64,000 nt of DNA. It comes from an uncultured Arthrobacter sp. Lineage in GTDB: Bacteria; Actinomycetota; Actinomycetes; Actinomycetales; Micrococcaceae. The position numbers and the translations under genes were made by a program. Position 1 is the stretch's first letter, and each line of letters begins with the position of its first letter. Location of the stretch: NCBI RefSeq assembly GCF_947493765.1, contig NZ_CANLSZ010000002.1, forward strand, positions 124,001 to 188,000, given 5' to 3'. Shown one piece after another: positions 1 through 64,000 of this stretch. The notes beneath the pieces were generated by a model. It was given only the letters and a program-made list of their open reading frames with translations. It searched no databases and had not been told where the DNA came from.

Positions 1-80
1 ATGGTCCAGCTCTCATCCGTGACGAGATAGCTGCACGGCGCCCGGTGGAACAGCTGTTCGTAGTCGGCGGTCGGCGTCAT
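1..80 (-). CDS. PAS-domain protein, N-terminal fragment (runs off the left edge)
   Basis: Reading leftward from an ATG at 80-78 gives 26 codons before the window ends. The peptide contains DYEQLFHRAPCSYLVTDES, which resembles the opening of a PAS sensor domain (an F-x(3)-P-x-x-Y-L-V-x-D pattern). An in-frame stop lies only about 14 codons upstream and no other usual start codon is available, so this ATG is the natural start. No strong ribosome binding site (RBS) is visible. In actinobacteria such N-termini often belong to PAS sensors coupled to phosphatase, kinase or GAF domains, but the output domain lies outside the window. The 276 bases between this start and the next gene hold nothing else I can support. 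Confidence 0.45.
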   Translation of the reverse strand, partial: MTPTADYEQLFHRAPCSYLVTDESWT

Positions 81-356
81 GACGATCCCGACGGGGTCGA
101 TACGGAGGGACGCGGCGCGGCTTCATCGGCAGGACGGCGGGCTCCGACGTCGTGCCTTCCGGGGGCTCGCGCACTGTCCACTGGTACATCCGTTTCCTGC
201 CGAAGGGAACGGGCCCGTGCGATCCGCGGCCCCACCGTATGCTGTCGGTCGAGAACGGCAGATCGTAAGGGAACGGCGGTGGCGCCTCGGACGGGCTGGG
301 CGCTGCCGACACACCTGGCCGGCAGCGCTCAACCCGTCCTGCACCTCGGTGTCGGG

Positions 357-1262
357 CTACTTGACCTTGCCGTTGGGCGTCTTGGTGATGGACAGCTCGG
401 CGATGATGGGAAGGTGGTCGGATGCCGTCGTCTGCACGACCTTGGCCGACGTCGCCCGTGCTCCCCGCGCGGTCAGGATGTAATCGATGCGGAGATTGGG
501 GTTCTCCACCGATCCGCTTCCGGGCAGTCCTTCGAGATCGGCCCCGAAGGTGTAGTCCTCGTTCTGGCCCAGAGCCGCGAAGGTGTCGGTGAACACCGAG
601 AAGAGGGGCTGCAACTCCGGAGCGTCAGGCGCAGCGTTGAGGTCTCCGACGATCACTGCGGGCCGCTTGCTGGTCCCGGTGATCTCGAGGATCTCCTGGA
701 CCTGCGAGGCGCGCTGCTCCTCCCGCTGGAAGTCGAGGTGTGTGCTGTAGAACGCAATGTGATTGCCGCGTACATTCACCACCGCCTCGAGCAGGCCGCG
801 CTGCTCGGTAGGTCGTTCGGCGTACTCGATGTTCTCCAGGAGGTGGTTCTCCGAGGAGAGGATCGGGTACTCGCTGAGGATCGCTGTGCCGTACTGGCGA
901 TTGTCCGTGTCACCGGGCAGGGGCGGCTCGTCCAGATTGGCGCCGTACACCACATGCATGTCCAGCCGGTCCGCGAGCACTGCCGCCTCGTCGAGGAAGT
1001 CGCTACGGGCACCCCAGTGGTTGTCCACCTCCTGCAGCCCGATGATCTCGGCTCCCGAGTCCTCGATGACCGATGCGGTGCGCTCGAGATCGAAGACATT
1101 GTCGTCGTCGGCTCCGTAATGGATGTTGAAGGACATCACGGTCACCTCTGTGGTCTTGTCCTTGCCCTTGTCATTACCTGCGAGTGCGGGTCCTGCTCCG
1201 ACGACGGCGCTCGCGGCGATGAGTGCGGCTACGGATCCTGAGGCGATGAATCTTCTGAACAT
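357..1262 (-). CDS. Secreted endonuclease/exonuclease/phosphatase-family protein
   Basis: 301 aa. An N-terminal signal peptide (basic MFRR, then an Ala-rich hydrophobic stretch ending GPALAG near residue 29) indicates export. The mature part has the EEP (DNase I-like) fold motifs in order: SFNIHYG (Asn46), LQEVD (Glu78), THLD (His175), GDLNA (Asp207, Asn209) and SDHLP (Asp282-His283). These are the metal-binding and catalytic positions of the family, so it is probably an active phosphoesterase. The substrate (nucleic acid, phospholipid or sugar phosphate) cannot be told. An AAGGAG RBS precedes the ATG. It starts 34 nt after the glycosidase gene on the same strand and may be the last gene of the amino-sugar operon. 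Confidence 0.85.
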   Translation of the reverse strand: MFRRFIASGSVAALIAASAVVGAGPALAGNDKGKDKTTEVTVMSFNIHYGADDDNVFDLERTASVIEDSGAEIIGLQEVDNHWGARSDFLDEAAVLADRLDMHVVYGANLDEPPLPGDTDNRQYGTAILSEYPILSSENHLLENIEYAERPTEQRGLLEAVVNVRGNHIAFYSTHLDFQREEQRASQVQEILEITGTSKRPAVIVGDLNAAPDAPELQPLFSVFTDTFAALGQNEDYTFGADLEGLPGSGSVENPNLRIDYILTARGARATSAKVVQTTASDHLPIIAELSITKTPNGKVK

Positions 1263-1296
1263 TGCTGTTTCTCCTTCGTCGGGGTGATACCTGCGG

Positions 1297-2253
1297 TCAG
1301 TGGCTGGAGGTGATGGCGGGGAGGAGCGTCCGGCCGGCGAGCAGCTCCGTGAGCGGGACCGGGCTCGCGATCTCGCCCACGAATCTGCCGTCCACGCTGT
1401 TCTGGAAGCCGAAGACCACCCATTCGCCGTCGCGCTTGCGGAACAGCTGTGCGGAGTAGATACCTGGGACGAAGAAGCTGGTGCTGCCGGTCAGGTCCCA
1501 GGGCCCCAACAGGCTCCGGCCGCTGGCTATCCAGGTGCCGGTGCTCGAGGTGTGGAAGTCGATACCCGGCGCTCGGTCGGGAAGGCAGGAGAACAGGAGC
1601 ACCGCCTCGTCGTCCACCTCGCGCGACTGGATCACTTCCATCTCGCCGAAGCCGGCCGGCTCGGACAACGGTGGTCGGACGGACCAGTGCGTGAGGTCTG
1701 CGCTGACGGCGTGTCCGACGACGGCGCGCTGATCGGGATCGCCCTCGCGACCCCGTGCGGAGATCACCATCTGCCAGAGTCGCGAGTCCTCGTCGAAGAA
1801 CACGAAGGGGTCCCGCCATGCCTCGTCCGCCCAGGTACCCTCGCCCAGCTTCTCGTACCAGCGAGGGTCGGCCTCGAGGACGGGCATCTCGGACCGTGTC
1901 CAGGTGATGAGGTCCTTCGAGACGGCGGAGCCGATGCGCTGCTGCAATCCGTTCTCGGCACGGCTGACGCCCGTGTAGAACAGGTGCCAGGTGCCGTCGG
2001 GGCCACGGACGGTGCATCCGGTCCAGGTGGCAAGATCGTCCCACGCCGGTTCAGCGGCGGCGACGAGTGCATCCGGGAGGAGGGTCCACTCCTCCAGGTC
2101 CCCGGACACCGCGTGGCCGATCGACGCGCGGAAGTGACGTCGGTCCGGATCGATCAGCGCCCTGCTCGCGCGCAGGAAGAACAGGTGGTACTGCTCGTCG
2201 TCGTCGACCAGCCAGCTGTCCCATACCCAGTGGTCGGGGAGGCGGAGGGTCAT
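1297..2253 (-). CDS. GH32/GH68-like beta-propeller glycosidase
   Basis: 318 aa from an ATG whose ATGA overlaps the nagB stop codon, so the two genes are translationally coupled. The protein looks like a five-bladed beta-propeller glycosidase of clan GH-J type. It has an early WVWDSWLVDD motif with an Asp suited to be the nucleophile, a WRDPFVF motif matching the RDP transition-state stabiliser, and a later MEVIQS segment that could carry the acid/base Glu. It lacks the C-terminal beta-sandwich of classical GH32 enzymes and has no signal peptide, so it should act inside the cell. Its place with NagB and a sugar importer suggests it cleaves an imported oligosaccharide. The actual substrate is unknown; a GH43-like role is also possible. 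Confidence 0.75.
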   Translation of the reverse strand: MTLRLPDHWVWDSWLVDDDEQYHLFFLRASRALIDPDRRHFRASIGHAVSGDLEEWTLLPDALVAAAEPAWDDLATWTGCTVRGPDGTWHLFYTGVSRAENGLQQRIGSAVSKDLITWTRSEMPVLEADPRWYEKLGEGTWADEAWRDPFVFFDEDSRLWQMVISARGREGDPDQRAVVGHAVSADLTHWSVRPPLSEPAGFGEMEVIQSREVDDEAVLLFSCLPDRAPGIDFHTSSTGTWIASGRSLLGPWDLTGSTSFFVPGIYSAQLFRKRDGEWVVFGFQNSVDGRFVGEIASPVPLTELLAGRTLLPAITSSH

Positions 2254-3038
2254 GACCCGTCCAGGCCGAGCAGGGGGATCGCGGCGGCGACGGACCGGTA
2301 GTAGTCGGTCAGGGTCAGCCGCGAGGCAGCGGCTTCGTCCAGCACGAAGGTGGCGCGCTGGTGGAACTGCAGTATCGAGGCCGGGCACATGCTCGCGACG
2401 GGACCCTCGATCGCCGCCGCGACGGCCTCGGCCTTCGCCTCGCCCTGGGCCACGAGGACGATCTCGCGCGCCTCCATGATGGTGCCGAGCCCCTGCGTGA
2501 TGCAGTGCGTGGGCACACCGACGCCGTCGTCGAAGAATCTGGCGTTGTCCTGTCGGGTCCGCTCCGACAGGGCCTTGATGCGGGTGCGGGAGGCGAGGGA
2601 CGACGTCGGCTCGTTGAAGCCGATGTGCCCGTTCGAGCCGATGCCGAGGAGCTGGAGATCCACCCCGCCCGCGCGGGCCAGCGCCTCCTCGTAGGCCGGG
2701 CCGGCCTCGCGGATGTGCGCGGCGTCCCCGTCCGGGGTGTGCACGCGGGCGGGATCGAGACCCAGGGGTCCGGTCACCTCCTCGGCGACGACGACGGCGT
2801 AGCTCGCCGGGTGTCCCGGTGGCAGGCCGACGTACTCGTCGAGCGCGAAGCAACGTACGTGGTCGAATCTGGTCGGCGACTCCCCGCGCAGCCTGGCGAG
2901 CTCACGGTAGGTCTCCCGCGGTGAGGAACCGGTGGCGACTCCGAGGACCAGATCAGGGATCAGCTCGGCGCGCGCGGCGATGAGTGCCGCGGCGTGGGCG
3001 CCGACGGTGGCGGGGTCGGGCAGGATGACGACCTCCAC
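2250..3038 (-). CDS. nagB: Glucosamine-6-phosphate deaminase
   Basis: 262 aa, normal length. NagB converts glucosamine-6-phosphate to fructose-6-phosphate and ammonia, the step that sends amino sugars into glycolysis. Visible signatures are LGVATGSSP (phosphate binding), FALDEYVGL (catalytic Asp) and LLGIGSNGHIGFNEP with its His-Asn-Glu set. A GTG start is preceded by AAAGGA at good spacing. It lies 42 nt downstream of the second permease and overlaps the glycosidase start by four bases, which fixes it in the amino-sugar operon. No nagA or nagK gene is seen in the window, so deacetylation and phosphorylation must be encoded elsewhere. Confidence 0.95.
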   Translation of the reverse strand: MEVVILPDPATVGAHAAALIAARAELIPDLVLGVATGSSPRETYRELARLRGESPTRFDHVRCFALDEYVGLPPGHPASYAVVVAEEVTGPLGLDPARVHTPDGDAAHIREAGPAYEEALARAGGVDLQLLGIGSNGHIGFNEPTSSLASRTRIKALSERTRQDNARFFDDGVGVPTHCITQGLGTIMEAREIVLVAQGEAKAEAVAAAIEGPVASMCPASILQFHQRATFVLDEAAASRLTLTDYYRSVAAAIPLLGLDGS

Positions 3039-3080
3039 GATCTGTCCTTTCTCATGAGGGGCGGGCAGGACATGACGATG

Positions 3081-3950
3081 TCAGCCCTTGACGGCAGAAC
3101 TCGCCACGCCTTCGATGAACCAGCGCTGGAAGATCAGGAAGACGATGATCACCGGCAGGACGAGTAGAACGCCGAAGGCCATGACCTGGCCCCAGGCCGG
3201 CGGCAGCTGCCCGGCGAAGACGCTGATCTGCAGAGGCAGCGGCCTGAGGTTGGGATCGGAGATCATCAGCACGGGCCACAGGAAGGAACCCCACTGAGTG
3301 AGGAAGGTGAGGATGGCCACCGAGGCGTAAGCCGGCTTGCTCATGGGAGCGATGATTCGCCAGAAGATGCGCCACGGGCCCGCACCGTCCATTCGGGCCG
3401 CTTCGTCGATGCTGTGCGGGATACCGGAGAAGAAGGAGTAGAAGAGGAAAATGGACAGCGCGTTGCCGATGAAGGGCACGATCTGGATCCAGAGGGTGTT
3501 CCGCGCGTCGTTGTAGAGGTAGAACATGGGGACGGCGACGGCCTCGAAGGGCACGATCAGGAGCAGCAGGATGGCGAAGAGCGCCAGCCCACGCCCGCGC
3601 CACGCCAGCCGGGAGAGAGCGTAGGCGGCCATGGAGTTCACCACCAGCCCCAGCCCGACGACGGCGATCGTCACCGTGAAGGAAACCGCGAAGAAGCGCC
3701 ACAGGTGACCGGTGCTGTCCGAGGAGAGACTGGCCGCCACGCCCGAGTAGTTGTGCAGGCCCCACTGCGTCACATCGAACACGGCGAATCCGGCAAGGGT
3801 GTCGCTGGCCGGGGCGAGGGACGCCGCGACCATGTAGGCCACCGGCGCGAGGAACAGCAGTCCGGTGATCAGGAGCGTCGCGTAGTGCGGCACCCGCGAG
3901 GCCATCTCCCGCCGGCTGATCCTCTGCGACGGTGCGCTGGTCTGAGCCAT
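3081..3950 (-). CDS. Carbohydrate ABC transporter permease, MalG type
   Basis: 289 aa. The start chosen is the ATG at 3950, just after the stop of the upstream permease (3952-3954); an AAGGAGG within that gene's tail sits at the right distance. Six membrane segments can be drawn. The cytoplasmic EAA loop reads EAARMDGAGPWRIFWRIIAP, the contact site for the ATPase subunit. This is the second of the two permeases of a CUT1-type importer. No ATPase gene is present, which is usual for actinobacterial CUT1 systems that share one MsiK/MsmK-type ATPase. Context with nagB and a DasR-like regulator points to amino sugars or chito-oligosaccharides (inference). Confidence 0.92.
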   Translation of the reverse strand: MAQTSAPSQRISRREMASRVPHYATLLITGLLFLAPVAYMVAASLAPASDTLAGFAVFDVTQWGLHNYSGVAASLSSDSTGHLWRFFAVSFTVTIAVVGLGLVVNSMAAYALSRLAWRGRGLALFAILLLLIVPFEAVAVPMFYLYNDARNTLWIQIVPFIGNALSIFLFYSFFSGIPHSIDEAARMDGAGPWRIFWRIIAPMSKPAYASVAILTFLTQWGSFLWPVLMISDPNLRPLPLQISVFAGQLPPAWGQVMAFGVLLVLPVIIVFLIFQRWFIEGVASSAVKG

Positions 3951-3951
3951 C

Positions 3952-4923
3952 TCAGCCCTCCTTCTCTCGGGTGGCACGGCGCTGGATGACGGACAGGATG
4001 ACGACGATGACGAAGAAGACCACGGAGATGGCACTGGCCCGTCCGATGTTGTTCTCGTCGAAGGCCGCGGTCACCGCCTCGTACATGACGGTGCGCGTGG
4101 CCCCCTCGTTCAGGCCACCGCCCGATTTGGCGAGCACGTAGATCTGGTCGAAGACCCGCAGGGAGAGAATCATCGTGTACAGCGCCACGAAGACCAGGGT
4201 GGTCTTGATGCCCGGGACGGTCACGTGGATGAAGCGCTGCCAGGCACTGGCGCGGTCGAGCTCCGCCGCCTCGTAGAGTTCCGCCGGCACCTGCTGCAGT
4301 GCCGCGAGCAGGATCACCATCTGGAAGCCGCAACCCTGCCAGATGGACAGGACGATCACGGAGGCCAGGGCGGTGAGGCCGGATCCCAGCCAGTCCTGCG
4401 AGCCGAAGGCCCCGCCCGAGAAGAACCCGAGCGCGGAGTTGAGCAGGCCGTCGTCGCCCCGGGCCAGGATCAGGCGCCAGATGATCGCCACCAGCGCGAT
4501 CGGGAAGACGACGGGGAGGAAGAACAGGGACCGGAAGATCCCCACCCCGGGGATGGTCTTCTTGACCAGGAGTGCCAGGGAGAGCGCGAGAGCCGTCTGC
4601 ACCGGCACCACGACCGCCGCGAAGATCAGGTTGTGCAGCAGCGCCTGGAGGAACTGACGGGAGATGTCGGGATCCGTGAGGATCCGCGCGTACTGCGTGA
4701 ACCCCATGAAGGTCGGGGCCCGCGGATCTCCCAGCCGGACGTTGTAGAGCGAGAACCCGATCGCGGCGAGGAAGGGTACGGCAACGAAGAGCAGCAGGAG
4801 CAGCAGCGCCGGTGAGGCCATGAGCGGACCCGCCAGTCCCCCGGTCCTGGACCGCCTGGTCCTGCTGGACCGGGGAACCGCGGCGGGGGCCCGGGCGGGC
4901 GTGAGGCCTGTGGTGGTAGCGAT
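3952..4923 (-). CDS. Carbohydrate ABC transporter permease, MalF type; possible AUC start
   Basis: CUT1 permease with an EAA loop of the form EAAELDRASAWQRF, partner of the MalG-type gene downstream. The first ATG in frame (4821) gives a 289-aa protein that begins directly at membrane segment 1 (MASPALLLLLLFVAVPF), and no good RBS precedes it. The frame stays open back to the stop codon of the binding-protein gene. There a GGAGGAG (4936-4930) sits six bases before an ATC codon at 4923-4921. The stretch between encodes a basic leader ending in RTGGLAGPL, a usual permease N-terminus. There is no ATG, GTG or TTG between that point and 4821, so I give the longer 323-aa form. The alternative is a start at 4821, or a base error at codon 1. 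Confidence 0.75.
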   Translation of the reverse strand: MATTTGLTPARAPAAVPRSSRTRRSRTGGLAGPLMASPALLLLLLFVAVPFLAAIGFSLYNVRLGDPRAPTFMGFTQYARILTDPDISRQFLQALLHNLIFAAVVVPVQTALALSLALLVKKTIPGVGIFRSLFFLPVVFPIALVAIIWRLILARGDDGLLNSALGFFSGGAFGSQDWLGSGLTALASVIVLSIWQGCGFQMVILLAALQQVPAELYEAAELDRASAWQRFIHVTVPGIKTTLVFVALYTMILSLRVFDQIYVLAKSGGGLNEGATRTVMYEAVTAAFDENNIGRASAISVVFFVIVVILSVIQRRATREKEG

Positions 4924-4977
4924 GGCGAACTCCTCCGACCGGGCGGCGGAGGCCCGTGGGCCCCGCCTTCCGAGCTT

Positions 4978-6309
4978 CTAATCGTCCTGGTAGCCGTTGT
5001 TGTCCGAGAAGTCGGAGTCGATCGCGCGCGCCGCGGAGTCCAGTTCGTCCTTCACCTCGGCACCTCCCCAGATTGCCAGCAGGGCGCTGCCGAACGAGCT
5101 CGTCACCGTCGGGTAGCCGGGTGTCACGGGGCGTGCGACGGCGATGCACTCCTCGGTGACGCTGTCGGAGCCGCACGCGGACTCGAGATTCGTGGCGAAG
5201 AGTTCCAGCGGCTTGTCCGCTCCGTACAGCTCGCTCTGTTCGAGTGCCGAGGTGCTCCCCGGCACGGCCGCGTTGGCCTCCACCATCGCGCTGATGCTCT
5301 CATCCGTGAGGAGGAAGTCCAGGAAAGCTCCCGCGGCCTCGGGGTCGTCCTCCGCAACGGGCGTGACGCCCCACTGCCAGGACCCGTGACCGGCCTTGGT
5401 GCCGTTGCCGAAGTCGGGCAGTGGCATGAGTGCGAGATCCTCACCCAGCGCCTCGCTGAAGGTGGGGTACATCCAGTTGCCGGTCCAGGTCAGCGCGGTC
5501 TGCCCGTCCTGGAAGGCACTGCCACTGGTATTGGGATCGGCGAACTCGCGCCAGGACGCCCACTCCTCGAGTGCTTCCACGTTGTCGTCGCTGTTGAGGA
5601 CGCCGTCGGCCTTGCCGTCCTTCATGAGCGTGCCGCCGGCCGACCAGAGATCGGGCGTGGTGGTGAACGTTCCCCACTCGCCCGCGAAACCGTTGGCTTC
5701 TCCGAGGTCGATCGCCTTGCCGGAGGGTGAGACCTCGGCAAGCTTCTCGAGGTTGGCCGTGAACTCCTCGGTGGTCCAGGCTTCCTCGGCGGTGGCGGGG
5801 GCCTCGATCCCGGCTTCGGCGAGCAGCGCCCTGTTGCCCCACAGGCCCAGGCCGACGTCGAACATGCCCACTGCATAGGTGGCGTCGTTGTACGTGCCGC
5901 TCTCCGTGACGCCGCTGATCCGGTTGTCGAGCGTCTCGGAGGAGACGACGTCGTCGAGCGGGATGAGCTTGCGGTCGTAGGCGAACGCCGCCATGGTGGG
6001 GGCGTCCATCTCCATGACGTCGGGCAGCTCCTCGGCCGACGTCGCCTGGATGGTGCTGGTGTAGTCGGCTTCCGGAATGAGCGTGAGGTTCGCGGTGACG
6101 TCCTCCTGGGAGGAGTTGAACTTCTCCACGAGCATCTGGAGCGCTTCGGTCTCCGCCGCCTGACCGGTGTGGGCCCAGACGTCGATCGTGCCGTCGGAGG
6201 ATCCATCCCCAGAATCTCCCGAGCAGGCGGACAGCATCAGGGCGACCGAGAGAGCGGCGCCGACGGTAGCTGCAGTGCGCCGGGACCTCCTGGGTGAGAG
6301 CATCGCCAT
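4978..6309 (-). CDS. Sugar-binding lipoprotein of ABC transporter
   Basis: 443 aa. It begins with a lipoprotein signal peptide whose lipobox LSAC places the lipidated Cys at residue 29, followed by a Ser/Gly/Asp-rich linker. The body matches family 1 extracellular solute-binding proteins (DVWAHTGQAAETEALQMLVEKFN near the start, a typical opening for this family). It captures the sugar outside the membrane for the two permeases downstream. AAAGGA lies five bases before the first ATG; a second ATG two codons on is an alternative. The gene leads the leftward operon and is controlled from the intergenic region carrying two dre-like operators. Context suggests an N-acetylglucosamine or chitobiose ligand, as for DasA/NgcE proteins, but the ligand cannot be read from the sequence. 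Confidence 0.9.
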   Translation of the reverse strand: MAMLSPRRSRRTAATVGAALSVALMLSACSGDSGDGSSDGTIDVWAHTGQAAETEALQMLVEKFNSSQEDVTANLTLIPEADYTSTIQATSAEELPDVMEMDAPTMAAFAYDRKLIPLDDVVSSETLDNRISGVTESGTYNDATYAVGMFDVGLGLWGNRALLAEAGIEAPATAEEAWTTEEFTANLEKLAEVSPSGKAIDLGEANGFAGEWGTFTTTPDLWSAGGTLMKDGKADGVLNSDDNVEALEEWASWREFADPNTSGSAFQDGQTALTWTGNWMYPTFSEALGEDLALMPLPDFGNGTKAGHGSWQWGVTPVAEDDPEAAGAFLDFLLTDESISAMVEANAAVPGSTSALEQSELYGADKPLELFATNLESACGSDSVTEECIAVARPVTPGYPTVTSSFGSALLAIWGGAEVKDELDSAARAIDSDFSDNNGYQDD

Positions 6310-6353
6310 CGTTCCTTTCGTCGTGAATACCGCGGGCCGGTCAGTTCGATCAG

Positions 6354-6369
6354 CTTGGCCTAGACCAAT
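6354..6369. promoter_or_regulatory. dre-like GntR operator 1
   Basis: CTTGGCCTAGACCAAT, a near-palindrome close to the DasR responsive element (TGGTCTAGACCA core). It lies between the binding-protein gene and the divergent gntR. Its centre is 30 bp, about three helical turns, from operator 2. Confidence 0.7.
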
Positions 6370-6383
6370 TCTGAAGTCAATAG

Positions 6384-6399
6384 ATTGGCTTAGACCAAT
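6384..6399. promoter_or_regulatory. dre-like GntR operator 2
   Basis: ATTGGCTTAGACCAAT, a second copy of the dre-like palindrome, ending about 17 bases before the -10 hexamer of gntR. It is therefore placed to repress gntR as well as the divergent transporter operon. Confidence 0.7.
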
Positions 6400-6415
6400 C
6401 TGGGGAAGACGGCGG

Positions 6416-6421
6416 TACTAT
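6416..6421 (+). promoter_or_regulatory. -10 element of gntR (leaderless)
   Basis: TACTAT six bases before the ATG at 6428, with no RBS. This spacing implies a transcript starting at or next to the start codon. Confidence 0.5.
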
Positions 6422-6427
6422 CGACGG

Positions 6428-7141
6428 ATGACCGACCGGGGGTTCGCGGCACCGAAGTACTACGGGGTGAAGGAGGATCTCCGCCGCCTGGCCCTCGAGG
6501 CCGGCCCGGAGGCGTCCCTCCCCACGGAGCGAGCGTTGGCGGTGCGCTACGGGACCTCGCGGACCACGATCCGGCAGGCCATCGCCGAACTCGTGGCCGA
6601 GGGCGTCCTGCACCGGACCCAGGGCAAGGGGACCTTCGTGGCCCGGGAGCACCGGGCCTACGTCCGCCAGCGGACGTCCTTCACCGACGACGCGAGGGCA
6701 CAGGGCCTCGGCATCTCGTCGATCATCCTCGGGATCGACCATCCGGAGGCCGACGAGCATCTCGCCGGGCAGCTGCGCGTGGTCCCCGGCACCGGCCTGA
6801 CCCGCGTGGAACGGGTGCGCCTGATCGACGAGGAGCCGCTGGCCCACGAGGTGGCGCACCTCCCGGGGACGCTGACGGATCTGGGCCGGATCCTGGAGCA
6901 GGACGGCTCGCTCTACGCTGCGCTCGCCTCCCACTACGGCAGGCGGGTCGCCGAGGTCGAGGACACCGTGGAGACGGCCATCGCGGGTCCTGCCGATGCT
7001 GGGCTCCTCGCGATCGAGACCGGCTCTCCCCTGCTCCTCATCCACCGGCTCGGGCTCGACGAATCGGGCTCCCCGGTCGAGTGGACGCGATCGGTGTTCC
7101 GCGGTGACCGCTTCCGGTTCTTCGCCCGCACCTATCGCTGA
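6428..7141 (+). CDS. GntR-family (HutC/DasR subfamily) transcriptional regulator
   Basis: 237 aa. An N-terminal winged helix-turn-helix is followed by a UTRA ligand domain. The HTH part contains LPTERALAVRYGTSRTTIR and ends GVLHRTQGKGTFVA, a hallmark of this subfamily. The UTRA part ends SPVEWTRSVFRGDRFRF. The gene is divergent from the amino-sugar operon and two dre-like palindromes lie between them, so it very likely represses that operon and itself. DasR/NagR proteins respond to glucosamine-6-phosphate or GlcNAc-6-phosphate; the same effector is a reasonable inference given nagB in the operon. The start is the ATG at 6428, since upstream in-frame sequence lacks family residues and contains the operators. 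Confidence 0.9.
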   Translation: MTDRGFAAPKYYGVKEDLRRLALEAGPEASLPTERALAVRYGTSRTTIRQAIAELVAEGVLHRTQGKGTFVAREHRAYVRQRTSFTDDARAQGLGISSIILGIDHPEADEHLAGQLRVVPGTGLTRVERVRLIDEEPLAHEVAHLPGTLTDLGRILEQDGSLYAALASHYGRRVAEVEDTVETAIAGPADAGLLAIETGSPLLLIHRLGLDESGSPVEWTRSVFRGDRFRFFARTYR

Positions 7142-7153
7142 CCACCCCCGGAG

Positions 7154-7729
7154 TCAGGTCAGCGCCATGTCCGGCTCCAGCGCCACCCGCAGCTTCTTCA
7201 GTCCGTCCCGGATGCGGGTCTTCGCGGTCGGCACGGGTACGCCGAGCCGCTCGGCCACCTCGGCGTAGGTCAGGTGCGAGAAGTAGGCCAGGGAGATCGC
7301 CTCGCGCTGCACCAGCGACAGGGCGGCCAGACTGGCATGCACGCGCTCGGCCTCGTCCCGTCCGGTGACCTGCTCCGCCACCTCGTCGAAACCCGTGGAC
7401 CAGTGCCGCCTCCCCCACGCCTCGTCACGCCCGGCACGGGCGACTTCCGAGCGGAGGCGATCGACGGCTCGCCGGTGGGTGAGCGTCATGATCCAGGAGA
7501 TCGGGTGCCCCAGCCCGGGCTTGTAGCGGTCGCCCTGCTCCCAGAGGAGGAGGAAGACCTCCTGTGTCACCTCGGCGCTGACCTCCGGATCACCGAGGAT
7601 CCTCCGGGCCAGGCCGAACACGCGCCGCGAGCACGCCGAGTAGAGGGCCCGGAACGCCTGGGCATCCTTCAGGCCCGTCGCCACGAGGAGTGCCGTGAGA
7701 TCCGGAGGTGCGGAGGATTCGTCGTTCAT
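7154..7729 (-). CDS. ECF RNA polymerase sigma factor, SigK-like
   Basis: 191 aa from the ATG at 7729. Region 2 shows AFRALYSACSRRVFGLARR then EVTQEVFLLLWEQGDRY, and region 2.4 carries WIMTLTHRRAVDRLRSE. Region 4 shows LVQREAISLAYFSHLTYAEV and the HTH ERLGVPVPTAKTRIRDGL. This is the SigK/SigL pattern of actinobacterial ECF factors, which normally pair with an RskA-type anti-sigma protein. No anti-sigma gene follows here, which is odd, and control must come from elsewhere. The frame is open further upstream but that part lacks family residues. No clear RBS precedes the ATG, so the start is uncertain. Confidence 0.88.
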   Translation of the reverse strand: MNDESSAPPDLTALLVATGLKDAQAFRALYSACSRRVFGLARRILGDPEVSAEVTQEVFLLLWEQGDRYKPGLGHPISWIMTLTHRRAVDRLRSEVARAGRDEAWGRRHWSTGFDEVAEQVTGRDEAERVHASLAALSLVQREAISLAYFSHLTYAEVAERLGVPVPTAKTRIRDGLKKLRVALEPDMALT

Positions 7730-7934
7730 GGGGGCGGGAATCGAGCGTGCGACGTCGTCGAGGACGTGCACAGGCGTGGAGGAGGTGATGGCGGGACTTC
7801 CTGGCTGAGACCGGAACGGGGCGATGCCCTTTGCCTGAATGTAACGCCCCGCGCACCCGGGGTCGACCACGAGCTGCCATCGTGACCGAATTGCATTCCA
7901 ATCTTTCGTCTTCACGGCTCCCGTCCCCGGCAGA

Positions 7935-8807
7935 TCATGCGCCGGACGCCGGTGCCCGGGTCACGACGAGGGTGGGGCAGGGCGGCTCGAGCAGGAGCCG
8001 GTGGGTCACGGAGCCGAGCGACATGCCCGACCGCGCCCCGCTCCCGTGCCGGCCGATCACCAGAAGGTCGGCCCCTGCGGCCCGTGAGGACAGCGCCTGC
8101 ACCGGTCCATGGACGTCGTCCACGACCCACCGGACCGTCAACGCCGGGAAGCGTGCCTGCAGCTCGCGCACCAGTTCCGGCCCCTCGAGCGCCCTCGGCC
8201 CGGCAGCGGCGTCGGGGGTGGTGACCACGGTCAGCTGACCCGCCGTCGCATCCGCCTCCTCGGCAGCCCTGAGCAGGGCGGTCCTCGACATCTCCGACCC
8301 GTCCACGCCCACTACCACACCCCCGCCCGAGGCTGCCGATGCTGCGGATGGTGCAGGAGGTACGACGACGACGGGCGCGCTGGAGTTGAGCGCCACCCGG
8401 AGTGCGACGGAGCCCTTGAACTCGCCGCTGGCCGGATCCTGACGGTCCGCGCCGACCACGAGCATGGGAGCGGTGGCGGCGAGCCCGAGGAGCGCCTCGA
8501 CGATCCCGCCGCAGTGCAGGTAGGTGCTGACGCGGAGGCCCGGGTGGGCCTCCCCCACACGGGACGCCTCCCTGACGATCAGCTCCCTGCCACGCTTGAC
8601 CTCGTCGCCGAAGGAGCTCCCCGGCGGCAGCAGGGCAGGGTCCGCAACGGCATGAAGGAGCGTGAGGGGTGCGGCGAGCGACGCGGCCCGTGCCGCTGCC
8701 CACTCGACGACGGCGCGGTCGCTCGCGGGATCGCGCACCGCGACGAGCATGGGCTCCGCGGATGCGGTGTGCGTAGGACTCGGTCGGGTGAGAGGTGTCA
8801 TGGACAC
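7935..8807 (-). CDS. Universal stress protein, tandem Usp domains
   Basis: 290 aa from a GTG at 8807 that has GGAAGGAA five bases upstream; an ATG two codons later is the alternative. Two UspA folds lie head to tail. Domain 1 (about residues 20-155) contains MLVAVRDPASDRAVVEWAA and VVGADRQDPASGEFKGSVA. Domain 2 (about 160-290) contains VVVGVDGSEMSRTALL and the ATP-binding signature LLVIGRHGSGARSGMSLGSV. The second domain keeps the G-x2-G-x9-G-S pattern for ATP and the first is more diverged. Such proteins act in the cytoplasm under starvation or hypoxia; a specific role is not visible. The next gene upstream on the same strand is a separate unit with a strong terminator between them. Confidence 0.88.
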   Translation of the reverse strand: MSMTPLTRPSPTHTASAEPMLVAVRDPASDRAVVEWAAARAASLAAPLTLLHAVADPALLPPGSSFGDEVKRGRELIVREASRVGEAHPGLRVSTYLHCGGIVEALLGLAATAPMLVVGADRQDPASGEFKGSVALRVALNSSAPVVVVPPAPSAASAASGGGVVVGVDGSEMSRTALLRAAEEADATAGQLTVVTTPDAAAGPRALEGPELVRELQARFPALTVRWVVDDVHGPVQALSSRAAGADLLVIGRHGSGARSGMSLGSVTHRLLLEPPCPTLVVTRAPASGA

Positions 8808-8892
8808 TGTGGTTCCTTCCGGGAAGCGCTGGCACTTCGCTGCGGGATCGCGGCGGATCGCCACCCTCCAGCCTCGCAGACCACCGACGGCC

Positions 8893-8918
8893 GGGTCAGG
8901 GCCTTTCGGCCCTGACCC
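8893..8918 (-). terminator. Terminator of the PRC/DUF2382 gene
   Basis: A perfect 11-bp stem (GGGTCAGGGCC with its complement) around a four-base loop, 15 bases past the stop codon of the leftward PRC gene. No long U-run. Confidence 0.6.
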
Positions 8919-8932
8919 TCAGGGCACCGGTG

Positions 8933-9742
8933 CTACGGCTCCACCGTCTCCGTCTCGATGACTTCCTTGCGCACCTGGGCGCTGACCACCTCGTCGCGGG
9001 TCCGGGCCTCTCGGCTGATCCGTACGCGCTCGATCGGGACCACCTCCATCTCGACGCGGGGCTTCTCCTCGTACAGGACCACCTCGACCACATCGCCGTC
9101 GAACGCGGACTCGACGGCGGAGTACAGCTGCTCCCGCTCGGCGTTCGTGTAGGGCGTCTCGCCGTCGTCGTAGTACGCCGCGCCGTTCGCGATGGGCTCG
9201 CGCTCCACCACGAGCTCCTCGCGCCGGATCTGGACGGTCATGGTCACGTCCTCGGTGACCACGCGCTTGACCAGGCGCACGCGCTCGGTCTCGCGCAGCT
9301 CGGTACCCACGCGGAGCTGCTCCTCGGAGCGCGTCATGGAGTACTCGCCCTCGGGCCGGGAGGACTGCGCCCGCTCCTCACCGGTCCCGCTGACCTGATC
9401 GGGTGCGGCGCCGTCGTCCTCCGCGGCCATGAGTCCGTAGTAGCGGAGCAGCTGCTGCTCCTCCTCGGGGCTCAGATGGCCGTCCTGCGACATCTTCGGC
9501 GACTCGTACACCATGGAGTGGCTGAACGGGAGGCGCACGTTGCGTCCGTCGAGCTCCGCGCCCTGCAGCGGGGCGAAGGACTCCGGGTTGCCCATGGCGT
9601 GGGTGACCACCGTGACCCAGCTCGGCTCGCCGGTGGCGTCGTCCACGTAGAGCTGACCCATGGGCCCGAGGGCGGCTCCGTCCTCGCTCAGCACGGTGGC
9701 GCCGGCGTTCATGGAATCCTTCATCTGGTCAAGCGTGATCAT
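8933..9742 (-). CDS. PRC-barrel and DUF2382 stress-type protein
   Basis: 269 aa, acidic and soluble. Residues 1-90 look like a PRC barrel (GAALGPMGQLYVDDATGEPSWV, then VRLPFSHSMV). The C-terminal part, about 140-255, is a DUF2382 domain with the repeated pattern of charged strands (RSEEQLRVGTELRETERVRL, then RREELVVEREPI). This two-domain protein is common in actinobacteria and in radiation- or desiccation-tolerant bacteria, and is usually linked to general stress; its molecular role is unknown. GAAAGG precedes the ATG. A palindromic motif (AGCATGCTTAG) shared with a second stress gene lies about 60 bases upstream. Confidence 0.85.
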   Translation of the reverse strand: MITLDQMKDSMNAGATVLSEDGAALGPMGQLYVDDATGEPSWVTVVTHAMGNPESFAPLQGAELDGRNVRLPFSHSMVYESPKMSQDGHLSPEEEQQLLRYYGLMAAEDDGAAPDQVSGTGEERAQSSRPEGEYSMTRSEEQLRVGTELRETERVRLVKRVVTEDVTMTVQIRREELVVEREPIANGAAYYDDGETPYTNAEREQLYSAVESAFDGDVVEVVLYEEKPRVEMEVVPIERVRISREARTRDEVVSAQVRKEVIETETVEP

Positions 9743-9799
9743 GACGGCCCTTTCGAAGAGGTGTTCTCCTCACCGTAGGTTCTGGCCGGAGCCATAGCA

Positions 9800-9810
9800 A
9801 GCATGCTTAG
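9800..9810. promoter_or_regulatory. AGCATGCTTAG motif, copy 1
   Basis: An 11-base motif with a palindromic AAGCATGCTT core, upstream of the PRC/DUF2382 gene. The same 11 bases occur upstream of the YeaQ/GlsB-type gene at 28525-28535. Confidence 0.4.
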
Positions 9811-9828
9811 TACCGCGCCCCGCCCGGC

Positions 9829-10755
9829 TCACCCGGTGAACCGGGCGATCACGAGGAACACCACCGGCAGATAGAGCACGCCGGCCACGGTCTGCAGCGT
9901 GATGGTGGAGGCCATGAGCCGCGCGTCCCCGCCGAGGGCGCGGGCCATCACGAAGGCCGACGATGCCGTGGGCAGCGCCAGGAACAGGACCACGGTGGCC
10001 GCCGGTTCTCCCGTGAGGCCAAGCAGCAGGCAGCCGGCAAGCCCCAGGCCCGGCATGACACCGAACTTCAGGGTGCCGGCAAGACCGACGGCCCAGGGGT
10101 TGCGGACCATGCTGCGCAGCTCCAGGGCAGCTCCCACGCACAGGAGGCCCAGCGGCAGCGACGCACTTCCGAGCGTCCGCACGAACTCCGCGACGCCGGG
10201 CGGCAGGCCGAGGCCCGTCAGATTGAGTGAGATCCCGATGACGCAGCCCAGGATCAGCGGATTGGTGGCGATACTGCGGACGGTGCCACCGGCGGTGAGC
10301 GTCTCCGCCCCGTACCGGGCGAACGCGAGCGTGCAGACCACATTCACCAGAGGCACCAGGATGGCGTTGGCGATCGCCGCGAGCGCCACGCCGTCGGGCC
10401 CGAAGAGGGCCAGCGCGATCGAGAGTCCGAGGTAGTTGTTGAAGCGGATACTGCCCTGCAGCACGGAGGTGAAGGCCGGTCCGTCGAACTGCATCCACCG
10501 CTGGGCCGCCACGAGCCCGAGCGCGGTGAGCACCACCGGAGCGGCGAGGACCGGCGCCATGAGGGAGATGGGCAGTCCCGCCAGGTCGGCCGTCGCCAGA
10601 CCGTGGATGAACAGTGCCGGCAGCAGGACGACGTAGCAGAGCCGCTCCGCCGGGGGCCAGAACGCCGGCGAGACGAAGCTGCGCACCCGCAGGACGTACC
10701 CGAGGCCGAGCAGACCGATCACGGGCCCGAGTGCCACCAGTGTCTGGGCGATCAC
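9829..10755 (-). CDS. AEC (auxin efflux carrier) family transporter
   Basis: 308 aa, highly hydrophobic, with about ten membrane segments. The N-terminal half opens with LGPVIGLLGLGYVLRV. The middle contains ATNPLILGCVIGISLNLTG and the following LGSASLPLGLLCVGAALEL, both typical of AEC permeases such as malate or auxin-like carriers. The protein sits in the cytoplasmic membrane. The substrate cannot be inferred, since its neighbours (PRC protein and hydrolase) are unrelated and no regulator is adjacent. Confidence 0.88.
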   Translation of the reverse strand: MIAQTLVALGPVIGLLGLGYVLRVRSFVSPAFWPPAERLCYVVLLPALFIHGLATADLAGLPISLMAPVLAAPVVLTALGLVAAQRWMQFDGPAFTSVLQGSIRFNNYLGLSIALALFGPDGVALAAIANAILVPLVNVVCTLAFARYGAETLTAGGTVRSIATNPLILGCVIGISLNLTGLGLPPGVAEFVRTLGSASLPLGLLCVGAALELRSMVRNPWAVGLAGTLKFGVMPGLGLAGCLLLGLTGEPAATVVLFLALPTASSAFVMARALGGDARLMASTITLQTVAGVLYLPVVFLVIARFTG

Positions 10756-10825
10756 CGCTCGACGTCGGGCCCTACGTGGGCGAACAGCCCCGATGGCATG
10801 GCGGGGACCGACACCGTGGGGCGGG

Positions 10826-11467
10826 TCACCAGCCCTGGGCCTGCAGCCAGCGGGCCGCCAGGGAGCTCCACTGCTCGGCGGCTCCGCTGCCCTCCGCGAG
10901 ACCGAGCCCGTGCTCCCCGTCGGCGAAGACGTGGAGCGCGTGCGGAACGGCGTGTGCTGCGAGCGCCTGGCCGAGCAGATAGGCGTGCTCCACCGGGACG
11001 GAGGCGTCGGCGGCGGTGTGCCAGATGAAGAACGGTGGAGCGTCCGGCGTGACCAGCCGGTCGAGCGAGGTCGCCGCGCGGCTGCGGCCGTCGGCCTCGG
11101 GGCCGATCAGCTGGTCCTGGGATCCGCGGTGCGTGGCCAGCTGCATCGACACGACGGGGTAGCAGAGCACGGCCGCGTCGACGCGCTCCTCGTCCGCGAC
11201 GGAGGATGCGAGTGCTGCATGTCCTGCGAGATGACCGCCCGCGGAGAACCCGAGCAGCGCCACGCGGCCGGCGCCGCCGGCCCTGACCCTGCGGATCTCG
11301 GCGCGGACGGCGTCGAGCGGTCCCGGGTGCCGCGTCAGGACGGGGTACCTGAACACCCCGGCCGAGAGACCGAGGGTGCGCAGCCGTGCGGCCACGATCT
11401 CCCCCTCGTTGTCGGACAGCTCGGAGTACCCGCCGCCGGGCAGGACGATCACGTGGGAAGGCGTCAT
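10826..11467 (-). CDS. Alpha/beta hydrolase (acetylxylan-esterase-like)
   Basis: 213 aa from the ATG at 11467. It has an oxyanion-hole motif LPGGGYSELSDNEGE, the nucleophile elbow GFSAGGH, an Asp region in PFFIWHTAADASVPVEHA and a late His in GEHGLGLAEG, which together form the Ser-Asp-His triad of BD-FAE/HSL-type esterases. There is no signal peptide, so it is cytoplasmic. No RBS is present, but TACGGT lies exactly six bases before the ATG, suggesting a leaderless transcript. It may deacylate a sugar ester or small-molecule ester; the substrate is unknown. Confidence 0.88.
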   Translation of the reverse strand: MTPSHVIVLPGGGYSELSDNEGEIVAARLRTLGLSAGVFRYPVLTRHPGPLDAVRAEIRRVRAGGAGRVALLGFSAGGHLAGHAALASSVADEERVDAAVLCYPVVSMQLATHRGSQDQLIGPEADGRSRAATSLDRLVTPDAPPFFIWHTAADASVPVEHAYLLGQALAAHAVPHALHVFADGEHGLGLAEGSGAAEQWSSLAARWLQAQGW

Positions 11468-11473
11468 GCGCTT

Positions 11474-11479
11474 ACCGTA
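11474..11479 (-). promoter_or_regulatory. -10 element of the hydrolase gene (leaderless)
   Basis: TACGGT on the minus strand, six bases before the ATG at 11467, with no RBS. Confidence 0.45.
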
Positions 11480-11505
11480 CTGGTCGGCAGCCGCCACTTC
11501 ACGAC

Positions 11506-11537
11506 AGGAGCCCCCGGTCCGTGGACCGGGGGCTCCT
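11506..11537 (-). terminator. Terminator of the DUF4193 gene
   Basis: A perfect 15-bp inverted repeat (AGGAGCCCCCGGTCC with its complement, two bases between) immediately beyond the stop of the leftward DUF4193 gene. Confidence 0.75.
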
Positions 11538-11555
11538 GGATGTCAGGAGGGGCGC

Positions 11556-11861
11556 TCAGCCCTCGCACTCGGTGCAGAACTTGTCGCCGTTCTTCTCACG
11601 GGCGAGCTGGCTGCGGTGGTGCACCAGGAAGCAGGACATGCAGGTGAACTCGTCCTCCTGCTCCGGGATGACCTGGATCAGGAGTTCCTCGTGCGAAAGA
11701 TCGGCGCCGGGCAGATCGATGCCTTCGGCGGTCTCGCCGTCCTCGACATCGATCAGCGCGGTCTGCGTGGTGGCGCTGCGCTGTGCCTGGATTGCCTCGA
11801 GCGACTCGTTGGCCGGCTGATCCTCCGGGCGAACGCGCGGTTCGTCGTAGTCGGTTGCCAT
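11556..11861 (-). CDS. DUF4193 family protein (zinc-ribbon-like)
   Basis: 101 aa from the ATG at 11861, preceded by AGAAGGAG. It begins MATDYDEPR and ends with two paired cysteines, FTCMSCFLVHHRSQL and KFCTECEG, a likely four-Cys metal site. An acidic central region precedes it. DUF4193 proteins are small, conserved and nearly always present in actinobacteria; their function is not known. The gene stands alone between a strong terminator and the divergent alkA gene. Confidence 0.88.
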   Translation of the reverse strand: MATDYDEPRVRPEDQPANESLEAIQAQRSATTQTALIDVEDGETAEGIDLPGADLSHEELLIQVIPEQEDEFTCMSCFLVHHRSQLAREKNGDKFCTECEG

Positions 11862-12049
11862 TGCGGTAGATCTCCTTCTGTGGGCGGGAAAGATGCCCAG
11901 ATGCCATTTCCAACTTCGGCAGGGGTGGAAGTATTCCACATAACGGGAGCAATATACATGCTACGGAGCAGTATTTTCTTCTCGGTCGGCCCAGATGTCG
12001 AACGACTGCTGCTCTGTCATGCTGCGGATGGTACTCCGTGCCCCTGGGC

Positions 12050-12136
12050 GGCACCGTAATGCGGCACCGTAGTGTTGCACCGGATCCCGTACCGGATCCC
12101 GCACCGGAATGCCCCAGGAGGTTCCAGGAGGTTCCC
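12050..12136 (+). repeat. Three stacked short tandem duplications upstream of alkA
   Basis: Three direct duplications occur in a row: GCGGCACCGTA twice (12050-12060, 12061-12072 region), CCGGATCCCGYA twice (12080-12105 region) and CCAGGAGGTT twice (12113-12136 region). The last one doubles the RBS of alkA. Confidence 0.65.
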
Positions 12137-13051
12137 ATGGTCCAGGCACCGCCGTCCGGCACGGCCACGTCGTCCGCGTCGTCCTCGGTGGGCCGCAGCG
12201 CGACCCTCGCACCGAACGGGGCGCTCGACGCCGGCCCCATGGCCGCGATCCTCGCGAACCACGCCATCCCGGGCTGCGAGCTCACCGACCGGCCCGGCCG
12301 CACGCACACTCGCCTGCTGCCGGGCCCTCGTGGACCACGGCGGGTCACCGTGAGCATCCGGGCCGACGACGTCGAGCTCACCGCCGACACCGAGGACGAC
12401 GCCGAATTCGAGGGGCTCGTCCGCATCACCCGATCATGGCTCGACCTCGACACGGAGGTCGACGCGGTGGCCCGCGCCTTCGAGGACGATCCGCTCCTCG
12501 GGCCGCTGGTCCGGCGGCGTCCGGGCCTGCGCGCCGTCGGTTATCCGGAACCGTTCGAAGCCGCCGTCATGACGGTCCTCGGGCAGCAGGTCTCCGTCGC
12601 GGCCGGGGGCACCTTCGGCGGCAGGCTCGCAGCAGCGTACGGCACGCCGTCGCCGTCGGGTCTCACGGTCTTCCCCACGCCGCAGGTCATCGCCGACGCA
12701 CCGCACGAGGAACTGCGGTCGGCCATCGGTGTGACCCGCACGCGCGCGGCCACCGTGCAGCACGTGGCCCGCGCCTTCGTCGACGGCCTGCAGCTCCATC
12801 CCGCCGCCGATCATGCGGCCCTGCGGAGGCAGCTGCTCGCCCTCCCGGGGATCGGCCCGTGGTCCGCGGACTACCTGGCGGTCCGCGTGCTCCGGGACGC
12901 CGATGCCTTCACCCCCGGCGACCTCGTGGCGCGGCGCGCCATGGGCAATCCGAGCATCCGGGACGCGGGGACGATCGCCGAGGCCTGGCGGCCGTACCGT
13001 GCGTACGCCCTGTTCCACCTGTGGACCTCGGCCACGTACATCGGGGACTGA
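12137..13051 (+). CDS. alkA: DNA-3-methyladenine glycosylase II
   Basis: 304 aa from the ATG at 12137, with a perfect AGGAGG seven bases away. The N-terminal part is the AlkA_N fold. The C-terminal part is the HhH-GPD domain: PEPFEAAVMTVLGQQVS, then the helix-hairpin-helix LLALPGIGPWSADYLAVRVL with the catalytic Asp in RDADAFTPGDL. The enzyme removes alkylated purines from DNA. Unlike many actinobacterial AlkA proteins it has no fused Ada/AraC domain. The gene is followed after six bases by the convergent PucR-type regulator gene. Confidence 0.9.
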   Translation: MVQAPPSGTATSSASSSVGRSATLAPNGALDAGPMAAILANHAIPGCELTDRPGRTHTRLLPGPRGPRRVTVSIRADDVELTADTEDDAEFEGLVRITRSWLDLDTEVDAVARAFEDDPLLGPLVRRRPGLRAVGYPEPFEAAVMTVLGQQVSVAAGGTFGGRLAAAYGTPSPSGLTVFPTPQVIADAPHEELRSAIGVTRTRAATVQHVARAFVDGLQLHPAADHAALRRQLLALPGIGPWSADYLAVRVLRDADAFTPGDLVARRAMGNPSIRDAGTIAEAWRPYRAYALFHLWTSATYIGD

Positions 13052-13057
13052 GCACGG

Positions 13058-14266
13058 CTACGCCGAGCGGGCCGGCACCGTCAGCCGGCTGCGCAGCGCG
13101 ATCTCCAGTTCGAAGCGTGCCTTCGGGTCCTTCAGCTCGTCCCCGAACAGCTCGCGCAGCTGCAGTACGCGGTAGCCGACGGTCTGCGCGTGGATACCGA
13201 GTTCCTCCGCGATCGGTGCCCGCTGCCCCCAGTGCCGCAGCCAGGTGAGGAGGGTCTCCTCGAGCCGCATGCGCTGGTTGTCCGGCAGGGCCGCGAGGGG
13301 CGCGAGCCGCCGTCGTGCCAGCTCTCCCACGGCCGACGGCTCGGCTGCCAGGACCACCTCGATCAGGTGCTCGCCCGCCCAGACGGGGAGTTCGTCGTCG
13401 CCCTCACGAGGGGGCAGCATGGAGGCGGCGAGGACCGCCAGGCGCAGCGACTGAGCCACCTGACCCAGTCCGCCGGCGGGCCCGATCGCGGCCCTCCGCC
13501 CGGCGAGCACGCGCTCCAGCTCTGCGCGGGAGGCCGGGCCGCGCTCCGGCACGAGCGCGACGGCGTCGGTCTCCCGCTCGATCACGATGGCACCCTGTCC
13601 CAGCCGCTGGCGGAGTCCGCCCGCGCGTTCCAGCGGGAGAGTCACCACGACCACCTCGGCGGGCACCGTCCAGTCCGCGAGCGACGCCGCCTGCCGCAGC
13701 GCCGTCCCGTCGGCCTGGCCCAGCAGGAGGAGCTCGAGGAGTTCCGCGCGCCGACGGTCGACGGCGCCCGCCCGCTCCGACTGCTCGAAGGCGTAGGCCT
13801 CGGCACTCACGGCGGAGAGCTCGTCGATGTACGCCATGATGGATTCGCCGAGATCCACGACCACGGACGAGCCGAGGCCCTGCTCCATGGAGCGCCGCGA
13901 CATCTCCCGGAAGGTGACGCGGGCGCCCATCCGGTAGGCGCCGAGCAGCGAATCCATGCTGCGACCCTGCCGGAACTCCCCGCGTCCCAGTCCCGCCACC
14001 AGCTGACGGCTCTCCTCGGACAGCGCGGGCAGCTTGGTTCCCGGCAGGTCGAGGAACCGCTCCAGCGCAGCCGTGACCCCCTTGCGCAGCACGTGACCGA
14101 AACTGCCCTCCATCGGGCGGGCATAGGCCGGCACCAGCTGGGGCACGGCCTCGATGATCGCCTCCACCAGCGCCGGGGTCAGGGATCGCAGGCGGTCGCC
14201 GACATCGGGCGGCAGGGCGAGCCACGGAGGCTCCGGAGGCGTGGGTGGCAGCTCACTCCTGGACAT
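13058..14266 (-). CDS. PucR-family transcriptional regulator
   Basis: 402 aa. The C-terminus carries the PucR helix-turn-helix: RLEETLLTWLRHWGQRAPIA, then ELGIHAQTVGYRVLQLRELF. The middle is a diverged GGDEF-like/CdaR domain and the N-terminal 150 residues form an all-helical sensor region. It is divergent from the reductase-desaturase pair, about 100 bases away. This arrangement is typical of the regulator of fatty-acid desaturation in actinobacteria, so control of that operon is the likely role (inference). The effector is unknown. Confidence 0.85.
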   Translation of the reverse strand: MSRSELPPTPPEPPWLALPPDVGDRLRSLTPALVEAIIEAVPQLVPAYARPMEGSFGHVLRKGVTAALERFLDLPGTKLPALSEESRQLVAGLGRGEFRQGRSMDSLLGAYRMGARVTFREMSRRSMEQGLGSSVVVDLGESIMAYIDELSAVSAEAYAFEQSERAGAVDRRRAELLELLLLGQADGTALRQAASLADWTVPAEVVVVTLPLERAGGLRQRLGQGAIVIERETDAVALVPERGPASRAELERVLAGRRAAIGPAGGLGQVAQSLRLAVLAASMLPPREGDDELPVWAGEHLIEVVLAAEPSAVGELARRRLAPLAALPDNQRMRLEETLLTWLRHWGQRAPIAEELGIHAQTVGYRVLQLRELFGDELKDPKARFELEIALRSRLTVPARSA

Positions 14267-14351
14267 CTGGTCACTCCTGATCTATTGCAACGCGATGATT
14301 CTGCACCCTCAACTGTATGCCGGGAGAGGAGATTCTTAGCGGGAGAGACTA

Positions 14352-14357
14352 TATCGT
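14352..14357 (+). promoter_or_regulatory. -10 element of the reductase-desaturase operon (leaderless)
   Basis: TATCGT seven bases before the ATG at 14365, with no RBS. This supports the start chosen for the reductase. Confidence 0.45.
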
Positions 14358-14364
14358 TGATGAA

Positions 14365-15477
14365 ATGATCCGGTTCAAGGCATTGGCGCGGGCCGCCTCC
14401 GCGCTCACCACCCCGCTTGCGCCGGAGGACTTCCTCTCCCTCTTCAACCCCGTGTACTCGGCCCGTCAGCTCCGCGGCGTCGTGACCCGCGTGGAGCACG
14501 AGACCGAGCAGTCGGCCACCATCTACTTCCGCCCGGGCCGCGGCTGGCACGCCCACCAGGCGGGCCAGTGGGCGCGCATCGGCGTCGAGCTGGACGGGGT
14601 GCGCCAGTGGCGTTCCTACTCCCTCAGCAATGCGGCCGGGCAGGATCCCGCGATCACCGTGACGGACGCCGGGTCGGTGTCGCACGTGCTCGTCCGGGAC
14701 ACCAGGCCCGGTGACGTCCTCTTCCTCGCCCCGCCGCAGGGCGACTTCGTCCTCCCCGAGCACCCGCGTCCCCTGCTGATGCTCACCGCGGGCAGCGGCA
14801 TCACGCCGGTCATGTCGATGATCCGCACGCTGATCCCGCGCAGGCCTGACGCCGACGTCGTGCTCATCACATCCAACAGCACGCCCGAGAGGAGCCTGTT
14901 CCGCGAGGAGCTCGACGAACTCGCCGACCAGTTCCCCAACCTGACGGTGCGGCACTGGTTCTCGAGCATCCGGGGCAGGCTTGAGTTCACCACCAGGACC
15001 ATCGCCGAGCTCTGCCCGGACTGGCGCTCCCGCTCGGCGTACGCATGTGGTCCCGAGGGCTTCCTGAACGACGCCGAGGAGCTGTGGCAGCGCGAGGCCG
15101 CGCTCGACGCAGCCCGCGCCGCCCCCCGGGTCGGCGAGGGTGCGGGGCAGGAGCCGGCCGGGGTGGGCACGCTCACGATCGAGCGCTTCAGCACCGATCT
15201 CACCATGGGCGCCGGGCACGACGGCGGCCTGGTCACGTTCGAGCAGTCGGACCGCGAGATCCAGGCCGACGGAGACACCCCCCTGCTCGACATCGGCGAG
15301 GACGCAGGGGTCCTGATGCCCAGCGGGTGCCGCATGGGCATCTGCCACAGCTGCCTGATCCCGCTGCGCGCCGGGCAGGTGCGCGATCTCCGCACCGGGG
15401 AACTGCACAACGCCCCCGGCCATCTCATCCAGACCTGCGTCTCGGCAGCCGCCGGGCCCGTGAACCTCGACCTGTAA
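14365..15477 (+). CDS. Ferredoxin reductase partner of acyl desaturase (Rv3230c-like)
   Basis: 370 aa from the ATG at 14365; the frame opens at 14317 but the conserved start MIRFKALARAAS and a leaderless promoter favour the inner ATG. Domains in order are an FAD barrel (WRSYSLSN flavin motif), an NAD(P) domain (LMLTAGSGITPVMSMIR, then AYACGPEGF) and a C-terminal plant-type [2Fe-2S] domain with CRMGICHSC and a distal Cys in IQTCVS. This is the layout of the mycobacterial Rv3230c reductase, which passes electrons from NADPH to the DesA3 acyl-CoA desaturase. The desaturase follows 18 bases downstream, matching that pairing. Confidence 0.9.
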   Translation: MIRFKALARAASALTTPLAPEDFLSLFNPVYSARQLRGVVTRVEHETEQSATIYFRPGRGWHAHQAGQWARIGVELDGVRQWRSYSLSNAAGQDPAITVTDAGSVSHVLVRDTRPGDVLFLAPPQGDFVLPEHPRPLLMLTAGSGITPVMSMIRTLIPRRPDADVVLITSNSTPERSLFREELDELADQFPNLTVRHWFSSIRGRLEFTTRTIAELCPDWRSRSAYACGPEGFLNDAEELWQREAALDAARAAPRVGEGAGQEPAGVGTLTIERFSTDLTMGAGHDGGLVTFEQSDREIQADGDTPLLDIGEDAGVLMPSGCRMGICHSCLIPLRAGQVRDLRTGELHNAPGHLIQTCVSAAAGPVNLDL

Positions 15478-15495
15478 CCCCACGGAGGAAACCCC

Positions 15496-16641
15496 TTGAC
15501 CACTACCCTGACCCGCCCGGGCGCCCTCGCGACCTCCGGTCGTCCCCTGGTCCGCCCCGACGCCGCGAAGCACCTCTCCGACGAGCAGATCGCCGAACTG
15601 GGCCGCGAGCTCGACGCCGTGCGCGACGAGATCCTCGCCAAGCGGGGGGCCTCCGACGCCGCCTACATCCGTCGGATCATCAGGATCCAGCGGTCGCTGG
15701 AGTTCGCCGGCCGCGGCACCCTGCTGTTCGGCAAGTACCGGCCTGCCTGGTTCGCCGGCACGGCCATGCTGAGTTTCGCCAAGATCCTCGAGAACATGGA
15801 GATCGGCCACAACGTCCTCCACGGGCAGTGGGACTGGATGCGCGACCCGGACATCCACTCCACCACCTGGGAGTGGGACTTCGTGACGCCCGCGCGGTCC
15901 TGGCAGCACACGCACAACGACCTGCATCACCGGTGGACCAACGTCATCGGCAAGGACAAGGACATCGGGTACAACCTGCTCCGCATGGACGCCGATCAGC
16001 CCTGGCGGCCTTTCAACCTCGGCAACCCGCTGTACAACGCGATCCTGGCCCCGGTCTTCGAGTGGGGCATCGCCCTGTACGACCTCGAGCTGCCGGAGTA
16101 CAAGGAGGGCCTGAAGTCCAAGGAGGCCATGAACCGCGACCTCAAGGCCGTGGGGGTCAAGGTCGTCAAGCAGTTCTCCAAGGACTACGCGGCCACACCC
16201 GCCGTCGCCATGCTCACCGGCTCCGGCAGGCAGGCCCTCTACGGCACGCTCGCCGCCAACGCCATCCGCAACTTCTGGGCCCACGCCGTCATCTTCTGCG
16301 GCCACTTCCCCGACGGGACGGACACCTTCACGGAGGAGGAGGTGGACGGCGAGACCCGCGGCGACTGGTACGTCCGCCAGATGATCGGCTCGGCGAACAT
16401 CTCCGGCTCGAAGTTCATGCACCTCATGACGGGTAATCTCTCGCACCAGATCGAGCACCACTGCTTCCCGGACCTGCCGTCCAACCGGTACGCCGAGGTA
16501 GCGGTGAAGGTCCGCGAGATCTGCTCGCGCTACCGCCTGCCGTACACCACCGGCCCCCTGCCCAAGCAGGTCGGGTCCACCTGGGCGAAGATCTTCAAGC
16601 TGGCCCTGCCCAATCGCACGCCGAAGGCCGCCGACGCCTAG
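15496..16641 (+). CDS. Fatty acid desaturase (DesA3-like acyl-CoA delta-9 desaturase)
   Basis: 381 aa, starting with TTG after GGAGGAAACCCC. It carries the three histidine boxes of membrane di-iron desaturases: GHNVLHGQWDW, HTHNDLHH and HQIEHHCFP, with hydrophobic spans between them. The protein would insert a cis double bond into a C16-C18 acyl chain in the membrane, using electrons from the reductase encoded just upstream. Both genes form an operon facing a PucR-type regulator. The TTG start may keep its level low. Best match in known systems is DesA3 (Rv3229c). Confidence 0.93.
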   Translation: MTTTLTRPGALATSGRPLVRPDAAKHLSDEQIAELGRELDAVRDEILAKRGASDAAYIRRIIRIQRSLEFAGRGTLLFGKYRPAWFAGTAMLSFAKILENMEIGHNVLHGQWDWMRDPDIHSTTWEWDFVTPARSWQHTHNDLHHRWTNVIGKDKDIGYNLLRMDADQPWRPFNLGNPLYNAILAPVFEWGIALYDLELPEYKEGLKSKEAMNRDLKAVGVKVVKQFSKDYAATPAVAMLTGSGRQALYGTLAANAIRNFWAHAVIFCGHFPDGTDTFTEEEVDGETRGDWYVRQMIGSANISGSKFMHLMTGNLSHQIEHHCFPDLPSNRYAEVAVKVREICSRYRLPYTTGPLPKQVGSTWAKIFKLALPNRTPKAADA

Positions 16642-16654
16642 AGCGTCCCGGGAG

Positions 16655-16690
16655 GCGCCGTCGTCCGGGGTTCTCCTGCGGCGGCGGCGC
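16655..16690 (+). terminator. Probable terminator after the desaturase
   Basis: An 11-bp stem with two G-U pairs (GCGCCGTCGTC against GGCGGCGGCGC) just past the desaturase stop. No U-run follows. Confidence 0.4.
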
Positions 16691-16793
16691 TTCTGCGTAC
16701 ACTCCCTCCCGGTTTCCCGCTCACGCTCGCGCCGAGATCGCAGACGGTGCCGGTCCTGGAGGGATCGGCGGTCGTTCCTGCCGTCTCGGCACA

Positions 16794-16831
16794 CGGGAAG
16801 ACCGTGCACGACCGGGAAGACCGTGCACGAC
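16794..16831 (+). repeat. 19-bp tandem direct repeat in the pta promoter region
   Basis: CGGGAAGACCGTGCACGAC occurs twice without a gap (16794-16812, 16813-16831), each copy holding a GTGCAC palindrome. It lies 45 bases before the pta start, about where an activator or repressor would bind. Confidence 0.6.
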
Positions 16832-16876
16832 GGACTCGAGATACCAGGTGTCGGACGAGCCTGCGAGACTGGGCTC

Positions 16877-18958
16877 ATGACCCGCGGAATCTATGTGAGC
16901 GCCATGACGAGCGGCTCCGGCAAGTCCCTGATCTCGCTCGGTCTGGCCGACATGCTGCACCGGCATGCGGACCGCGTGGGCTTCTTCCGGCCCATCGTCG
17001 AGGGCGATGATCCGGCCGCGGACCCGATGGTGCGCCTCATGCAGCGCTCGTTCGACCTACCCGCGAGCCGGGCCCGGGGCGGTCTGACGCGCGCGGAGGC
17101 CCGTGCCCTGCTCGTGAGGGGGGACCGGGCCGAGATCGACGCACGCTGCGTCGCGATCTACGGCGAGATCGCGGCGGAGTGCGACGTCGTGATCGTCGAG
17201 GGCACGGATCTCTCCGGCAACGACTCCGCCGTCGAGTTCGACCTCAACGCGCGCCTGGCCAACAATCTGGGAGCCATGGTGCTGGCGGTCGTCAGTGCCA
17301 AGGCCATGGGTGTCGGTGAGGCCGCGGATACCGTGGACGTGGCCCGCCGCGAACTCGACGCCGCGAAGGTCTCCCTCCTCGCCATGATGGTCAACCGGGC
17401 GGCCGACGACGCGGTCGCCTCCATCAGCGAGCAGATCCGCCCCGGGCGCTCGGGCCGGCCCGTCTACGTGATCCCGGAACTGACGGAGATCTCCCAGCCC
17501 ACGGTCTCGGAGGTCGCCGCCGAACTCGGGGCACGGCAGATCGCCGGTGACCCGAATCTCGAGCGCGACGTCGCCGGCGTCCGGGTCGCGGCGATGAACG
17601 TGGGCAATTTCCTGCACCTGCTCACGGACGGCGCCCTCGTGATCGTGCCCGGTGACCGCGCGGACGTCCTCGTGGCCACCCTCGCATCGTCGTTCTCGCC
17701 GGAGTTCCCCGTGCCCTCGGCACTGGTCCTGACCGGGGGCCTCGCGCCTGATCCGAACATCCTCGCCCTCCTGGCGCAGGCGCCCTTCCCGGTCTTCACG
17801 CTCGACGACGACACGTACACCGTGGCGCGCCAGGTGAGCGAGGTGCGCAGTGAGATCGCGAGCGGCCTGCGCCGCAAGGCTGCGGCCGCGCTCGGTGCCT
17901 GGTCCCGCCACGTCGACGAGAACGAGTTGCTCGAGCGTCTCGAGCTGCCGCGACCGGCCACCATGACGCCGCTGCGGTTCCTGCACGAACTGATCCAGCG
18001 CGCCCGGGCCGAGCGCCGCAGGATCGTGCTCCCCGAGGGGGAGGACATCAGGATCCTCAAGGCCGCGGAGATCCTGCACCGCCGTGACGTCTGCGACCTG
18101 ACCGTCCTCGGTCCCGAGGCGCGCGTGCGCGAGCTGGCGGCGACCCAGGGCATCGATCTCACCGGCATCACCCTCGTGGACCCCGCGACCTCGGAGCTCC
18201 GCGACGAGTTCGCCGAGGAGTACGCGCGCCTCCGGGCCCACAAGAACGTCTCGTTCGAGCAGGCGAGGGAACGCATGCTCGAGGGGGCATACTTCGGCAC
18301 CATGATGGTGCAGCTCGGCAGAGTGGACGGCATGGTGTCCGGTGCTGCCCATACGACGGCGAACACCATCCGCCCTGCCCTCGAGTTCGTGAAGACCAAG
18401 GAGGGCGTGAAGATCGTCTCCTCGGTGTTCCTCATGCTGCTGCAGGACCGCGTGCTCGTCTACGGCGACTGCGCCGTGAACCCCGACCCCGACGACGAAC
18501 AGCTGGCGGACATCGCCGTGGCCTCGGCCGAGACGGCGCAGCAGTTCGGCGTCGAGCCCCGCGTGGCCATGCTCTCCTACTCCACGGGCGCCTCCGGTGC
18601 TGGTGGGGCGGTCGACGAGGTGCGGCGGGCCACCGAGCTCGTGCGGCAGCTGCGACCCGATCTCGCCGTCGAGGGGCCCATCCAGTACGACGCCGCCGTC
18701 GACGCCTCGGTGGCGGCCTCGAAGCTGCCCGGGTCCGCGGTGGCCGGGCAGGCGACGGTGTTCATCTTCCCGGATCTGAACACCGGCAACAACACCTACA
18801 AGGCCGTGCAGCAGTCGGCCGGCGCCGTGGCCGTCGGGCCCGTCCTGCAGGGCCTCCGCAAACCGGTCAACGACCTCTCGCGCGGCTGTACGGTCGAGGA
18901 CATCGTCAACACGGTGGCCATCACCGCCGTGCAGGCCCAGCAGTCCGCCACTTCCTAG
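16877..18958 (+). CDS. pta: Phosphate acetyltransferase
   Basis: 693 aa, the long three-domain form. Residues 1-210 are the P-loop-like domain (GIYVSAMTSGSGKSLISLG, a BioD-type fold). The middle is a DRTGG domain with HLLTDGALVIVPGDRADV. The C-terminal 320 residues are the PTA catalytic domain (RIVLPEGEDIRILKAAEIL, then AMLSYSTGASGAGG). It converts acetyl-CoA and phosphate to acetyl phosphate and CoA. The ATG at 16877 has no RBS; GAGACT lies six bases upstream, a weak leaderless promoter. ackA follows 28 bases downstream, completing the Pta-AckA acetate pathway. Confidence 0.95.
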   Translation: MTRGIYVSAMTSGSGKSLISLGLADMLHRHADRVGFFRPIVEGDDPAADPMVRLMQRSFDLPASRARGGLTRAEARALLVRGDRAEIDARCVAIYGEIAAECDVVIVEGTDLSGNDSAVEFDLNARLANNLGAMVLAVVSAKAMGVGEAADTVDVARRELDAAKVSLLAMMVNRAADDAVASISEQIRPGRSGRPVYVIPELTEISQPTVSEVAAELGARQIAGDPNLERDVAGVRVAAMNVGNFLHLLTDGALVIVPGDRADVLVATLASSFSPEFPVPSALVLTGGLAPDPNILALLAQAPFPVFTLDDDTYTVARQVSEVRSEIASGLRRKAAAALGAWSRHVDENELLERLELPRPATMTPLRFLHELIQRARAERRRIVLPEGEDIRILKAAEILHRRDVCDLTVLGPEARVRELAATQGIDLTGITLVDPATSELRDEFAEEYARLRAHKNVSFEQARERMLEGAYFGTMMVQLGRVDGMVSGAAHTTANTIRPALEFVKTKEGVKIVSSVFLMLLQDRVLVYGDCAVNPDPDDEQLADIAVASAETAQQFGVEPRVAMLSYSTGASGAGGAVDEVRRATELVRQLRPDLAVEGPIQYDAAVDASVAASKLPGSAVAGQATVFIFPDLNTGNNTYKAVQQSAGAVAVGPVLQGLRKPVNDLSRGCTVEDIVNTVAITAVQAQQSATS

Positions 18959-18986
18959 CCGACACCGCCCTCCAGGACAGGACCCC

Positions 18987-20102
18987 ATGATCATCCTCGT
19001 CATCAACTCCGGCTCGTCCTCGCTCAAGTACCAGGTGCGGGACGGCGAGGACATCCTCGCCGAGGGCCTGGTAGAGCGCATCGGCGAGGCCGAGGTGCCC
19101 GATCATGCGGCCGCCCTCGACCGCGTGGACCGCGACCTGGCCGAGGCGCTCGGGGATCGTGGGATCGACGCGGTGGGCCACCGCGTGGTGCACGGGGGTG
19201 AGCGGTTCAGCGAACCGGTGCTGATCGACAACGAGATCACCCGCGCCATCGAGCGGCTCAATCCGCTGGCGCCCCTGCACAATCCCGCGGCCGTCACCGG
19301 CATCCGGGCGATCACGAGGAAATGGCCCGACCTGCCTCAGGTGGCCGTCTTCGACACCGCGTTCCACCGGACCCTGCCCGAGTACGCCTGGCGGTACGCG
19401 CTGCCCGACGAGCTGTACCGACGGCACGGCATCCGGCGCTACGGCTTCCACGGGACGTCCCATGCCCATGTGGCCCGGGGTGCGGCCGGACTGCTGGGCG
19501 TCGAAACATTCACCGGCGTCATCGCCCACCTCGGCAACGGGGCCTCGGTGACAGCGGTGCGCGACGGGGAGAGCATCGACACGTCCATGGGCTTCACCCC
19601 CCTCGAGGGCCTCGTGATGGGCTCCCGCTCCGGGGACGTGGATCCGTCCATCCTGCTGTTCCTGCTCCGTGAGGGGTACTCCGAGGAGGAGCTGAACGAG
19701 CTGCTCAACCGCGACAGCGGGCTCAAGGGCCTCACGGGTACCAACGACATGCGCTCCGTCACCAAGGCCGCGGAGTCCGGGGACGCCGCGGCGAGGACGG
19801 CGATCGACGTCGCCTCCTACCGGCTCGCGAAGTACGTCGGCGGGTACCACGTGGCCGTGGGGGGAGCTCAGGCGCTGGTCTTCACCGCCGGTATCGGGGA
19901 GAACGCCGGAGCCTTCCGCGCCGCCGTCGTCGCCAGGCTCGGCGCGCTCGGCCTCGAGCTCGACGCCGGGCGCAACGGTGAGCGCTCCCGGGAGGCCAGG
20001 GTGATCAGCTCCGCGGCCTCGGCCTTCCCCGTCTTGGTGGTGCCGACCGACGAGGAGGCCGCGATCGCGGAGGCGACGGCCGCCGTCGTGAACGGCCCGT
20101 GA
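18987..20102 (+). CDS. ackA: Acetate kinase
   Basis: 371 aa. It interconverts acetyl phosphate plus ADP and acetate plus ATP. Signatures are [12 protein letters not shown] at the N-terminus, [15 protein letters not shown] with the catalytic Asp, [13 protein letters not shown], the phosphate loop [14 protein letters not shown] and [13 protein letters not shown] near the end. The length is slightly shorter than the usual 395-400 aa, mainly from short loops. A weak AGGAC RBS precedes the ATG. Co-transcribed with pta, so the pair serves overflow acetate production or acetate uptake. Confidence 0.95.
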
Positions 20103-20166
20103 CCGCGCGATCCCGTCCTGCCGCCCGACGGGCACCCGCTCGGACTTCACCGGGCGCGGGAGGATC

Positions 20167-20505
20167 ATGACGATGCTGCGTATCACCGTCCTGTTCGTCC
20201 TGGCCGCGGGCGCCGAGATCGGTGGGGCGTGGCTGATCTGGCAGGCCGTCAGGGAGGGTAGACCGTGGTGGTGGGCCGGTCTCGGCATCATGCTGCTCGG
20301 GGCCTACGGCTTCGTCGCGACCCTGCAACCCGACCCGCACTTCGGACGGATCCTCGCTGCGTACGGCGGGATCTTCGTAGCGGGTTCGCTGGCCTGGGGC
20401 GTGCTCGTGGACGGCTTCCGACCGGATCGCTGGGATCTCATCGGTTCGGCGGTCTGCCTCGTCGGGGTCGCCGTCATCATGGCAGCCCCACGCTCCGCCG
20501 CCTAG
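20167..20505 (+). CDS. YnfA/UPF0060 family membrane protein
   Basis: 112 aa with four membrane segments and the family pattern [20 protein letters not shown] near the start, then [27 protein letters not shown]0060 proteins resemble small multidrug resistance pumps, but a transport role is not settled. GGGAGG lies just before the ATG at 20167; the second codon pair MTM gives a near alternative start. It follows ackA by 64 bases but is not obviously related to it. Confidence 0.88.
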
Positions 20506-20579
20506 CACGGCACCCCAGGCGTGAGCTGCACCGCCGCGGCGGCGTCCTGTCCCACTGAACCGGGTCGGACACCGGGAAC

Positions 20580-20725
20580 GAGCGCTCGGTCCCAAGGAAC
20601 CACCGCGAACAGTGGGAGGGGCGCACCACGGAGCGCTCATTCCCACCGGACGACCGCGAACAGTGGGACGAGCGCACCACGGAGCGCGCGGTCCCACCGC
20701 ACGACCGCGAACAGTGGGAGGGGAG
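20580..20725 (+). repeat. 51-bp tandem repeat, three copies
   Basis: Three head-to-tail units start at 20580, 20631 and 20682. The period is exactly 51 bases and the third copy is partial. Each unit carries GAGCGC, then TCCCA, then ACCGCGAACAG, then TGGGA, so each can fold a small hairpin from TCCCA/TGGGA. It fills the gap between the convergent ynfA-like and azlD-like genes. All frames stay open across it because 51 is a multiple of three, but no real protein is apparent. Confidence 0.85.
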
Positions 20726-20759
20726 GCTGCGGCGGAGTGGGACCCAGGACCGGAGGGCC

Positions 20760-21071
20760 CTACGCGGCCCCGAGCAGCCGTGCCAGCCCGGCCGCGAGCG
20801 CTCCCACCAGCACCACCACGAGGAACGGCGCCCGCAGCCACAGGGCGACGGCGGCCGCGACGAGCGCAGCGACCCGGGCGTCCACGACGAGCGACTGACC
20901 CGACGCGACGGTGTTGGTCGCGGTCAGCGCCGCCAGTAGCCCGATCGTCAGGGACCCGGCGACGCGCAGCATCCTCGGATTGTCGAGGAGCCTCGCGGGA
21001 ACCAGGAAGCCGAGGAACTTCGTGGCGATCGACACCGCACACGCGACCAGGATCCATCCCCACAGACTCAT
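20760..21071 (-). CDS. azlD: AzlD family branched-chain amino acid exporter, small subunit
   Basis: 103 aa, with about four membrane segments. It begins MSLWGWILVACAVSIATKF and ends in two Ala/Leu/Val-rich spans, as AzlD/YgaH proteins do. It works as the small subunit with AzlC in exporting branched-chain amino acids or analogues. The ATG at 21071 overlaps the azlC stop codon by four bases (ATGA), so translation is coupled. Confidence 0.85.
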   Translation of the reverse strand: MSLWGWILVACAVSIATKFLGFLVPARLLDNPRMLRVAGSLTIGLLAALTATNTVASGQSLVVDARVAALVAAAVALWLRAPFLVVVLVGALAAGLARLLGAA

Positions 21072-21796
21072 GCCCCACCTCTCGGGGCGCCCGGGGCATA
21101 GGGCTCGACGTCGGGCTCCAGGCCCTCGCTCGGCGGCACGAAGCCCGACAGCCCGAGCACCGCGGCCACCACGGCCGCGATCAGGATGGGCACACCCGAG
21201 GGGACGAACGGCACGGCGACCAGGGTGATCACCGCGCAGACGACGGCGATCGCCGCCGGTTCCCGGGCCCGGATCCGTGGCCAGAGCAGGCCGAGGAAGG
21301 CGGCGACGGCGGCGCCGTCGAGCCCCCAGCGGGCAGGATCGCCCATCGCGTTGCCCACCACCGCGCCCAGAAGGGTGAACAGGTTCCAAAGGGCGAAGAC
21401 GCCGATACCGGCGGCCCAGAATCCCCGGCGCTGCTCGTCCGGATCCCGCTGGCCCGAGGCGGTCGCCGCCGATTCGTCGATGGTCAGATGTGCCATGACC
21501 AGCTTCCGCCACCGTGGGGGGCGCAGCAGGACATTGAGCTGCATGCCGTAGACGCCGTTGCGGATCCCCAGCAGGGCTGCCGCGGACATCGCCGAGATGC
21601 CGCTGCCCCCTCCGGCGACGACGCCGATGAACGCGAACTGGGAGCCGCCGCTGAACAGCAGCAGGCTCAGCGCCATGGTCTGGAGGACGTCCAGGCCGGC
21701 GGCCACCGACAGCGCCCCGAAGGACAGTCCATACAGCCCGGTGGCGACAGCGACGGAGAGGCCCACCCGGACGGCGGGGGATTTCAGGAGCAGCAC
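21068..21796 (-). CDS. azlC: AzlC family branched-chain amino acid exporter, large subunit
   Basis: 242 aa, with seven or so membrane segments. Typical AzlC features are LYGLSFGALSVAAGLDVLQT, SLLLFSGGSQFAFIGVV and GIRNGVYGMQLNVLLR. With AzlD it exports branched-chain amino acids. The first start is a GTG at 21796 that abuts a GGGAG, which is too close for an ideal RBS, so the true start may lie a few codons further in. No Lrp-type regulator is adjacent. Confidence 0.88.
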   Translation of the reverse strand: MLLLKSPAVRVGLSVAVATGLYGLSFGALSVAAGLDVLQTMALSLLLFSGGSQFAFIGVVAGGGSGISAMSAAALLGIRNGVYGMQLNVLLRPPRWRKLVMAHLTIDESAATASGQRDPDEQRRGFWAAGIGVFALWNLFTLLGAVVGNAMGDPARWGLDGAAVAAFLGLLWPRIRAREPAAIAVVCAVITLVAVPFVPSGVPILIAAVVAAVLGLSGFVPPSEGLEPDVEPYAPGAPRGGA

Positions 21797-21894
21797 CTCC
21801 CAAGGCTAGGTGACGCGCGGTCCGGCTTCCCATTCGTGGGTGATGGGTGAATAGTGGGGGAAGGAAGGCCTACTCAGTATCCGGAGGAACACAC

Positions 21895-23085
21895 ATGAAG
21901 GCAGTGACCTGGCAGGGCAAGCGCAACGTCAGCGTGGAGAACGTCCCGGACCCCGTCATCCAGGAGCCCACGGACGCCATCGTCCGTATCACCTCCACCG
22001 CCATCTGCGGGTCCGATCTCCACCTGTACGAGGTCCTCGGCCCCTACATGGCGAAGGGCGACATCCTCGGACACGAGCCCATGGGGATCGTCGAGGAGGT
22101 CGGTTCGGCGGTCACGAAGCTGAAGGCGGGAGACCGCGTGGTGATCCCCTTCAACATCTCCTGCGGCCACTGCTACATGTGCACGCGGGGACTCCAGTCC
22201 CAGTGCGAGACCACGCAGGTGCACGAGCAGGGCTCGGGTGCCGCGCTCCTCGGCTTCTCGTCCCTCTACGGTTCGGTGCCCGGTGGCCAGGCCGAGTACC
22301 TGCGGGTGCCCTTCGCCGACTACGGACCGGTCAAGGTCGGCTCGGACCTGCCGGACGAGCGCTACCTCTACCTGTCCGACATCCTGCCCACCGCCTGGCA
22401 GGGCGTCCAGTACGCGGACGTGCCGAAGGACGGTGTGCTCACGGTCTACGGCCTGGGTCCCGTGGGACAGTTCGCGGCTCGGATCGGCAAGTATCTCGGG
22501 CATCGCGTGATCGGCGTCGAACCCGTCCCGGAGCGTCGTGAGATGGCGGCGCGCCACGGGATCGAGACGATCGACTTCTCGGACGGAACCGCGGAGGAAC
22601 TGCGCAGCATGACCGGTGGCCGCGGACCGGACGCCATCGTGGATGCCGTCGGGATGGAGGCGCACGGCTCCCCCGTGGGCGCCTTCGCCCAGCACGCCGT
22701 CGGGATCCTGCCGGACACATTGGCACAGAAGGTGATGGAGACCGGTGGCAGCGACCGCATGACGGTCCTCCACTCGGCCATCGACGCCGTACGCCGCGGC
22801 GGCACGCTCTCCCTCAGCGGCGTCTACGGAGGAGCAGCGAGCCCCATGCCCCTGCTGACCATGTTCGACAAGCAGATCCAGTTCCGCATGGGTCAGTGCA
22901 ACGTGCGCCGCTGGACGGACGAGCTCCTGCCGATCGTCGAGGAGGCCTCCGATCCCCTGGGCGTCACCGACCTCATGACGCATGAGGTCCCGATCGACGA
23001 GGCACCTGCCGCGTACGAGAACTTCCAGAAGAAGACCGACGGCGCCATCAAGGTGATCCTCAAGCCGCAGGGCGTCTCCGCCTAG
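21895..23085 (+). CDS. Zinc-dependent alcohol dehydrogenase (formaldehyde-dehydrogenase-like)
   Basis: 396 aa from an ATG with GGAGGAACACAC in front. It has the zinc ADH pattern: CGSDLHLYEV (first Zn ligand), GHEPMGIVEEVG, the structural zinc lobe CGHCYMCTRGLQSQC and the NAD-binding YGLGPVGQFAA. The length and the insertion of about 40 residues before the Rossmann fold match the glutathione-independent formaldehyde dehydrogenase branch of medium-chain dehydrogenases. The substrate is not certain. Its 3' end faces a bidirectional terminator shared with the GH15 gene. Confidence 0.9.
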   Translation: MKAVTWQGKRNVSVENVPDPVIQEPTDAIVRITSTAICGSDLHLYEVLGPYMAKGDILGHEPMGIVEEVGSAVTKLKAGDRVVIPFNISCGHCYMCTRGLQSQCETTQVHEQGSGAALLGFSSLYGSVPGGQAEYLRVPFADYGPVKVGSDLPDERYLYLSDILPTAWQGVQYADVPKDGVLTVYGLGPVGQFAARIGKYLGHRVIGVEPVPERREMAARHGIETIDFSDGTAEELRSMTGGRGPDAIVDAVGMEAHGSPVGAFAQHAVGILPDTLAQKVMETGGSDRMTVLHSAIDAVRRGGTLSLSGVYGGAASPMPLLTMFDKQIQFRMGQCNVRRWTDELLPIVEEASDPLGVTDLMTHEVPIDEAPAAYENFQKKTDGAIKVILKPQGVSA

Positions 23086-23091
23086 CAGGCT

Positions 23092-23131
23092 GCAGGGGAG
23101 AGCGGTCCCTGCAGGAACCGCCCTCCCCTGC
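23092..23131. terminator. Bidirectional terminator between the ADH and GH15 genes
   Basis: A long hairpin, with a 9-bp outer stem (GCAGGGGAG with CTCCCCTGC) and a 5-bp inner stem, between two convergent genes. Confidence 0.7.
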
Positions 23132-23143
23132 CCACTTCCCTGC

Positions 23144-24958
23144 CTACTCCCGTGCCATGACCTCGTGGACGCCGGCCTCGCCGCGGGCGATCTGGAGGGC
23201 GTCGGCCGCCCGCACCAGGCCCAGGTGCGAGAAGGCCTGCGGGAAGTTGCCGACCATACGGTGGTTGACGGCGTCGTACTCCTCGGACAGCAGCCCGAGT
23301 TCGTTCGAATAGCCCACCAGCTGCTCCATGAGCCGCCCGGCCTCCTCACCGCGGCCACTCATCGCGTACTGCTCCACGAGCCAGAAGGAGCATGCCAGGA
23401 ACGGGTGCTCACCGGGGTCCAGGCCGTCGTCGGCGCCGTGCGTGCGGTAGCGCAGCAGCAGTCCCTCGCTGTCGAGCAGATCCGCCTCGATCCGTTCCAC
23501 CGTGCCGAGCATCCGAGGGTCGTCGTAGTCGAGGAACCCGACCTGGGGGAGCTGGAGCAGGGAGGCGTCCACCTCCGTCCCGCCGTACACCTGGGTGAAG
23601 GAGTTCAGCTCGCGATCGAACCCGCGCTCCATGATCTCCGCGTGCATCCGGTCACGGATGTCCGCCCACTCCTCGACCGGCCCATCCAGCCCGTGGTCGC
23701 GGACGGCGCGCACGGCGCAGTCGAAGGTGGCCCACACCATGACGCGTGAGTGCGTGAAGAACTGCTTCTTCCCCCGCATCTCCCAGATCCCGTGATCCGG
23801 ATCGTCCAGGTGATTCCTCGCGAACTTGATGAGGGCCCGCTGCAGCGGCCAGGAGAAGTCGTCCTCCCTCACCCCGTGGCAGCGCAGCTTCTCCAGCGCC
23901 ACCAGCACCTCGCCGACCACGTCGGCCTGGTACTGGTCCACGGCTCCGTTGCCCACCCGGACCGGCACGGAGTCGGCGTAGCCCGGCAGGTGGTCGAGTT
24001 CGCGCTCGGGCAGCCTGCGCTCCCCCGCCACCCCGTACATGATCTGGAGATCCTCGGGATCACCGGCGACGGCGCGCAGCAGCCAGTTGCGCCAGCCCAG
24101 GGCCTCCCCGGCGAAGCCGTGCGTCATCATGGCCTCGAGGGTCAGGGCCGCGTCGCGGAGCCAGCAGAAGCGGTAGTCCCAGTTGCGGGCCCCGCCGAAC
24201 TGCTCGGGCAGCGACGTCGTGGGCGCTGCGACGATCCCGCCGGTGTCCTCGTGCGTGAGGGCGCGCAGGACGAGTAGTGAGCGCCGGACGGCGGCGGAAT
24301 AGTGGCCGTCGCCCTCCGAGCTCGCCTCCCAGGCCCGCCAGTAGCTGATCGTGGCGTCCAGGGCCTCCTCGACGTCGAGTCCGCCGGGGGTCTCGCGGTG
24401 CGAGGGGTACCAGATCATCTCGAGGTCCACGACGTCGCCCCCCGACACCTCGAAGGTGCCCCGGTGCGTGTTGTCCTCAGCGTGCAGCCGCGGCCCGCGG
24501 AGCAGGAGTGCGTCCGGCCCGGCGATCGCCAGCAGTGCCGGGCCGTCGTCGCCGGAATGCTGCGTCACCCACGGGACGATCTCGCCGTAGCCGAAGCGGA
24601 TCTGCAGCTCCTGCCGGAACGTCACCCTTCCCCTCAGGCCCTGGACGCGCCGGATCACGTTGGCCCGCCGGTCGGCGACGGGCATGAAGTCCGTGACGAG
24701 GGCCTCGCCCTCGGGGGTGCGCCAGTGGGTCTGGAGCACGAAGGTGGAATCGATGTAGCTCCTGCTCACCACCTCCGCCCGCGATGAATCCGGCGTGACG
24801 AGCCAGCGGCCGTGCTCCGGGGTGCCGAGGAGGGCGGCGAACACGGAATCCGAGTCGAAGCGGGGGAAGCACAACCAGTCGAGGCTCCCGGTCCGGGAGA
24901 TCAGTGCACCCGTGTGGAGATCGGACAGGAGCGCATAATCCTCGATGGGTGTTCGCAT
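23144..24958 (-). CDS. Glycoside hydrolase family 15 protein (glucoamylase/trehalase-like)
   Basis: 604 aa from the ATG at 24958. It opens with PIEDYALLSDLHTGALIS and GSLDWLCFPRFDSDSVFAAL, the usual N-terminal super-sandwich of bacterial GH15 proteins. The (alpha/alpha)6 barrel shows RNWDYRFCWLRDAALTLEAM and later GEHPFLACSFWLVEQYAMSG, with Glu residues expected at the catalytic positions. No signal peptide, so it acts in the cytoplasm. Actinobacterial members include true trehalases and glucoamylases. Without a nearby trehalose or glycogen gene the substrate is open. Confidence 0.9.
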   Translation of the reverse strand: MRTPIEDYALLSDLHTGALISRTGSLDWLCFPRFDSDSVFAALLGTPEHGRWLVTPDSSRAEVVSRSYIDSTFVLQTHWRTPEGEALVTDFMPVADRRANVIRRVQGLRGRVTFRQELQIRFGYGEIVPWVTQHSGDDGPALLAIAGPDALLLRGPRLHAEDNTHRGTFEVSGGDVVDLEMIWYPSHRETPGGLDVEEALDATISYWRAWEASSEGDGHYSAAVRRSLLVLRALTHEDTGGIVAAPTTSLPEQFGGARNWDYRFCWLRDAALTLEAMMTHGFAGEALGWRNWLLRAVAGDPEDLQIMYGVAGERRLPERELDHLPGYADSVPVRVGNGAVDQYQADVVGEVLVALEKLRCHGVREDDFSWPLQRALIKFARNHLDDPDHGIWEMRGKKQFFTHSRVMVWATFDCAVRAVRDHGLDGPVEEWADIRDRMHAEIMERGFDRELNSFTQVYGGTEVDASLLQLPQVGFLDYDDPRMLGTVERIEADLLDSEGLLLRYRTHGADDGLDPGEHPFLACSFWLVEQYAMSGRGEEAGRLMEQLVGYSNELGLLSEEYDAVNHRMVGNFPQAFSHLGLVRAADALQIARGEAGVHEVMARE

Positions 24959-24997
24959 CGTCCTACTCAACCACAGCACACCGGTCGGACGCCCGCA

Positions 24998-25864
24998 TCA
25001 TCCGCCCGGCTCGGCCATGGCCTGCAGGATGAGCGCGGGTACGTCCGAGGTGAGCTCCTGGACACCGAGACCGGCGAGGAAGTGCGCGTCCTCCACCGTG
25101 TTGACGGTCCAGACCCGCACCCGGGTGCCGTCCGCGATCCACCGCCGCACCCGGTCGGGGTGGTCGCGCACGTACTGGACGCCGGGTCCGGCCAGCCCCA
25201 CCACCTGCTGGTCGATCAGCTCCTCGCTGTCCCGCTGGGCCCCCTCCAGCACGTCGATCAGGGCGCCCTCCGCCACGGACCCGAGACGCAGGGCCTCCCT
25301 GACCTCGCCGGGGTCGATGTCCGCCACCAGCTGGCACACCTGATGGTGCGGCGCGGACTCGAGCAGCTGACGCACCGAGTCCGGGTTGAAGCTCATGAAG
25401 CTCACCTCCACCCCGCCGACCATGGACGACTCCGGATCCCAGCCCTCGTCCATCAGGAACGCGATCAGCGCCTCCTCGAGCCGGAGGCCGAACGGACTCG
25501 GGTGCTTCAGCTCGACGGCCAGCCCGACGGGGCGGCCGGCACGGCGCAGCAGGAGCAGCAGGTCCCCCAGGGTGAGGAGCTGCTCTCCCGGACCGCCGTA
25601 CGCCGGAGGGATGTCCACGCCCTTCCAGGAGGAGACGTCGAGCTCGCGCAGTTCGGCCAGCGTGTGGTCCGCCACGTCCCCGGTACCGTCCGTGGTGCGA
25701 TCCAGCGTGGTGTCGTGGATGCAGACGAGGTGGCCGTCGCGGGTCAGGTGCACATCGCACTCCACGCCGTCGGCGCCGTCGGCCAGCGCCTGCAGATAGG
25801 CCGCCCGGGTGTGTTCGGCGAAGGAGCCGCTGCTGCCGCGGTGGGCGAGGATGACAGGGGGCAC
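24998..25864 (-). CDS. Glycerophosphodiester phosphodiesterase
   Basis: 288 aa, GTG start at 25864 with AAGGA nine bases upstream. GDPD TIM-barrel motifs are ILAHRGSSGSFAEHT (catalytic His and Arg), VECDVHLTRDGHLVCIHD (metal Glu/Asp and second His) and VGLAVELKHPSPFG (metal Glu). It hydrolyses glycerophosphodiesters to glycerol-3-phosphate and an alcohol. There is no signal peptide, so it is a cytoplasmic member. The long open frame upstream is a high-GC shadow. Confidence 0.92.
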   Translation of the reverse strand: MPPVILAHRGSSGSFAEHTRAAYLQALADGADGVECDVHLTRDGHLVCIHDTTLDRTTDGTGDVADHTLAELRELDVSSWKGVDIPPAYGGPGEQLLTLGDLLLLLRRAGRPVGLAVELKHPSPFGLRLEEALIAFLMDEGWDPESSMVGGVEVSFMSFNPDSVRQLLESAPHHQVCQLVADIDPGEVREALRLGSVAEGALIDVLEGAQRDSEELIDQQVVGLAGPGVQYVRDHPDRVRRWIADGTRVRVWTVNTVEDAHFLAGLGVQELTSDVPALILQAMAEPGG

Positions 25865-25981
25865 GGGGCACGGTCCTTCGCGTGGTCGACGGCGTCGGTC
25901 CACCGTACGGGACGCCGTCGGCCACGCGCCATCGCCCTGCGGCGGGGACGGCGTCGGCGGCGCGTCGATACACTCGGGAGG

Positions 25982-27241
25982 GTGGATGCTCAGATGACCG
26001 GGACCGACGTGGAGCGGGCGGTCGCCCTCCGCCGTATGAAGACCCTGGCCACGGGGCTCCTCGGTGCGCTGGCACTCGTCTTCGTGGTGGCCTTCGCCCT
26101 GCAGGACTCCTACCCGTGGCTCCAGTACGTCCGGGCCGCGGCCGAGGGAGGCATGGTCGGAGCCCTCGCGGACTGGTTCGCGGTCACCGCGCTGTTCAAG
26201 CACCCGATGGGCCTGAAGATCCCGCACACCGCGATCATCCCGCGCAAGAAGGACCAGATCGGCGAGTCGCTCGGCCAGTTCGTCGAGGAGAACTTCCTGT
26301 CCGAGGACGTGGTGGTGGCCAAGCTCGAGTCCGCCCGCATCGCGCAGAAGGCCGGCGCCTGGCTGGAGCGGCCCGAGAGCGCGGACCGCATCGCGGTGGA
26401 GGGGGCGGCGCTCATCCGCGGCCTGTTCACCGTGCTCGACGACGACGTCGTCCAGGGTGTCATCGAAGGGTTGGTCCGCAAGCACGTCCTCGAGCCGCCC
26501 TGGGGGCCTCCCATCGGCAGCATCGCCGAGCGGATCTTCGCCGAAGGTCATCACCACGCGCTCGTCGACCTGCTGGTGGACCGCGCCGCCGACTGGGTGG
26601 ACGGGAACTACGCCGTGGTGACGAGGGTCGTGGCGCAGCGCTCCCCCACCTGGGTGCCACGCCTCGTGGACGGCGTGGTCGGAGATCGCGTGCACGCCGA
26701 GCTGTCGAAGTTCATCCGTGCCGTCCAGGACGACCCCCGGCACGACGTGCGCCTGGCCATCGACAAGTACCTGCGCGATCTCGCGCAGGATCTGCAGCAC
26801 CGCCCGGAGACCATCGCCCGGGCCGAGGAGATCAAGGCGCAGCTCCTGGACGATCCGCGCGTCCTGGACCTCACGGCGCGTACCTGGGCCACCATCAAGA
26901 CCGCGCTGCTCGAGGCCGTCAACGATCCCGCGAGCGAACTGACCACCAACTTCAAGGCGCTGGTCCGCGACTTCGGTTCGCGGTTGACCAGCGACACCGC
27001 CCTCGCGGACAGGATGAACCGCTGGATCGCCGACGGTGCCTCGTATTTCGTGCGGACCTATCGCAGCGAGATCGCAGGGGTCATCTCGGAGACCGTGGGC
27101 CGCTGGGACGCCGAGGAGACCTCCCGCAAGATCGAACTGCAGGTCGGGAAGGATCTGCAGTTCATCCGGATCAACGGGACGGTGGTCGGCTCCCTGGCCG
27201 GGCTGCTGATCTTCAGCATCGCCCACGCCGTCTTCGGCTAG
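25982..27241 (+). CDS. DUF445 family membrane protein
   Basis: 419 aa from a GTG at 25982, which has TACACT seven bases in front (leaderless spacing). The ATG at 25994 with a GGGAGG upstream is the alternative and costs four residues. The N-terminal RRMKTLATGLLGALALVFVVAFAL is a membrane anchor, followed by GGMVGALADWFAVTALFKHP, the conserved DUF445 (YjiN-like) signature. A long helical region follows and a second membrane span ends the protein. Function unknown. Its stop codon shares the palindrome CTAG with the stop of the convergent gene. Confidence 0.88.
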   Translation: MDAQMTGTDVERAVALRRMKTLATGLLGALALVFVVAFALQDSYPWLQYVRAAAEGGMVGALADWFAVTALFKHPMGLKIPHTAIIPRKKDQIGESLGQFVEENFLSEDVVVAKLESARIAQKAGAWLERPESADRIAVEGAALIRGLFTVLDDDVVQGVIEGLVRKHVLEPPWGPPIGSIAERIFAEGHHHALVDLLVDRAADWVDGNYAVVTRVVAQRSPTWVPRLVDGVVGDRVHAELSKFIRAVQDDPRHDVRLAIDKYLRDLAQDLQHRPETIARAEEIKAQLLDDPRVLDLTARTWATIKTALLEAVNDPASELTTNFKALVRDFGSRLTSDTALADRMNRWIADGASYFVRTYRSEIAGVISETVGRWDAEETSRKIELQVGKDLQFIRINGTVVGSLAGLLIFSIAHAVFG

Positions 27242-28023
27242 GAGCTCGTCCGGCTACCGTCCTGCTGCGTCAGTTCCAGGGCTTCGGCCAGTTCGCCGGG
27301 AACGGTCCGGGGCAGGGGACCGAAGGCCTCGCGCGTGGTACTGATGACCGCCTTGCCCATGAGGTGGTTGCCCGCACCCCCGATCACGGCCCCTGCCCCG
27401 AACGGCAGCGCCCGGCCCAGCATGAACCCGCCCTGCCGGGCGAGGAACTTCTTCAGGAAGCGACGCTGGATGGTTCCCGTCAGCGTCTTCACGAGCGAGG
27501 CCGGTGCAGCCTTGTTCACCATCTGCCCCCAGTACTGGGGAGCGCCCTGACCGGCCGAGGCCCCGAGGATGGAGCGGATCAGCGCGGTGCCCTCCTCCCC
27601 CATGAGGATGGCCATGACCATGGCGCGGGAGCGCTCGGGGTCGTCGGTGTGGATGCCGTGCAGTTCGGCGATCGATTCCGCGTACAGCGCGGTGGCCTCG
27701 AGGAAACCGACGGTCGCCGCGGCCGAGAGTCCCAGCGAGGCGACCGTCCCGACGGCGGGTACGGCGGCCGTGGCGCCGACGGCGGCTCCGGCGGCCGTCG
27801 TCGCGCGCAGGTAGTCGCGTTCGAGCCGTCTGGCGAGGTCCGCCGGCGAGGCATCCGGATGCCGACGGCGGAGGCGGGCCAGATTGGAGATGATCAGGGG
27901 TCGCTGCACGTTCAGGGCACGCTCGATGCCGCGGAGGATGGCGGGCTTGGGGTGGCCGTCCTTGTCGAACAGCGCACCGTTGGCGGCCTTGACCGCCGGG
28001 TTCTCCTTGTTCCTGCCGAACAT
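27238..28023 (-). CDS. Conserved protein with hydrophobic Ala/Gly core, perhaps EcsC-like
   Basis: 261 aa from the ATG at 28023 with GGAAGGA upstream. The N-terminal part has PAILRGIERALNVQRPLII, a short amphipathic region, followed by TTAAGAAVGATAAVPAVGTV, a glycine zipper-like hydrophobic stretch. A second glycine-rich segment lies near the C-terminus (GRALPFGAGAVIGGAGNHLM). These features fit a membrane-associated protein of the EcsC type, but the family call is weak. It follows no operon partner. Confidence 0.6.
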   Translation of the reverse strand: MFGRNKENPAVKAANGALFDKDGHPKPAILRGIERALNVQRPLIISNLARLRRRHPDASPADLARRLERDYLRATTAAGAAVGATAAVPAVGTVASLGLSAAATVGFLEATALYAESIAELHGIHTDDPERSRAMVMAILMGEEGTALIRSILGASAGQGAPQYWGQMVNKAAPASLVKTLTGTIQRRFLKKFLARQGGFMLGRALPFGAGAVIGGAGNHLMGKAVISTTREAFGPLPRTVPGELAEALELTQQDGSRTSS

Positions 28024-28082
28024 CGTGGTCCTTCCGCACCTGACTGGTGCTGTGGTCATCGGGGCGGGTGCGGAACGATGAA

Positions 28083-28111
28083 GGGACGCCACCAGATCCT
28101 GGTGACGTCCC
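28083..28111 (-). terminator. Terminator of the YeaQ/GlsB-type gene
   Basis: A 13-bp stem with one mismatch around a three-base loop, then TTCATCGTT in the leftward direction. Confidence 0.6.
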
Positions 28112-28153
28112 TCCGGCAGCTGATCCCCGCAGTTCAGCCGACTGCTGCGTGAA

Positions 28154-28423
28154 TCAGACGCGCGAGCCCTTGCGTCCGGTGACCGCACCGTAGATGACGA
28201 GGACGATCAGCGAGCCGCCGATGGCCAGGAGCCAGGTCGAGAGTTTGAAGAACTCGTCGATACCGACCCCGAAGATTGCGCTGCCGATGAAGCCGCCGAG
28301 CAGGGCGCCGACGACGCCGAGGATCAGCGTGATGATCCAGCCGCCGGCCTGCTTGCCGGGGAGGATGAGCTTGGCGATAGCGCCGGCGATGAGGCCCAGG
28401 ATGAGCCAGCCGAAGATTCCCAT
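28154..28423 (-). CDS. GlsB/YeaQ/YmgE family stress-response membrane protein
   Basis: 89 aa with three membrane segments and the family pattern LILGLIAGAIAKLILPGKQ, then GVVGALLGGFIGSAIFG. These small transglycosylase-associated proteins are general-stress or acid-stress induced in many bacteria; the molecular role is unclear. AAGGAG precedes the ATG. The 5' region contains the AGCATGCTTAG motif found upstream of the PRC/DUF2382 gene. Confidence 0.9.
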   Translation of the reverse strand: MGIFGWLILGLIAGAIAKLILPGKQAGGWIITLILGVVGALLGGFIGSAIFGVGIDEFFKLSTWLLAIGGSLIVLVIYGAVTGRKGSRV

Positions 28424-28524
28424 AAGATGCTCCTTGAGTGATAGTGACGAAGGACCCGCTGGTCCTGCCGCCGTCCAATAGGGTGATGCAAACCATCTGC
28501 AACTTGGTACGACTCTACTTCATC

Positions 28525-28535
28525 AGCATGCTTAG
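28525..28535. promoter_or_regulatory. AGCATGCTTAG motif, copy 2
   Basis: The same 11 bases as at 9800-9810, about 100 bases upstream of the YeaQ/GlsB-type start. Confidence 0.4.
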
Positions 28536-28662
28536 GGTGCAATTCTAGCACCGCGCCCGGCCGTCCGGCCCCCGGCGCCCATGATCCCCGCGTGCCCCTC
28601 CCGGCCACCCCGCTGTCGAACGGTGGCGTCGAACCACGCCGGATTCTTGTGACCGAAACCAC

Positions 28663-28692
28663 TTGACCCCTGCGCAAAAGCAAAGATAAAGT
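28663..28692 (+). promoter_or_regulatory. Promoter of the fru operon
   Basis: TTGACC (28663-28668) and TAAAGT (28687-28692) are separated by 18 bases, upstream of fruR. Confidence 0.55.
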
Positions 28693-28711
28693 CACCCAAA
28701 CAAAGATGAAG
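28681..28711 (+). promoter_or_regulatory. Probable FruR operator, direct repeats
   Basis: CAAAGATAAAG (28681-28691) and CAAAGATGAAG (28701-28711) are direct repeats 20 bases, two helical turns, apart. The first overlaps the -10 element. DeoR-family regulators often bind direct repeats of this kind. Confidence 0.6.
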
Positions 28712-28756
28712 CAACATCCTGCGGCATGCTCCGCAGCCCGATCGCAACGGAGTCCC

Positions 28757-29524
28757 ATGTTCGCCGAGGAGCGCTACCGCCAGATCAGCGATCTCGTCTC
28801 CGCCGACGGCCGGGTCACTGTGGCCGGGCTGTCCACGCACTTCGGCATCACGAAGGAGACGGTGCGCAGGGACCTGGCGCTGCTCGAGAACGACGGTGTC
28901 CTCCGCCGGGTCCACGGGGGAGCGATCGCCGGTGGCGGTCCCACGACCAACGAGCCGAGCCTCATCAGCCGGTCCTCCCGGCACGAGGCCGAGAAGCAGC
29001 GCATCGCCCTGGCCGCGCTCGCCCTGGTACCGGAGCGGGGCGCCGTGCTGCTCGACGCCGGGACCACCACCGGCGCACTCGCCGCGATGCTCGCGGAGGA
29101 ACCCCGCCCCGAGCTGGCCGTGGTCACCCACTGTCTCCCGATCGCCGCCGTCCTGTCGGCGGCCGGCCTCGGAGTGGAACTCCTCGGCGGCCGCGTGCGG
29201 GCCCTGACCAGCGCTGCGGTCGGAAGCGTAACCCTCGCGCACCTGGACAGGCTGCGGGCGGACATCGCCTTCATCGGGGCCAACGGGCTGGCTGCCGGCT
29301 TCGGGCTCAGCACCCCCGACGGGGACGAGGCAGCCGTCAAGACGGCCATCATCCGCTCGGCGCGCCGCGTGGTGCTGCTGACCGATTCGTCCAAGTTCGA
29401 CGAGGAGACCCTCGTCGGCTTCGCCCAGCTGGAGGACATCGATGCACTCATCACCGACCGCGCACCCCGGGAATCCCTCTCGGCCGCACTCGCCGACGCC
29501 GATGTGGAGGTGATCGTCGCGTGA
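28757..29524 (+). CDS. fruR: DeoR/GlpR-family regulator of the fructose operon
   Basis: 255 aa from the ATG at 28757. The N-terminal winged HTH reads RYRQISDLVSADGRVTVAG, then HFGITKETVRRDLALLENDG, with LRRVHGGAI following, the DeoR signature. The C-terminal DeoRC ligand domain has LLDAGTTTGALAAML, DIAFIGANGLAAGFGLSTPD and VVLLTDSSKFDE. It leads the fructose PTS operon and its stop overlaps fruK (GTGA). Autorepression through direct repeats at the promoter is likely. Fructose-1-phosphate is the expected inducer by analogy. Confidence 0.92.
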   Translation: MFAEERYRQISDLVSADGRVTVAGLSTHFGITKETVRRDLALLENDGVLRRVHGGAIAGGGPTTNEPSLISRSSRHEAEKQRIALAALALVPERGAVLLDAGTTTGALAAMLAEEPRPELAVVTHCLPIAAVLSAAGLGVELLGGRVRALTSAAVGSVTLAHLDRLRADIAFIGANGLAAGFGLSTPDGDEAAVKTAIIRSARRVVLLTDSSKFDEETLVGFAQLEDIDALITDRAPRESLSAALADADVEVIVA

Positions 29525-30540
29525 TCCTCACCCTCACGACCAATCCGAGCGTCGACCGGACGGTCGAACTCGACGCACCGCTGGAGCGCGGCGCCGTCCA
29601 GCGCGCCGTCCGCGTGAGCCGGGAAGCGGGCGGGAAGGGCGTCAACGTCAGTCGGGCGCTGGCGATGTCCGGCGTCCGCACGCTGGCGGTCCTGCCGGGC
29701 GACGACGACGACCCCGTCCTCGCCGGTCTGCGTACGGTGGCGGTGCCCTTCAGGAACCTGCCCATCGGCGCGGACCTGCGGACCAACACGGCCATCACGG
29801 AGGCGGACGGCACGACCACGAAGATCAACGAGCCCGGCCCCGTGCTCACGGGCGCACAGCTCGACGAGCTCCTCGCCGTCGTCGTCGCCGAGAGCGGCGG
29901 GGCACACTGGCTGGTACTGGCAGGTTCCCTGCCCCCCGGCGTCCCGCCGACCTTCTACACCCGCGTGATCGCCGCTGTCCGGGAGGCCCACGGGCCATCG
30001 GCTCCGCTCGTCGCCATCGATTCCTCGGGCGAACCCCTCAGCGAGGGCGCCACGGGATTCCCCGCTCCGGATCTGCTCAAGCCCAACGCCGAGGAACTCG
30101 CGGAGCTGACGGGCATCGGCACCGCACACGATCTCGAGGAGGACCACGAGCTGGCCGCGAGCGCCTGCGCGGTGCTCGTCTCCTCGGGTGTCGGAGCGGT
30201 CCTGGCCACCCTCGGCTCCCGGGGCGCCCTGCTCGTCACGAGTGCGGGGGCCTGGCACGGGATACACTCGCCCGTCACGGCCCGCTCAACGGTCGGCGCG
30301 GGAGACTCCGCCCTGGCAGGATACCTGCTGGCGCACAGCGCGGGCGAACTCCCGGAGAACTGCCTGCGCCAGGCGGTCGCCCACGGATCGGCGGCAGCGG
30401 CCCTGCCCGGGTCCACGGTGCCCTCGCTCGAACAGACGTCACCGGCGGAGGTCTCCATCACCGCCCACACGATCACCCTCCCCGTGATCGGAACCCACGC
30501 AGGTCCCGGCTCGGGACCCACAGCACAGGAGGAACTCTGA
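29521..30540 (+). CDS. fruK: 1-phosphofructokinase
   Basis: 339 aa, GTG start overlapping the fruR stop by four bases. PfkB family: it opens ILTLTTNPSVDRTVELDAPL, has SREAGGKGVNVSRALAMSG (signature 1) and ends with STVGAGDSALAGYLLA (signature 2, catalytic Asp in GAGDS). It phosphorylates fructose-1-phosphate made by the PTS to fructose-1,6-bisphosphate. The C-terminal tail after about residue 310 is longer than usual. The next gene fruA overlaps its stop (TGATG). Confidence 0.93.
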   Translation: MILTLTTNPSVDRTVELDAPLERGAVQRAVRVSREAGGKGVNVSRALAMSGVRTLAVLPGDDDDPVLAGLRTVAVPFRNLPIGADLRTNTAITEADGTTTKINEPGPVLTGAQLDELLAVVVAESGGAHWLVLAGSLPPGVPPTFYTRVIAAVREAHGPSAPLVAIDSSGEPLSEGATGFPAPDLLKPNAEELAELTGIGTAHDLEEDHELAASACAVLVSSGVGAVLATLGSRGALLVTSAGAWHGIHSPVTARSTVGAGDSALAGYLLAHSAGELPENCLRQAVAHGSAAAALPGSTVPSLEQTSPAEVSITAHTITLPVIGTHAGPGSGPTAQEEL

Positions 30541-32642
30541 TGTCCGATCTCATCACGGCAGAGCTCGTGGTTCTGGACCAGGATCTGGGGGCGGAACGGT
30601 CCTCGGTGATCCGCCACCTGGCCGAACAGGTGGCCGCCCAGGGCCGCTCCACGGAGGTGGAGGGCCTGTACGCCGACGCCCTCGCCCGGGAGGAGAAGAC
30701 CGCCACGGGCGTTCCCGGTGGGATCGCCATTCCGCACTGCCGCTCGAAGGCCGTCTCGACGCCGACCCTGGCCATGGCCCGCCTGGCCCCACCGGTCGAC
30801 TTCGGGGCCAAGGACGGACCGGCCGATCTCGTGTTCTTCATCGCCGCGCCGGACGGAGCCGACCAGGAACACCTGAAACTGCTGTCCACGCTGGCCCGGT
30901 CGCTGATCAGGAAGGACTTCACGGCGGCCCTGCGCGCCGCCCGGACACCCGCCGACGTCGTCGCGCTCGTCGATGGTGCCCTCGGCCTCGGGAGTACGAC
31001 GGCGGACGGCACCGGAGCGCACGCTGCAGGATCGGCCGGGGCGACGAGCCGCGCCGGCGCCGATGCGAGCGAGGCTGCTGCCACGCTCGGCACCTCGCGC
31101 TCCGGCGTCGATGCCACCGGCCCCGCACTCGACGGGGCTCACGGAACGCAGACCGGCACCAGGCGCCTGGTCGCCGTGACCGCGTGTCCCACCGGCATCG
31201 CCCACACCTACATGGCCGCCGACTCCCTCGTCGCGGCCGCGAAGGAGCGCGGGGTCGACCTGCAGGTGGAGACGCAGGGGTCCTCCGGGGCGACCCCGCT
31301 GGATCCCTCGGTGATCGCGGCCGCCGACGCCGTGATCTTCGCCGTCGACGTCGATGTCCGTGACAAGCAGCGGTTCGCCGGACTCCCGGTCGTCTCCGCG
31401 CCGGTCAAGCGCGGCATCGACGAGCCGGGCGAGATGGTCGACGAAGCGCTCGCCGCCGCGCAGGATCCCCGTGCCCGCACGGTCTCCGGGACCGCGGCCA
31501 CCGAGCAGCCGGACGGCGACGGCGGGAGGGACGGCATCGGCAGCACGCTCAAGCGTGCCCTGCTCACCGGCGTGAGCTACATGATCCCGTTCGTTGCAGG
31601 AGGCGGACTCCTCATCGCCATCGGGTTCCTGCTCGGCGGGTATCTCATCACCGAGACCGCGGACACGATCGTGCTCGAGAACAGCCTGGGCAATCTGCCC
31701 GACGGCGGCCTGGGCACCTACCTGGGAGCGGTCGCGTTCAAGATCGGGCAGCTCTCGCTCGGGTTCCTCGTCCCGGCCCTCGCCGGGTACATCGCCTACG
31801 CCCTCGCCGATCGGCCCGGCATCGCCCCCGGCTTCGTGGCCGGTTCGGTGGCGGGCTTCATGGGTGCAGGCTTCCTCGGTGGCATCGTGGGCGGCCTGCT
31901 GGCCGGCTACATCGCGATGCTGATCGGGCGGCTCGCCGTCCCCCGCTGGCTGCGCAGCCTGATGCCGGTCGTCATCATCCCGCTCCTGGCCTCCGTCGTG
32001 GCCTCGGGGCTCATGTTCCTGCTGCTCGGCGGCCCGATCGCCGCGCTCACCGCGGGTCTGAACGACTGGCTCTCCGGCCTGACCGGCACGGCCGCCGTGG
32101 GCCTGGGCATCATCCTCGGGCTCATGATGGCGCTCGATCTCGGCGGGCCCGTGAACAAGGTGGCCTACTCCTTCGCCGTGGCCGGGCTCGGTGCCGGGTC
32201 CATCGACAACCAAGCCCCGTGGCAGATCATGGCCGCCGTCATGGCTGCGGGCATGGTCCCGCCGCTGGCCATGGCCCTGGCCACGCTGCTCGACCGGCGG
32301 CGGTTCAGCCTCGCCGAGCGGGAGAACGGCAAGGCCGCCTGGCTCCTGGGAGCTGCCTTCATCTCCGAGGGCGCCATCCCGTTCGCCGCGGCCGATCCCC
32401 TGCGCGTCATCCCCGCCTCCCTCCTCGGGTCCGCGGTGACCGGGGCGATCGTGATGGGGACCGGCGTCACCTCGCAGGCACCCCACGGCGGGATCTTCGT
32501 CTTCTTCGCGATCGGCAACATCGCGATGTTCGTCGTCGCGATCCTCGTCGGCACGGTGGTCTCCGCCCTCGCGGTCATCGCGCTCAAGCGCTTCGCCACG
32601 AGCAGGAAGACCACCGCCGTCGCAGAACCGGTTGCGGCCTGA
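30540..32642 (+). CDS. fruA: PTS fructose transporter subunit IIABC
   Basis: 700 aa, all three functions in one chain. EIIA covers about residues 1-150 with the phosphorylation site His66 in GGIAIPHCRSK. A Gly/Ala/Thr-rich linker of about 55 residues follows. EIIB runs from about 208 with the phospho-Cys216 in VAVTACPTGIAHTYMAA. EIIC is from about 325, with GVSYMIPFVAGGGLLIAIGF and eight to ten membrane segments. It imports fructose as fructose-1-phosphate. AGGAGG sits in the fruK tail before the ATG. Co-encoded with fruR, fruK and ptsH; no ptsI is in the window. Confidence 0.95.
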   Translation: MSDLITAELVVLDQDLGAERSSVIRHLAEQVAAQGRSTEVEGLYADALAREEKTATGVPGGIAIPHCRSKAVSTPTLAMARLAPPVDFGAKDGPADLVFFIAAPDGADQEHLKLLSTLARSLIRKDFTAALRAARTPADVVALVDGALGLGSTTADGTGAHAAGSAGATSRAGADASEAAATLGTSRSGVDATGPALDGAHGTQTGTRRLVAVTACPTGIAHTYMAADSLVAAAKERGVDLQVETQGSSGATPLDPSVIAAADAVIFAVDVDVRDKQRFAGLPVVSAPVKRGIDEPGEMVDEALAAAQDPRARTVSGTAATEQPDGDGGRDGIGSTLKRALLTGVSYMIPFVAGGGLLIAIGFLLGGYLITETADTIVLENSLGNLPDGGLGTYLGAVAFKIGQLSLGFLVPALAGYIAYALADRPGIAPGFVAGSVAGFMGAGFLGGIVGGLLAGYIAMLIGRLAVPRWLRSLMPVVIIPLLASVVASGLMFLLLGGPIAALTAGLNDWLSGLTGTAAVGLGIILGLMMALDLGGPVNKVAYSFAVAGLGAGSIDNQAPWQIMAAVMAAGMVPPLAMALATLLDRRRFSLAERENGKAAWLLGAAFISEGAIPFAAADPLRVIPASLLGSAVTGAIVMGTGVTSQAPHGGIFVFFAIGNIAMFVVAILVGTVVSALAVIALKRFATSRKTTAVAEPVAA

Positions 32643-32693
32643 CCTCCGTTCGGCTTGGCTGTACTGAAGAATCCCCGACGAAAAGGAACTCCC

Positions 32694-32972
32694 ATGGCAG
32701 AACGCAAAGCAACCGTAGCCAGCCGCGTGGGGCTCCATGCCCGGCCGGCCTCCATCTTCGCCGAGGCCGCGGGGGAGATCCCCCTCGAGGTCACCATCGC
32801 CATGGAGGGCGAGCCTGCCGACGAGGCCATGGACGCCTCGAGCATCCTGTCGCTGATGAGCCTCGGCGCCTCCCACGGGGACGTCGTGGTGCTGCGGGCC
32901 GAGGGTGACGGCGCCGTGGATGCGCTCGAGAGCCTGGCCCGCATCATCGAGACGGACCACGACGCCGAATAG
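32694..32972 (+). CDS. ptsH: Phosphocarrier protein HPr
   Basis: 92 aa from the ATG at 32694 with AAAAGGA upstream. The active site is SRVGLHARPASIF with His15. The regulatory serine region DASSILSLMSLGASHGD is also present, though HPr kinase is not usual in this group. HPr passes phosphate from enzyme I to PTS EIIA domains, here the FruA and DhaM systems. It ends the fru operon, 51 bases after fruA, with a strong terminator after it. Confidence 0.93.
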   Translation: MAERKATVASRVGLHARPASIFAEAAGEIPLEVTIAMEGEPADEAMDASSILSLMSLGASHGDVVVLRAEGDGAVDALESLARIIETDHDAE

Positions 32973-32985
32973 CACCGGAAACCAC

Positions 32986-33023
32986 GAAGGGCACCATCCG
33001 ATTCGCCTCGGCTGGTGCCCTTC
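32986..33023 (+). terminator. Terminator of the fru operon
   Basis: A perfect 11-bp stem (GAAGGGCACCA with TGGTGCCCTTC) around a 16-base loop, 13 bases past the ptsH stop. Confidence 0.75.
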
Positions 33024-33127
33024 TCAGTGTCTTCAGCACTGAAGCACAGGTCGGTGGGTCCACCCGTTCTAATGGACACACCTCGCATGCGGTCGCAACG
33101 ATCCGCTGACCCCCCACGGTCCGCGGC

Positions 33128-33175
33128 AGTTACATAATCATAATTTTTGCACACCATCATGAAAACGTGAACAGA
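33128..33175. other. A+T-rich island without a gene
   Basis: A short run including TTACATAATCATAATTTTTG followed by GCACACCATCATGAAAACG, clearly less G+C-rich than its surroundings. It has promoter-like hexamers on both strands but no gene begins close by. It may drive a small RNA or mark a lost gene; nothing more can be said. Confidence 0.35.
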
Positions 33176-33282
33176 ACCAGGACACGATTCGGTCTCCATC
33201 GGCGCGCTCGGACCAGCAGATCCCAGGATGATCGCCGCCCATCGCGGTACTCGAGGAACCGGTACCGGTCAGGGGGCGCCGG

Positions 33283-34005
33283 TCAGGAGAGCCCGGTGTC
33301 CCGCGCCGAACGCCGCCGCGCGAGCATGTGGCTCAGCCAGATGAGACCCAGACCCAGCACCAGGAGCACGATCGCCGAGAACGGCAGGATGACATTCCAG
33401 TCGAGGAGCTCGAGGCTGGTGAGGCGCAGCACCACGAACACCACCACGAGCAGGAAGCTGCTGGAGAGCAGGGCGCCCGCCACCCGGTGGCTGGGCCTCG
33501 ACCGCCGGTCGAGCATGGACAGGGCCGTCGGCAGCACCAGGCACGCGGCCACGTACCCCGGGTAGAGCCGTCCGACGGCGGCGTACTCCTGGACGGTGGC
33601 CTGGTCGTCGAAGGCGCCCAGGCCCACGGAGCTGAAGGGCAGCTCGCTCGCCCCGAAGAAGTACAGGGTCGCGGCGACGGTCAGACCGAGGACGGCCAGG
33701 CCGAAGGGCCCGACCACCAGGCGGTGCGCCAGGGGCGACGCGAAAGCGGCCGCGACCCTGACCCCGAGCAGGACGAAGACTGCGTACAGCGTCATGCGCA
33801 GCAACAGGTTGGCCCCGTTGACCCCGCCCAGGACGGCGTCCACGGGGTTGTAGACCGGCGCGATGGACAGTCCGACGGCAAGGGTCAGGAGCAGCAGAGC
33901 CGCGCACATGGTTCGCCCGCGCCCCCGCAGTGCACCCGGGATGCGCACGGCGGCGGCGATGGCGCAGAGGACCAGTGCCGCCCACTGGATCGTCATGCCC
34001 GTCAT
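33283..34005 (-). CDS. Integral membrane protein paired with an HTH regulator
   Basis: 240 aa with about seven membrane segments, starting MTGMTIQWAALVLCAIAAAV. The ATG at 34005 overlaps the stop of the upstream regulator (ATGA). It contains APVYNPVDAVLGGVNGANLL and a YFFGASELPFSSVGLGAF loop. The architecture (seven spans, regulator gene directly upstream) recalls the actinobacterial MAB_1171c-type membrane proteins that pair with XRE regulators, but I cannot confirm this. No transport or enzymatic motif is visible. Confidence 0.8.
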   Translation of the reverse strand: MTGMTIQWAALVLCAIAAAVRIPGALRGRGRTMCAALLLLTLAVGLSIAPVYNPVDAVLGGVNGANLLLRMTLYAVFVLLGVRVAAAFASPLAHRLVVGPFGLAVLGLTVAATLYFFGASELPFSSVGLGAFDDQATVQEYAAVGRLYPGYVAACLVLPTALSMLDRRSRPSHRVAGALLSSSFLLVVVFVVLRLTSLELLDWNVILPFSAIVLLVLGLGLIWLSHMLARRRSARDTGLS

Positions 34006-34733
34006 GCGAGGTTCTCCCAGATCGCCCGGTCCCTGCCGTCGTCGAGCTCTGTCCGCCTCATCTGCCGACCCAGGACGTCGAGCCGGTCGCGGGCGAGGAG
34101 CACGAGGTCGAGATCGGGAACGGCGCGCAGCGCCCGGTCGCGGCCGTCCTCGGGCCACCCGCCCTCCTCAGGGGTGATGAGCCCCGTGACCACCAGACCA
34201 CTGGCCAGTGAGACGCCGGCGATCCGACCGGCCTGGACGGCGATCCAGGGGGCGAGTCGCCCGGCCGTCAGCTGCGCCGAGAGATTCTGCCGCGCCACAC
34301 CGGTACTGACCGCCAGCTGCTGACGGAGATCCCCAGGGTCGATGGCCTCGATCCAGGCCCGCACCGACGCCCTGTGCGGGAAGGGAGCGAGATCCGGCGG
34401 CATGTCGCTCCCGCTCTCCTTCGCCTCGCTCCTGGCCACGAGAAGGCGCAGGATGTCGATGTGTGAGATCTGGCTCAGCAGCTCGGCGTCGGTCGGCTCC
34501 GCGAGCCCGTCCGGGAGGTCCTCGAAGCCGTTGAACTCCGACAGCGCGTCCACGACCGGTACCCCGTACCCGCGGGCGATGGAGACGACGGTGGGGACGG
34601 AGACCTTGCCGCGGACGAGCTGCTGGGCGAGGGTGGACCGCTTGACGTCGGCGATCCTGCAGAGGTCGGACACACTGTCGTGTGGAGCGATCCGGGTACG
34701 CCACAGCTGGAATGCCCTGGCTGTGACGGCCAT
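34002..34733 (-). CDS. Helix-turn-helix (XRE-like) regulatory protein
   Basis: 243 aa from the ATG at 34733 with GAAAGG in front. An N-terminal HTH is suggested by SDLCRIADVKRSTLAQQLVRG and GKVSVPTVVSIARGYGVPVV. A second, similar HTH-like unit follows at about residues 125-190 (LRQQLAVSTGVARQNLSAQL, then GRLAPWIAVQAGRIAG), so the protein seems to have an internal duplication. A TATACT -10-like sequence (34776-34771) lies upstream. It is translationally coupled to the membrane protein downstream, suggesting one functional unit. Confidence 0.75.
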   Translation of the reverse strand: MAVTARAFQLWRTRIAPHDSVSDLCRIADVKRSTLAQQLVRGKVSVPTVVSIARGYGVPVVDALSEFNGFEDLPDGLAEPTDAELLSQISHIDILRLLVARSEAKESGSDMPPDLAPFPHRASVRAWIEAIDPGDLRQQLAVSTGVARQNLSAQLTAGRLAPWIAVQAGRIAGVSLASGLVVTGLITPEEGGWPEDGRDRALRAVPDLDLVLLARDRLDVLGRQMRRTELDDGRDRAIWENLA

Positions 34734-34882
34734 CAGCACCTTTCGATTGGACTTTTCGGTCTCCTGTAGAAGTATACTGGGATCGCTGGCTCCGATTTCT
34801 GCGATTCCCCCATACGCAGAACGCGGAGCCAGCTCCATTTCAGGCGGTTCTGGGCTTCTCCCAAGGACGAGTCACCTCGCCG

Positions 34883-35110
34883 CTACCACCGCACCTTCCT
34901 CTCCTGCTTCCCCTGCTTGCCGCTCTGGTGGGCCGCTTTCACGTGTCCGGCCCCGGTGGCTGCGGTGGGACTGGCCGCATGATTCTTCCTGGCGAGCGCG
35001 AGCCGGGCCCGCGGGTCGTCCTGCACACTCCTCGCTGGAGCTTCCCCCGCACTCGGTGTGGCTTCGTCGGTTCCGCCGTTCGCTGCGGATCGGTCATCGT
35101 TGCTGGTCAT
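34883..35110 (-). CDS. Small hydrophilic protein of unknown function
   Basis: 75 aa from the ATG at 35110 with GAAAGGA at good distance. The sequence is polar and low in complexity, with an acidic N-terminal half (MTSNDDRSAANGGTDEATPS) and a basic C-terminus ending GKQERKVRW. The region RARLALARKNHAASPT resembles short actinobacterial DUF5302-type proteins, but the match is weak. No membrane segment or cysteine is present. Confidence 0.55.
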   Translation of the reverse strand: MTSNDDRSAANGGTDEATPSAGEAPARSVQDDPRARLALARKNHAASPTAATGAGHVKAAHQSGKQGKQERKVRW

Positions 35111-35345
35111 GGTGTTCCTTTCGGGTGCCCCACGGAACGGCCCGCGACCGACACAGGACGGAAAGTCTTCTGTGAGGATGGTCGGAGGACTTCTGTGGCG
35201 CGCTTGGAGGGGTGTCATCGACAAGTGGCGCTGAAATCGTGGCGGGGGCCGCGATTACTGGAACAGAAGTGTCCTCATGCCGGATGACGCTACACCCACG
35301 TGTCGAGGGCGACAAGGGACTGGCTGCCTCCTTGCGGCACCGTGG

Positions 35346-36599
35346 TCAGCGCGACCGGGTGTCCCGCGGCACCACATCCGCGTAGACGAGGCGGTGCCCA
35401 CTCGCGGGGAAGGGAGCGATACCCGTCAGCTCGGAGCCCGGGAGGCCGGCCCTGGGCCAGAGGACGCCGGAGGAGGAGATGCGGAGCGTCCTCGACGGCA
35501 GCACGTAGTCGGCGCGCAGATTGCCCGCTCCCTGGTCCTCGAGGTCCACGGTGTCGAACCTGGGGTCCCCCCGGTGGGTCGCATTCGCCCCGCCCTGCAG
35601 TGCCGCTGCCTCGACCGCACCCTCCGAGGACGGCAGGGGATCCTGCACCAGACTGCTGTCCAGGAGCCGGTCGATGGACGTCGACGCCGCGCCGCCGTCG
35701 AACGGGTCGATGTTCTGGTCCCCCATGACCACGAAGCGTTCACCCTGCCTCAGCCCGCCCCGTGTGCCGTCGTCGTCGTAACCGTAGGAGGCGCCGCGGA
35801 CGTAGTCGGACCAGAAGCGGACCTCGTCGCCCGTGCGCGCGCCCGCGCCATCCGAGCCTTCGGTGACCGGACCGCCCGGATGGCTCGCGAGCACGTGAAC
35901 GGTCCGGCCCGCCACGACGACCGGGACGTCCCAGTGGGAGGTGCTCGACAGGGGCAGCACTGCCAGTTCGTCGGCCGAGTACCAGGCGCCGTCCTGCGTC
36001 GTGGCCGAGTCGAGAAGCGCCCCGGGCATGTCCTTCCACAGGAAGTTGCGGAAGGTCCGGACGCCGTCCGCCTGGATGGGATACCTCGAGAACAGGACCA
36101 TGCTGTCCTGCCCCCGGAACGCGCCGGGCCCGAGCGCGTCACCGGGTCCGTCGATGCTGCCGTCGTTGTCCAGATCGAACCCGCTCGGCACTCCCGCATT
36201 GGAGGAGGGCGCATAGACGTAGGGATAGTCGAGTGGATCCTTGCCGTTCTGACCCACGCGCAGGTAGTTCCGGTAGAACAGTTCCACCGCGGCCGAGCCG
36301 GGCTCGTTGTCGAAGCCGCCGAGCAGCACCACATCCGGTCTGGCGGTCTGCAGGATCTCCGCGGTCGCCCTCGCCTGCGCACTGTCGGAGCCGCTGAGCT
36401 CCTGCACCAGTTCACCTGCGCCGGGGCGGGTCAGACCGGTGGTGAACGTCGCGAACCTGGCGTTCTGGCCACTCGCCTGAGCCCTGGAGGCGATCAGTGC
36501 ACGTTTTTCGTCCCCGTGGTCCGCCATGGCAGCCGGTGCGACGCCGAGGAGGAGCAGGGCCGCCAGCAGGGCAGCCGTGCATCGGGTGAGGACTCGCAT
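35346..36599 (-). CDS. Secreted endonuclease/exonuclease/phosphatase-family protein (second)
   Basis: 417 aa with a signal peptide ending GVAPAAMADHG near residue 27, and GGAAGGA before the ATG. EEP-fold motifs are GGFDNEPGS (Glu), LFSRYPI, VLASHPGGPV (His), VVMGDQNIDPF (Asp and Asn) and a final ASGHRLVYADV. This last motif has Gly where most EEP proteins have Asp (SDH), as in a branch of large secreted EEP proteins. It is only distantly similar to the EEP protein at the left end of the window. Substrate unknown. Confidence 0.82.
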   Translation of the reverse strand: MRVLTRCTAALLAALLLLGVAPAAMADHGDEKRALIASRAQASGQNARFATFTTGLTRPGAGELVQELSGSDSAQARATAEILQTARPDVVLLGGFDNEPGSAAVELFYRNYLRVGQNGKDPLDYPYVYAPSSNAGVPSGFDLDNDGSIDGPGDALGPGAFRGQDSMVLFSRYPIQADGVRTFRNFLWKDMPGALLDSATTQDGAWYSADELAVLPLSSTSHWDVPVVVAGRTVHVLASHPGGPVTEGSDGAGARTGDEVRFWSDYVRGASYGYDDDGTRGGLRQGERFVVMGDQNIDPFDGGAASTSIDRLLDSSLVQDPLPSSEGAVEAAALQGGANATHRGDPRFDTVDLEDQGAGNLRADYVLPSRTLRISSSGVLWPRAGLPGSELTGIAPFPASGHRLVYADVVPRDTRSR

Positions 36600-36723
36600 C
36601 GGATCCTTCCCTGCCTCGATGTGCGCTCCGCGACCCCGGGTCGGAGGCCGCTGATGGTTCGCTTGTGAAACTTAAATCCTACCGGCGGGGCGGCGCCTTC
36701 CGAAGAGATCGGCCGGTAACGAT

Positions 36724-37347
36724 TCAGGCTCGACCCGGACCGTCCCTGTGCCGGGCCACGCGGGTCGTCCGAAGGACACCGACCTCCCGTTCCGCCTCCG
36801 CGAAGACGTGTTCCGCGCGGAGCACGGCCTCGGTGTATGCGGCCAGCTCGCCCGGCTGCCCCGTCGGTGACCCGGACCCGGCGTCGCGTTCCGTCTCCGC
36901 GTCCCGCAGGGCGTGGACCACGCGCCGCGCTGCCGGATGGGAGGGGTCGTGCATCTCGGGGTGGTCGATCGCCTTCGCCGGATCGAGGTCGTAGTCGGCC
37001 CAGTGCCGGGCCACGGTGTCGTGGCGGCCGAGCAACCCGGACCATGCGATGGTCCGGGCAGCGACGACGGCCTCCTGGCGCCGCGCCCGCTCCCGGCGCC
37101 AGACCCATCCGGCAGCCACGGTGACCGCCACGGCTGCGGTGGCCGCTGCCGCCCAGAGGCCGCCGAGCGCCGCTGCCACGACGCCGGCCCCGGCGACGAC
37201 CACGACCCCGCCGAAGGCGACCCAGAAGAAGTCGTCGGTGCCGCCGCCGCTTCGTGCGAGCACATCGACACGCCATGCGGTGATCGCGGTGCCTGCCGCG
37301 ACGACCAGGCAGGCGGAGACGATCCCGAGCAGGGCGACGACGTCCAT
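36724..37347 (-). CDS. Hypothetical membrane protein
   Basis: 207 aa from the ATG at 37347, with AGGAGG at proper distance. It starts with a membrane segment (MDVVALLGIVSACLVVAAG), has two more Ala/Val-rich spans at about residues 40-80 and then a charged cytoplasmic region. The tail contains a helical stretch, AYTEAVLRAEHVFAEAEREV. I recognise no family. It stands alone between the secreted EEP gene and a tandem-repeat region. Confidence 0.65.
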   Translation of the reverse strand: MDVVALLGIVSACLVVAAGTAITAWRVDVLARSGGGTDDFFWVAFGGVVVVAGAGVVAAALGGLWAAAATAAVAVTVAAGWVWRRERARRQEAVVAARTIAWSGLLGRHDTVARHWADYDLDPAKAIDHPEMHDPSHPAARRVVHALRDAETERDAGSGSPTGQPGELAAYTEAVLRAEHVFAEAEREVGVLRTTRVARHRDGPGRA

Positions 37348-37482
37348 GATTTCCTCCTCGCCCGGCCGGCACGGCCTGGGCTCTCCTACCAGTGCAAACG
37401 AGCGGGGGCGGCGAGTCAATCCCCGATCCGGTGATGAATTCACCGGTCCGGCGCGGGTGTACCTGTGGCGGGCGCCCGTCCG

Positions 37483-37554
37483 CTCCGTCAGCGGGCGGGG
37501 CTCCGTCACCGGGTGGGGCTCCGTCACCGGGTGGGGCTCCGTCATCGGGCGGAG
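37483..37554 (+). repeat. 18-bp tandem repeat, four copies
   Basis: CTCCGTCACCGGGTGGGG and close variants repeat four times without gaps (starts 37483, 37501, 37519, 37537). Copies 2 and 3 are identical. Confidence 0.85.
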
Positions 37555-37622
37555 ATCCGGAGAGGGAGCGCCGAAGGAGAACCGGCGAGCCCTCCCGAGG
37601 AGAACGGGACGTCGGACGGAAA

Positions 37623-37650
37623 GAGGACCCCTGCATCCGCCGGGGTCCTC
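37623..37650 (-). terminator. Terminator of tRNA-Lys
   Basis: A 9-bp perfect stem (GAGGACCCC with GGGGTCCTC) followed by TTTCC in the leftward direction, just beyond the 3' end of the tRNA. Confidence 0.7.
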
Positions 37651-37662
37651 CCGCTGTCCCGG

Positions 37663-37736
37663 TGGGCCCTGTGGGGATCGAACCCACGACCCACGGATTA
37701 AAAGTCCGTTGCTCTAACCAACTGAGCTAAGGGCCC
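37663..37736 (-). tRNA. tRNA-Lys, anticodon UUU
   Basis: On the minus strand a 74-base cloverleaf can be folded. The acceptor stem is GGGCCCU with AGGGCCC, the D arm contains TTAGCTCAGTTGGTTAGAGC and the anticodon arm is ACGGACTTTTAATCCGT with anticodon TTT. The T arm contains GTGGGTTCGATCCCCAC. The discriminator base is A and CCA is not encoded. It reads AAA and AAG lysine codons. Confidence 0.95.
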
Positions 37737-37879
37737 CTGCAGCTGCCGTCCCGGGAAGCACCCGCCGGGGGCGGCTCCGCGGCGACAACCCCATCACTTT
37801 AGCGCAATCACCCTCCCACCCGGGCCAGCGCCGGCTCCCCATCGACCGGCCCGCCTATCGGCCCCGGAAAGGCCAGGAG

Positions 37880-37885
37880 TATCGT
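37880..37885 (+). promoter_or_regulatory. -10 element (leaderless) of the following gene
   Basis: TATCGT seven bases before the ATG at 37893. An AGGAG overlaps just upstream of it but is too far from the ATG to act as the RBS. Confidence 0.4.
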
Positions 37886-37892
37886 TCATCCC

Positions 37893-38540
37893 ATGGACGG
37901 CGACTACACGAGCAAGAGCCCACGGCCCCACAAACCGAAGCCATTCGCTCCCGCGGACTTCGAGGTCTTCGCGGGGGGAGTCGATCCGTCACGTGTCTCC
38001 GAGGCAGCGCACATGGCAGCGCACGCCCTGGTGCACCACGGCCGCGACGCCGACGACCCGGAGATCACGCGCCGTCTGGTGGAGCTCGCCGACCGGCAGG
38101 GCCTCGAGGCCATCGCGGAGATGTGGGCCGAGAGCCCGGCCCGCTCCCTCCCCGGTGCACTGTGGCGCCTCTACGCCCTGCGTGCGGCCACGCAGCAGAA
38201 CCCGGAGCGCATCGCGGCGTTCTTCGCCTCCGGCAAGGAGATCGCCCAGGTCTCCAATGTCGTCGCCGGTGCGGCCGAGCCGCCCGGTGCGGTGGAGATG
38301 TCCTCCATGGCCGACACCATCCTCTCGGGCGCGTTCGACGGCGAGTTCGACGTGGCGCTGGAACGCTTCGCCGCCTTCTGCCGGGTGGTGGCCCTCGGCC
38401 AGGCGAACCACGCCGACGGCGCCGACTCCGCCAACGGCTCGCACGCCTCGAAACTGACGCGGAGCTCCAGTCAGCTGGTGAGGACCGCCGAGGACCTCGA
38501 GCACGCGGCGGCGGCCTGGCGGCGCGGGGAGCTCGACTGA
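37893..38540 (+). CDS. Conserved actinobacterial protein of unknown function
   Basis: 215 aa, soluble and largely helical. Conserved-looking blocks are HKPKPFAPADFEVFAGGVDP near the start, ARSLPGALWRLYALRAATQQ in the middle and LVRTAEDLEHAAAAWRRGEL at the end. Proteins like this are common in Micrococcaceae and some carry an RNA-polymerase-beta label in databases. I see no polymerase motif, so that name should not be used. The function is not known. It lies next to tRNA-Lys, between the tRNA and the accessory aromatic gene cluster. Confidence 0.8.
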   Translation: MDGDYTSKSPRPHKPKPFAPADFEVFAGGVDPSRVSEAAHMAAHALVHHGRDADDPEITRRLVELADRQGLEAIAEMWAESPARSLPGALWRLYALRAATQQNPERIAAFFASGKEIAQVSNVVAGAAEPPGAVEMSSMADTILSGAFDGEFDVALERFAAFCRVVALGQANHADGADSANGSHASKLTRSSSQLVRTAEDLEHAAAAWRRGELD

Positions 38541-38568
38541 CCCACTCGGATGCTGGTGCGCCGGGACC

Positions 38569-39570
38569 CTACACGTCGAGCACCAGACGCGATCCCCTGC
38601 ACCGCGAGACGCAGATCATCATCGTGTCGCCCGCATCCTGTTCCTCCGGAGTGAGAAGGGAGTCCCGATGGTCGATCTCCCCGGATACCACGGCGGTCTC
38701 ACACGTTCCGCAAATCCCTCCCCTGCACGAGTTCAGTGCAGGGACGCCGGCCTCCGCCAGGGCATCGAGGATGCTGATCCCCACCGGAACCTGCACTTCC
38801 ACACCTCCGGTGGTCTCCACGGTGAATTCGTGCTCGTCCTCCACCGCGACGGGGTCCTGCGCGGCAACGAACCGTTCGAAGTGGAAGCGCGTCCGGTCGT
38901 CCCACGTCCCCGCGAGTGACGCGATCTGGTCGAGCAGGGTCGCCGGCCCGCAGACGTAGGCGTGGAACCCGCCGACACCGGTGCCGAACAGCTCCGGCAG
39001 CGGATAGCGGCCGGACGTATCGTTCGCATGGAGCTGCACCTTGTCGCCATAGCGCTCCAGTTCACTCCTGAACGCCATCGATGCCAGGGACCGCCCCAGG
39101 TAGACCAGGCGCCAGGGGATGCCCTCTTCCTCGGCGCGCGCGATCATGGGGAGGAGCGGAGTGATGCCGATACCGCCGGCGACGAAGAGGTACTCGGGAG
39201 CGGGCAGGAGCTCGAAGTTGTTCCTGGGTGAGCGGACCCTGACGCTGTCCCCGGGGCGGAGTCCCTCGTGGATGTACGCCGAGCCGCCGCGGCCCGATGC
39301 CTCACGGAGGACTCCCAACCGCCACGTCCCTGCTCCCGGTTCGGAACACAGCGAGTACTGGCGGAGAAGACCATTCGGTAGCAGCACGTCGACATGTGAT
39401 CCCGGAGTCCACGAAGGGAGTCCGCCCTCGGTGCGGGGGCGGAGATGGACGGAGACCACCCGGTCGGATTCCGGGCGGATCTCGTCGATGACCACCTCCG
39501 TGTACCCGTCGTCGGCGCCTCCTGCACCCGGTGGGCCCAGGTGCAGTCCGGCAGTAGGGACGGTGCCCAT
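38569..39570 (-). CDS. FMN/NAD/[2Fe-2S] oxidoreductase (PDR/VanB type)
   Basis: 333 aa. Three domains in order are a flavin barrel (RQYSLCSEPG), an NAD-binding domain (FVAGGIGITPLLPMI, then AYVCGPATLL) and a C-terminal plant-type [2Fe-2S] domain, CRGGICGTC plus a distal Cys in MMICVSRC. This is the phthalate dioxygenase reductase layout used by VanB-type partners of oxygenases and by the reductase part of class VII P450s. GGAGG precedes the ATG. It ends a leftward unit with the lyase gene; a P450 gene is divergent nearby and no oxygenase of another type is present, so it probably feeds electrons to the P450. Confidence 0.9.
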   Translation of the reverse strand: MGTVPTAGLHLGPPGAGGADDGYTEVVIDEIRPESDRVVSVHLRPRTEGGLPSWTPGSHVDVLLPNGLLRQYSLCSEPGAGTWRLGVLREASGRGGSAYIHEGLRPGDSVRVRSPRNNFELLPAPEYLFVAGGIGITPLLPMIARAEEEGIPWRLVYLGRSLASMAFRSELERYGDKVQLHANDTSGRYPLPELFGTGVGGFHAYVCGPATLLDQIASLAGTWDDRTRFHFERFVAAQDPVAVEDEHEFTVETTGGVEVQVPVGISILDALAEAGVPALNSCRGGICGTCETAVVSGEIDHRDSLLTPEEQDAGDTMMICVSRCRGSRLVLDV

Positions 39571-39600
39571 GACGTACCTCCAATGCGATGTATCCGGGAG

Positions 39601-39617
39601 ACCGGGATCATCCCGGT
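39601..39617. promoter_or_regulatory. Palindrome upstream of the reductase gene
   Basis: ACCGGGATCATCCCGGT, an 8-bp stem about a single central base, 31 bases before the reductase start. It could be an operator or a short RNA hairpin in the lyase-reductase gap. Confidence 0.4.
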
Positions 39618-39691
39618 ATGGGAGCCCCTGTGAGGGCGAAGATCGTGCCTGTCCTGACGGAGGACCGGGACGAATGCCTGGCGGTCGCCGA

Positions 39692-41365
39692 TCAGTCGAC
39701 GAGCACCCGGTTCACTTCTTCCACCACTGATCCGGCATGGACGAGGTCACGTGCCCTCCGGACCCGGGGATACAGCACGACGTCGGACGTGATGTGGTCG
39801 ACCGGGCGACCGTCCTGCGACGTGCTGCTGCGAAGCAGGGCCAGCGCCGACGCCGACGCCCTGCCCATCCGCGCCTCCCCCGTCGACTCCAGACCGGCAC
39901 GAAGTTCCAGGGCCTGGGCCGCCATGAGCAGTTCGACGCCGACCACGGTCTCGATGTTCTCCACGATCTGGCGTGCATGCCGCCCGGCGTTGTTGGCCAT
40001 GGACACGTGGTCCTCCTGATTGGCGCACGTGGGGATCGAGTCCACGGAGTCCGGGTGGGCCAGGGTCTTGCAGTCCGAGACCAGGGCAGCGGCCAGATAC
40101 TGCGGCAGCATGTAGCCGCAGTCCAGGCCGGTCTGCTCCGAATCGATGAGCATGTCCGGGAGCCCGCGGTTCAGCGTGCCGTCGTCCAGGCGGAAGAGGC
40201 GGCGTTCCGTGATCGAGCCGATCTCGGTGACCACGATGGAGATGAAATCGGCTGCGAAGGCGACGTACTCGGCATGGAAGTTCCCGCCCGAGACCGCTTT
40301 CAGCGACCGCGTGTCGGGCAGCGCGGGCAGGATCAGCGGGTTGTCCGTCGCCGCGTTGATCTCGTTCTCCAGGATCCCCGCGGCGAAGGCAAGGGTGTCC
40401 TTGATGGGGCCGAAGACCTGTGGGACACACCGGAGGGAGTAGGCGTCCTGCGGCGGTTGGCGCTTGGGATCGGTGGACGCGTTGCCGTCGATCAGGGTCG
40501 AATCGGCGAGGAGTTCACGCATGCGGGCGGCGACCTCGATCTGGCCGCGCTGTCCCCGCGCCCGGTGCAACTCGTCGATGAACGCATCCCCGAAACCCAT
40601 CACGGCCTCGAGCGTCATCGCCGCGGTGATCTGCGCCGTCTCGAGCAGATTCTGTGCGTCGACGAGGGCCAGCGCGGCCTGGGCGGCCGAGAACGAGGTG
40701 CCGTTGAGCAGGGCCAGTCCGTCCTTCGCACCCAGGGGCAGCCGCTCGATGCCGGCCGCCTCCATGGCCGTCATTCCCGAGACGATCGTGCCCGCGAGCA
40801 TGGCCTCCCCGGAGTCGAGGTTGATGTCCTCACCGGCGTGCGAGCGGGACATGACGATCGCAACGTGTGCCAACGGAATCAGGTCACCGGAGGCGCCGAG
40901 TGATCCGTACTCCGGGATGGCGGGGCACACTCCGGCATTGAGCATGTCCGCGAGCGTGCTGATGATCTCCGGGCGAATACCCGAATACCCCTGCGCCAGG
41001 GAGACGATCCGGATGAACATGGTCGCGCGAACCACTTCCTCGTCCACGAAGCGTCCCACCCCGGAGGCGTTGGACAGCACCAGGCGGCGGGAGAGTTCCG
41101 CGGCGTCCGCCGGTTCGGAGAACGCCCGACGGCCGGCGAGTGAACCGAATCCTGTGTTCACGGAGTAGATCGGTGGTGTCTTCGTGTCCCCGCCCATGGA
41201 ATCCACGATTCCCTGGAGCCATTCCTGCGACGGACGCATCGACTCGAAGACGGCCTCGTCGATCACCACGCGGCGTCGGTTGCGGGCCACCTCGACCATG
41301 TCCTCGAGCGTGGCGCGATGGACGCCGATCGTCACGGGTGTCGTCTCAGGCAGTACTGCAGTCAT
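39692..41365 (-). CDS. Aromatic amino acid lyase family enzyme (HAL/PAL/TAL fold), non-histidase type
   Basis: 557 aa from the ATG at 41365, with GGGAG upstream. The MIO cofactor triad Ala158-Ser159-Gly160 lies in PEYGSLGASGDLIPLAHV, and the catalytic Tyr67 in YSVNTGFGSLAG. The selectivity pair in LVLSNASGVG is Ser98-Asn99, where histidases have Ser-His and bacterial tyrosine lyases His-Leu. The later NQEDHVSMA motif is kept. Family members eliminate ammonia from an aromatic amino acid to give a cinnamate-like acid; some are aminomutases. No hutU, hutI or hutG gene is near, and the neighbours are P450, reductase and IclR, so histidine catabolism is unlikely. Substrate unknown: Tyr, Phe or a derivative are candidates. 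Confidence 0.88.
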   Translation of the reverse strand: MTAVLPETTPVTIGVHRATLEDMVEVARNRRRVVIDEAVFESMRPSQEWLQGIVDSMGGDTKTPPIYSVNTGFGSLAGRRAFSEPADAAELSRRLVLSNASGVGRFVDEEVVRATMFIRIVSLAQGYSGIRPEIISTLADMLNAGVCPAIPEYGSLGASGDLIPLAHVAIVMSRSHAGEDINLDSGEAMLAGTIVSGMTAMEAAGIERLPLGAKDGLALLNGTSFSAAQAALALVDAQNLLETAQITAAMTLEAVMGFGDAFIDELHRARGQRGQIEVAARMRELLADSTLIDGNASTDPKRQPPQDAYSLRCVPQVFGPIKDTLAFAAGILENEINAATDNPLILPALPDTRSLKAVSGGNFHAEYVAFAADFISIVVTEIGSITERRLFRLDDGTLNRGLPDMLIDSEQTGLDCGYMLPQYLAAALVSDCKTLAHPDSVDSIPTCANQEDHVSMANNAGRHARQIVENIETVVGVELLMAAQALELRAGLESTGEARMGRASASALALLRSSTSQDGRPVDHITSDVVLYPRVRRARDLVHAGSVVEEVNRVLVD

Positions 41366-42128
41366 CAAGGGTCTCCCTGGTGGATTTCGGTGGTGGGCCA
41401 CTGTTCAGCGCCCCTGAAAGAGTTTCCGCTGCCTCGCGCATGACTGTCAGCGTGGACGCTACCCACGGTTTGGAGCCGCAGCGGGCCTCGGGGCCGGCCA
41501 CGTTGAGCGAACACGCGAGTTCACCGCGGTGCATGACGGGAACGGCGATCGAGACCGATCCCTCGTCCAACTCGCCCCGGGACACGACCACACCCGAGGC
41601 ACGCACCATCGGAATACTGGCCAGCAGCTGCTCCCGGGTGAGGGTCTTCTCGGTGAAGCGGGTCATGGGTCCGTCGAGAACCTGGTGGACCACCTCCGGC
41701 GGCGCCCATGAGAGCACCATGCGCTGACCGGCCCCCGCATACAGCGGAAGCAACTCGTTGACGGCGAACGTGTACTTCAGCGACTTGCGCGTCTCCTCGC
41801 GAAGCAGGCACATGCCCTGGTCGCCGACCCGGACGATCATCACGGCGGTCTCACCCACCTGGTCGACGATCGACCGCAGGACCGCGTTTCCCATGTCGAC
41901 CAGGACGGACTGGGCTGCCGGCCGACCCGCGACATCGAGGACCCTTCGTCCCACGCGGTACAGGCCCTCGTCCTCCGTCACGAAGCCCTGGTCCCGCAGG
42001 ACCCTGAAGTACCGGTAGGCGGAGCTGACGGGGATGCGGAGGTCGCGGGCAACCGTCTCGACAGTCGTCTCGCCGTCGGCGAGCACCTCAGCCAGGATTG
42101 CCAGCCCCCGCTCGAAGGACGACGACAT
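41346..42128 (-). CDS. IclR-family transcriptional regulator
   Basis: 260 aa from the ATG at 42128, with AGGAG at good distance. The N-terminal winged HTH reads RGLAILAEVLADGETTVETV, then RDLRIPVSSAYRYFRVL. The C-terminal IclR effector domain contains SLKYTFAVNELLPLYAGAGQ, typical of regulators of aromatic-acid pathways (PcaR/PobR-like). Its last 20 bases overlap the start of the lyase gene, so both are co-expressed. The P450 gene is divergent, and an imperfect dyad in the gap overlaps the P450 promoter. The effector may be the lyase product (inference). Confidence 0.9.
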   Translation of the reverse strand: MSSSFERGLAILAEVLADGETTVETVARDLRIPVSSAYRYFRVLRDQGFVTEDEGLYRVGRRVLDVAGRPAAQSVLVDMGNAVLRSIVDQVGETAVMIVRVGDQGMCLLREETRKSLKYTFAVNELLPLYAGAGQRMVLSWAPPEVVHQVLDGPMTRFTEKTLTREQLLASIPMVRASGVVVSRGELDEGSVSIAVPVMHRGELACSLNVAGPEARCGSKPWVASTLTVMREAAETLSGALNSGPPPKSTRETLDDCSTA

Positions 42129-42205
42129 GGGCACTCCTCTCCCGGCAGTGTGACGCGCCGCACATGAGCGGCTTCCCGTCGATCGTCCACCCCGCGGGCA
42201 GGGAT

Positions 42206-42243
42206 GACAATTTCGGTTCCCGCAGGATGAGAACCACATTGTC
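42206..42243. promoter_or_regulatory. Candidate IclR operator, imperfect dyad
   Basis: The left half GACAATTTCGGTTC (42206-42219) and the right half GAACCACATTGTC (42231-42243) are inverted, with 11 bases between them. The right half overlaps the -35 hexamer of the P450 gene. Confidence 0.5.
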
Positions 42244-42268
42244 CAGAAATCCTGTGGATCGCTAGGTT
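42239..42268 (+). promoter_or_regulatory. Promoter of the P450 gene
   Basis: TTGTCC (42239-42244) and TAGGTT (42263-42268), 18 bases apart, about 42 bases upstream of the P450 ATG. Confidence 0.5.
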
Positions 42269-42309
42269 GAAGTCCGCTCCATCCTTCGTCAGACGGGAAG
42301 CAGGAACGC

Positions 42310-43506
42310 ATGAGCACCGCCCCCATCCCAGTGATCACCGAGGACCCGTACGCCCCCGGGCACCTCGCGGACCCGTACCCGTTGTTCGAGCAGATGCGCC
42401 AGGCAGGGCCCGTGGTCCTGATGAAGGAGCACTCCCTGCACGCCGCGACCCGGTTCGAGGAATGCAGGTCGATCCTCGAGGACCACGACACCTTCATCTC
42501 CGGAGCCGGAGCGGGTCCGAAGAACCTGCACTACGAGCCCAGCTGGCGAGCGCAGGGGATCATGGAGTCGGACCCGCCCATCCACACCGAGATGCGCCGG
42601 TCACTGGCCGGCGTCATCTCCCCTCGCGGAGTCCGCTCACTGCGTCCCGCATTCGAGGAGTACGCCACCGAGCTGGTCGACGAGCTGCTGGAACGGCGCT
42701 CCTTCGACCTGGTCAAGGACATGGCGGAGGTATTCCCGCTGCGCGTCTTCGGCGACGCCGTGGGCATCCCCCGGGAGGGCCGTGCGGAGAACCTGCCTGC
42801 GCTCGGAGCAGCGAACTTCTCGACGTTCGGCCCCGATACCGAACTCGCTCGTCAGCACTTCGACGCCGGTGCCGGGAAGAACGACTGGGCCATGGCGAAC
42901 ACGGCCCGGGAGAATCTTTCCCCTGGTTCACTCGGCGCGCAGATCTGGGAGCACGCCGATCGTGGAGAGATCAGCACCGATCAGGCGGCCCTCCTCGTCC
43001 GCGCGATGCTCTCCGCCGGACTGGACACCACCATCTTCTCCCTGGGAGCGACCCTCATGTCGCTCGTCGGCAACCCCGGCGAGTACGCGAAGGTCCACGA
43101 GAACCAGAAACTGGTCAAGTTCGCCGTCGACGAGGCATTCCGCTTCGAATCGCCCTTCCAGTCGTTCTACCGCACGACCTCGACGGACACCGTCCTCGGC
43201 GGAGTCGAACTGCCCGCCGGGACGAAGGTGGCGGTGTTCGTCGGTTCGGCGAATCGCGACCGCGAGCGCTGGGGCCCGGATGCCGACCGGTACGACATCG
43301 GCCGTCAAGCCGGAGGGCATCTGGCGTTCGGGATGGGCATCCATCAGTGCGTCGGCCAGCCGCTCTCCCGCCTGGAGATGGACGTGCTCCTCACCGAGTT
43401 CGCGCGCCGGGTGAGATCGGTCGAACTCACCTCACCCCCGGAACAGTTCCTGCACACCGCCCTGCGGGGCTGGTCGTCGATCCCCGTGGTGGTGACAGCC
43501 GCCTGA
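42310..43506 (+). CDS. Cytochrome P450, CYP199-like
   Basis: 398 aa with CAGGAACGC before the ATG. P450 marks are AGLDTT (236-241, I helix), EAFR (275-278, ExxR) and FGMGIHQCVGQ with haem Cys347. Long stretches resemble CYP199A4 (for example LLVRAMLSAGLDTT and RFESPFQSFYRTT), with a constant 12-residue offset. From memory of CYP199A4, its carboxylate-binding Arg92 and Arg243 correspond to Arg80 and Arg231 here, but Ser95 and Ser244 become Gly83 and Ala232. The aromatic pocket Phe182, Phe185 and Phe298 is kept as Phe170, Phe173 and Phe286. CYP199 enzymes oxidise para-substituted benzoates and cinnamates. The divergent lyase and reductase fit such a substrate. Confidence 0.92.
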   Translation: MSTAPIPVITEDPYAPGHLADPYPLFEQMRQAGPVVLMKEHSLHAATRFEECRSILEDHDTFISGAGAGPKNLHYEPSWRAQGIMESDPPIHTEMRRSLAGVISPRGVRSLRPAFEEYATELVDELLERRSFDLVKDMAEVFPLRVFGDAVGIPREGRAENLPALGAANFSTFGPDTELARQHFDAGAGKNDWAMANTARENLSPGSLGAQIWEHADRGEISTDQAALLVRAMLSAGLDTTIFSLGATLMSLVGNPGEYAKVHENQKLVKFAVDEAFRFESPFQSFYRTTSTDTVLGGVELPAGTKVAVFVGSANRDRERWGPDADRYDIGRQAGGHLAFGMGIHQCVGQPLSRLEMDVLLTEFARRVRSVELTSPPEQFLHTALRGWSSIPVVVTAA

Positions 43507-43584
43507 TCACGAGAACGGGCGCCCCCGGACGGCACTCCGTACGGGAGGTAGCGGCGCGCTCCCGGTGCCGGCGAGCTTCGGCGG

Positions 43585-43613
43585 TTGACAGTTGTGGCGG
43601 GGACGGCAAGACT
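43585..43613 (+). promoter_or_regulatory. Possible promoter of the DUF47-PiT operon
   Basis: TTGACA (43585-43590), 17 bases, then AAGACT (43608-43613). A second -10-like TATTAT is at 43706-43711. Confidence 0.4.
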
Positions 43614-43769
43614 TAACGCGGCGTCGAGCCGTGGAACCCCCGGGCTTCAACACCCAGCCGCTTCGAGCGGCCTTCCGCCGAGAGGCGCTCCCGGTTCGGC
43701 GCCACTATTATGCCCTCCGCATCCCGGTGTGATGGACATCGGCGCGTCCGCACCCTCGAGGAAGACTCC

Positions 43770-44387
43770 GTGAGACTACGCCTCTTCCCCCAGGAGAACG
43801 CCGGACCCGAACTGCTCTCGCGCATGGCCCGGCAGCTGGTGCTCGGCGTGGGGACCATGTCCGCTCTCCTCGGCGCCACCACCGAGGAGTACGACCGCCT
43901 CTCCGAGGAACTCCACGAGCACGAGTCCGCCTCGACGGATCTCCACTTCGCGCTCCTGACCTCCATGCGCACCTCGTTCATCAACTCGCTGCCGCGCGAG
44001 GACGTCTACTCCCTCTCGCGGCTGCTGAACGAGGCGATCGAGAAGCTCGACGGCGCCGGCGAGCTCATCGCCCTGTACCGGCTGAGCACACTGAGCCAGC
44101 GCGCCACCGACCAGCTCGAGGTCATCAACCGGCAGGCGGAACTGACGATGGTGGCCATGCAGCAGCTGAACTCCATGGAGGACCTCGAGGAGTACTGGAT
44201 CGAGATCCTCCGCCTGGCCAAGCGGGCCGAACGCACGCACCGCAGCTGGTGCGCGGAGCTGCTCCACGACCACAAACCCCTCGTCTACCTCCGACACCGG
44301 GATGTGGCCGACCAGCTGGTCGACGTCACTCGGGACATCCGCCGGGTCGCGACCCAGGTGGGCAGCATCCTCGTCAAGGAATCGTAG
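43770..44387 (+). CDS. DUF47 family (PhoU-like) phosphate transport accessory protein
   Basis: 205 aa from a GTG with AGGAAG in front. The protein is nearly all helical, with the DUF47 pattern FINSLPREDVYSLSRLLNEA that resembles PhoU metal-binding bundles. These proteins are usually encoded just before a low-affinity PiT transporter, as here, and are thought to regulate it. Its TAG stop is followed at once by the GTG start of the PiT gene, indicating translational coupling. Confidence 0.9.
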   Translation: MRLRLFPQENAGPELLSRMARQLVLGVGTMSALLGATTEEYDRLSEELHEHESASTDLHFALLTSMRTSFINSLPREDVYSLSRLLNEAIEKLDGAGELIALYRLSTLSQRATDQLEVINRQAELTMVAMQQLNSMEDLEEYWIEILRLAKRAERTHRSWCAELLHDHKPLVYLRHRDVADQLVDVTRDIRRVATQVGSILVKES

Positions 44388-45404
44388 GTGGAGCCCCTCC
44401 TCCTCGGCGCGGTGATCGTCGCCGCAGGCGGTTCCGCCTTCCTGAACGGCTTCCACGACGTCTCCAACTCCGTGGCGGCAGCCGTCCGCACGCGGGCGCT
44501 GGCGCCGACCGTCGCCGTCCTGCTCGCAGCTCTGTTCGGCCTCCTGGGCGCCCTGCTGGGCACCTCTCTGGCCCTCTTCTTCATCGGCGCGGCCCGCGGT
44601 CTGCCGCCGGGCAGCACGGGTCTGGCGATCCTGCTGACCGCCCTGATCGCCGCGTCCGGCTGGAGCGTCCTCACGTGGTACCGGGGCACGCCGTCGTCGT
44701 CCACGCATGCCCTGCTCGGTGGGATCGTCGGCGCGGGCCTCGCCTCCCACCTCACGAGTGGCCCGGTGATGGAGGGCGCTCCGGAAGGATTCCTCCTGAG
44801 GCTCGTCCTGCCGCTCCTGCTGGCCCCGGTCGTCGCCTACCTGCTGGCCTACGCCGCGGTGTTCCCGGCCACGTGGCTGCTGCGCCACGGCTCCCCCGCA
44901 CGGGTCAACCGGGGCAACCGGATGGCGCAGGCCGTCCTGACCGGGGTGTTCGCGCTCGGCCAGGGTCTGCAGGACGGCCAACGGACCACGGCGGTGATCC
45001 TCCTGGCGCTCATCGCGACGGGCTCCGCCGACGGGGCGGGCGTCCCGATGTGGATCCAGGTGCTCGCCGCCCTCCTGCTCGCCGCCGGCTCCCTTCTCGG
45101 GGGCTGGCGGATCACCCACACCCTCGGGCATCGCCTGGTGCACATCGATCCCATGCGGGGCTCCACCGCGCAGGGCGTGGGCTCGGCGATGCTCCTGGTG
45201 AGCGGGATCGTCCTGCACCTGCCCCTGTCCGGTACGCAGATGATGGCCTCGGCAATCGTCGGGGCCGGCGCCAACCAGCCGTTCGCCTCCGTCCGCCGCC
45301 CCCGCGTGGTCCGAGTCCTGCTGGTCTGGCTCGGGACGGTCCCCGCGACCGCGCTGCTGGGCGCCGTCCTCTTCCTCGCCCTGAGCCCCCTGCTCCCGTC
45401 CTAG
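44388..45404 (+). CDS. pit: Low-affinity inorganic phosphate transporter, PiT family
   Basis: 338 aa, about ten membrane segments, GTG start with AAGGA in the preceding gene. PiT signatures are [20 protein letters not shown] at the N-terminus, [16 protein letters not shown], and [20 protein letters not shown] in the second repeat, the inverted duplication of the family. It takes up metal-phosphate by proton symport. Its stop codon lies inside a CTAG shared with the convergent pstB stop, so both phosphate systems meet tail to tail. Confidence 0.92.
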
Positions 45405-46180
45405 CCGAAGCGGCCCGAGACGTAGTCCTCCGTCGACTTCTGGAGCGGCTTGTTGAAGATGGTGGTGGTGTCCGCGTACTCGATCAGCTTCCCGGGCTTG
45501 CCGGTTCCGGCGATGTTGAAGAACGCCGTCTTGTCCGACACGCGCGCTGCCTGCTGCATGTTGTGGGTCACGATCACCACCGTGTAGTCCGCCTTGAGCT
45601 CGTTGATGAGATCCTCGATGGCGAGCGTGGAGATGGGGTCCAGGGCCGAGCACGGCTCGTCCATGAGGATGACCTGGGGTGACACCGCAATGGCCCGCGC
45701 GATGCACAGGCGCTGCTGCTGACCGCCCGACAGCCCCGAGCCCGGGCGCCCCAGCCGGTCCTTGACCTCGTTCCACAGATTCGCGCCGCGCAGGGACTTC
45801 TCCACGAGGGCGTCGGCGTCGGACCTGCTGATCCGCTTGTTGTTGAGCTTCACCCCGGCGAGGACGTTGTCCCGGATGGACATGGTGGGGAACGGGTTGG
45901 GGCGCTGGAAGACCATGCCGACCTGCCCGCGGACGGTCACGGGGTCGACGGCGGGATCGTAGAGGTCGTCGCCGTCCAGCAGCACCTCACCCTCGACGTG
46001 CGCGCCGGGGATGACCTCGTGCATCCGGTTCAGCGTGCGCAGGAAGGTGGACTTGCCGCAGCCCGAGGGGCCGATGAACGCCGTCACCGAGCGGGCCTCG
46101 ATGGAGATGTTGACGTCCTCCACGGCGAGGAACTTGCTGTAGTAGACGTTGAGGTCCTTGACGTCGATTCGCTTTGACAT
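45401..46180 (-). CDS. pstB: Phosphate ABC transporter ATP-binding protein
   Basis: 259 aa with AAGGA before the ATG. Walker [11 protein letters not shown]-loop, signature [16 protein letters not shown] and Walker [14 protein letters not shown] are intact. The gene ends in [17 protein letters not shown], the typical PstB tail. It supplies ATP hydrolysis for the high-affinity Pst importer. Last gene of pstSCAB; no phoU gene follows because the PiT gene is convergent and overlaps by four bases. Confidence 0.96.
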
Positions 46181-46216
46181 TGCTTCCTTGTCAGCTCGGG
46201 AAAGAGGTGGGGCGGG

Positions 46217-47320
46217 TCAGCGGCTGGTCCGGGGGGCGAAGATCCTCGCCACCAGGCGTGCCACGACATTGAGCAGCATGACCATGATGATCAGGATCAG
46301 CGCCGCCGCCCAGGCGCGCTGCGTACTCGCATCGATGTTGGTCGGGGAGGTCGGGGTGAGGATCTGGTAGTAGATGAACGTCGGGAGCGTGCTCATCCAT
46401 CCCCCGAACACATTCAGGTTGATCGAGCTCGCGAAGCCGGCGGTGACGAGAATGGGGGCGGTCTCCCCGACCACCCGCGCGATCGCCAGGGTGACGCCCG
46501 AGGCGATGCCGGAGATCGCCGTCGGCACCACCACCTTCACGATGGTGCGCCACTTCCTCACACCGAGCGCGTAGGAGGCCTCGCGGAGTTCGTTCGGGAC
46601 GATCTTGAGCATCTCCTCGGTGGAACGGACCACCACGGGGATCATGAGCACGGACAGGGCGACGGACGCGACGAATCCCGTCCGGGTGCCGGGCCCGAAC
46701 AGGAGCGCGAACAGCGCGGCCGCGAAGAGGCCGGCCACGATCGACGGGATCCCCGTCATGACGTCCACGAAGAAGGTGATGGCGCGGTCGAGTGCCCCGC
46801 CCCTGCCGTACTCCACCAGGTACACGGCGGCCAGCAGGCCGATCGGCACGGAGACGAGCGTGGCCCACAGGGTGATCTGCAGGGTGCCGACGATCGCGTG
46901 GTACGCGCCGCCCAGGACCGGCGTCCCGTTCTCGGCGGACGCGTTGTCCGTGGCACCGGTCACCCCGTTCATCGAGGTGAAGAAGAAGTCGTAGGACAGT
47001 CCCGGCAGGCCCCGCTCCAGGACCGTCCAGATGACGGAGAGGAGCGGGAGCAGCGCGATCACGAAGGCGCCGTACACCAGGTACGTCATGAGCGAGTCGG
47101 CGGCCTTCCGCCGGCCCTCGGCGGCTGCGGTGACCAGTGTGGCGCCGGCGACGAAGAAGACGGCTGCGATGAGGGCCCACACGAGCACGTCGAAACCGAT
47201 GAGGGCCGAGACGGCGGCGGCGAGCACCACGGCGGTGCCGAGGACCACCCAGATGGCGTAGCCGGGCAGTCTGCCCTTGGTCAGCTGCGAGCGCCGTGTC
47301 TTCAGCAGTGCACTGCTCAT
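46217..47320 (-). CDS. pstA: Phosphate ABC transporter permease
   Basis: 367 aa, longer than the usual 280-300 because of an N-terminal extension with three extra hydrophobic spans. The permease core has SYDFFFTSMNGVTGATDNAS, LLAAVYLVEYGRGGALDRAI and the EAA loop ELREASYALGVRKWRTIVKV. This long form is common in actinobacteria. One base separates it from pstC (TGAC then ATG), so both are coupled. Confidence 0.94.
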   Translation of the reverse strand: MSSALLKTRRSQLTKGRLPGYAIWVVLGTAVVLAAAVSALIGFDVLVWALIAAVFFVAGATLVTAAAEGRRKAADSLMTYLVYGAFVIALLPLLSVIWTVLERGLPGLSYDFFFTSMNGVTGATDNASAENGTPVLGGAYHAIVGTLQITLWATLVSVPIGLLAAVYLVEYGRGGALDRAITFFVDVMTGIPSIVAGLFAAALFALLFGPGTRTGFVASVALSVLMIPVVVRSTEEMLKIVPNELREASYALGVRKWRTIVKVVVPTAISGIASGVTLAIARVVGETAPILVTAGFASSINLNVFGGWMSTLPTFIYYQILTPTSPTNIDASTQRAWAAALILIIMVMLLNVVARLVARIFAPRTSR

Positions 47321-47321
47321 G

Positions 47322-48308
47322 TCAGTTCGCTCCCGAGAATTCCCTGTGGCGGCTGATGATCCAGCGCGCGATGATGTTCACGGCCAGCGTGATGACGAAG
47401 AGCACCAGGCCCGCCGCGATGAGTTCGCTCAGGCGCAGTCCGTACGCCTCGGGGAAGTTCAGGGCGATCTCCGCGGCGATCGTCTGGTTTCCGGACTGGA
47501 TCAGGCTCGCCGTGAGGGCGCCGCCGGAGAGCACCAGGGCCACCGCCATGGTCTCGCCCAGGGCCCTGCCGAGTCCGAGCATCGCCGCACTGACGATGCC
47601 TGCCCGCGCGAAGGGGAGCACCGCCATCCGGATCATCTCCAGCCGGGTGGCGCCCATGGCGAGGGCAGCTTCCTCGTGCAGTGTGGGGGTCTGCAGGAAG
47701 ATCTCCCGACTCAGGGAGGTGATGATCGGCAGCACCATGACGGCGAGGACGATCCCCGCGGTGAGGATGGTCTTGCCCGTCTGGCTCGCCGGTCCGGCGA
47801 AGAGGGGGATCCAGCCGAGGTTCTCGGCCAGCCACCCGTACACGACGGCCAGTCGCGGCGCCAGGACCGCATAGCCCCATGCGCCGTAGACCACCGACGG
47901 GATGGCGGCCAGCAGGTCCACCAGGTAGCCGAAGGTCATGGCCAGGCGCCGGGGGGCGTAGTGGGAGATGAACAGGGCCACACCGATGCCCAGCGGGGTG
48001 GCGAGCAGGAGCGCGATGGCTGCGGCGATGACGGTGCCGACGACGATCGGGAAGATGTAGGCCCCGAACCCCTCACCGCCGGTGATGTCCGCCGGATCCG
48101 CGCCCAGGACCGGCAGGGCCTGGATGATCAGGAAGACCGCCACGCCGAACAGGACCACGAGGATCAGGATGCCCGCTCCCAGCGCGGCTCCGGAGAAGAC
48201 CCGGTCTCCGGACTTGCCTGCCGCATCGCGTCTGGTCAGGGTGGTGGTCGCCACGGGGGTGCCCTTCGGGTCGGAGGTCGGGCGCTGCGCGCCCCGGACA
48301 GATGTCAC
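47322..48308 (-). CDS. pstC: Phosphate ABC transporter permease
   Basis: 328 aa, GTG start at 48308 with AGGAG 11 bases upstream. It has six membrane segments. The motif LATPLGIGVALFISHYAPRR and the EAA loop HEEAALAMGATRLEMIRMAV are those of PstC. It forms the channel with PstA. pstS lies 73 bases upstream on the same strand. Confidence 0.94.
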   Translation of the reverse strand: MTSVRGAQRPTSDPKGTPVATTTLTRRDAAGKSGDRVFSGAALGAGILILVVLFGVAVFLIIQALPVLGADPADITGGEGFGAYIFPIVVGTVIAAAIALLLATPLGIGVALFISHYAPRRLAMTFGYLVDLLAAIPSVVYGAWGYAVLAPRLAVVYGWLAENLGWIPLFAGPASQTGKTILTAGIVLAVMVLPIITSLSREIFLQTPTLHEEAALAMGATRLEMIRMAVLPFARAGIVSAAMLGLGRALGETMAVALVLSGGALTASLIQSGNQTIAAEIALNFPEAYGLRLSELIAAGLVLFVITLAVNIIARWIISRHREFSGAN

Positions 48309-48381
48309 GGTACGGGATTCTCCTGCACGGCCCGGAACCGCCGGTGGTCCTTCCCGGTGGCCGCCGGGCCGGTGACGGCGT

Positions 48382-49491
48382 CTACGACGAACCCACGGTG
48401 ATCGATCCGATCGCCGTCATGGCGTCTGCCCGGATGTCCTCCGGGAGCGGTGCGCTGCCCGCGGAGGCCGCGGCGGCGTCCTGCCCCTCCGCGCTGACCA
48501 CATAGGTCTCGAAGGCCCTGACGAGGTCCACGGTCTGCTGGTCCGCGTAGCTGCTGCAGACCACGTGGTAGGAGACGAGGACCACGGGGTAGGCACCGGA
48601 CGCGGTGGTGTCCCGCTCGAGCTCGAGGGACATGTCGACGTCGGACCGGCCCGCGACCCGCGTCGCCGCCTCGACCGCGCGGCCGGCGGCGTCGGCACCG
48701 AGGGGCACGTACTCCTCGCCGACCAGCACGCTGACCCGGCCGAGATCGCCGACGGCGGAGGCATCCGCGTAGGTGATGGCGCCGTCGGTCCCGGTGGTCG
48801 TCGAGACGACGCCGTTGGTGCCCTGGGCGTTCTCGGCGACGAGGGCCTCGGGCCAGGCGCCGTCGGCCTCGTCGGTCCAGACCTCCGGTGCGGCGGCCGC
48901 CAAATAGTCGGTGAAGTTCTCGGTGGTCCCGGAGTCGTCCGCGCGGTGCACCACGGTGACGGGCGTCGCGGGGAGTTCCACGCCCTCGTTCTGCGCGGCG
49001 ATCGCCTCGTCGTCCCAGCTCTCCACCTCGCCGCGGAAGACGGAGGCGATGGTCGCGGCGTCCAGTTGCAGGGTGTCGATGCCGGGGAGATTGAAGGCGA
49101 TCGCGATCGGCGAGACGTAGACCGGGATGTCGATGGCGCCGTCGGGACCGCAGACCTCCTTCGAGGCGGCGTACTCCTCGTCGTCGAGGGCTGCGTCCGA
49201 TCCCGCGAACTGCACGCCCTCTGCCAGGAACGCGTCGCGGCCGGCCCCCGAGCCGTCGGGCGAGTACTGGACGCCGGCGCCGCTCGATGCGGCGAACCCG
49301 GACTGCCATGCGGTCATGGCCGCGTTCTGGGCCGAGGACCCGGCGCCGGTCAGCGTCCCGCTGAGCGTGGAGGACCCGGAGGCTGCATCGGCCGGCGCCC
49401 CTCCGGTGACGTCGTCGGAACCGCATGCGGTCAGCGCCAGCGCGGCGAGGGAGATGACGGCCACGGTGCGGCCGCTACGAGAAACCTTCAC
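48382..49491 (-). CDS. pstS: Phosphate-binding lipoprotein
   Basis: 369 aa, GTG start. The lipobox LTAC puts the lipidated Cys at residue 23. Phosphate-binding features are GAGSSAQNAAMTAWQSGF, YSPDGSGAGRDAFLAEGVQF, SDAAL and VVHRADDSGTTENFTDYL, all typical of PstS. It captures phosphate outside the membrane. A PHO-box-like pair of GTTCACC-type repeats lies 119 bases upstream, so induction by PhoP on phosphate starvation is likely. Confidence 0.95.
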   Translation of the reverse strand: MKVSRSGRTVAVISLAALALTACGSDDVTGGAPADAASGSSTLSGTLTGAGSSAQNAAMTAWQSGFAASSGAGVQYSPDGSGAGRDAFLAEGVQFAGSDAALDDEEYAASKEVCGPDGAIDIPVYVSPIAIAFNLPGIDTLQLDAATIASVFRGEVESWDDEAIAAQNEGVELPATPVTVVHRADDSGTTENFTDYLAAAAPEVWTDEADGAWPEALVAENAQGTNGVVSTTTGTDGAITYADASAVGDLGRVSVLVGEEYVPLGADAAGRAVEAATRVAGRSDVDMSLELERDTTASGAYPVVLVSYHVVCSSYADQQTVDLVRAFETYVVSAEGQDAAAASAGSAPLPEDIRADAMTAIGSITVGSS

Positions 49492-49605
49492 GGGATACTG
49501 CCCCTTCCAGGGAGATGGTCACCGGGCACGCGCGGCACCGGTGGGAACGCGGAGGACGGAGGTACGGGTTCGACGCTAGGCGCAGCAGATGACGGGACTG
49601 ATCAT

Positions 49606-49627
49606 CGGACCTTAACGGGAGGTGAAC
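49606..49627 (-). promoter_or_regulatory. PHO box upstream of pstS
   Basis: On the minus strand GTTCACC (49627-49621) and GTTAAGG (49616-49610) repeat with an 11-base period, the direct-repeat pattern bound by actinobacterial PhoP. Confidence 0.6.
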
Positions 49628-49689
49628 ATCGCCGGCCGGGCCCGGGCGCCCCTTCCTCTAGACCGGGAGGGGCCCGGGACCCCACCTCA

Positions 49690-49695
49690 TAGACT
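49690..49695 (+). promoter_or_regulatory. -10 element of the FUSC gene (leaderless)
   Basis: TAGACT six bases before the ATG at 49702, with no RBS. Confidence 0.45.
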
Positions 49696-49701
49696 GGGGC
49701 C

Positions 49702-50829
49702 ATGCCGGCACGCCAGGGAGTATCAGCGACGCTCGCCTTCCTGCGCAGGCGCTCGCGCATCGGCCTGAGGCGCAGCTCCGGATCGGTGGTCACCGCACTC
49801 CAGATGACCGTCTGCGCGGTGGGGGCCTACGCCTTCGCCGAGGAGGTCCTGGGCCACGAGGGGCCGCTCTTCGCGGCGACCTCGTCCATGATCGCCCTCG
49901 GCTTCTCCCGCGATCCACGGCTGCGCCGCGTCCTGGAGGTGGCCCTGGGGTGCACGCTCGGCATCGCGGTGGGCGATGTCCTCCTCACGTTCTTCGGCAC
50001 CGGCCTCTGGCAGGCGGCCCTCGTCCTGTTCGTATCCATCCTCCTGGCACGCTTCCTGGACAGCGGCACCATCTTCACCACGCAGCTGGGCCTGCAGTCC
50101 CTGCTCGTGGTGCTGCTCCCCGCCCCCGACGGCGGTCCGTTCACCCGCAGCCTCGACGCGATCGTGGGGGGCCTCTTCGCCCTCCTGATCACCGTGCTGC
50201 TGCCCCGCGACCCCCGCCGCGAACCCAAGACCGACGTCCGCGATCTCCTGGGTGAGCTCTCGGACGTACTCCGGGAGAGCGCCGCGGCCCTGCGCAACAG
50301 CGACTCCACCCGCGCCTGGCACGCCCTCGTGAGGGCGCGCGCCTCCCAGTCCCGGCTCGACACCCTGACCACCAGCATGCGCTCGGCCGAGGAGGTGGCG
50401 CGGATCTCCCCCGCCTACCGCAGGCACCGCGACGAACTCGGCTCCCTCAGGAGGTCCGTCGGCTTCATCGACCTCGCCATCCGGAACAGCCGCGTGTTCT
50501 CCCGGCGGCTGACCTCGGTGATCAATCACGCCGCCATGTCCGACGAGGCGGTCGTGGCCCTCAGTCAGGCGCTGGTCGACGCCGCCGACGGCGTCGACGT
50601 CCTCAGCCGCGCCCTGTCCGGTCAGGACTCGACCGAGCGCGGCCTCAATCTCCGCCAGGCACGCATGGAACTCGCCGACGTCGCGATCCAGCTCCATCCC
50701 GGGCCGCTGCACATCAAGCACCTCGAGGGCGAGGGCCTCGTGCTGCTCCTGCGCCCCCTCGTGGTGGACCTGCTCGAGGCCACGGGCCTCTCCCACGAGG
50801 ACGCCGCAGGCTACCTGCCGCGCCTCTGA
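49702..50829 (+). CDS. FUSC/aromatic-acid-exporter-like membrane protein
   Basis: 375 aa. The N-terminal half has about five membrane segments (SVVTALQMTVCAVGAYAFAE, then GPLFAATSSMIALGFSRDPR, typical of the FUSC/ArAE fold). The C-terminal half is a soluble helical region with many Arg and Ser. Family members export aromatic carboxylic acids or are of unknown function. The start is the ATG at 49702 with a TAGACT six bases before it. It is divergent from pstS and precedes radA by 36 bases. Confidence 0.82.
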   Translation: MPARQGVSATLAFLRRRSRIGLRRSSGSVVTALQMTVCAVGAYAFAEEVLGHEGPLFAATSSMIALGFSRDPRLRRVLEVALGCTLGIAVGDVLLTFFGTGLWQAALVLFVSILLARFLDSGTIFTTQLGLQSLLVVLLPAPDGGPFTRSLDAIVGGLFALLITVLLPRDPRREPKTDVRDLLGELSDVLRESAAALRNSDSTRAWHALVRARASQSRLDTLTTSMRSAEEVARISPAYRRHRDELGSLRRSVGFIDLAIRNSRVFSRRLTSVINHAAMSDEAVVALSQALVDAADGVDVLSRALSGQDSTERGLNLRQARMELADVAIQLHPGPLHIKHLEGEGLVLLLRPLVVDLLEATGLSHEDAAGYLPRL

Positions 50830-50853
50830 GCCCGTCCTGTCCGTGGCCGCCGG

Positions 50854-50859
50854 TAGCCT
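50854..50859 (+). promoter_or_regulatory. -10 element of radA (leaderless)
   Basis: TAGCCT six bases before the ATG at 50866, with no RBS; very like the element before the FUSC gene. Confidence 0.45.
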
Positions 50860-50865
50860 GAGGCC

Positions 50866-52251
50866 ATGGCCACCAAGACCTCCCCCGCTGCCCGTGCGGG
50901 CCGCAGCAACGCCCCGAACTACCGCTGCGCCGAGTGCGGCTGGACCACGGCGAAGTGGGTGGGCCGCTGCGGCGAGTGCCAGGCCTGGGGAACCGTCGAG
51001 GAGACCGGCCAGGTGGCGGCCCGCACCACGGCGGCCACGGCGGTCACCACTCCCGCACGGCGGATCGCCGACGTCGATGCCACCCTGTCCGGGTTCCAGC
51101 CGACGAGGATCGACGAGCTCGACCGCGTCCTCGGCGGAGGGCTCGTGCCGGGGGCCGTGATCCTCCTCGCGGGGGAGCCCGGCGTGGGGAAGTCCACCCT
51201 CCTGCTCGACGTGGCCGCGCGCGTGGCACGGCTGGGCAACGACGTCCTCTACGTCACGGGCGAGGAGTCGGCAGCCCAGGTGAGACTCCGGGCGGACAGG
51301 ATCGACGCCGTCGCCGACTCCCTGTACCTCAGCGCGGAGACGGACCTGGGCCAGGCCCTCGGCCAGGTCGAGAAGATCGACCCCGCCCTGCTGATCGTCG
51401 ACTCCGTCCAGACGCTGAGCAGCGCCGCCGTGGACGGCAGTGCCGGCGGTGTCACGCAGGTCCGCGAGGTCGCCGCCTCGCTCATCGGGGCGGCGAAGGC
51501 CCGCGGCATGACCACGCTGCTCGTGGGGCACGTCACGAAGGACGGGTCGATCGCCGGACCGAGGCTCCTGGAGCACCTGGTCGACGTCGTCTGCCAGTTC
51601 GAGGGCGAACGGCACTCGCGCCTGCGGCTGCTGCGCGCGGTGAAGAACCGCTACGGTCCCACGGACGAGGTGGGCTGTTTCGACCTGACGGACGGCGGGA
51701 TCGAGGGGCTCGCCGATCCGAGCGGACTGTTCGTCTCGCGGACCAAGGACCCGGTCTCGGGCACCTGCATCACCGTGACGCTGGAGGGCCGGCGCCCGCT
51801 GCTCGCGGAGGTCCAGGCACTGCTCGCCGAGTCCTCCACCTCGCAGCCCCGCAGGGCCACGAGCGGGCTGGACAGTTCCCGTGTGGCCATGCTGCTGGCA
51901 GTGCTGCAGAGCCGGGCCTCGGTCTCCCTCCACAAGGACGACAGCTACGTGGCCACGGTGGGCGGGGTCAGGCTGACGGAACCGGCCACGGATCTGGCCG
52001 TCGCCCTGGCCATCGCCTCCGCCAAGACCGATCACCCGCTCCCGGCCCGGCTCATCGCGTTCGGCGAGGTGGGACTGGCCGGGGAGGTGCGGCCGGTCCC
52101 CGGCATCAACCGGCGGATCCTCGAGGCGGAACGGCTCGGCTTCACGCACGCGATCGTCCCCGCCTCGCCCGGGGGCACGGGTCCCGTTCCCGCCGGTTTC
52201 TCGGTGCGGGAGGTGTCCACCCTCGCCGAGGCGCTGGCCCTGCTGTTCTAG
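50866..52251 (+). CDS. radA: DNA repair protein RadA
   Basis: 461 aa. Domains in order are an N-terminal zinc finger (Cys21, Cys24, Cys35, Cys38), a RecA-like ATPase (Walker A GEPGVGKST; KNRYG motif, usual form KNRFG) and a C-terminal Lon-protease-like domain (ASVSLHKDDSYVATVGGVRL). RadA drives branch migration in recombinational repair. It is followed by disA, a synteny widespread in actinobacteria where both proteins act in DNA integrity. Confidence 0.95.
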   Translation: MATKTSPAARAGRSNAPNYRCAECGWTTAKWVGRCGECQAWGTVEETGQVAARTTAATAVTTPARRIADVDATLSGFQPTRIDELDRVLGGGLVPGAVILLAGEPGVGKSTLLLDVAARVARLGNDVLYVTGEESAAQVRLRADRIDAVADSLYLSAETDLGQALGQVEKIDPALLIVDSVQTLSSAAVDGSAGGVTQVREVAASLIGAAKARGMTTLLVGHVTKDGSIAGPRLLEHLVDVVCQFEGERHSRLRLLRAVKNRYGPTDEVGCFDLTDGGIEGLADPSGLFVSRTKDPVSGTCITVTLEGRRPLLAEVQALLAESSTSQPRRATSGLDSSRVAMLLAVLQSRASVSLHKDDSYVATVGGVRLTEPATDLAVALAIASAKTDHPLPARLIAFGEVGLAGEVRPVPGINRRILEAERLGFTHAIVPASPGGTGPVPAGFSVREVSTLAEALALLF

Positions 52252-52448
52252 GGTGCGGCCCGAGGATCTGCCGGGGCACCCCCTGGAACAGCGGGGCCGG
52301 CGACGGGCGTCCGCGCCGGTGGGCGCGACGGCGCCAGTAGTATTGATGTCGGCTGCACCACACCCCTCAGCCATCGACCGCCGGACCGTCCCGGCGCCTG
52401 CCCGACCGCGCCGGGCTCTCCACCGCGCGGAGGCGAAAGGAAGTGCCC

Positions 52449-53525
52449 ATGGTCCGCAGTCCTGAGGACGCGCTGAAGGCCACCCTCGCCAGAGTAGCCC
52501 CCGGAACCCAGTTGCGCGACGGTCTTGAGCGAATCCTGCGGGGACGGACCGGAGCGCTGATCGTGCTCGGATTCGACAGGACCGTGGACTCCATCTCCTC
52601 GGGCGGATTCGACATCGGCATCGACTTCTCGCCCACGCGCCTGCGGGAGCTGGCGAAGATGGACGGCGCGATCGTGTGCGACCGCGACGCGAGCCGGATC
52701 CTCCGTGCCGGGGTGCAGCTCGTCCCCGACCACACCATCGAGACGCAGGAGTCCGGGACACGGCACCGGACGGCGGAGCGCGTGGCGAAGCAGACCGGCC
52801 TGCCCGTGATCAGCGTGAGCCAGTCCATGCAGATCATCGCCCTCTACATCGCCGGGATCCGCTTCGTCCTGGAGGGCTCCGAGCCCGTCCTCGCCCGCGC
52901 CAACCAGGCCCTGGCCACGCTGGAGCGGTACCGGGCGCGCCTGGACCAGGTGACCAATTCGCTCTCCGCCCTCGAGATCGAGGCGATGGTCACGGTGCGC
53001 GACGTGGCCGCCACACTGCAGCGCCAGGAGATGGTGCGCCGGATCTCGGAGGAGATCTCCCAGTACGTGCTGGAGCTCGGCGTGGACGGCCGCCTGCTGT
53101 CGCTCCAGGTGGAGGAGCTGACCACCGGGCTGGGCCCGGGCAGCGAGATGGTGCTGCGCGACTACCTGGAGGTCGGCTCCAGTACCGCCTCGCTCGAGGA
53201 CCGCGTGAGCACCCTGCAGGGCCTCAGCTCCACCGAACTGATCGATCTCGGGACCATCGCCGGCGTGCTCGGGTTCACCTCCTCCGGCGATTCGCTGGAC
53301 ACCCCGGTCCAGCCGAAGGGCTATCGGCTGCTCTCGGGCATCAAGGCGGTACCCCCGGCCATCGCCAATCGCCTCGTGGACCGCCTGGACGGACTGCAGA
53401 ATCTCATGGCGGCGAACATCGAGGACCTCATGGCGGTGGACGGCATCGGCGAGCAGCGTGCGAGGACCGTCCGCGAGGGCCTGTCGAGGATCGCCGAGAC
53501 GAGCCTGCTCGACCGCTTCATGTAG
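52449..53525 (+). CDS. disA: DNA integrity scanning protein, diadenylate cyclase
   Basis: 358 aa from the ATG at 52449 with AAAGGA in front. The N-terminal DAC domain carries KMDGAIVCD (Asp72-Gly73-Ala74) and GTRHRTAERVA (Arg105-His106-Arg107), both required for c-di-AMP synthesis. A helical linker and a C-terminal helix-hairpin-helix DNA-binding domain (IEDLMAVDGIGEQRARTVRE) follow. It makes c-di-AMP from two ATP and is inhibited at branched DNA. It sits between radA and mutY, a repair neighbourhood. Confidence 0.96.
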   Translation: MVRSPEDALKATLARVAPGTQLRDGLERILRGRTGALIVLGFDRTVDSISSGGFDIGIDFSPTRLRELAKMDGAIVCDRDASRILRAGVQLVPDHTIETQESGTRHRTAERVAKQTGLPVISVSQSMQIIALYIAGIRFVLEGSEPVLARANQALATLERYRARLDQVTNSLSALEIEAMVTVRDVAATLQRQEMVRRISEEISQYVLELGVDGRLLSLQVEELTTGLGPGSEMVLRDYLEVGSSTASLEDRVSTLQGLSSTELIDLGTIAGVLGFTSSGDSLDTPVQPKGYRLLSGIKAVPPAIANRLVDRLDGLQNLMAANIEDLMAVDGIGEQRARTVREGLSRIAETSLLDRFM

Positions 53526-53553
53526 CGGTGCGCCCCGTGACCCAGGAGTACCG

Positions 53554-54564
53554 ATGACCACCGCCTCCGGTGCCCGGAGTCGGGCGCCGCTGTCCGGCCG
53601 CCCCGCCCCTCCCACGCTGCTGCACCGTCGCGTGACGGCGTGGTTCTCGGAGGCGGCCCGCGAGCTGCCCTGGCGGGATCCCGCGTGCTCGGCGTGGGGC
53701 ATCCTGGTCAGCGAGGTGATGCTGCAGCAGACCCCCGTGGTGCGCGTCCTGCCGGTCTGGAACGAGTGGCTGGAGCGCTGGCCCACGCCGGGTGAGCTCG
53801 CGGCGGAGCCCGCGGGCGCCGCCGTGCGCCACTGGGGCCGGCTCGGCTATCCGCGCCGGGCGCTGCGCCTGCACGCCGCGGCGAGCACCATCGTGCTGCA
53901 GCACGGTGGCGTGGTCCCGTCGACCCGCGAGGAGCTCCTGGCCCTGCCCGGCGTCGGCGCCTACACGGCCGCCGCCGTCGCGGCCTTCGCCCACGGCCGG
54001 CGCGAGACGGTGGTGGACACCAATATCAGGCGGGTGCACGCACGCCTGTTCGCGGGCACCGCCCTGCCCGCCCCAGCACTCACTGCGGCGGAGATGAGGC
54101 GGGCCGAGGAGCTGCTGCCCGAGGACGACGCACTCTCGGTGCGGTGGAACGCCGCCGTCATGGAGCTCGGGGCGGTGATCTGCACGGCCCGCGTACCCGC
54201 CTGTGGGAGCTGTCCGGTCCGGGACGCCTGCGCCTGGGTCGCCGCGGGCCGCCCCGCCCCGGACCACGTGCCGAAGGGACAGGCGTGGGCCGGCACGGAC
54301 CGGCAGGTGCGCGGGGCGATGGTGGCCGTCCTGCGTGCCACCGAGGATCCCCTCCCGAGGGCCCTGCTGCTCCGGGGCCCGGTGGATCTCGTGCCGGGAT
54401 ATCCGGCGGGCGTCACGTCCGCTGCATCCGGTCAGCTGCACGGCGCGCTCGGCGCGCTGCACGGGCTGCAGGCGCCCGGTGAGCAGCTCGAGCGGGCCCT
54501 CGCCGGACTGCTGGCCGACGGCCTGGCCGAGGAGACCGACGGGAGCATCCACCTGCCGTCCTGA
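53554..54564 (+). CDS. mutY: A/G-specific adenine glycosylase
   Basis: 336 aa with AGGAG before the ATG. The catalytic Glu54 lies in VSEVMLQQTPVVRV. The HhH motif is LALPGVGAYTAAAVAAFA and the catalytic Asp155 is in VVDTNIRRVHARL. The [4Fe-4S] cluster ligands are Cys210, Cys217, Cys220 and Cys226 (C-x6-C-x2-C-x5-C). MutY removes adenine mispaired with 8-oxoguanine. The gene follows disA by 28 bases and may be co-transcribed. A separate short C-terminal MutT-like domain is poorly conserved. Confidence 0.94.
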   Translation: MTTASGARSRAPLSGRPAPPTLLHRRVTAWFSEAARELPWRDPACSAWGILVSEVMLQQTPVVRVLPVWNEWLERWPTPGELAAEPAGAAVRHWGRLGYPRRALRLHAAASTIVLQHGGVVPSTREELLALPGVGAYTAAAVAAFAHGRRETVVDTNIRRVHARLFAGTALPAPALTAAEMRRAEELLPEDDALSVRWNAAVMELGAVICTARVPACGSCPVRDACAWVAAGRPAPDHVPKGQAWAGTDRQVRGAMVAVLRATEDPLPRALLLRGPVDLVPGYPAGVTSAASGQLHGALGALHGLQAPGEQLERALAGLLADGLAEETDGSIHLPS

Positions 54565-54628
54565 CCCGGAGGAGGGCGGCTGTCGGGAGCGGCTCAGGGC
54601 GGGCTCAAGACGGGCTCAGGACGGGCGC

Positions 54629-55369
54629 TCAGGTCGGCTCGCCGAACCCCGATTCGACGGACTCCCGGACGAGATCGAGGGCACGCTGCGCATCCGGGCC
54701 GCTCGCCTCGACCCTCGCCGTCTCCCCCTGGCCGAGGCCGAGACTCATGAGCATCATCACCGAGGTGGCGTCCACGCCGTTGAGCGTCACCTCCGCGTCG
54801 AGTTCCAGCAGGGCGGCGGCGAGCACGGCGGCCGGACGGGCGTGGAGGCCCATCCTGTTCGGGAGCGTGAACGAGCCGCTGACCTGCGGTCCGTCCGGGG
54901 CGGGCCCGCCGGACGTGCCGTCCTCCCCGCGGCCCGTGGCCGCTCCGCTGACGAACGGCTGGAGCTCCTCGGGCCGGAGGGACACCACGGCGCTCTCCGC
55001 CGCACGGAGGACCTCCTCCAGCGGGGCCCCACCCTGGGCCTGGACGGCAGCGGCGACGGCCCCCTCCACCACGGCCGCCTCGGCGAGGCGCACCGCGGCG
55101 CGGACCTCGGGCTCGAGGAACTCGAGCACGCTCTCGGCGGTCATGACGGCGGAACCGAGATCGGTCAGGACCACGACGCCGTCGTCGCCCATGGCCTGCT
55201 CGATCCCGGCCTGGACCCGCTCGAAGCTCGTCCCGATCCGGGCGCCGTCGCCGTCGTCCGTCCCGCCTGCCGCGACGATCACCACGTCGGGCGCCATCTG
55301 GGCCGCCAGGTCGACCACGCCGACGGCGATCTTCTCGCTGTGCGAGACGATCACGAGGCCCACGGTCAT
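54629..55369 (-). CDS. dhaM: PTS-dependent dihydroxyacetone kinase phosphotransfer subunit, fused to HPr
   Basis: 246 aa from the ATG at 55369, which overlaps the dhaL stop (ATGA). The N-terminal EIIA-mannose-type domain has GLVIVSHSEKIAVG with phospho-His10. After a Gly/Pro-rich linker, residues about 160-246 are an HPr domain with PNRMGLHARPAAVLAA. It relays phosphate from PEP via enzyme I to the ADP bound to DhaL. The fused HPr makes the general HPr dispensable for this step. The enzyme I-like domain found in E. coli DhaM is absent. Confidence 0.92.
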   Translation of the reverse strand: MTVGLVIVSHSEKIAVGVVDLAAQMAPDVVIVAAGGTDDGDGARIGTSFERVQAGIEQAMGDDGVVVLTDLGSAVMTAESVLEFLEPEVRAAVRLAEAAVVEGAVAAAVQAQGGAPLEEVLRAAESAVVSLRPEELQPFVSGAATGRGEDGTSGGPAPDGPQVSGSFTLPNRMGLHARPAAVLAAALLELDAEVTLNGVDATSVMMLMSLGLGQGETARVEASGPDAQRALDLVRESVESGFGEPT

Positions 55370-56016
55370 GGGGTGCCGTCTCCTGCGGCGTCGGCCGCGG
55401 CCTGCAGGATCAGGGCGCTCGAGACCGCACCGGGGTCCCGGTGCCCGATGCTGCGCTCCCCCAGGTAACTTGCCCTGCCCTTGCGGGCGAGCAGCGGCTC
55501 GGTGGCCTCCGCTCCCGACCGGGCTGCGTCCGCCGCCGCTGCCAGCACCGCGGCGGCGGCGGATCCCTCCCGGGCCGCGGTCGTGGCGGCGTCGGCGGCC
55601 GGGGTCCACGCGTCCACCATGGTCTTGTCGCCCGGTTCGGCCTTGCCCCGTGCCACGATCCCGTCCCGGGCGGCGGCGATCATGGTCGCCACCTGTGCCG
55701 CGTCGATCTCCCCCGCATCCCCGAGGGAGGTCGCGGCGCGCAGGAAGGCGGTTCCGTAGAGGGGCCCGGCCGCACCGCCCACGGTGGACATCAGGGTCAT
55801 GGCGACCAGTTTCAGGACCGTGGCCGGCGTGGCGGGTGCGTCCGCCGCGTCGAGCTTGCCGAGCACCGCCGTGAAGCCGCGATCCAGGTTCTCGCCGTGG
55901 TCGGCGTCGCCGATGGCGCGGTCCAGGTCGATGAGTGCTGCGCGCTCGACGGCGATCACGCGGGCCGTCTCCCGCATCCAGCGCAGGGCCCAGGCGGTGT
56001 CGAGCGTGCCGGCCAC
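55366..56016 (-). CDS. dhaL: Dihydroxyacetone kinase ADP-binding subunit
   Basis: 216 aa, GTG start at 56016, one base after the dhaK stop. The metal-ADP-binding motif LDRAIGDADHGENLDRG supplies the aspartates for two magnesium ions. Later motifs are GPLYGTAFLRAA and RASYLGERSIGHRDPGA. ADP stays bound as a cofactor and is rephosphorylated by DhaM. The frame is open upstream of the GTG but that part overlaps dhaK and has no RBS. Confidence 0.93.
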   Translation of the reverse strand: MAGTLDTAWALRWMRETARVIAVERAALIDLDRAIGDADHGENLDRGFTAVLGKLDAADAPATPATVLKLVAMTLMSTVGGAAGPLYGTAFLRAATSLGDAGEIDAAQVATMIAAARDGIVARGKAEPGDKTMVDAWTPAADAATTAAREGSAAAAVLAAAADAARSGAEATEPLLARKGRASYLGERSIGHRDPGAVSSALILQAAADAAGDGTP

Positions 56017-56017
56017 G

Positions 56018-57019
56018 TCACACCCCCCAGCGGAGGGCCGCGGTGTGCACGGGGCTGTCCCACAGCTCGAGCATCTCGTCGTCCGCACGCAGCACGGTCA
56101 CGGACGCGCCCTGCATCTCGAGGGCCGTGATGTAGTTGCCCACGAGTGAGCGCTCGATGGTGACGCCGAGGCCCTCGAGCAGCTGCGCCACCCTGCGGAA
56201 CACGATGTACAGCTCGCTCGCCGGGGTACCTCCCATCCCGTTGACCATCACGATGGTGCGGTCCCCGGAGGTCAGCTGCAGATCGGCCGTGATGGGGTCG
56301 AGGAGGCGCTGCGTGATGCTGTCCGCGTCCTCCATGGCGATGCGGTGCCGGCCGGGTTCCCCGTGGATGCCGATGCCGATCTCGATCTCGTCGTCCGCGA
56401 GCTCGAAGCTGGGAACTCCCGCGTGCGGGACGGTGCAGGCGGCCAGGGCCACGCCCATCGACCGGACGCCGTCGACCACGCGCTGCGCCACGGCGGCGAC
56501 GCCGTCCAGGTCGTCGCCCCGCTCGGCGGCCGCGCCGGCGATGCGCTCCACCAGGACGGTGCCCCCGACGCCGCGGCGCCCCGCGGTGTACAGCGAGTCC
56601 TCGACGGCGACGTCGTCGTTCACGAGCACCGAGCGCACGCGCACGCCGTCGGCCTCCGCCATCTCGGCCGCGGTCTCGAAGTTCAGGACGTCCCCGGTGT
56701 AGTTCTTGACGATGTGCAGCACGCCCGCCCCGCCGTCCACGGCCGTGGTGGCCGGGATGATCGCGTCGGGGGTGGGCGAGGTGAAGACCGGACCGGGGAC
56801 GGCGGCATCGAGCATGCCGCGCCCCACGTACCCGGCGTGCAGCGGTTCGTGCCCGCTGCCGCCTCCGGAGACCAGGCCCACCTTGCCCTGCACGGGCGCG
56901 TCCCGGCGGACGACGAAGAGCGGATCTGCGTGGACGGTCACGAGATCCGCGTGCGCGACCCCGAATCCTTCGACCGACTCGTCGACCACTGCTCGGGGAT
57001 CGTTGATGAGCTTCTTCAT
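56018..57019 (-). CDS. dhaK: Dihydroxyacetone kinase substrate-binding subunit
   Basis: 333 aa with AAGGAG before the ATG. The substrate-binding His219 is in [14 protein letters not shown], where it forms a hemiaminal with dihydroxyacetone. The region [20 protein letters not shown] is also conserved. With DhaL and DhaM it makes dihydroxyacetone phosphate from dihydroxyacetone with PEP as phosphate source. No glycerol dehydrogenase or DhaR regulator is next to it. First gene of the leftward dhaKLM operon. Confidence 0.95.
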
Positions 57020-57162
57020 GGCGGCTGCTCCTTGCTGCGGACGGACAGAGACCTCGCGGCCCGCCCCCGTGGACCGTACGGGCCACTGGCCACGTTACCG
57101 GCCCCCGCCGTCCGGGCCTAGGGTCCGAGCCGGGGCTGTCCGGGGTACCCGGACCGGGGACG

Positions 57163-57201
57163 CCGGAGGGAGGGCCCCCGCGACGGGAACCCTCCCTCCG
57201 G
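57163..57201 (-). terminator. Terminator of the CsbD gene
   Basis: A perfect 12-bp stem (CCGGAGGGAGGG with its complement) around a 15-base loop, 40 bases past the stop of the CsbD gene. Confidence 0.65.
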
Positions 57202-57240
57202 TCCTGCCGGGCTGCCCTGGAAGGGGCGGCCCGATCCGGG

Positions 57241-57420
57241 TCAGTCGCCCTGCTTGAACGCGTCCTTCACGTTCTCGCCGGCATCCTTGACGCTGGAGCT
57301 CGCCTGGTCCTTGTGGCCCTCGGCCTCCATGCTCTCGTTCCCGGTCGCCTTGCCGAAGCCTTCCTTCGCCTTGCCGGCCAGGTCCTCGCCCTTGTTCCCG
57401 ATCTTGTCTCCCAGTCCCAT
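57241..57420 (-). CDS. CsbD family stress protein
   Basis: 59 aa from the ATG at 57420, with AAGGAGG upstream. It has the CsbD pattern GDKIGNKGEDLAGKAKEG and MEAEGHKDQASSSVKDAG: short, polar, helix-forming and rich in Lys, Gly and Ala. CsbD-like proteins are general-stress induced in many bacteria; the molecular role is unknown. Stands alone with its own terminator. Confidence 0.85.
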   Translation of the reverse strand: MGLGDKIGNKGEDLAGKAKEGFGKATGNESMEAEGHKDQASSSVKDAGENVKDAFKQGD

Positions 57421-57552
57421 GATGCGGACCTCCTTCGGTTCGGTGTACACCCACCGGATCCGGTGCGCGCCGGCACTCCCGCGGGAGATGCTCAGTGGTC
57501 CGACCTTATCCCCGGGTCCGGACGGAGCGCCAGCCTCCCGGGGACGGTGCGG

Positions 57553-58062
57553 TCACAGCCGGCGGATCATCCTGGTGTTGCCGAGCGTGTTCGGTTTGAC
57601 CCGCGCGAGATCCAGGAACTCCGCCACCCCTTCGTCGTGGGAGCGCAGCAGCTCGGAGTAGATCTCCGGGTCGACCACGGACTGGTCCTCCATGACCGCG
57701 AACCCGTGGCGGCGGAAGAAGTCCACCTCGAACGTCAGGCAGAACACGCGGCTGACCCCGAAGTCGCGGGCCCCGGCCAGGAGCTCCTCCACCAGCGCGT
57801 GCCCCACGCCCAGCCCGCGCGCGTCCGAGGCCGTCGCCAGGGTGCGCACCTCGGCCAGATCCTCCCACATGATGTGCAGCGCCCCGCAGCCGAGCATCAC
57901 GCCGTCCGGACTCTCGGCGATCCGGAACTCGGGCAGCGCCTCGTAGTAGGCCACCGTCTCCTTGGCGATCAGGATGCGCTCCTGCGCGAGCGGGGCGATG
58001 ATCGACCTGATCGCGGGGACGTCCGCGGTACGCGCGGTGCGGATGGTGAAGGGCGGGCTCAT
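57553..58062 (-). CDS. Amino-acid N-acetyltransferase (GNAT)
   Basis: 169 aa from the ATG at 58062. It has a GNAT fold with the acetyl-CoA loop TASDARGLGVGHALVEELL (Q/R-x-x-G-x-G/A type), preceded by the strand DLAEVRTLA. Short single-domain proteins of this type in actinobacteria act as N-acetylglutamate synthases in arginine biosynthesis (ArgA-like). No other arginine gene is near, so the role is inferred. There is no RBS, but TAGAGT lies six bases before the ATG, so the transcript may be leaderless. Confidence 0.85.
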   Translation of the reverse strand: MSPPFTIRTARTADVPAIRSIIAPLAQERILIAKETVAYYEALPEFRIAESPDGVMLGCGALHIMWEDLAEVRTLATASDARGLGVGHALVEELLAGARDFGVSRVFCLTFEVDFFRRHGFAVMEDQSVVDPEIYSELLRSHDEGVAEFLDLARVKPNTLGNTRMIRRL

Positions 58063-58068
58063 CGGACC

Positions 58069-58074
58069 ACTCTA
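58069..58074 (-). promoter_or_regulatory. -10 element of the GNAT gene (leaderless)
   Basis: TAGAGT on the minus strand, six bases before the ATG at 58062, with no RBS. Confidence 0.45.
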
Positions 58075-58098
58075 CAAATCATCCCCGTCCCCGGAGCA

Positions 58099-60120
58099 CT
58101 ACAGGCCGAGCTCCGGCGGCAGCTCACGCTCCTCCCCGAGGAGGTGCGTGGCGAGGAAGGCCTCGATGACCGATTACCAGATCCTCGCGTGCTGGGGTTT
58201 GAGGATCCAGTGGTTCTCGTCGGGGAAGTACAGGAAGCGATGCGGCGTGACGCCGTCGTCGTCCGCGGGGAGCTGCGAGGCGGAGAGCAGTTCGTACCAC
58301 AGGCGCAGTCCCTCGCCGATCGGCACCCTGTAGTCCTTGTCGCCGTGGATGACCAGCATCGGGGTGCTGATCTCTCCCACGTGCGTGTGCGGGGAGTTCT
58401 CCAGCATCGCCTCGGGGGTCATCTCGCGTTTCCAGTAGTAGGCCGCATCGGTCGTCGGGCCGAACTGGTCGAGGGCCCACAGGCTCGCGTGGGTGACGAT
58501 CGCGGCGAATCTGTCGGTGTGGCCGGCGATCCAGTTGGCCATGTAACCGCCGAAGCTCCCTCCGAGCGCCGCGACGCGCGTGGCGTCGATGTCCGCGCGC
58601 GCCACGAGGTCGTCTGTCGCCCTCATGAGATCGGTGTACGGCGCCCTGCCCCACTGGCCCCAGCCCCGATCCACCATGTGCTGGCCGTACCCCGTGGACA
58701 GGGCCGGGTCGGGCAGCAGCACGGCGTAGCCCCGGGCCGCCATGATCCAGGGGCACCAGCGCCAGCTCCAGGCGTTCCATGAGCCGATCGGACCGCCGTG
58801 GACCCACAGCAGGGCCGGTGCCGGCGATTCCGCGGAGGCGCCGTCCGGCAGCACCAGCCAGGACGCCACCCGCTGACCGTCCTCCCCGCTCGACTCCATC
58901 CGCTCGAGCGTGCCGGGGAGCTCGGGGCGCTCCGCGGGGTTGCGGAGGCGTTCGGTGGCGCCGGAGGCGACATCGACGCGGACCACCTCGGGCGGGAAGA
59001 GATAGGAACTGCGCAGCGCGTAGATCGTGAGGCCGTCCGGGGCCAACCGGACGTCGGAGTAGGCCGCGGCGTCCTGCGTGACCCGGCGCACCGAACCCGT
59101 GGCGGTGCCGATCAGGAACACCGGTGCGGAGCCGTCGTCGTCGGCCGTGACCACGAGGGCCGAGCCGTCCGGCAGCCATGCCTGGGGTTCGGGCCAGCGG
59201 TCCCAGTCGGCCGCCAGCGGGACCGGCTCGCCGCCGTCGAGGGGCAGCAGCAGCAGGCTGCTGCGGGGTGCGAGCTCGGCCGTGGTCCGCCGTTCCCGCA
59301 CCACCACCAGGTACCGGCCGTCCGGGCTCACAGGCCCGGGAGAGTAGTCGTGGCCGCGGTCGTCGAGCAGCACGTCCAGCGCGCCGGTGGCCAGCTCGAC
59401 CCGCGCCATGACGGTGCGCCGGGAACCGCGCTCCTCCGGGAGCGTGAGGGAGGTGAAGAGTGCGGAGCCGTCCGGTGTGAGGACCGGGTGGGCGTTCCGG
59501 AGCCCGTCCCGGACGGAGGGGACGAGGTCCTCGAGTGCATCGTCCCCGCCCCGGCCGCCCTGGACGGCGAAGTACCGGGGTTCCTCGGGGCCGAGATCGG
59601 CATCCCAGTACCGTACGGGGTAGCCGCTGTGGAGGATGGCCGCGACCCCGCCGTCCTTGCGTGCCGTGCGGCGCTCGGCGTCGTCCTGCTCGGTCGTGGC
59701 CCCGGAGAGCACGCTCCCGGTCACGACGGCTATCTCGGCGTCGTCCGCCGTGGCGACACCGGAGACCCCGCCCTCGCGGGTCAGGAACAGCGAGGCCTCG
59801 CCGCCCGCGGCGGGGAGGCGCCAGAGTGCCGGCCGCTTCTCGGCGTCGGCGTCGTCGGGGTCGGGCCGGGCGGAGGTGAACAGGAGATCTCCGCCGGGGA
59901 GGAACGCCGCGCCCGACTCGCCGGCCGCGCTGCGCGTGAGCCGCCGTGCGGGCTGCTTGCCCTCCGGGTCGATCTCCCACAGTGCGCTCTGGTACGCGGT
60001 CTTCTTCTGGTCGAGGGTGGCCACGGTCGTCACGAGGCGCGTGCCCTGCCGGTCGAGGGCGAGTCCGCTCAGGCGCGGCAGGGCGACGGCGTCGTCGAGG
60101 TTCGAGAAGGGGGTGCTCAT
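58099..60120 (-). pseudogene. S9 family peptidase with an internal stop codon near its C-terminus
   Basis: The intact part is 648 aa: an N-terminal beta-propeller, then an alpha/beta-hydrolase domain. The catalytic Ser lies in GGSFGGYMANW, the Asp in VIHGDKDYRVP and the His in FPDENHWILKP. A TAA codon at 58176-58174 follows HARIW, where homologues have a Tyr (HAR-W-Y). The frame then stays clean for 24 more sense codons that look like a normal peptidase tail (SVIEAFLATHLLGEERELPP) to a TAG at 58101-58099. A TAC-to-TAA change is the simplest reading. All triad residues lie before the stop, so the truncated protein could still work. Sequencing error is possible. Confidence 0.85.
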
Positions 60121-60230
60121 GGATCATCTCTACCACCGGATATGGGCGGGATCACAGGAGTTCACTTTGGGAGGAATCCGGTTGCCGCGGGCACCGATCC
60201 ATCGGCCGCACTCCCCTCCCCCACAGACGA

Positions 60231-60263
60231 CGGAACCCGCCCTGGTGGCCAGGGCGGGTTCCG
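60231..60263 (-). terminator. Terminator of clpC
   Basis: A perfect 15-bp stem (CGGAACCCGCCCTGG with its complement) around a three-base loop, 20 bases past the clpC stop. Confidence 0.8.
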
Positions 60264-60282
60264 TGGTGCGCAGGGGATGGTC

Positions 60283-62790
<2,508 letters not shown>

Positions 62791-62854
62791 CAGACACACT
62801 CCTAGCTAACGTGTAATTCGATGCTACGGGCACGGAGTGCGCTGTGGGGACGTG

Positions 62855-62869
62855 TTCGCCACAGGCGAG
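62855..62869. promoter_or_regulatory. ClgR-like operator upstream of clpC
   Basis: TTCGCCACAGGCGAG, preceded by G, gives GTTCGC-N5-GCGAG, close to the site of the ClgR activator known for clp genes in actinobacteria. It sits just after the lsr2 terminator. Confidence 0.5.
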
Positions 62870-62898
62870 AAAACGCCGGAGCCTCCGAGGCCCCGGCG
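62870..62898 (-). terminator. Terminator of lsr2
   Basis: A 10-bp stem with one G-U pair and loop TCGGA, followed by TTTTC in the leftward direction, just past the lsr2 stop. Confidence 0.8.
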
Positions 62899-62905
62899 CC
62901 GGGTG

Positions 62906-63235
62906 TCAGCGCTGCGCCGCGCGGTACGCCTCGACGATCTCGCTGTTGACGCGGCCGCGGGAGGAGACGGTGTAGCCGTTGTCCTTGGCCCATTCCCGGA
63001 TCTGCGCCGCTTCCTGGTTGCGCGAGGGGGAGGACGTGCCGGACCGCTGCTGCTTGCCCTGGCTGCTGCGACGGGCGGCGCCGACGTAATCCGAGAGTGC
63101 ATTCCTCAGTTCGGAGGCATGCTTCTCCGAGAGATCTATCTCGTACTGCACGCCGTCGAGACCGAACCGCACGGTTTCGTCGGCATCCCCCTGGTCGAGG
63201 TCATCGATGAGAATGATCTTCGTCTTCTGCGCCAT
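62906..63235 (-). CDS. lsr2: Lsr2 nucleoid-associated protein
   Basis: 109 aa with AGGAG before the ATG. The N-terminal dimerisation part has KIILIDDLDQGDADETVRFG and VQYEIDLSEKHASELRNAL. The C-terminal DNA-binding part ends REWAKDNGYTVSSRGRVNSE, with the RGR hook that inserts into the minor groove of A+T-rich DNA. Lsr2 is an H-NS-like silencer and the gene is only found in actinobacteria. The region upstream is A+T-rich, as expected for an autoregulated lsr2. Confidence 0.96.
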   Translation of the reverse strand: MAQKTKIILIDDLDQGDADETVRFGLDGVQYEIDLSEKHASELRNALSDYVGAARRSSQGKQQRSGTSSPSRNQEAAQIREWAKDNGYTVSSRGRVNSEIVEAYRAAQR

Positions 63236-63319
63236 TGTGCTCTCCTATTGATTCCCGAATAACAGTACCCCCGTAAAAGAGTATGAAGTACTTATTCATC
63301 CAGGTCAAAGACGGGCATT

Positions 63320-63514
63320 CTAATGCGGGTAAATTTCGTCATCGTTATTGTCCCGTCCTGCAGCACGGTCCCGGGCGTCCTGTTCGTCCTGCAGCCTCTC
63401 GGCCTGCGCCATGGCCTCCCGTTCGGAACGATCCACATTGAAGATCGCCTTGATGACGAAGTAGAAGATCACGCCCAGGACGAGCGACGGGAGGAGGACG
63501 GCGAGATATTCCAC
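63320..63514 (-). CDS. Small single-span membrane protein downstream of lysS
   Basis: 64 aa, GTG start two bases after the lysS stop. One N-terminal membrane segment (MEYLAVLLPSLVLGVIFYFV), then a charged cytoplasmic tail with RSEREAMAQAERLQDEQD, likely helical. A similar small gene after lysS is common in Micrococcaceae. Function unknown. Its close spacing to lysS suggests co-transcription. Confidence 0.75.
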   Translation of the reverse strand: MEYLAVLLPSLVLGVIFYFVIKAIFNVDRSEREAMAQAERLQDEQDARDRAAGRDNNDDEIYPH

Positions 63515-63516
63515 GT

Positions 63517-64000
63517 CTACTGACCCGTCTCCGGCCGGAGAATGGGGAAGAGAATCGATTCCCGAATTCCGACGTCCGTGAAAAGCATCACCAGGCGGTC
63601 TATCCCGAGGCCGATTCCGCCCATGGGGGGTGCACCGTATTCGAGCGCGCGGAGGAAATCCTCGTCGAGTTGCATTGCCTCGTCGTCGCCCGCCGCGGAC
63701 CGGCGGGACTGCAGTGTGAGCCGCTCCCGCTGGATCACGGGGTCGATGAGTTCGGAGAACGCCGTACCGCGCTCCATACCCCCGATGACGAGGTCCCAGG
63801 CCTCGATGAGCCGCGGGTCGTCTCGGTGCGGCCGGGCGAGCGGCTGCGCCGACGGCGGGTAGTCGTACACGAAGGTGGGCTGGATGAGGGTGGGCTCGAC
63901 GAGCTCCGAGAACAGTTCGAGCACGATCTTCTCGGCGTCCCAGGACGGGTCGAGCGCGACACCGTGGCGTTCGGCGATCGGGCGCAGCTCCGCCGCACCC
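63517..64000 (-). CDS. lysS: Lysyl-tRNA synthetase, class II, C-terminal part (runs off the right edge)
   Basis: The last 160 residues are in the window, read through to the edge: [14 protein letters not shown], then [20 protein letters not shown] and finally the class II motif 3, [16 protein letters not shown], ending LRPETGQ. The enzyme charges tRNA-Lys with lysine. The start and motifs 1 and 2 lie outside the window. The order lysS, small membrane gene, lsr2, clpC is typical for this group. Confidence 0.95.

Follow-up and report, generated by a model that had tools for sequence, protein, structure and literature searches.

What does a small gene unit that couples an ammonia-lyase to a cytochrome P450 do in the genome of an uncultured Arthrobacter sp.? 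The preliminary description saw in it a route in which the lyase makes a cinnamate-like acid from an aromatic amino acid and the P450, fed by an adjacent reductase, then oxidises the product.

An insertion of four genes

The unit lies within the window, by which we mean the whole 64,000-nucleotide stretch of DNA analysed. On the minus strand it encodes a phthalate-dioxygenase-reductase-type reductase of the flavin, NAD(P)H and [2Fe-2S] kind (38569..39570), a HAL-type MIO ammonia-lyase with Asn at the position of His83 (39692..41365; assigned from Pfam, residues, a tree and the neighbourhoods of its relatives) and an IclR-family regulator (41346..42128). The divergent gene on the plus strand encodes a cytochrome P450 related to CYP199A (42310..43506), and the 181-bp region between the IclR and P450 genes (42129..42309) presumably holds both promoters. 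ATG at 41365, which is preferred over GTG at 41401 as the best start of the lyase, gives the lyase and IclR genes a 20-nt overlap. The four genes are there as first described, with intact cofactor motifs, and the folds of their products are evident from sequence.

That these genes form an accessory insertion is borne out by the sister species G001, in which flanks 88.9% and 93.8% identical in DNA to those of the window are joined without the unit (locus L186). This empty site delimits an insertion of 5,034 bp (38546..43579) with exactly the four genes and a GC content of 66.8%, compared to 69.9% elsewhere in the window. No lyase of this kind was found in any of the 34 congeners searched. The nearby tRNA-Lys (37661-37736), also taken at first as a mark of insertion, is separated from the unit by a 215-aa core gene. 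Because the tRNA and the core gene are intact and are also present, in the same state, at the empty site, the tRNA is ruled out as the attachment site. Genes for a CoA ligase or for ring cleavage are absent from the insertion. The reported absence of a hut gene is correct for the unit, but a hut locus with HutU, HutH, HutI-, HutF- and AllC-like genes, recognised by homology, lies on another contig of the same genome. The empty-site comparison thus indicates that what moved into the hut-bearing host was these four genes and no others.

The lyase and its two genomic contexts

Judged by its sequence, the lyase is a histidine-type enzyme with one changed ring contact. It matches PF00221 (3e-160), carries the MIO triad A-S-G at residues 158-160 and finds its best PDB matches among HAL structures (327 bits, against 153 bits for the ergothionase structure 6s7j). 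It scores 513.5 bits with the hutH model TIGR01225, below the equivalog cut-off of 539.15, and 540 bits with PRK09367, above the subfamily cut-off of 524. None of the PAL/TAL models reaches its cut-off: TIGR01226 gives 262 bits (cut-off 519), NF053541 305 bits (700) and NF041222 232 bits (1000). The HAL residues Y53, N195, Q277, Y280, R283, F329, M382 and E414, the last within the motif NQEDHVSM, are invariant across the 18 clade members examined. The His usual at position 83 is replaced in all of them, by Asn in six and by Asp in 12. Ser-His occupies positions 82-83 in 93 of the 115 distinct sequences of a wider alignment; the window lyase has Ser-Asn, and so lacks the pair typical of HutH. 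P450-linked lyases fall into a Ser-Asn type (the window and genome G134) and an Ala-Asp type (11 genomes, all of one genus), a split that may reflect two substrates. At L028 the sole lyase of the genome has Asn-Cys at 82-83, so that position 83 differs there too.

We take residue 83 to be the equivalent, by analogy, of the TAL specificity residue, in which case it would point to the distal nitrogen of the ring (N-tau). In PMC11432326, His83 of HAL is proposed to contact the substrate, perhaps via zinc, and N-tau-methylhistidine is named among the reported HAL substrates. We propose that the lyase is an N-tau-methylhistidine ammonia-lyase.

Relatives of the lyase that are not linked to a P450 occur in hut-like operons. 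Loci L023, L024 and L217 are complete second hut-like operons, in which the lyase is accompanied by urocanase-, imidazolonepropionase- and HutF-like genes, and L026 is a partial one with a urocanase and a weak HutF-like match. The urocanases of L023, L026 and L217 are 76-89% identical to that of L024; the canonical urocanases of the three searchable hut-like genomes are 45-47% identical to it. The L024 enzyme scores 619.7 bits with the S-methyl-thiourocanate hydratase model and 620.1 bits with the HutU model, and the hydratases of the hut-like loci fall far under the thiourocanate-type cut-offs of 880 and 930. Together with the HAL-type scores, these operons suggest that the lyase product is a urocanate derivative and not cinnamate, against the cinnamate-like product first put forward. 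Residues, model cut-offs and neighbourhoods all spoke against a Tyr/Phe lyase, which was rejected; Tyr or Phe is probably the wrong substrate.

The second context is that of the window. Of 396 genomes sampled across the order, eight carry the lyase, and of 57 genomes of one genus, 11 do; in every one of these it is linked to the P450. Combined, these searches give 13 distinct lyase-bearing genomes from three genera and three families, and in each of the 13 a CYP199-related P450 and an IclR gene accompany the lyase, with a divergent layout in G134 identical to that of the window. The gene set is conserved as a unit; no reductase homologue was found near it in three of the 13 loci. A separate canonical HutH above the family cut-off is present in all 13 genomes. 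Exactly one urocanase, canonical at 858-912 bits, was found in each of the eight tested, and the unit itself contains no dedicated urocanase- or imidazolonepropionase-like gene. Extra divergent urocanase copies occur in all three hut-like genomes tested. Genome G429, with a clade lyase at a contig end (L025), has no second urocanase and no P450 match, and the hut-like genome G428 has a P450 relative (50% identity) at a separate locus, with Ser kept at 87.

The P450 system and a proposed shared control site

The P450 has intact AGLDT, EAFR and FGMGIHQCVG motifs, and its nearest PDB matches in phmmer are PbdA (44.5% identity) and CYP199A4 (41.6%). According to PMC11530827, characterised CYP199A members share as little as 51% identity, a floor below which the window P450 lies, and these enzymes are para-O-demethylases, of which CYP199A4 also N-demethylates. 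In PbdA numbering, all 13 linked P450s keep Arg84 but replace Ser87 by Gly, Ser237 by Ala and Val288 by Phe, whereas Arg, Ser, Ser and Val are found in all eight CYP199A-like P450s of the order, in PbdA and in CYP199A4. The window P450 thus has Arg, Gly and Ala in place of the CYP199A carboxylate triad, and since both carboxylate-binding serines are lost the CYP199A binding mode cannot simply be transferred. It resembles the para-methoxybenzoate O-demethylases PbdA/PbdB of Rhodococcus jostii RHA1 and CYP199A2/A4 in pairing a P450 with a reductase, in keeping Arg84, Arg236, Asp244-Thr245 and Phe291 of PbdA and, as we propose, in demethylating a distal substituent of a flat carboxylic acid. It differs from them in its 42-45% identity, the pocket replacements, a one-residue deletion after position 87 and the linkage to a lyase and an IclR gene. 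A search of plasmids with the P450 gave 47 records, all below 60% identity, the best at 47.5% among the matches listed. The same P450 group occurs in the lyase-less genomes G204, G361, G285 and G439, and in more divergent form in G132, and its substrate may therefore also arise by routes that do not involve the lyase. P450 relatives located away from the lyase have LysR, M20 peptidase, sodium symporter, MmgE/PrpD, aldehyde dehydrogenase and IclR genes, among others, as neighbours, and a scan of ten chosen neighbours suggested no common substrate.

The reductase has the RQYS and GGIGITP motifs and the four Cys of a plant-type [2Fe-2S] centre, as expected of phthalate-dioxygenase reductases, and phmmer matches it to 2pia and to the reductase part of the P450-reductase chains 6laa and 6kbh. 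A homologue adjoins each of the four CYP199A-like control P450s examined (L136-L139), and we propose that the reductase is the electron donor to the P450. The preliminary description was right about the conserved unit and the pairing of reductase with CYP199-type P450s, and its two steps, the lyase first and then an oxidation on the distal side of a flat acrylic acid, fit; the ring it chose is very probably wrong, since the lyase is HAL-type.

The regulator has the IclR HTH (PF09339) and C-terminal (PF01614) domains. Its best NCBIfam model, from the PcaR/PcaU/PobR family of aromatic-acid regulators, reaches 118 bits against a cut-off of 285, and its relatives are 49% identical in G134 and 45% identical in the P450-less hut-like L023. 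A first scan for a shared palindrome with perfect arms found none; the shared one, with imperfect arms, is GTTCCCGCAGGATGAGAAC at 42216..42234 in the divergent region, an exact match to RTTCYC-N7-GRGAAY, and a stricter pattern has its sole exact match in the window at the same position. The palindrome is exact in the IclR-P450 gap of 10 of the 13 P450-linked loci, window included, and has two mismatches in the remaining three; the pattern was derived by eye from seven loci, which are no independent support for it. In the hut-like loci it is exact upstream of IclR in L026 and, with a single mismatch each, lies between IclR and the lyase in L217 and just ahead of the lyase in L023. We propose that it is the IclR operator. 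The two architectures look alike in control too.

A proposed route from methylhistidine to hut

In our view the unit probably serves as a shortcut in the catabolism of a ring-modified histidine, with N-tau-methylhistidine (3-methylhistidine) as the most likely substrate and P450 demethylation as the step that leads into hut. The specialised lyase would take ammonia off N-tau-methylhistidine to give N-tau-methylurocanate. With O2, and with electrons from NAD(P)H passed on by the neighbouring reductase, the P450 would hydroxylate the N-methyl group, which would be lost as formaldehyde to leave urocanate for the ordinary hut pathway, whose genes, by homology, lie elsewhere in the genome. IclR may sense the substrate or methylurocanate and act at the conserved palindrome. 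In other bacteria with the same lyase clade, a dedicated urocanase, imidazolonepropionase and deiminase would, from gene content, handle the modified ring directly. We lean towards the more specific reading that a new CYP199-related group N-demethylates N-tau-methylurocanate, letting a four-gene mobile unit feed 3-methylhistidine to hut, and that one lyase clade is followed either by dedicated ring hydration or by P450 demethylation, the two substituting for one another while the IclR regulators are related and the palindrome is shared.

The lyase shares with canonical hut (HutH/HutU/HutI) its fold, the MIO triad and, with one exception, the catalytic residues inspected, and its proposed product would enter hut; it differs in having Asn/Asp for His83, in lying apart from the genome's hut locus and in scoring under the HutH equivalog cut-off. 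The known bacterial N-tau-methylhistidine pathway reportedly has its own urocanase- and imidazolonepropionase-like enzymes. It was published by Beliaeva, Atac and Seebeck (2022, ACS Chem Biol 17:1989), a paper cited in PMC11432326, PMC11591506 and PMC9960084. In gene content, L023, L024, L217 and partly L026 appear to resemble it. The window unit would share its HAL-type first step on a methylated histidine, but has a P450 and a reductase and no dedicated urocanase or imidazolonepropionase. No relevant paper on a P450 for methylurocanate or methylhistidine was found in the literature covered, which included few subscription journals and mostly titles and abstract openings.

A different modified histidine, such as N-pi-methylhistidine (from anserine) or a ring-substituted histidine, whose substituent the P450 removes or oxidises before hut, is a possible though less probable substrate. 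The changed position 83, the hut-like relatives and the lack of a second urocanase fit any ring-modified histidine, and the Asn/Asp split allows more than one substrate. Against it, residue 83 would by analogy with TAL point to the distal nitrogen, N-tau, a substituent there occupies the para-equivalent position attacked by CYP199-type enzymes, and the citations found include a paper on bacterial degradation for N-tau- but not for N-pi-methylhistidine. It is unlikely that the P450 oxidises or opens the ring of a urocanate derivative in a separate route bypassing hut: its pocket departs from CYP199A at at least three inspected positions, so its reaction may differ, but the insertion brings no downstream ring-opening enzyme and canonical HutH and HutU are kept in the eight linked genomes tested for both.

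The route first described, with cinnamate or p-coumarate made from Phe or Tyr and hydroxylated by the P450, now seems very improbable. CYP199A as nearest PDB relative, a fold common to PAL/TAL and the PcaR/PobR-like top model of the regulator, albeit under its cut-off, agree with it; the HAL-type catalytic set with Glu414, the PAL and TAL models far under their cut-offs, the urocanase-imidazolonepropionase-HutF operons of the relatives and the lack of a CoA ligase or ring-cleavage gene do not. The P450 more likely demethylates a urocanate derivative into hut than hydroxylates a phenolic acid. The comparative data come close to what the preliminary description itself held to be contrary to its route, a lyase that uses histidine, but the histidine would be a modified one. 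Equally improbable is a second HutH on ordinary histidine beside an unrelated P450. The overall HAL-likeness (TIGR01225, PRK09367) would suit this, but canonical HutH is already present in 13 of 13 genomes, position 83 is changed in 18 of 18 lyases and the P450 linkage is tight across three families. Least probable is an ergothionase-like lyase acting on ergothioneine or another histidine betaine, with a P450 that desulfurises or oxidises the product. The near-tie of the two hydratase models on the L024 urocanase is in its favour; the 153 bits of 6s7j against 327 for HAL, the inspected HAL residues other than 83, all retained in the window lyase, and the shortfall of the hydratases from the thiourocanate-type cut-offs oppose it.

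3-Methylhistidine generally serves as a marker of muscle breakdown and meat intake on the view that it cannot be metabolised. If the proposed N-tau-methylhistidine route is correct, bacteria would have a second, oxygen-dependent way to use methylhistidine, and their ability to consume it would be a warning where it serves as a biomarker. A P450 group otherwise annotated "CYP199-like" would gain a substrate and a function, and the lyase clade would offer a case of pathway replacement, with three dedicated enzymes on one side and one P450 system on the other.

An inserted lyase–P450 unit and its distribution

The four genes clustered in the preliminary description, a reductase, a lyase and an IclR regulator on the reverse strand and a divergent P450 on the forward strand, are all intact at 38569-43506. 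The lyase start is better set at 41365, giving a 20-nt overlap with the IclR gene, and the cofactor motifs of lyase, P450 and reductase are complete. Their proposed origin as an accessory insertion is borne out by a sister species (G001) with an empty site: the insertion spans 5,034 bases (38546-43579) and holds exactly the four genes, whereas in G001 the flanks, 88.9% and 93.8% identical to those of the window, are joined except for 9 bp. The left flanking gene was matched in 37 congeners, 29 of them returned as loci, and in 28 of these the right flanking gene lies at most 1.5 kb past it, mostly with a few hundred bases between. In the 29th (G017; L215, 3806-5469), two other open frames of 153 and 413 aa, without match to any module gene, sit between the 215-aa and 225-aa genes, possibly making this chromosomal position a repeated insertion site. 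The GC content of the unit is 66.8%, compared with 69.9% in the remainder of the window, and is below that of every one of 237 sampled sliding stretches of the same size. The lyase is absent from all 34 congeners searched; the closest matches there are HutH-like, at ~40–44% identity, and some congeners also have more distant lyases.

A sample of 396 genomes drawn from the order of the window contains eight with the lyase (E up to 1e-108), each with the P450 alongside it. The same holds for all 11 lyase carriers among 57 genomes searched in the genus of G039, where P450s of this group (at least 53%) occur in 14; the hypergeometric value for co-occurrence is 2e-9, uncorrected for shared ancestry. 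Pooled, the searches give 13 P450-linked genomes in three genera and three families. Conservation of the gene set holds for lyase, P450 and IclR, the last lying next to P450 or lyase in 13/13 loci, and only in part for the reductase, a homologue of which falls within the fetched stretch in ten and was not found in those of G133, G295 (contig end) and G453. The divergent gene order of the window recurs in G134, a genome of another family, whose IclR is the closest to that of the window (49% identical). Next come the IclRs of two P450-less loci, L023 (45%) and L217 (40%); identity falls to 32–37% for IclRs near the P450 in G039's genus and to 26–33% for those that ten congeners have beside hutH. 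In G161, a Rieske oxygenase of the VanA type, accompanied by a reductase of its own, lies ~5 kb from the lyase–P450 unit (L132:15930-18519); it is unrelated to the window and suggests a wider demethylation island in that genome.

A histidine-type lyase with relatives in hut-like loci

Against solved structures, the lyase matches histidine ammonia-lyases (HALs) best (327 bits at most); tyrosine aminomutases (240), 2o6y (204), plant PAL (183) and ergothionase 6s7j (153) score lower. Entry 2o6y was deposited as a putative HAL; we take it to be the Rhodobacter TAL. Aligned to Pseudomonas HAL, whose numbering is used here, the window lyase keeps Y53, N195, Q277, Y280, R283, F329, M382 and E414 and has Asn in place of His83; for the roles of these residues we partly assume what is generally held. 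Judged by its sequence, the lyase is of the histidine type. The eight residues are identical in all 18 examined lyases of the clade (13 beside a P450, four in hut-like loci, one at a contig end), in which position 83 is Asn (6) or Asp (12) and position 82 Ser (7) or Ala (11). A wider alignment of 123 rows holds 115 distinct sequences, including incomplete ones and members of the clade itself; positions 82-83 read Ser-His in 93 of them, Ala-His in one and Asn-Cys in one. A 2024 paper on HAL relates an earlier proposal that His83 contacts the substrate via zinc; it also counts N-tau-methylhistidine as one of the substrates reported for HAL, crediting Beliaeva et al. (PMC11432326). A tree of 28 lyases groups those linked to the P450 with support of 93/99, slightly under the tool's mark for firm support, and the hut-like ones adjoin them; placement of the window lyase is weaker (82/55).

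Four relatives were found outside the P450 context, in hut-like loci. In L024 (Arthrobacter sp. SDTb3-6), L023 (Microbacteriaceae MAG) and L217 (Streptomyces sp. NBC_00841 plasmid), genes for the lyase and urocanase-like, imidazolonepropionase-like and HutF-like proteins stand in a row. In L026 (Actinomycetes MAG) the lyase, 57% identical, has a urocanase beside it and also a HutF-like match, which is weaker (37%); imidazolonepropionase was not detected at that locus. The urocanases of the other three loci are 89, 86 and 76% identical to that of L024, compared with 45–47% for the canonical urocanases of G427, G428 and G430, the three genomes searched. These three also carry canonical HutH and HutU, so that the lyase at these loci would feed a second hut-like pathway; its substrate there would carry an imidazole ring but presumably not be plain histidine. 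L023 and L024 came from another collection and stand outside the 13-genome count; we assume that they may fall in the window's order in GTDB, in which case the split between hut-like and P450-linked loci is not one of taxonomy alone. A fifth relative, L025 (Rubellimicrobium MAG, G429), lies at a contig end in a genome with one urocanase, in which neither a P450 match nor a second urocanase was found; as far as can be seen it fits neither pattern.

L217 (NZ_CP108854.1 111856-131487) belongs to a 1.5-Mb linear plasmid typed as mobilizable, in a stretch unannotated in the collection, with an IclR gene divergent from the operon; the P450-less form is thus also plasmid-borne. G430, the genome of L026, has four urocanase and five HutH-family matches, and one TGA is reported within the matched frame of its clade lyase; either several imidazole pathways run in parallel there or the bin is mixed.

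A proposed palindromic control site

The palindrome RTTCYC-N7-GRGAAY, derived by eye from seven gaps (the window and six others), occurs exactly in the IclR–P450 gap of ten of the 13 P450-linked loci, including the window (42216-42234); the remaining three, G134, G039 and G295, have it with two mismatches. All five P450-linked loci outside the derivation (G161, G453, G437, G447, G445) have an exact site. L026 has one within 300 bp upstream of its IclR, L217 a one-mismatch site in the IclR–lyase gap and L023 one immediately before the lyase, with none within 300 bp upstream of its IclR; L024 has no site within one mismatch of a stricter pattern, and no IclR was detected there. Both architectures seem to have regulator type and site in common, which suggests a shared inducer.

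Gaps of this kind total 3,591 bp and hold 11 exact palindromes; the other 339,347 bp hold nine. Six of the nine lie within ~220 bp before a reductase match (L129:887, L131:13723, L177:6449, L178:13652, L179:13308, L180:13239), two upstream of IclR (L131:8031, L180:7773) and one farther before a reductase (L129:366). The site at L131:13723 sits between the reductase and a divergent sodium symporter. This distribution suggests that the reductase, and perhaps the symporter, fall under the same regulon in the genus of these loci.

The P450 group and the proposed route

The closest solved relatives of the P450 are PbdA (44.5% identity) and CYP199A4 (41.6%). PbdA, whose numbering is used here, holds the substrate carboxylate via Arg84, Ser87 and Ser237, as described in PMC11530827. 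All 13 lyase-linked P450s retain Arg84 and have Gly87, Ala237 and Phe288, the last in place of Val, whereas PbdA, CYP199A4 and eight CYP199A-like P450s found in the window's order have Arg, Ser, Ser and Val throughout. The changed residues therefore point to a CYP199A-related group with a re-shaped pocket. The group is wider than the lyase unit, since six relatives away from the lyase share Ala237 and Phe288 (6/6) and Gly87 (5/6), with Trp aligned at 84 in three, possibly by a one-column shift. Six loci (L126, L133, L134, L135, L181, L182) carry such P450s next to a reductase homologue without such a lyase nearby, among LysR or IclR regulators, a sodium symporter, M20 peptidase, MmgE/PrpD and aldehyde dehydrogenase; these P450s probably take other carboxylic acids.

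A separate HutH above the cut-off is present in all 13 P450-linked genomes, and the eight examined for urocanase have exactly one each, canonical. In these genomes the P450 appears to replace the second hut-like pathway. The lyase would act first, because a P450 acting first on methylhistidine would yield plain histidine and make a specialised lyase needless. The P450 would then convert a modified urocanate to a form acceptable to the single canonical urocanase, which oxidative N-demethylation would achieve in one step. Because N-tau, the ring nitrogen distal to the side chain, sits where cinnamates have their para position, N-tau-methylhistidine is favoured over its N-pi isomer. Beliaeva et al. 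reportedly described specialised HAL, urocanase and imidazolonepropionase homologues. CYP199A enzymes act on flat carboxylic acids, from whose para position they take methyl groups, and CYP199A4 is capable of N-demethylation as well (PMC11530827). We regard an imidazole-type substrate as highly likely and N-tau-methylhistidine as its likely identity; demethylation of methylurocanate by the P450 is somewhat favoured.

Several results count against this route: the Asn/Asp split among P450-linked lyases, same-group P450s in genomes without the lyase, the three loci without a nearby reductase, and G429 with its lyase but neither partner found. G428 combines a hut-like operon with a P450 relative at a separate locus that retains Ser87, the lyase of L028 (Gemmatimonadota) is changed at position 83 though it is the only one in its genome, and the top curated model for the regulator is of the PcaR/PobR kind. 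None brings back the earlier reading, in which the lyase makes a cinnamate-like acid that the P450 oxidises on its para side; the HAL structures as top matches, the retained HAL residues and the relatives in hut-like loci argue against such a product.

In the literature searched, with incomplete coverage, no P450 branch of N-tau-methylhistidine degradation was found. Bacterial breakdown of this compound is already in print, as cited in PMC11432326.
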